Assembly: GCA_946886275.1 (NCBI GenBank)
Contig: CAMPIH010000066.1
Span: 1 to 11,476 of the forward strand
From: an uncultured Sphingosinicella sp.
Lineage (GTDB): Bacteria > Pseudomonadota > Alphaproteobacteria > Sphingomonadales > Sphingomonadaceae
Length of the DNA: 11,476 nucleotides
Direction of reading: 5' to 3'
Positions 1-11,476 of this stretch are shown one piece after another (within the stretch, counting starts at the first letter, position 1; the number at the start of each line of letters is the position of its first letter). A program made the position numbers and the translations under genes. The notes beneath the pieces were generated by a model, which had not been told where the DNA came from, did no database searches, and saw only the letters and a list, made by a program, of their open reading frames with translations.

Positions 1-2
1 GC

Positions 3-389
3 GAGCCGGCCGCGATCGAGACCTGCCTCGAACAGGCGATCGAGCGACGCTTCGGCCTCGACGTTCCGGTGATGGTTCGAACCGCCACGGCCTGGTCGGC
101 CCTGCGCGCCGGCAATCCCTTCCCGGAAGCGGCGCGAGACGCGCCGAACCGGCTCATGCTGATGGTGGCGAAAAGGCCGCCGGCCGAGGGCGCCGAGGGG
201 ACGATCCAGGCCCGCGCGACGGCCGGCGAGCAGGTGAAGCGGGCCGGCCAGGGGATCTGGATCCACTATCCGGAAGGCGTCGGCCGCTCGAAGCTGACTC
301 CGACCCTGATCGACCGGGCGATCGGATCGCCCTCGACCGCGCGCAATTACCGAACCATCGTCAAGCTCGAGGAGAGGCTCGCCGAATGA
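3..389 (+). CDS. DUF1697 family protein, 3' part only
   Basis: The reading frame is open from base 3 to a TGA at 387-389 (128 residues); its start lies before the window. The C-terminal half of the DUF1697 family is recognisable: an FGLDVPVMVRTA strand, an NPFP motif shortly after, a GIWIHYPEGVGRSKL block, and a closing stretch containing STARNYRTIVKL, which matches the family's usual T-x-RN-x-x-TV-x-KL ending. DUF1697 proteins are small cytoplasmic proteins of about 180 residues with no established biochemical role, so roughly the first 50 residues are missing here. The last codons overlap the next gene as ATGA (386-389), so the two are probably translated from one message. The family call is from motif recognition, not a search. 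Confidence 0.82.
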   Translation, partial: EPAAIETCLEQAIERRFGLDVPVMVRTATAWSALRAGNPFPEAARDAPNRLMLMVAKRPPAEGAEGTIQARATAGEQVKRAGQGIWIHYPEGVGRSKLTPTLIDRAIGSPSTARNYRTIVKLEERLAE

Positions 390-952
390 CTCCTTTCATC
401 CCCCGCCGCTACTGGCTGATCGCGATCGGCCTGGCCTTCGTCGCCGCCGCCATCCTGCTGTGGATGGGCCGGCCGCTCATCTGCGCCTGCGGAGAGGTGA
501 AATTGTGGGTGGGGGAGGTCCACGGCCCCGACAACAGCCAGCATCTCGCCGACTGGTACACGCCCAGCCACATCATCCACGGTTTCCTCTTCTATCTCCT
601 CGGCTGGCTGTTCCTGAGGCGCAATCCGCCTGGCGACCGGCTGATTGCCGCGATCGTCATCGAGGCGGCCTGGGAGATATTGGAGAACAGCCAGTGGGTG
701 ATCGATCGCTACCGCGAGGCGACGATGGCGCTGGGCTATAATGGCGACAGCGTGATCAATTCGCTCGCCGACATCTTGTGGATGATCCTCGGCTTCGGAA
801 TCGCCCGCCGGCTGCCGGTCTGGGCCATTGTCGCGATCGCGCTCGCCTTCGAACTCGCCACCCTGCTCATCATCCGGGACAATTTGACGCTCAATGTGTT
901 GATGCTGGTGGCGCCGATCGAGAGCGTCGCGCAATGGCAAGCGGGAGGGTGA
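386..952 (+). CDS. DUF2585 / UPF0314 family inner-membrane protein
   Basis: This 188-residue protein is hydrophobic. Likely membrane segments lie near residues 9-27, 62-78, 126-141 and 145-164, possibly with another near 85-98. It matches what I know of the UPF0314 (DUF2585) family of alphaproteobacteria: a short N-terminal helix, then PLICACGEVKLW (30-41), NSQHLADWYTPSHIIHGFLF (50-69), IEAAWEILENSQWVIDRYRE (92-111), GDSVINSLADI (120-130) and IRDNLTLNVLML (163-174). The many conserved polar and histidine residues (H53, H62, H65, E93, E97, E100) suggest a real activity in the membrane, but none is known. The ATG sits in an ATGA overlap with the stop of the DUF1697 gene, and its own stop overlaps possible starts of the next gene, so the three genes look like a compact operon. 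Confidence 0.9.
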   Translation: MTPFIPRRYWLIAIGLAFVAAAILLWMGRPLICACGEVKLWVGEVHGPDNSQHLADWYTPSHIIHGFLFYLLGWLFLRRNPPGDRLIAAIVIEAAWEILENSQWVIDRYREATMALGYNGDSVINSLADILWMILGFGIARRLPVWAIVAIALAFELATLLIIRDNLTLNVLMLVAPIESVAQWQAGG

Positions 953-954
953 GC

Positions 955-1485
955 TTGAAGTCTTCGACAGCGATCATCGCCGGTCTGCTGCTGGCCGCGT
1001 CAGCCGGGCCGGCCCAGGCGCAGGAGCTCTTCGGCGGACTGCTCGAACATGACGTCGACACTCCGCTTACCAAGGGCGGATTCGAGGACGGCGTCGACCT
1101 TCAGATCGGCTGGCGCGGCGAGCGGATCGAGGCGCTTCGCTTCGTCGGCTCGCCTTCGCCCTACGTCTTCGGATCGCTCGCGAGTGGCGGCGAGACCCAT
1201 TTCGCCGCCGCCGGGCTGAGCTGGCGGATCGGCGGTCGGCTGTTCGTCCGCCCGGGCATCGGAATCGCCATCCACAGCCGCGACGACGATGGCGTCGTCG
1301 GCAATCGCCGAACCGACCTGGGATCGAGGATCCTGTTCGAGCCTGAGATCGCCGTGGGTTATCAGGTCAGCCCAAGGCTGGCGGTCGAGGCGGCCTGGGT
1401 CCATCTCAGCCACGCCCAGCTGCTGAGCCCGCAAAATCCGGGAATGGACTCGATCGGGGTCCGGCTGACCTACAGGCTTCGCTGA
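955..1485 (+). CDS. PagL-like lipid A 3-O-deacylase / acyloxyacyl hydrolase, outer membrane
   Basis: It begins with a clear Sec signal peptide (MKSSTAIIAG followed by LLLAASAGPAQA-QE, cleavage near residue 22). A mature part of about 154 residues with alternating beta-barrel strands follows, ending in an aromatic-poor but typical strand, GVRLTYRLR. The H-x-S pair of PagL is present (WVHLSHAQ, H150 and S152), and an NPGMD segment follows where PagL has its catalytic acid. In PagL, His, Ser and Glu remove the 3-O acyl chain of lipid A in the outer membrane; here the acid would be D165, not Glu. Start choice: TTG at 955 has a GGGAGG (943-948) six bases upstream and gives a textbook signal peptide. 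GTG 949 (GTGA overlap with the preceding stop) and ATG 934 are in-frame alternatives. It ends 16 bases from the converging zinc-ribbon gene. Confidence 0.82.
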   Translation: MKSSTAIIAGLLLAASAGPAQAQELFGGLLEHDVDTPLTKGGFEDGVDLQIGWRGERIEALRFVGSPSPYVFGSLASGGETHFAAAGLSWRIGGRLFVRPGIGIAIHSRDDDGVVGNRRTDLGSRILFEPEIAVGYQVSPRLAVEAAWVHLSHAQLLSPQNPGMDSIGVRLTYRLR

Positions 1486-1501
1486 GGCCTCCGTTCAAGG
1501 C

Positions 1502-1669
1502 CTAGCCGCCGCCAATTCCCTCGATCACCTTGCCGCTGCCGCCGCACACCGGGCAGCGCATCCCGTCGAGCTCGCCGCTGCCTTTGCACTGGGGACAGAT
1601 ATTCTCGCCGGTACCGGGGGTGCCGGGCGCCGCCTCGTCACCGGGATTCGTGTCTTCGGGACCGGTCAT
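1502..1669 (-). CDS. 55-residue DnaJ-type zinc-ribbon microprotein
   Basis: A small reading frame on the minus strand runs from ATG (1667-1669) to TAG (1502-1504). The product starts with a disordered acidic and Gly/Pro-rich tail (MTGPEDTNPGDEAAPGTPGT). It then has a four-cysteine zinc knuckle: C25-P-Q-C28-K-G-S-G and C39-P-V-C42-G-G-S-G-K, and ends IEGIGGG. The CxxCxGxG repeats are those of the DnaJ zinc-finger domain, normally four copies and here only two, so one zinc ion is expected. It lies 50 bases behind the fumC stop on the same strand and is probably co-transcribed. No strong Shine-Dalgarno sequence is visible. I recall similar tiny proteins in sphingomonads but know of no assigned function. 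A redox-sensing, RNA-binding or chaperone-accessory role would be guesswork. Confidence 0.8.
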   Translation of the reverse strand: MTGPEDTNPGDEAAPGTPGTGENICPQCKGSGELDGMRCPVCGGSGKVIEGIGGG

Positions 1670-1719
1670 GAGGGTCCAACCGCGCAGTCGTCCGACTGTT
1701 CCTCGCGACCCCGCTGCGT

Positions 1720-3120
1720 TCAGCGGCCGAGCATGTGCTCGGGCTTCACCACCCGATCGAAGGTCGCCTCGTCGACGAGGTCGAGCTGGAGCCCGGATTC
1801 CTTCAGGGTCAGCCCTTTTTCATGGGCGTATTTCGCGATCTTCGCGGCATTGTCGTAGCCGATCTCGGGCGCGAGCGCGGTCACCAGCATCAGCGACTTG
1901 TTCATCAGGTCGGCGATCCGCTGCTCGTCCGCCTCCATGCCTTCGAGCGCGCGAGCGGTGAAGCTCTCCATGCCGACGCTGAGCAGGTCGATCGAGCGGA
2001 GCACGTTGGCGCCGATCAGGGGCTTGAAGACGTTGAGCTCCATATGTCCCTGGAGGCCGCCGACGGTCACCGCGACATGATTGCCCATGACCTGCGCGCA
2101 GACCATGGTGAGGCTTTCCGCCTGGGTCGGATTGACCTTGCCGGGCATGATCGAGCTGCCCGGCTCGTTCTCCGGCAGCCGGAGCTCGCCCAGTCCGCAG
2201 CGCGGGCCCGAGCCGAGCAGGCGAATGTCGTTGGCGATCTTGCTCAGCGACACGGCGAGGACGTTGAGAACGCCCGAAAGCTCGACGAGCGTGTCGTGGG
2301 TGGCAAGCGCCTCGAACTTGTTCGGCGCCGTCTTGAACGGAAGCCGGGTGAGATGGGCGATGTCGTCGGCGAACCTCTCGCCGAACCCCTTGGGCGCGTT
2401 GAGCCCGGTGCCGACGGCGGTGCCGCCCTGGGCGAGCTGGTAGAGACGCGGAAGCACCGATCTGACCCGCTCGATCCCTGTCTCGATCTGGTGGGCGTAG
2501 CCGGAAAATTCCTGGCCGAGGGTCAGCGGGGTCGCGTCCTGCAAATGGGTTCGGCCGATCTTGACGATCCGGTCCCATTCGCCGGCCAAGGCGGCGAGCT
2601 TGCGGTGGATGATGTTCAGCGCGGGGAACAATCGGTCGTTGACCGCCCGAGCCGCGGCGACATGCATCGCCGTCGGGAAGCTGTCGTTCGACGATTGGCC
2701 GCGATTGACATGGTCGTTGGGATGGACCGGCGATTTGCCGCCGCGCTTTCCAGTGAGGATCTCGTTGGCTCGCCCGGCGATCACCTCGTTGGCGTTCATG
2801 TTGGACTGGGTGCCGGACCCGGTCTGCCAGATGACGAGCGGGAACTGATCGTCATGGTCGCCTCGAGCCACCTCCGCCGCCGCCTGCTGGATCGCTTCGG
2901 CCAGCTCAGCGTCGAGGCCGCCTTCGCGCGCATTCACCCGGGCCGCCGCCTGCTTCACGAAGCCGAGCGCGTGGACGATCTCGGCGGGCATCTGCTCGCG
3001 GAAGCCGAACGGGAAATTTTCGATCGAACGCTGGGTCTGGGCGCCCCAATAAGCGTCGGCCGGAACCTCGATCGGCCCGAAGCTGTCGGTTTCGGTGCGC
3101 GTGGCGGTGATCGAGTTCAT
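1720..3120 (-). CDS. fumC: Class II fumarate hydratase (fumarase C)
   Basis: FumC catalyses the reversible hydration of fumarate to L-malate in the TCA cycle, as a cytoplasmic homotetramer without an iron-sulfur cluster. The 466-residue length is normal. Landmarks of the aspartase/fumarase superfamily are all present: [13 protein letters not shown] (102-114), [21 protein letters not shown] (133-153), [10 protein letters not shown] (189-198) with catalytic H192, and the signature [11 protein letters not shown] (321-331) with catalytic S322 on the mobile loop. The C-terminal domain (about 400-466) is intact. The ATG at 3118-3120 is preceded by GGGGAGG at a five-base spacing. It lies 31 bases downstream of sspB on the same strand, so the two are likely one transcription unit with the zinc-ribbon gene behind. 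Class II, oxygen-stable fumarase is the usual type in this group. Confidence 0.98.
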
Positions 3121-3151
3121 CCGGTCCTCCCCTTAAAGCGGAGCCGGGCTA

Positions 3152-3634
3152 CTATTTCTTCCGCTTGAAATCCACCGCGACGACGTTCGACCCGTCCTCG
3201 ATCGGCTCGGCCACCGGCGGGTCGTTCTGCGCCTGGTCGTGATCGTCCAGATCCGTCTCGTCGGACTGGGCCTGGAACTGGAGCTGGAAGCTGACCGCCG
3301 GATCGACGAAGCCGGTGATGGCGGAGAAGGGGATGTAGAGCTTCGCCGGCGCCTGGTTGAAGGACAGGCCGACCTCGAAGCCGTCCTCGCGCACCTTCAG
3401 GTCCCAGAAACGGTTCTGGATGACGATCGTCATCTCGTCCGGGAATCGCTCGGTCAGGTGCCTGGGAATGTCGACTCCGGCGGCGCCGGTCTTGAACGTG
3501 ATGTAGAAATGGTGCTCGCCTGGGAGCCGCCCGGTGACCTCGATCTCCCCGAGCACCCGGCCGACGACCGCGCGCAAGGCTTCCTGGACGATCTCGTCGT
3601 AGGGAATCAGGCTGTCGGGCGGCGGCTCGCTCAT
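3152..3634 (-). CDS. sspB: SspB family ClpXP protease adaptor (alphaproteobacterial type)
   Basis: SspB tethers ssrA-tagged proteins to ClpX and so speeds their degradation by ClpXP in the cytoplasm. The 160-residue protein has the alphaproteobacterial layout. A folded substrate-binding domain (about 8-122) includes YITFKTGAAGVDIP (44-57), FPDEMTIVIQ (64-73), FWDLKV (76-81) and FVDPAVSFQLQF (109-120). An acidic, glutamine-rich linker (about 122-148) follows, then a C-terminal ClpX-docking tail, VVAVDFKRKK (151-160). The Caulobacter protein has the same arrangement with a tail ending FRKK. A longer in-frame extension to 3859 exists but has no family similarity; the start MSEPPPDSL at 3634 fits the family length. 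No Shine-Dalgarno sequence precedes it, and a promoter -10 lies only eight bases upstream, so translation may be leaderless. It heads the sspB-fumC operon. Confidence 0.93.
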   Translation of the reverse strand: MSEPPPDSLIPYDEIVQEALRAVVGRVLGEIEVTGRLPGEHHFYITFKTGAAGVDIPRHLTERFPDEMTIVIQNRFWDLKVREDGFEVGLSFNQAPAKLYIPFSAITGFVDPAVSFQLQFQAQSDETDLDDHDQAQNDPPVAEPIEDGSNVVAVDFKRKK

Positions 3635-3642
3635 AGTGACGA

Positions 3643-3671
3643 CTCGTAACGTCGCCGGGTGAGCGGTCAAG
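3643..3671 (-). promoter_or_regulatory. Predicted sigma70 promoter of sspB-fumC
   Basis: On the minus strand CTTGAC (3666-3671) matches the alphaproteobacterial -35 consensus. After a 17-base spacer comes TACGAG (3643-3648) as the -10. The sspB ATG begins eight bases after the -10, so the transcript would have almost no 5' leader. Spacing and -35 are good; the -10 is only fair. Confidence 0.5.
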
Positions 3672-3790
3672 CGTCCGAAGCGCTGATTTGGCGACTCATT
3701 TTTCCGGTCGTCCGCCGAACCGGGCGATCTGCCACGGCGGCCGGGCAGCGGGTTCGAACCACGACCCGTGCCCGATCGGGCGGCGGCCCA

Positions 3791-3819
3791 CTTGACGGCT
3801 ACCGGGAAGGGGCCAGAGT
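3791..3819 (+). promoter_or_regulatory. Predicted sigma70 promoter of the HIT gene
   Basis: CTTGAC (3791-3796), a 17-base spacer and CAGAGT (3814-3819) form a candidate promoter 23 bases upstream of the HIT start codon, leaving room for the AAGGAG at 3831-3836. The -35 is perfect for the group and the -10 keeps three of six consensus bases. Confidence 0.4.
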
Positions 3820-3842
3820 GACGGGCTTCGAAGGAGCCTCGA

Positions 3843-4220
3843 ATGCCGATCGACGCCACCCGTCCCTATGACGATTCCAACATCTTCGCCCGGATCCTGC
3901 GCGGCGAGCTGCCGTGCCGGAAGGTCCATGAGGACGACTATTCGCTCGCCTTCCACGACATCAATCCGTCGGCGCCGATCCACATCCTCGTCATCCCCAA
4001 GGGACGCTACGTCTCGTGGGACGATTTTTCGGAGCGTGGAAGCGCCGAGGAGATTGCCGGCTTCGTCCGGGCCGTCGGCCGGATCGCTCGCGAACAGGGC
4101 CTCGTCGAGCCCGGCTACCGCCTCCTTGCCAATGTCGGCGGCGACAGCGGCCAGGAAGTGCCTCATCTCCATGTCCATATCTTCGGCGGCAGGCCGCTCG
4201 GGCCGATGCTGAGTCGCTGA
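3843..4220 (+). CDS. HIT family nucleotide-binding hydrolase (HINT-like)
   Basis: This 125-residue protein has the full HIT fold: N-terminal NIFARILRGELPCRKVHEDD (13-32), FHDINPSAPIHILVIPK (37-53), and the triad PHLHVHIFGGRPLGPM (107-122). The histidines are H108, H110 and H112; H110 is the expected nucleophile. HINT-type proteins hydrolyse phosphoramidates of purine nucleotides, such as AMP-lysine or AMP-NH2, in the cytoplasm as homodimers; the in vivo substrate in bacteria is mostly unknown. The extended end GGRPLGPML is typical of the bacterial HINT branch. AAGGAG (3831-3836) stands six bases before the ATG. It is divergent from sspB and is followed on the same strand by an amino acid transporter 93 bases on, which has its own candidate promoter. 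Confidence 0.93.
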   Translation: MPIDATRPYDDSNIFARILRGELPCRKVHEDDYSLAFHDINPSAPIHILVIPKGRYVSWDDFSERGSAEEIAGFVRAVGRIAREQGLVEPGYRLLANVGGDSGQEVPHLHVHIFGGRPLGPMLSR

Positions 4221-4229
4221 TGATCGGGG

Positions 4230-4258
4230 CTTGTTCCTGAGCGAGAAAAAGCTAGGCT
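4230..4258 (+). promoter_or_regulatory. Possible promoter of the amino acid transporter
   Basis: CTTGTT (4230-4235), a 17-base spacer and TAGGCT (4253-4258) resemble a sigma70 promoter. Transcription would begin near 4265, about 50 bases before the transporter start and a few bases before a tiny basic reading frame at 4270. Confidence 0.35.
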
Positions 4259-4269
4259 CCGCGCCAAAC

Positions 4270-4317
4270 ATGAAAAAGCGGCCGTCAGCGCCGCGGGTTC
4301 AGGGGAAACGAACATGA
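4270..4317 (+). CDS. Possible 15-residue basic leader peptide upstream of the transporter
   Basis: The frame ATG (4270) to TGA (4315-4317) encodes MKKRPSAPRVQGKRT. Six of its 15 residues are Lys or Arg, and its stop overlaps the transporter start as ATGA (4314-4317). It contains a five-pair stem-loop, GCGGC (4278-4282) with GCCGC (4290-4294). It has no Shine-Dalgarno sequence, but the candidate promoter would place the transcript start about four bases upstream, so it could be read as a leaderless message. Chance is a serious alternative for so short a frame. Confidence 0.25.
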   Translation: MKKRPSAPRVQGKRT

Positions 4318-5900
4318 TTTTCGGGCGCGTAAAGCCTCTCGACGCAATCCTTGCCACCGCGGCAAAAAAGAGCCTTCACCGATCGCTCGGCCCGATCCAG
4401 CTGACCCTGTTCGGAGTCGGCTGCATCATCGGCACCGGCATCTTCGTTCTCACCTCGGTGGGTGCACAGAAGGCCGGACCCGGCCTGACCATCGCCTTCA
4501 TCGTCGCCGGCGCGGTCTGCGTCGTCGCGGCTCTCTGCTATTCCGAAATCGCGTCGATGGTCCCCGTCGCCGGCTCGGCCTACACCTACAGCTATACGGT
4601 CATGGGCGAATTCCTCGCCTGGACCGTCGGCTGGGCTCTCCTCCTCGAATATGCGGTGGGCGCGTCGGCGGTCTCCGTCGGCTGGTCTAATTATTTTACC
4701 GACACGGTCATGGCCCGATCATGGGGCATAGAATTGCCCGCCGCCCTCAAGGCGGGGCCGCTCTTCCTCGGTGGACAGCCGGGCGGGTTTATCAACCTGC
4801 CGGCCGCCGTCATCGCCTTGCTGATGACCTGGCTGCTGATGATCGGCACCACCGAGAGCGCCCGGTTCAACGCCGTCCTCGTCGCGATCAAGGTGACCGC
4901 TCTGACGGCCTTCGTCATCCTCACTCTGCCCCGCACCGAAGTCGAAAATTTCAGCCCGTTCATGCCGGGCGGCCTGTTCGGCGGCTTCGGCTCCGGCGTC
5001 GGAGTCGTGGGCGCGGCCGCGACCATGTTCTTCGCCTATGTCGGCTTCGACGCCGTCTCGACGGCCGCCGAGGAAACCAAGAATCCGCAGCGCAACGTGC
5101 CGATCGGCCTGATCGGCTCGCTCCTCATCTGCACCGTCTTCTACATGCTCGTCGCGGCCGGCGCGGTCGGCACGATGGGCGGCCAGCCGATCATGGGTCT
5201 CGACGGGACTCCGCTCGCGACCGGCTCCGAAGAGCTGGCGCGCCAGTGCGCTCTCCCGCAATTTTCCGAGATGCTGGTCTGCTCTCGCGAGCCGCTCGCC
5301 CACGTGCTCCACACGATCGGCTTCGGGACGGTCGGCAACATGCTCGGCTATGCGGCCTTCATCGCGCTTCCGTCGGTCATCCTCATCCTCCTGTTCGGCC
5401 AGACCCGGATCTTCTTCGTCATGGCCCGTGACGGCCTGCTTCCGGAAAAGCTGGCGACCGTCCATCCGCGCTGGAAGACCCCGCACATCGTCACCGCGAT
5501 CACCGGTGTCGTCGTCGCCGTCGCCGCCGCCTTCTTCCCGGTCGGCCAGCTCGCCGACATCGCCAATGCCGGAACGCTCTATGCCTTCCTGATGGTGGCG
5601 ATCGCGGTCTGGATGCTTCGCAAGCGCGATCCGGATCGTCCGCGCGGCTTCCGGGTTCCGGCCTTGTGGCTGGTGGCGCCGCTCACGGTGATCGGCTGCC
5701 TGTTCCTCTTCTTCAACCTGCCGGTCGAAGCGATGCTGGTCCTGCCGGTGTGGACGGCGATCGGGATCGTTCTCTACTACGCCTACGGCTATCGGAAGAG
5801 TCATCTCGGCCGCGGCATCGTCGAGGTGCACGAGCCCGAGATCCACGACATCGAGCCGCCCATCCCGGGCGTCGACGAGGAGCGTGAACTCGACCGCTGA
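4314..5900 (+). CDS. APC-superfamily amino acid permease, cationic amino acid transporter-like
   Basis: This 528-residue polytopic protein has about 12-14 predicted membrane segments. Helix 1 carries the broken-helix substrate motif of the APC superfamily, FGVGCIIGTGIFVLTS (33-48). Helix 3 includes VPVAGSAYTYSYTVMGEFLAW (84-103). The central FAYVGFDAVSTAAEETKNPQR (240-260) and the FGQTRIFFVMARDGLLPE block (361-378) are strongly typical of the cationic amino acid transporter (CAT) branch. The cytoplasmic tail (about 495-528) is acidic. A long extramembrane loop (about 288-332) holds two cysteines, C312 and C323, that could form a disulfide if periplasmic. It would import amino acids across the inner membrane; the true substrate cannot be read from sequence, and annotators usually write 'amino acid permease'. 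AGGGGA (4301-4306) precedes the ATG by seven bases. A strong terminator follows. Confidence 0.93.
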   Translation: MIFGRVKPLDAILATAAKKSLHRSLGPIQLTLFGVGCIIGTGIFVLTSVGAQKAGPGLTIAFIVAGAVCVVAALCYSEIASMVPVAGSAYTYSYTVMGEFLAWTVGWALLLEYAVGASAVSVGWSNYFTDTVMARSWGIELPAALKAGPLFLGGQPGGFINLPAAVIALLMTWLLMIGTTESARFNAVLVAIKVTALTAFVILTLPRTEVENFSPFMPGGLFGGFGSGVGVVGAAATMFFAYVGFDAVSTAAEETKNPQRNVPIGLIGSLLICTVFYMLVAAGAVGTMGGQPIMGLDGTPLATGSEELARQCALPQFSEMLVCSREPLAHVLHTIGFGTVGNMLGYAAFIALPSVILILLFGQTRIFFVMARDGLLPEKLATVHPRWKTPHIVTAITGVVVAVAAAFFPVGQLADIANAGTLYAFLMVAIAVWMLRKRDPDRPRGFRVPALWLVAPLTVIGCLFLFFNLPVEAMLVLPVWTAIGIVLYYAYGYRKSHLGRGIVEVHEPEIHDIEPPIPGVDEERELDR

Positions 5901-5918
5901 TCGACTTTTCATCGATGG

Positions 5919-5946
5919 AAAGGGGAGGCTTCGGCTTCCCCTTTTT
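5919..5946 (+). terminator. Rho-independent terminator after the permease
   Basis: An 11-base-pair stem (5919-5929 with 5934-5944, one G-T pair) is closed by a TTCG tetraloop (5930-5933). It ends in a run of five T (5942-5946) that partly belongs to the stem. It lies 18 bases after the permease stop. A-rich bases at the 5' foot make it potentially active on both strands. Confidence 0.9.
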
Positions 5947-5976
5947 CGTTGGCGCCGAAGCCGCTAGAACGGCCCG

Positions 5977-6399
5977 GTGGCCGGTAAGCCGCCTTTCGCC
6001 CTCGAAGGCCTGGATCATGTCGTACTTCTCGTCGACGGCATCGCCTCAGCGGAGACTTTCTACCGCGAGGTGATCGGCTGCACCGTTGACCGGGCACTGC
6101 CGGCCTATGGCATGCTCCAGATGCGCGCCGGCGCCGCGCTCATCGACCTCGTCGACATCGGCTCCGAAGCGGGCGCCTGGGCGCGGCCGCAAGTCCCTGG
6201 CGGCCGAAACATGGACCATGTCTGCATCGCGACCGGAAGCTGGGACGAGGCCGAGATGCGGGCGCACCTCGCCGCCCATGGAGTCGACATCGTCGAGCAG
6301 GGCGTGCGCTACGGCGCCAGCGGCGACGGCCTGTCCTTCTATATCAGGGACCCGTCGGGAAACACGCTCGAGCTGAAGCGGACGAAGGACTCGGGCTAG
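5977..6399 (+). CDS. VOC family (glyoxalase/bleomycin-resistance fold) protein
   Basis: This 140-residue protein carries one complete VOC domain made of two beta-alpha-beta-beta-beta modules. Module one is LEGLDHVVLLVDGIASAETF (9-28) and module two begins NMDHVCIATGSWDEAEMRAH (78-97). It ends with IRDPSGNTLELKR (123-135), the usual last strand. Metal-site candidates are H14, H81 and E132, with an acid near D57 or D60 where glyoxalase I has Glu. The fold serves glyoxalases, dioxygenases, epimerases and thiol transferases, so no reaction can be assigned. The start is GTG 5977. No Shine-Dalgarno sequence is visible, and TAGAAC (5965-5970), resembling a -10 box, ends six bases before the start codon, so a leaderless message is possible; the -35 for it is poor. 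It sits between the permease terminator and a small proline-rich gene. Confidence 0.87.
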   Translation: MAGKPPFALEGLDHVVLLVDGIASAETFYREVIGCTVDRALPAYGMLQMRAGAALIDLVDIGSEAGAWARPQVPGGRNMDHVCIATGSWDEAEMRAHLAAHGVDIVEQGVRYGASGDGLSFYIRDPSGNTLELKRTKDSG

Positions 6400-6412
6400 C
6401 CAAGTCGGCAAC

Positions 6413-6428
6413 CCTCGGGAGGCCGAGG
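6413..6428 (+). other. Small perfect stem-loop in the leader of the proline-rich gene
   Basis: CCTCGG (6413-6418) and CCGAGG (6423-6428) form a six-pair stem with a four-base GAGG loop between the VOC stop and the proline-rich gene's ribosome-binding site. No T-run follows, so it is not a classical terminator. It may affect message stability or simply reflect high GC. Confidence 0.4.
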
Positions 6429-6453
6429 CGTTCGCTCCGGAAAGGAGAGCGTC

Positions 6454-6624
6454 ATGTCCACCCAGCCGCCCGAATTTCCGCCGCAGCCTTCGCAACCCGG
6501 CCAGCCGGAGCAGGCGCCGCCCGAGATCATCACGCCCGGACCGGACACCGACGTGCCGGCGCCGGCTCCCAATCTGCCGCCGTCGCCGTCGCCGGCGCCA
6601 CCGCCGGCAACGCCATCGGCCTGA
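6454..6624 (+). CDS. 56-residue proline-rich acidic small protein, unknown function
   Basis: A short frame from ATG 6454 to TGA (6622-6624) has an excellent ribosome-binding site, AAAGGAG (6441-6447), six bases upstream, which argues for a real gene. The product is 22 Pro out of 56 residues, with five acidic and no basic residues. It opens MSTQPPEFPPQP, has a PPEIITPGPDTDVP centre (22-35), and ends in a PSPSPAPPPATPSA run (43-56). It has no signal peptide or hydrophobic segment and should be disordered. The PPP at 49-51 would be expected to need EF-P for smooth translation. I recall similar short proline-rich proteins in sphingomonads with no known role. It is convergent with the adenosine kinase gene, with only 12 bases between the stops. 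Confidence 0.72.
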   Translation: MSTQPPEFPPQPSQPGQPEQAPPEIITPGPDTDVPAPAPNLPPSPSPAPPPATPSA

Positions 6625-6636
6625 GAAGGACGGGCT

Positions 6637-7635
6637 CTAGTTCTGGCTCAGGCGCTGGTCGACCAGCGCCTTCAGGTCCGCTTCCGGGCGCGCGCCATAA
6701 TGGGAGATGACCTCGGCAGCGGCGATCGCGCCCATTCGAAGGCTCTGCTCGAGCGATCGGCCCTGTGCCTGGCCGGTGAGGAAACCGGCGGCGAACAGAT
6801 CGCCGGCACCGGTCGTATCGACCACCGAAACCGCTTCCGCGCCGGTTTGCGCCCGCTCGTCGCCGCGAACCGCGATCGCCCCTTTCTCGCTTCGAGTCAC
6901 CACCAGCAGCGGGACCCGGTCCCTGACGACGGCCACCGCGCTTTCGAAATGCGCGATTCCCGCGAGCGACTGAATCTCGTCCTCATTGGCGAACAGGATG
7001 TCGATCTTGCCGTCGTCGATGAGCTGGTTGAAGCCATCGCGATGGCGATCGATGCAGAAGCTGTCGGAAAGGGTGAAGGCGACCTTGCGTCCCGCCGACC
7101 GAGCGATTTCGATCGCCCTGATCATCGCGAAGCGCGGCTGCTCGGGGTCCCAGAGATAGCCTTCCAGGTAGAGGATCGCGGAATCGCGAATCTGCTGCTC
7201 GTCGAGAGCGGTGACCGGCAGGTGCTGGGCGGCGCCGAGGAAGGTGCTCATCGTCCGCTGGGCGTCCGGGGTCACGAGCACCAGGCAACGCGCGCTCGGC
7301 ACTCCGAAATCCTTCGGGTCGGTGACGAACTCCACGCCAAGCGAGCTGATGTCGTGGCGGAAGAATTCGCCGAGCTGGTCGGGAGCGACCTGACCGATGA
7401 ACCCGGCGCGGCCGCCCAAAGCGGCGACTCCGGCGGCCGTGTTGGCGGCCGAGCCTCCGCTCGCCTCCCGGCCCGGACCCATGCGCTCGTAAAGTCTCGT
7501 CGCCTCGTCGGCGTCGATCAGTCGCATGGAGCCCTTGGTCAGACCTTCGGCGTCGAGGAAGGCGTCGTCGGCATCTGCGATGACGTCGACGATGGCGTTG
7601 CCGATGGCGAGCACGTCGAGGCGGGGGTCGGTCAT
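6637..7635 (-). CDS. PfkB/ribokinase-family adenosine kinase
   Basis: The 332-residue protein has the ribokinase fold of cytoplasmic sugar and nucleoside kinases. The N-terminal strand DVLAIGNAIVDVIAD (7-21) and GGSAANTAAGVAALGG (60-75) bind the sugar; the second PfkB signature VVDTTGAGDLFAAGFLTG (271-288) provides the anion hole and catalytic base D279. The NEDEIQSL stretch (217-224) is the other family landmark. Alphaproteobacterial proteins of this exact layout are usually annotated as adenosine kinase (adenosine + ATP to AMP + ADP), but ribokinase-family substrate calls from sequence are soft. The ATG at 7633-7635 has a GGAG six bases upstream. The gene is divergent from lnt and starts just outside a structured repeat element. 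A 22-bp perfect palindrome spans the codons just before its stop. Confidence 0.9.
   Translation of the reverse strand: MTDPRLDVLAIGNAIVDVIADADDAFLDAEGLTKGSMRLIDADEATRLYERMGPGREASGGSAANTAAGVAALGGRAGFIGQVAPDQLGEFFRHDISSLGVEFVTDPKDFGVPSARCLVLVTPDAQRTMSTFLGAAQHLPVTALDEQQIRDSAILYLEGYLWDPEQPRFAMIRAIEIARSAGRKVAFTLSDSFCIDRHRDGFNQLIDDGKIDILFANEDEIQSLAGIAHFESAVAVVRDRVPLLVVTRSEKGAIAVRGDERAQTGAEAVSVVDTTGAGDLFAAGFLTGQAQGRSLEQSLRMGAIAAAEVISHYGARPEADLKALVDQRLSQN
6650..6671. repeat. 22-bp perfect palindrome at the 3' end of the adenosine kinase gene
   Basis: Bases 6650-6671 are perfectly self-complementary, centred on GTCGAC (6658-6663). As RNA they would form a nine-pair hairpin with a TCGA loop. It lies within the last codons of the kinase (encoding KALVDQRL), 11 bases before the stop, and 26 bases beyond the stop of the converging proline-rich gene. 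No T-run follows on either strand. It could act as a 3'-end stability hairpin for both converging messages. Confidence 0.6.
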
Positions 7636-7661
7636 TCAGAGCTCCGATTTGGGAAAGCGCC

Positions 7662-7690
7662 CGCTTAGGGCGTGTGTGCTACGCGCACAA
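7662..7690 (-). promoter_or_regulatory. Possible adenosine kinase promoter using the repeat element's end
   Basis: On the minus strand TTGTGC (7685-7690), a 17-base spacer and TAAGCG (7662-7667) resemble a weak sigma70 promoter pointing out of the repeat element towards the kinase start at 7635. The -35 lies wholly inside the element's terminal repeat and the -10 straddles its boundary. Confidence 0.3.
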
Positions 7691-7937
7691 TGGCCGTGAC
7701 GGAGCGTCTTTTGGTGCAGGGCAAGGAGCAAGGAGGGAACGATGCTGACGCATCGTGACCGACGCGCCGACGACGCCCTGCGCCAAAAGCCGCCCGCCGC
7801 TTCGCGGTCGCCTCGCGAAGCCCGCTGGCGGCGTCGGCTTGCTTGCGCGTAGCGAAAGCTACGCGACTGCGCTGCGCTCCTTTCCAGCGGACTTCGCGAG
7901 ACGATCCCGGCCGTTGTGCGCGTAGCACACACGCCCT
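7667..7937. mobile_element. 271-bp MITE/REP-like nested inverted-repeat element
   Basis: The element is bounded by 30-base inverted repeats (7667-7696 and 7908-7937) that agree at 29 of 30 positions. Inside are two hairpin arms. Arm A pairs 7708-7722 with 7775-7789 (14 of 15) and carries an apical hairpin, ACGATGC and GCATCGT around TGAC (7739-7756). Arm B pairs 7812-7828 with 7884-7900 (16 of 17) and carries CGCGTAGC and GCTACGCG around a GAAA loop (7846-7865). The folded strand would be a three-way junction. I see no transposase or convincing gene inside, and no target-site duplication. This fits a non-autonomous miniature transposon or a complex intergenic repeat; what would mobilise it is unknown. 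It fills most of the 417-base gap between the adenosine kinase and lnt genes. Confidence 0.72.
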
Positions 7938-7976
7938 CAGGCGTGTATTCGAGACCCGCAATGGCCGTGACGGGGC
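7938..7976. repeat. Degenerate direct copy of the element's left end
   Basis: Aligned without gaps to 7667-7705, this stretch matches at 29 of 39 positions, including a 15-base identical block, CAATGGCCGTGACGG (7959-7973 and 7688-7702). It lies immediately after the right terminal repeat, so the joint forms a hairpin (ACACGCC 7929-7935 with GGCGTGT 7940-7946). It looks like the remnant of a second, older copy. Confidence 0.55.
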
Positions 7977-7997
7977 AGAGCCCGCCCGCCTCTCCCC
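7972..7997 (+). other. GC-rich hairpin upstream of lnt
   Basis: GGGG-C-AGAG (7972-7980) pairs with CTCT-CCCC (7990-7997), an eight-pair stem with one bulged C and a nine-base loop. No T-run follows. It lies upstream of the likely lnt promoter. The rest of 7998-8052 holds only that promoter candidate. Confidence 0.35.
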
Positions 7998-8014
7998 GGC
8001 CGCGGCAAGTGCCA

Positions 8015-8043
8015 TTGACGGCGGCGGAGCCCGGTCGCCATAG
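8015..8043 (+). promoter_or_regulatory. Possible lnt promoter
   Basis: TTGACG (8015-8020), a 17-base spacer and CCATAG (8038-8043) form a candidate promoter nine bases before the lnt ATG. No Shine-Dalgarno sequence lies between, so this too would yield a leaderless or nearly leaderless message. The -35 is good, the -10 weak. Confidence 0.35.
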
Positions 8044-8052
8044 CGGCTGCCG

Positions 8053-9543
8053 ATGAAATATCTCGGCCTCTCCTTCGTCGCCGGCGTCGCCGGAGCGCTC
8101 GGCTTCGAGCCGGTCGGCTTTTGGCCGATCATGCTCGCCTCGCTGCTCGCCTTGCTGTGGCTGGTCGAGCGGGCGCCGACCCTTCGCTCGGCGCTGGCCC
8201 GCGGCTGGTGGTTCGGCTTCGGCCAGTTCGTCCTCGGCCTCAACTGGATCGCCACCGCCTTCACCTACCAGGCGGCGATGCCGGCCTGGCTCGGTTGGGT
8301 GGCGGTGGTCCTGCTGTCGCTCTACCTCGCCATCTATCCGGCCGCGGCGGCCGGTTTGGCGTGGCGCTGGGGGCGGCGCCATGCGCTCGTCTTCGTGCTC
8401 CTCTTCGCCGCCTCCTGGGTCGTCACCGAATGGCTCCGAGCCACCTTGTTCACCGGCTTCGCCTGGAACCCGGTGGGCGTCGCCCTCATCGACACCGGCC
8501 TGGCCTGGCCGGCACGATGGATCGGCACCTACGGACTGTCGGGCCTCGCCTTGCTGGCCTCGGGCGCGCTGCTGCTTCTGTTTCGCGGGGACCATCGCCG
8601 CGCCGGCGGCGCGACGGCTTCGGCCATTCTGCTTCTCTGCGGAGGCGCGTGGGCGGTCGCGTCCGCCGCTCCGAAGGGCCAGCCAGGAGGCGCGGTCCGG
8701 ATCGTCCAGCCCAATATCGGCCAGCAGAACAAGTGGGATCCCGGCTTTCGGGAAGAGAATTTCCGGCGCCAGCAGCGCCTGACCGGAGCGCCGACGGCGG
8801 AGCCGAGGCTGATCTTGTGGCCCGAGGCCGCGACTCCCGACTTCATCGGCGTCGATCGCCGCGCCCGCCAGAGTTTCGCCGGCCTGATCGGGCCGAACGA
8901 CCTCATCCTGCTCGGCGCGGTCGAGCTCGTGTTCGGACCGGACGGGACTGCCGACGCTGCCTATAACAGCCTCTTCGCGCTCGATTCTCGGGCACGGATC
9001 GTCGGCCGCTACGACAAGGCGCACCTCGTCCCCTATGGCGAATATCTGCCGATGCGGCCTTTGCTTTCGGCGCTCGGGATCAGCCGGCTGGCGCCCGGCG
9101 ACAAGGATTTCCTCAACGGCCCCGGCCCGCGCAACATCGATCTGCCCGGCTTCGGCACCGCCGGAATCCAGATCTGCTACGAGATCATCTTCTCCGGCGA
9201 CGTCGTCAGCGACTCGGATCGTCCGGACTTCATCTTCAACCCGTCCAACGACGCCTGGTTCGGCGCGTGGGGGCCGCCGCAGCATCTCGCCCAGGCGCGG
9301 CTTCGGGCGCTCGAGGAAGGCCTGCCGGTCCTCCGGGCGACTCCGACCGGCATTTCCGCGGTCATCGACGCCCAGGGCCGGCTTCTCCATGCGCTTCCCT
9401 CCGGCGTCGAAGGGGTGATCGACGCCCGGCTGCCGCCGCCGGGTCCGGACACCCTGTTCGCCCGGTTCGGCAATGCGCTACCCTTCCTCTTTGTGCTTCT
9501 GCTCGTCGCCGCGGCTGTTGCGGTCAGACGCAAAACCCGCTAG
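8053..9543 (+). CDS. lnt: Apolipoprotein N-acyltransferase
   Basis: Lnt transfers an acyl chain from phosphatidylethanolamine to the N-terminal cysteine of apolipoproteins, the last step of lipoprotein maturation in the inner membrane. The 496 residues have the usual two parts: about six membrane helices (1-200), then a periplasmic nitrilase-like domain (about 216-470) and a final helix (about 473-492). The Glu-Lys-Cys triad is intact: E258 in LILWPEAATPDF, K322 in YDKAHLVPYGEYLP, and C375 in GIQICYEIIF. NPSNDAWFG and HLAQARLRALEEGLPVLRA, both conserved in Lnt, follow. The ATG at 8053 starts MKYLGLSFVAG with no Shine-Dalgarno sequence. It is followed 75 bases later by metK on the same strand, an order I recall as common in alphaproteobacteria. 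Confidence 0.97.
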   Translation: MKYLGLSFVAGVAGALGFEPVGFWPIMLASLLALLWLVERAPTLRSALARGWWFGFGQFVLGLNWIATAFTYQAAMPAWLGWVAVVLLSLYLAIYPAAAAGLAWRWGRRHALVFVLLFAASWVVTEWLRATLFTGFAWNPVGVALIDTGLAWPARWIGTYGLSGLALLASGALLLLFRGDHRRAGGATASAILLLCGGAWAVASAAPKGQPGGAVRIVQPNIGQQNKWDPGFREENFRRQQRLTGAPTAEPRLILWPEAATPDFIGVDRRARQSFAGLIGPNDLILLGAVELVFGPDGTADAAYNSLFALDSRARIVGRYDKAHLVPYGEYLPMRPLLSALGISRLAPGDKDFLNGPGPRNIDLPGFGTAGIQICYEIIFSGDVVSDSDRPDFIFNPSNDAWFGAWGPPQHLAQARLRALEEGLPVLRATPTGISAVIDAQGRLLHALPSGVEGVIDARLPPPGPDTLFARFGNALPFLFVLLLVAAAVAVRRKTR

Positions 9544-9549
9544 CGGGCG

Positions 9550-9577
9550 GCGGACATAAACATATCTTTATATCCGC
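9550..9577. promoter_or_regulatory. 28-bp interrupted palindrome upstream of metK, likely operator
   Basis: Between lnt and metK lies an AT-rich dyad unlike the GC-rich surroundings. Its core ACATAAACATATCTTTATAT (9554-9573) is 16/20 self-complementary, and it is flanked by GCGG (9550-9553) and CCGC (9574-9577). The ATAAA-n6-TTTAT arms resemble the operators I associate with ArsR-family SahR/SamR regulators of SAM-cycle genes in Proteobacteria; that match is from memory. The alternative is a weak hairpin terminator for lnt, but no T-run follows directly. Confidence 0.55.
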
Positions 9578-9618
9578 AAATTTGCCCTTTTACTTGAGCG
9601 AGGAAGGCTTTTCTGTCG

Positions 9619-10839
9619 ATGCGCAGCAGCTACCATTTCACCTCCGAGTCCGTGTCGGAGGGACATCCCGACAAGGTTTCGGATCAGATTTCCGACGCGC
9701 TGGTCGACTATTTCATCGGCAAGGACCCCGAGGCGCGGGTTGCCTGCGAAACCCTGGTGACGACCCAGCGGATCGTCATCGGCGGCGAGATTCGCTGCAA
9801 GCCGGTCTATGACGAGGAGACGTTCAAGGACACGCACGGCTGGGCGCCCGGATCCCGCGACGAGATCGAGCAGGTCGTCCGCCACGTCGTCCAGAAGATC
9901 GGCTACGAGCAGGACGGCTTCCACTGGCAGACCGCGACGTTCGACAATTACCTGCACGGCCAGTCCGCGCACATCGCGCAGGGCGTCGACGCCAGCGGCA
10001 ACAAGGACGAAGGCGCCGGCGACCAGGGCATCATGTTCGGCTTCGCCTGCGACGAGACCCCGGACCTGATGCCGGCGACGCTCTATTACAGCCACAAGAT
10101 CCTCGAGCGGATGGCCGCCGACCGCCATTCCGGCGCGGCCCCCTTCCTCGAGCCCGACGCCAAGAGCCAGGTCACGCTTCGGTTCGAGAACGGCAAGCCG
10201 GTCGCGGCGACGACGGTCGTCGTCTCGACCCAGCACGGCAAGGGCTATGACCAGGGCGAGAAGGAAGCCGAGCTTCATTCTTATGTGAAGAAGGTGATCG
10301 CCGAGGTGATCCCGGCCGAGCTTCTGTCGGACGAGACCGTCTACCACATCAACCCGACCGGCAGCTTCGAGATTGGCGGCCCCGACGGCGACGCCGGCCT
10401 CACCGGCCGCAAGATCATCGTCGACACTTATGGCGGCGCCGCGCCCCACGGCGGCGGCGCGTTCAGCGGCAAGGACCCGACCAAGGTCGACCGTTCCGCG
10501 GCCTATGTGTCGCGCTACCTTGCCAAGAACATCGTCGCTGCCGGCCTCGCCCGGCGCTGCACGATCCAGCTTTCCTACGCGATCGGAGTCGCCGAGCCGC
10601 TGTCGCTCTATGTCGATCTTCACGGCACCGAGGCGGACGGAATCAGCGCTGCCCGCCTGGAGGAAGTGCTTCCGAACCTGGTTCGGCTCACGCCGAAGGG
10701 CATAAGGACCCATCTCGGCCTCAATCGCCCGATCTATCTGCCGACCGCCGCCTACGGCCATTTCGGCCGCAAGTCGGAAGGCGATCTGTTCAGCTGGGAA
10801 AAGACCGACCTGGTCGATCAGCTCAAGCAGGCGATCTGA
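9619..10839 (+). CDS. metK: S-adenosylmethionine synthetase (methionine adenosyltransferase)
   Basis: MetK makes SAM from methionine and ATP with release of phosphate and diphosphate; it is a cytoplasmic homotetramer. The 406 residues span the three internally repeated domains. Key motifs are present: [15 protein letters not shown] (13-27) with the ATP-binding H16 and D18, signature [17 protein letters not shown] (132-148), [21 protein letters not shown] (around 243-263), and the P-loop-like second signature [19 protein letters not shown] (278-296). The ATG at 9619 gives [19 protein letters not shown], the family's standard N-terminus. GAGGAAGG (9600-9607) lies upstream at a rather long spacing of about 11 bases. 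The likely SAM-related operator upstream suggests feedback control of transcription. trmB, which consumes SAM, follows 64 bases on. Confidence 0.98.
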
Positions 10840-10849
10840 AGTCCGTGCG

Positions 10850-10875
10850 CCGCCTGGCCGGATAGGACCAGGCGG
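10850..10875 (+). other. Perfect GC-rich hairpin between metK and trmB
   Basis: CCGCCTGG (10850-10857) and CCAGGCGG (10868-10875) form an eight-pair stem with a ten-base loop, starting 10 bases after the metK stop. No T-run follows, so it is more likely a 3'-end protecting or processing hairpin, or a weak terminator, than a full intrinsic terminator. Confidence 0.5.
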
Positions 10876-10903
10876 GACCCGGCATTGACGCGATAGGGGC
10901 GCC

Positions 10904-11476
10904 ATGGGCGATCCGACGACCTTGAAGCGCCTTTACGGCCGCCGGTCCGGGCACAAGCTTCGGGCCGGGCAGGCGCAGCTGGTCGACGAGCTGCTGCCGG
11001 CGCTGAGCGTCCCGGAAGAGGGCCCGATCGACGGCCTGGCCTTGTTCGGCGATCAGCGGCCGCTTCACCTCGAGATCGGCTTCGGCGCGGGCGAGCATCT
11101 CGCTTTTCGCGCCGACCTCTTGCCCGATCACGGCTTCATCGGCTGCGAGCCGTTCCTCAACGGAGTCGTCGGCGCCCTCGGCCATGTCCGCGACCGCCAT
11201 CTCGCCAACGTCCGGCTCCACATGGGCGACGCCCTGAACGTGCTCGAGCGGCTGCCCGATTCCTCGCTCCGCTTCGTCTATCTGCTCCATCCCGATCCCT
11301 GGCCCAAGGCCCGGCATGCCAAGCGCCGGATGATGAATCCGGGGCCGCTTGACCTGATCGCCGCCAAGCTCGAGCCAAGCGGGGAATTCCGGTTCAGCAC
11401 CGACCATCCGGTCTATTGCCGCTGGGCGATGATGGTCATGAATCGGCGGAGCGATTTCGAATGGCTTGCCGAGAGC
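10904..11476 (+). CDS. trmB: tRNA (guanine-N7-)-methyltransferase, 3'-truncated by the window
   Basis: TrmB methylates N7 of G46 in the variable loop of tRNAs using SAM. The frame is open from ATG 10904 to the last base (191 residues); the family is usually near 230, so about 40 residues lie outside. Visible motifs are N-terminal LYGRRSGHKLRAGQ (10-23), the SAM-binding loop HLEIGFGAGEHL (55-66), CEPFLNGVV (81-89), and the diagnostic HPDPWPKARHAKRRM (129-143), followed by FSTDHPVYCRW (164-174) with the TDH that helps catalysis. AGGGG (10895-10899) is a possible ribosome-binding site only four bases before the ATG. It follows metK on the same strand. By the usual alphaproteobacterial gene order I would expect rimP and nusA next, outside the window. 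Confidence 0.95.
   Translation, partial: MGDPTTLKRLYGRRSGHKLRAGQAQLVDELLPALSVPEEGPIDGLALFGDQRPLHLEIGFGAGEHLAFRADLLPDHGFIGCEPFLNGVVGALGHVRDRHLANVRLHMGDALNVLERLPDSSLRFVYLLHPDPWPKARHAKRRMMNPGPLDLIAAKLEPSGEFRFSTDHPVYCRWAMMVMNRRSDFEWLAES

Follow-up and report, generated by a model that had tools for sequence, protein, structure and literature searches.

A dispersed family of folded, gene-less intergenic elements in sphingomonads, probably IS630-type miniature transposons

The intergenic stretch at 7667-7937 of the window (the whole DNA stretch analysed here, 11,476 nucleotides from an uncultured Sphingosinicella sp.) is one copy of a scattered sphingomonad family of gene-less DNA. Judging from its ends and target site, it is very probably a non-autonomous IS630-type miniature transposon (MITE) that is moved in trans. 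A transposase of the IS630 family, supplied from elsewhere, would bind to the 24-bp ends and excise the element, which would then insert at a TA, with CTAG-like sites preferred, and duplicate this TA. The interior is a conserved folded core without signs of coding, in which two branched arms surround a three-way junction, and the outer stem changes in sequence while staying complementary, so that the ends of different lineages match different IS630 types. Two features are unusual for a MITE, namely the conserved, elaborate three-way-junction core and the ends, which differ between copies yet are complementary within each copy.

The element between the kinase gene and lnt

The element is flanked by a PfkB-type kinase gene, of which the best relatives are Sphingomonadaceae and Sphingosinicella records, and by lnt. 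Its parts and neighbours are as follows:

6637..7635, minus strand: PfkB-family (adenosine) kinase, divergent left neighbour (Pfam PF00294)
7666-7667 and 7937-7938: target TA and its degraded copy (TC), under the TA-duplication model
7667..7937, plus strand: whole element, AG...CT, 271 bp (boundaries from 72 copies)
7668-7936, plus strand: element proper under the TA-duplication model (based on one empty site)
7667..7696, plus strand: outer stem or terminal inverted repeat, left arm (repeat search, fold, copy boundaries)
7708..7789, plus strand: arm 1, predicted 15-bp stem 7708-7722 with 7775-7789 (fold)
7723-7744, plus strand: conserved purine-rich strand of arm 1, AAGGAGCAAGGAGGGAACGATG
about 7741-7756, plus strand: predicted apical hairpin of arm 1 (fold)
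7797..7807, plus strand: small junction hairpin CCGC-TTC-GCGG (fold; helix 6, 97.7% of cells paired)
7808..7904, plus strand: arm 2, stem about 7808-7828 with 7884-7904 (repeat search, fold, consensus pairing)
7846-7865, plus strand: apical hairpin of arm 2, CGCGTAGC-GAAA-GCTACGCG
7908..7937, plus strand: outer stem or terminal inverted repeat, right arm (repeat search, fold, copy boundaries)
8053..9543, plus strand: apolipoprotein N-acyltransferase (lnt), divergent right neighbour (Pfam PF20154, PF00795)

The first-pass annotation had described an outer 30-bp inverted repeat (29/30) around two arms with apical hairpins, and both repeat search and folding reproduce this architecture. A repeat search of the window returns the inverted repeat 7664-7699/7905-7940 (92% over 36 nt), and in the fold the terminal 30 nt of 7667-7937 form an uninterrupted stem (29/30 Watson-Crick plus one G-T), with two hairpin-tipped arms inside. 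The symmetry is, as had been claimed, far beyond chance: the minimum free energy of the RNA fold of 7667-7937 is -191.7 kcal/mol versus -123.5 +/- 4.9 in 200 shuffles (z = -13.9), none of which reaches the native energy, and a fold of the other strand with DNA parameters (7660-7945) gives z = -12.9. The ends originally placed at 7667 and 7937 proved exact, as complementarity in the other copies likewise starts inward from AG...CT; outside these ends, the flanks are no more complementary than re-paired flanks (75 of 76 copies). Inverted repeats flank some copies, and insertion into pre-existing hairpins was considered for these; it was ruled out by this same level of flank complementarity.

In agreement with the first-pass annotation, none of the ten window proteins tested was reported to carry a transposase domain, and open reading frames of at least 30 aa overlapping the window copy are short or extend in from the neighbours. 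A search of the window against Rfam gave no match at gathering score and five matches below threshold to miRNA and sRNA families, which we take as chance. On its right, at about 7939-7980 on the plus strand, the intact copy directly adjoins another family member, of which a truncated left end is present (32 nt at 87.5% identity to that of copy L116, E=9e-7; 7940-7976 is a 78% direct repeat of 7669-7705). Family members have inserted twice, at adjacent positions, in the spacer between the two divergent genes.

Distribution and insertion sites of the family

Copies were collected from a family sample, comprising 298 genomes of the family to which G003 (Sphingosinicella sp. LHD-64, locus L003) belongs, and from a class sample of 385 genomes. 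In the family sample, 42 of the 298 genomes match at E<=1e-10 and 65 at <=1e-3; in the class sample, 16 of the 385 match at 1e-3 and two at 1e-10, these two being the search centre G003 and G109, which belong to both samples. The remaining class matches are short, noise-level pieces. A cut-off of E<=1e-10 was chosen because what matches between 1e-3 and 1e-6 consists of short pieces also present in the class sample, and copy numbers are lower bounds because two candidates were scored per genome in both samples. BLAST of the stretch against the genomes of six relatives gave 5, 13, 5, 1, 0 and 3 matches (the single match is a 41-bp piece), and a focused search of 14 carriers listed between one and 12 matches in each, including self-palindromic ones. 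The focused search found five distinct places in G003 and six in G161. In G261, 12 places are 94-100% identical over at least 120 bp (some are half copies at contig ends), and this near-identity points to recent spread.

Two contigs of G003, C4 at its end and C1 at its start (loci L090 and L094), break inside nearly identical copies of the element, and draft genomes may therefore undercount it. In line with the mobile family envisaged in the first-pass annotation, BLASTN against other Sphingomonadales thus finds many dispersed copies with defined ends rather than a lone sequence, and multiple dispersed copies without coding capacity are what characterizes a MITE. A plasmid search returned no match to the element. 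The literature on repeats, MITEs, IS630 and CIR, covered in part, yielded no paper on the present sphingomonad family among the matches listed.

We extracted 76 copies and removed L165, L182 and L185 for spurious or shifted ends and L099 for a lost arm, which leaves 72; alignment A1, from which L097 was also removed, has 71 rows. The remaining loci hold no full copy (contig ends, deletions, weak matches), and a copy present under several locus names was counted once. All copies but L097 (237 bp) are 266-275 bp long (71 of 72), and the copies carry two branched arms within an outer stem of 24-30 bp.

The insertion point is visible at one site with both flanks that is empty in three relatives. 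Genomes G091, G207 and G156 read CGCTTTAGAGGATC, and the site is filled in G283 (L164) and its ortholog in G248 as CGCTT[TA]GAGC...GCTC[TA]AAGGATC, one base beside the right junction differing from the empty site. This comparison with empty relatives, suggested with the first-pass annotation, places the insertion at a TA. The filled sequence is what TA duplication would leave at this one site, and a model without duplication, with A and T as the element's own ends, gives the identical sequence. A second empty site was sought for a copy in G261, with a match in 146 of 149 genomes among the matches listed, and no clean site was found among the 13 examined, which had the right flank but a different left neighbour and were rejected. 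By eye, the spacer corresponding to that of the window reads GTAG or CTAG at the aligned place in L021 and L003, which lack the element. Also by eye, L001 carries another small palindrome, AGAGCATTTTC...GAAAATGC, at this CTAG position of its lnt-kinase spacer, which suggests a hot spot for IS630-type miniatures.

A preference for CTAG is seen among the junctions of the family. TA is present at 84 of 143 junctions, as CTAG in 43, TTAG in 32 and other NTAN in nine, whereas CTAG occurs 366 times in 80 loci (L001-L080) versus 726 expected, about half. The 59 junctions without TA, 45 with an A but no preceding T and 14 with neither, reflect either decay or a rule looser than supposed. TA stands on both sides in only 21 of the 72 copies, which, like the junctions that lack it, we count against the MITE reading; the window copy has TA on the left and TC on the right.

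By our rule, none of the 70 scored copies lies inside a predicted open reading frame, the gene calls being approximate as they come from a home-made codon score (the other two of the 72 copies lie at contig edges and were left unscored). Overlaps of up to 94 nt between a predicted frame and one element end occur in several cases, and the predicted frame at L203 spans most of the element, yet every frame has a stop within it. An element end overlaps the stop codon of a neighbouring gene in 20 of the 70 copies. Five of these have such an overlap on each side, and the 25 stop codons involved are without exception TAG. As the element starts with G and ends with C, junctions formed by TA duplication in a CTAG-like site restore (C/T)TAG, and TAG stops are spared.

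Conserved pairing and concerted change of the arms

The consensus structure of alignment A1 consists of 88 pairs in nine helices. Its partners pair in 95.0% of 6231 cells versus 70.3 +/- 0.3 in shuffles, and in at most 43.5% when they are slid by 1-3 columns; the covariation score is 0.642 versus 0.182 in shuffles, and 80 of the 88 pairs have changed on both sides. The sequence of the outer stem varies: all 71 left ends differ, with a mean between-copy identity of 44%, yet the outer arms within a copy are on average 95% complementary (lowest 62%). The core strand around GGAGCGAGGAGGGAGCGATG...CATCGTGACCGACGAGCGACG has a between-copy identity of 77% and many nearly invariant columns, many of which fall in arm 1, and unpaired core columns are also strongly conserved. 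This conservation exceeds what a transposase needs at the ends, and we count it against the MITE reading.

Several loci depart from the full form. By eye, arm 2 is wholly or mostly missing in the deletion forms L220, L204 and L205, and L217 (about 60 bp) and L337 (about 30 bp) are minimal hairpins that roughly amount to the outer stem with its TA flanks; the L337 hairpin sits at the stop-codon site that a full copy occupies in G261. A second, smaller clover-leaf repeat of varying sequence is nested in the arms at L197, L208, L097, L102, L103 and L099, and that of L197 comprises two hairpins closed by GATGAGCAGGT...ACCTGCTCATC (66 nt, -46 kcal/mol). From these deletion, minimal and nested forms it follows that the arms are modules.

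How the two sides of the stems change was followed in 14 disjoint pairs of copies that are at least 85% identical. Between them, 53 base pairs changed on both sides (43 are Watson-Crick in both copies) and 65 on one, whereas 8.0 double changes are expected if the sides are independent; for the outer stem, 30 were observed versus 7.3 expected. In the orthologous pair L164/L125 (G283/G248), the outer stem differs by one double and one single change, and three further changes fall at unpaired places. Several nearly identical G261 copies have arms that do not match each other, perhaps because the two ends of an L363-type IS630 differ similarly. End-to-end complementarity is 17.5/24 in IS630s versus 22.6/24 in the elements, so that the likeness of the arms seems to be maintained by more than end recognition.

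Candidate partners, alternative explanations and meaning

IS630-family elements are described as moving by cut-and-paste into TA, with duplication, in the portion of PMC2170065 available. Candidate partners came from 34 IS630 loci, of which ten have no TA-flanked repeat, four (L346, L347, L349, L352) were set aside for pairing unlike an IS630 end and 20 were used; in another set of 30 loci most have no TA-flanked repeat, and the ends of L296 and L297 (TACCAA...) are of another type and were not used. The 20 insertion sequences, from the same bacterial family as the elements, are 1037-1061 bp long with ends that are mostly (C/T)TA|GAG. In the L259 and L257 IS630s the transposase lies in two frames, both pieces of which match the NCBIfam IS630 model, the longer ones above cut-off. 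A paper on the preference of IS630 for TA within CTAG is cited in PMC2170065, and a title cited in PMC6471742 names a CTAG requirement of IS870.

The 40 IS630 ends have a mean best match to a family end of 17.25/24 versus 13.29 in shuffles, and seven of the 40 match at 20/24 or better, a level reached in none of 500 shuffles. The L363 ends fit G261 copies (20 and 21/24) and L259 fits L189 (21/24). Likeness to the ends of an autonomous IS630 is seen for the GAG-type family ends only. The window's GGG-type end matches the 20 IS630s at 13/24 at best, which equals chance; GGG-type ends are the majority (84 of 144), none was found among the 20 IS630s used, and nine loci with lone family-like ends found by pattern hold no IS630 with such ends. 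We infer that GGG-type copies would be served by the same kind of partner, which may be lost or unsampled, or else their partner may be of another kind. IS630 transposases (PF13358) are found in 11 of 42 carriers and in 78 of the 298 genomes of the family sample, hence no more often in carriers, and give no sign of a resident partner. The dispersed copies, defined ends, empty site and match of GAG-type ends to IS630 together favor the miniature transposon with an enzyme in trans that the first-pass annotation had suggested, and mobilization by IS630 would follow that family's established mechanism.

The likeness to REP-derived clover-leaf elements that had also been raised did not hold up. A palindrome of REP/BIME type, mobilized as single-stranded DNA by a Y1 transposase (RAYT/HUH) that recognizes the folded hairpin, would account for the strong folding, for pairing that is conserved above sequence and for the TAG beside the hairpin, which recalls the GTAG tag of REPs as described in part of PMC3733652, and Y1 transposases are present in four of eight carriers tested. 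This explanation is nevertheless highly improbable, as PF01797 has no match in the other four (G003, G247, G155 and G283), the clear repeats at five of seven RAYT loci are by eye of other, unrelated types (ACGGTGACAGT and the like; none were seen at the remaining two), the target is a TA in CTAG-like context and the GAG-type ends match IS630. At L170 and L172, RAYT-type tyrosine transposase genes lie amid several other inverted repeats (ACGGTGACAGTTTACT... and GGGGACACAATACT...). A structured RNA or mRNA-end element kept by the host (stabilizer, RNase III site or terminator), now fixed and mobile only secondarily, is less far-fetched but still rather unlikely. It would fit the extreme covariation, the orthologous copies in G283 and G248, which change less than their flanks (6 of 270 sites versus 46 of 600), the mismatch cells of the arm 1 stem (77 G-T versus 9 A-C) and the effects of MITEs of other families on neighbouring transcripts, as reported in parts of PMC2229807 and PMC10969869. 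Against it stand the patchy presence across genomes, the varied orientation of neighbouring genes (23 divergent, 32 tandem and 15 convergent of 70 copies), the missing Rfam family at gathering score and the mismatches elsewhere: arm 2, with one constant G-T pair set aside, leans to A-C (43 versus 16 G-T), and the outer stem, with 20 G-T versus 35 A-C, has no G-T preference, which argues for a constraint at the DNA level there (copying or DNA folding) rather than RNA. Arms 1 and 2 have opposite mismatch biases on the same strand of A1.

A third alternative concerns the change of the arms and is compatible with a MITE: the change would be purely mutational, with template switching in quasi-palindromes copying one arm onto the other and no selection for structure. 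We regard this as a real possibility that falls short of an even chance. The excess of double changes in the close pairs, the double change at the orthologous site of G283 and G248 and the lower complementarity of IS630 ends all speak for it. The outer arms are, however, about 200 nt apart, which is farther than typical template-switch events, several nearly identical G261 copies have unmatched arms, and mutation alone leaves the strong conservation of unpaired core columns unexplained. PMC8604942 and PMC7202029 describe, as far as the available portions go, how template switching homogenizes arms, and we propose that such arm-to-arm copying would be the cause of the concerted change. A fuller version of the IS630-type MITE reading, in which a lineage keeps one folded core and switches between IS630 types through paired end drift by arm copying, the core being selected for folding, excision or RNA, is conceivable, although we consider it doubtful.

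Among known systems, the RUP of Streptococcus pneumoniae, for which IS630-Spn1 is the proposed mover, comes closest in mechanism, being gene-less and intergenic with a TA target and ends like those of an IS630 insertion sequence; it differs in its 107 bp and 9-bp repeats from the sphingomonad element, with its about 270 bp, outer stem of 24-30 bp, two branched arms and lineage-diverse ends. Correia/NEMIS of Neisseria share terminal repeats of about 24 bp, TA at the termini, target duplication and folding, and are set apart by description as stem-loops of about 107-155 bp without arms in other hosts. The CIR of Caulobacter and Brucella, alphaproteobacterial and intergenic with TA at the termini, come closest in having two long arms; by description they measure about 110 bp, have a conserved GANTC and, unlike the sphingomonad element, no end-to-end stem (all three systems as given in part of PMC2229807). 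The GANTC hallmark is absent from 59 of the 71 copies, that of the window included. REP/BIME-RAYT systems are likewise palindromic, dispersed and extragenic in the portion of PMC3733652 available, whereas for the sphingomonad element no GTAG tag outside the stem was noted, no linked RAYT was found and the ends and target are of IS630 type. The sphingomonad IS630s (L259, L257, L363 and others) share the (C/T)TA|GAG ends, with 24-base ends matching at up to 21/24, but are 1037-1061 bp long and carry a transposase (in two frames in the two examined), and an unsystematic look found no folded core in them.

Non-autonomous elements normally depend on ends that stay constant to suit one transposase. 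In this family, the ends vary from lineage to lineage, some of them matching different IS630 types, yet the two ends of each copy stay complementary. If arm copying is the cause, it would offer a simple route by which a transposon parasite follows a changing partner. On the more ordinary reading, sphingomonads harbour a mobile repeat family with dozens of copies in which the evolution of long palindromes can be measured, and which also suits the study of how mobile DNA settles on stop codons, at the TA of CTAG, without harm to the gene.
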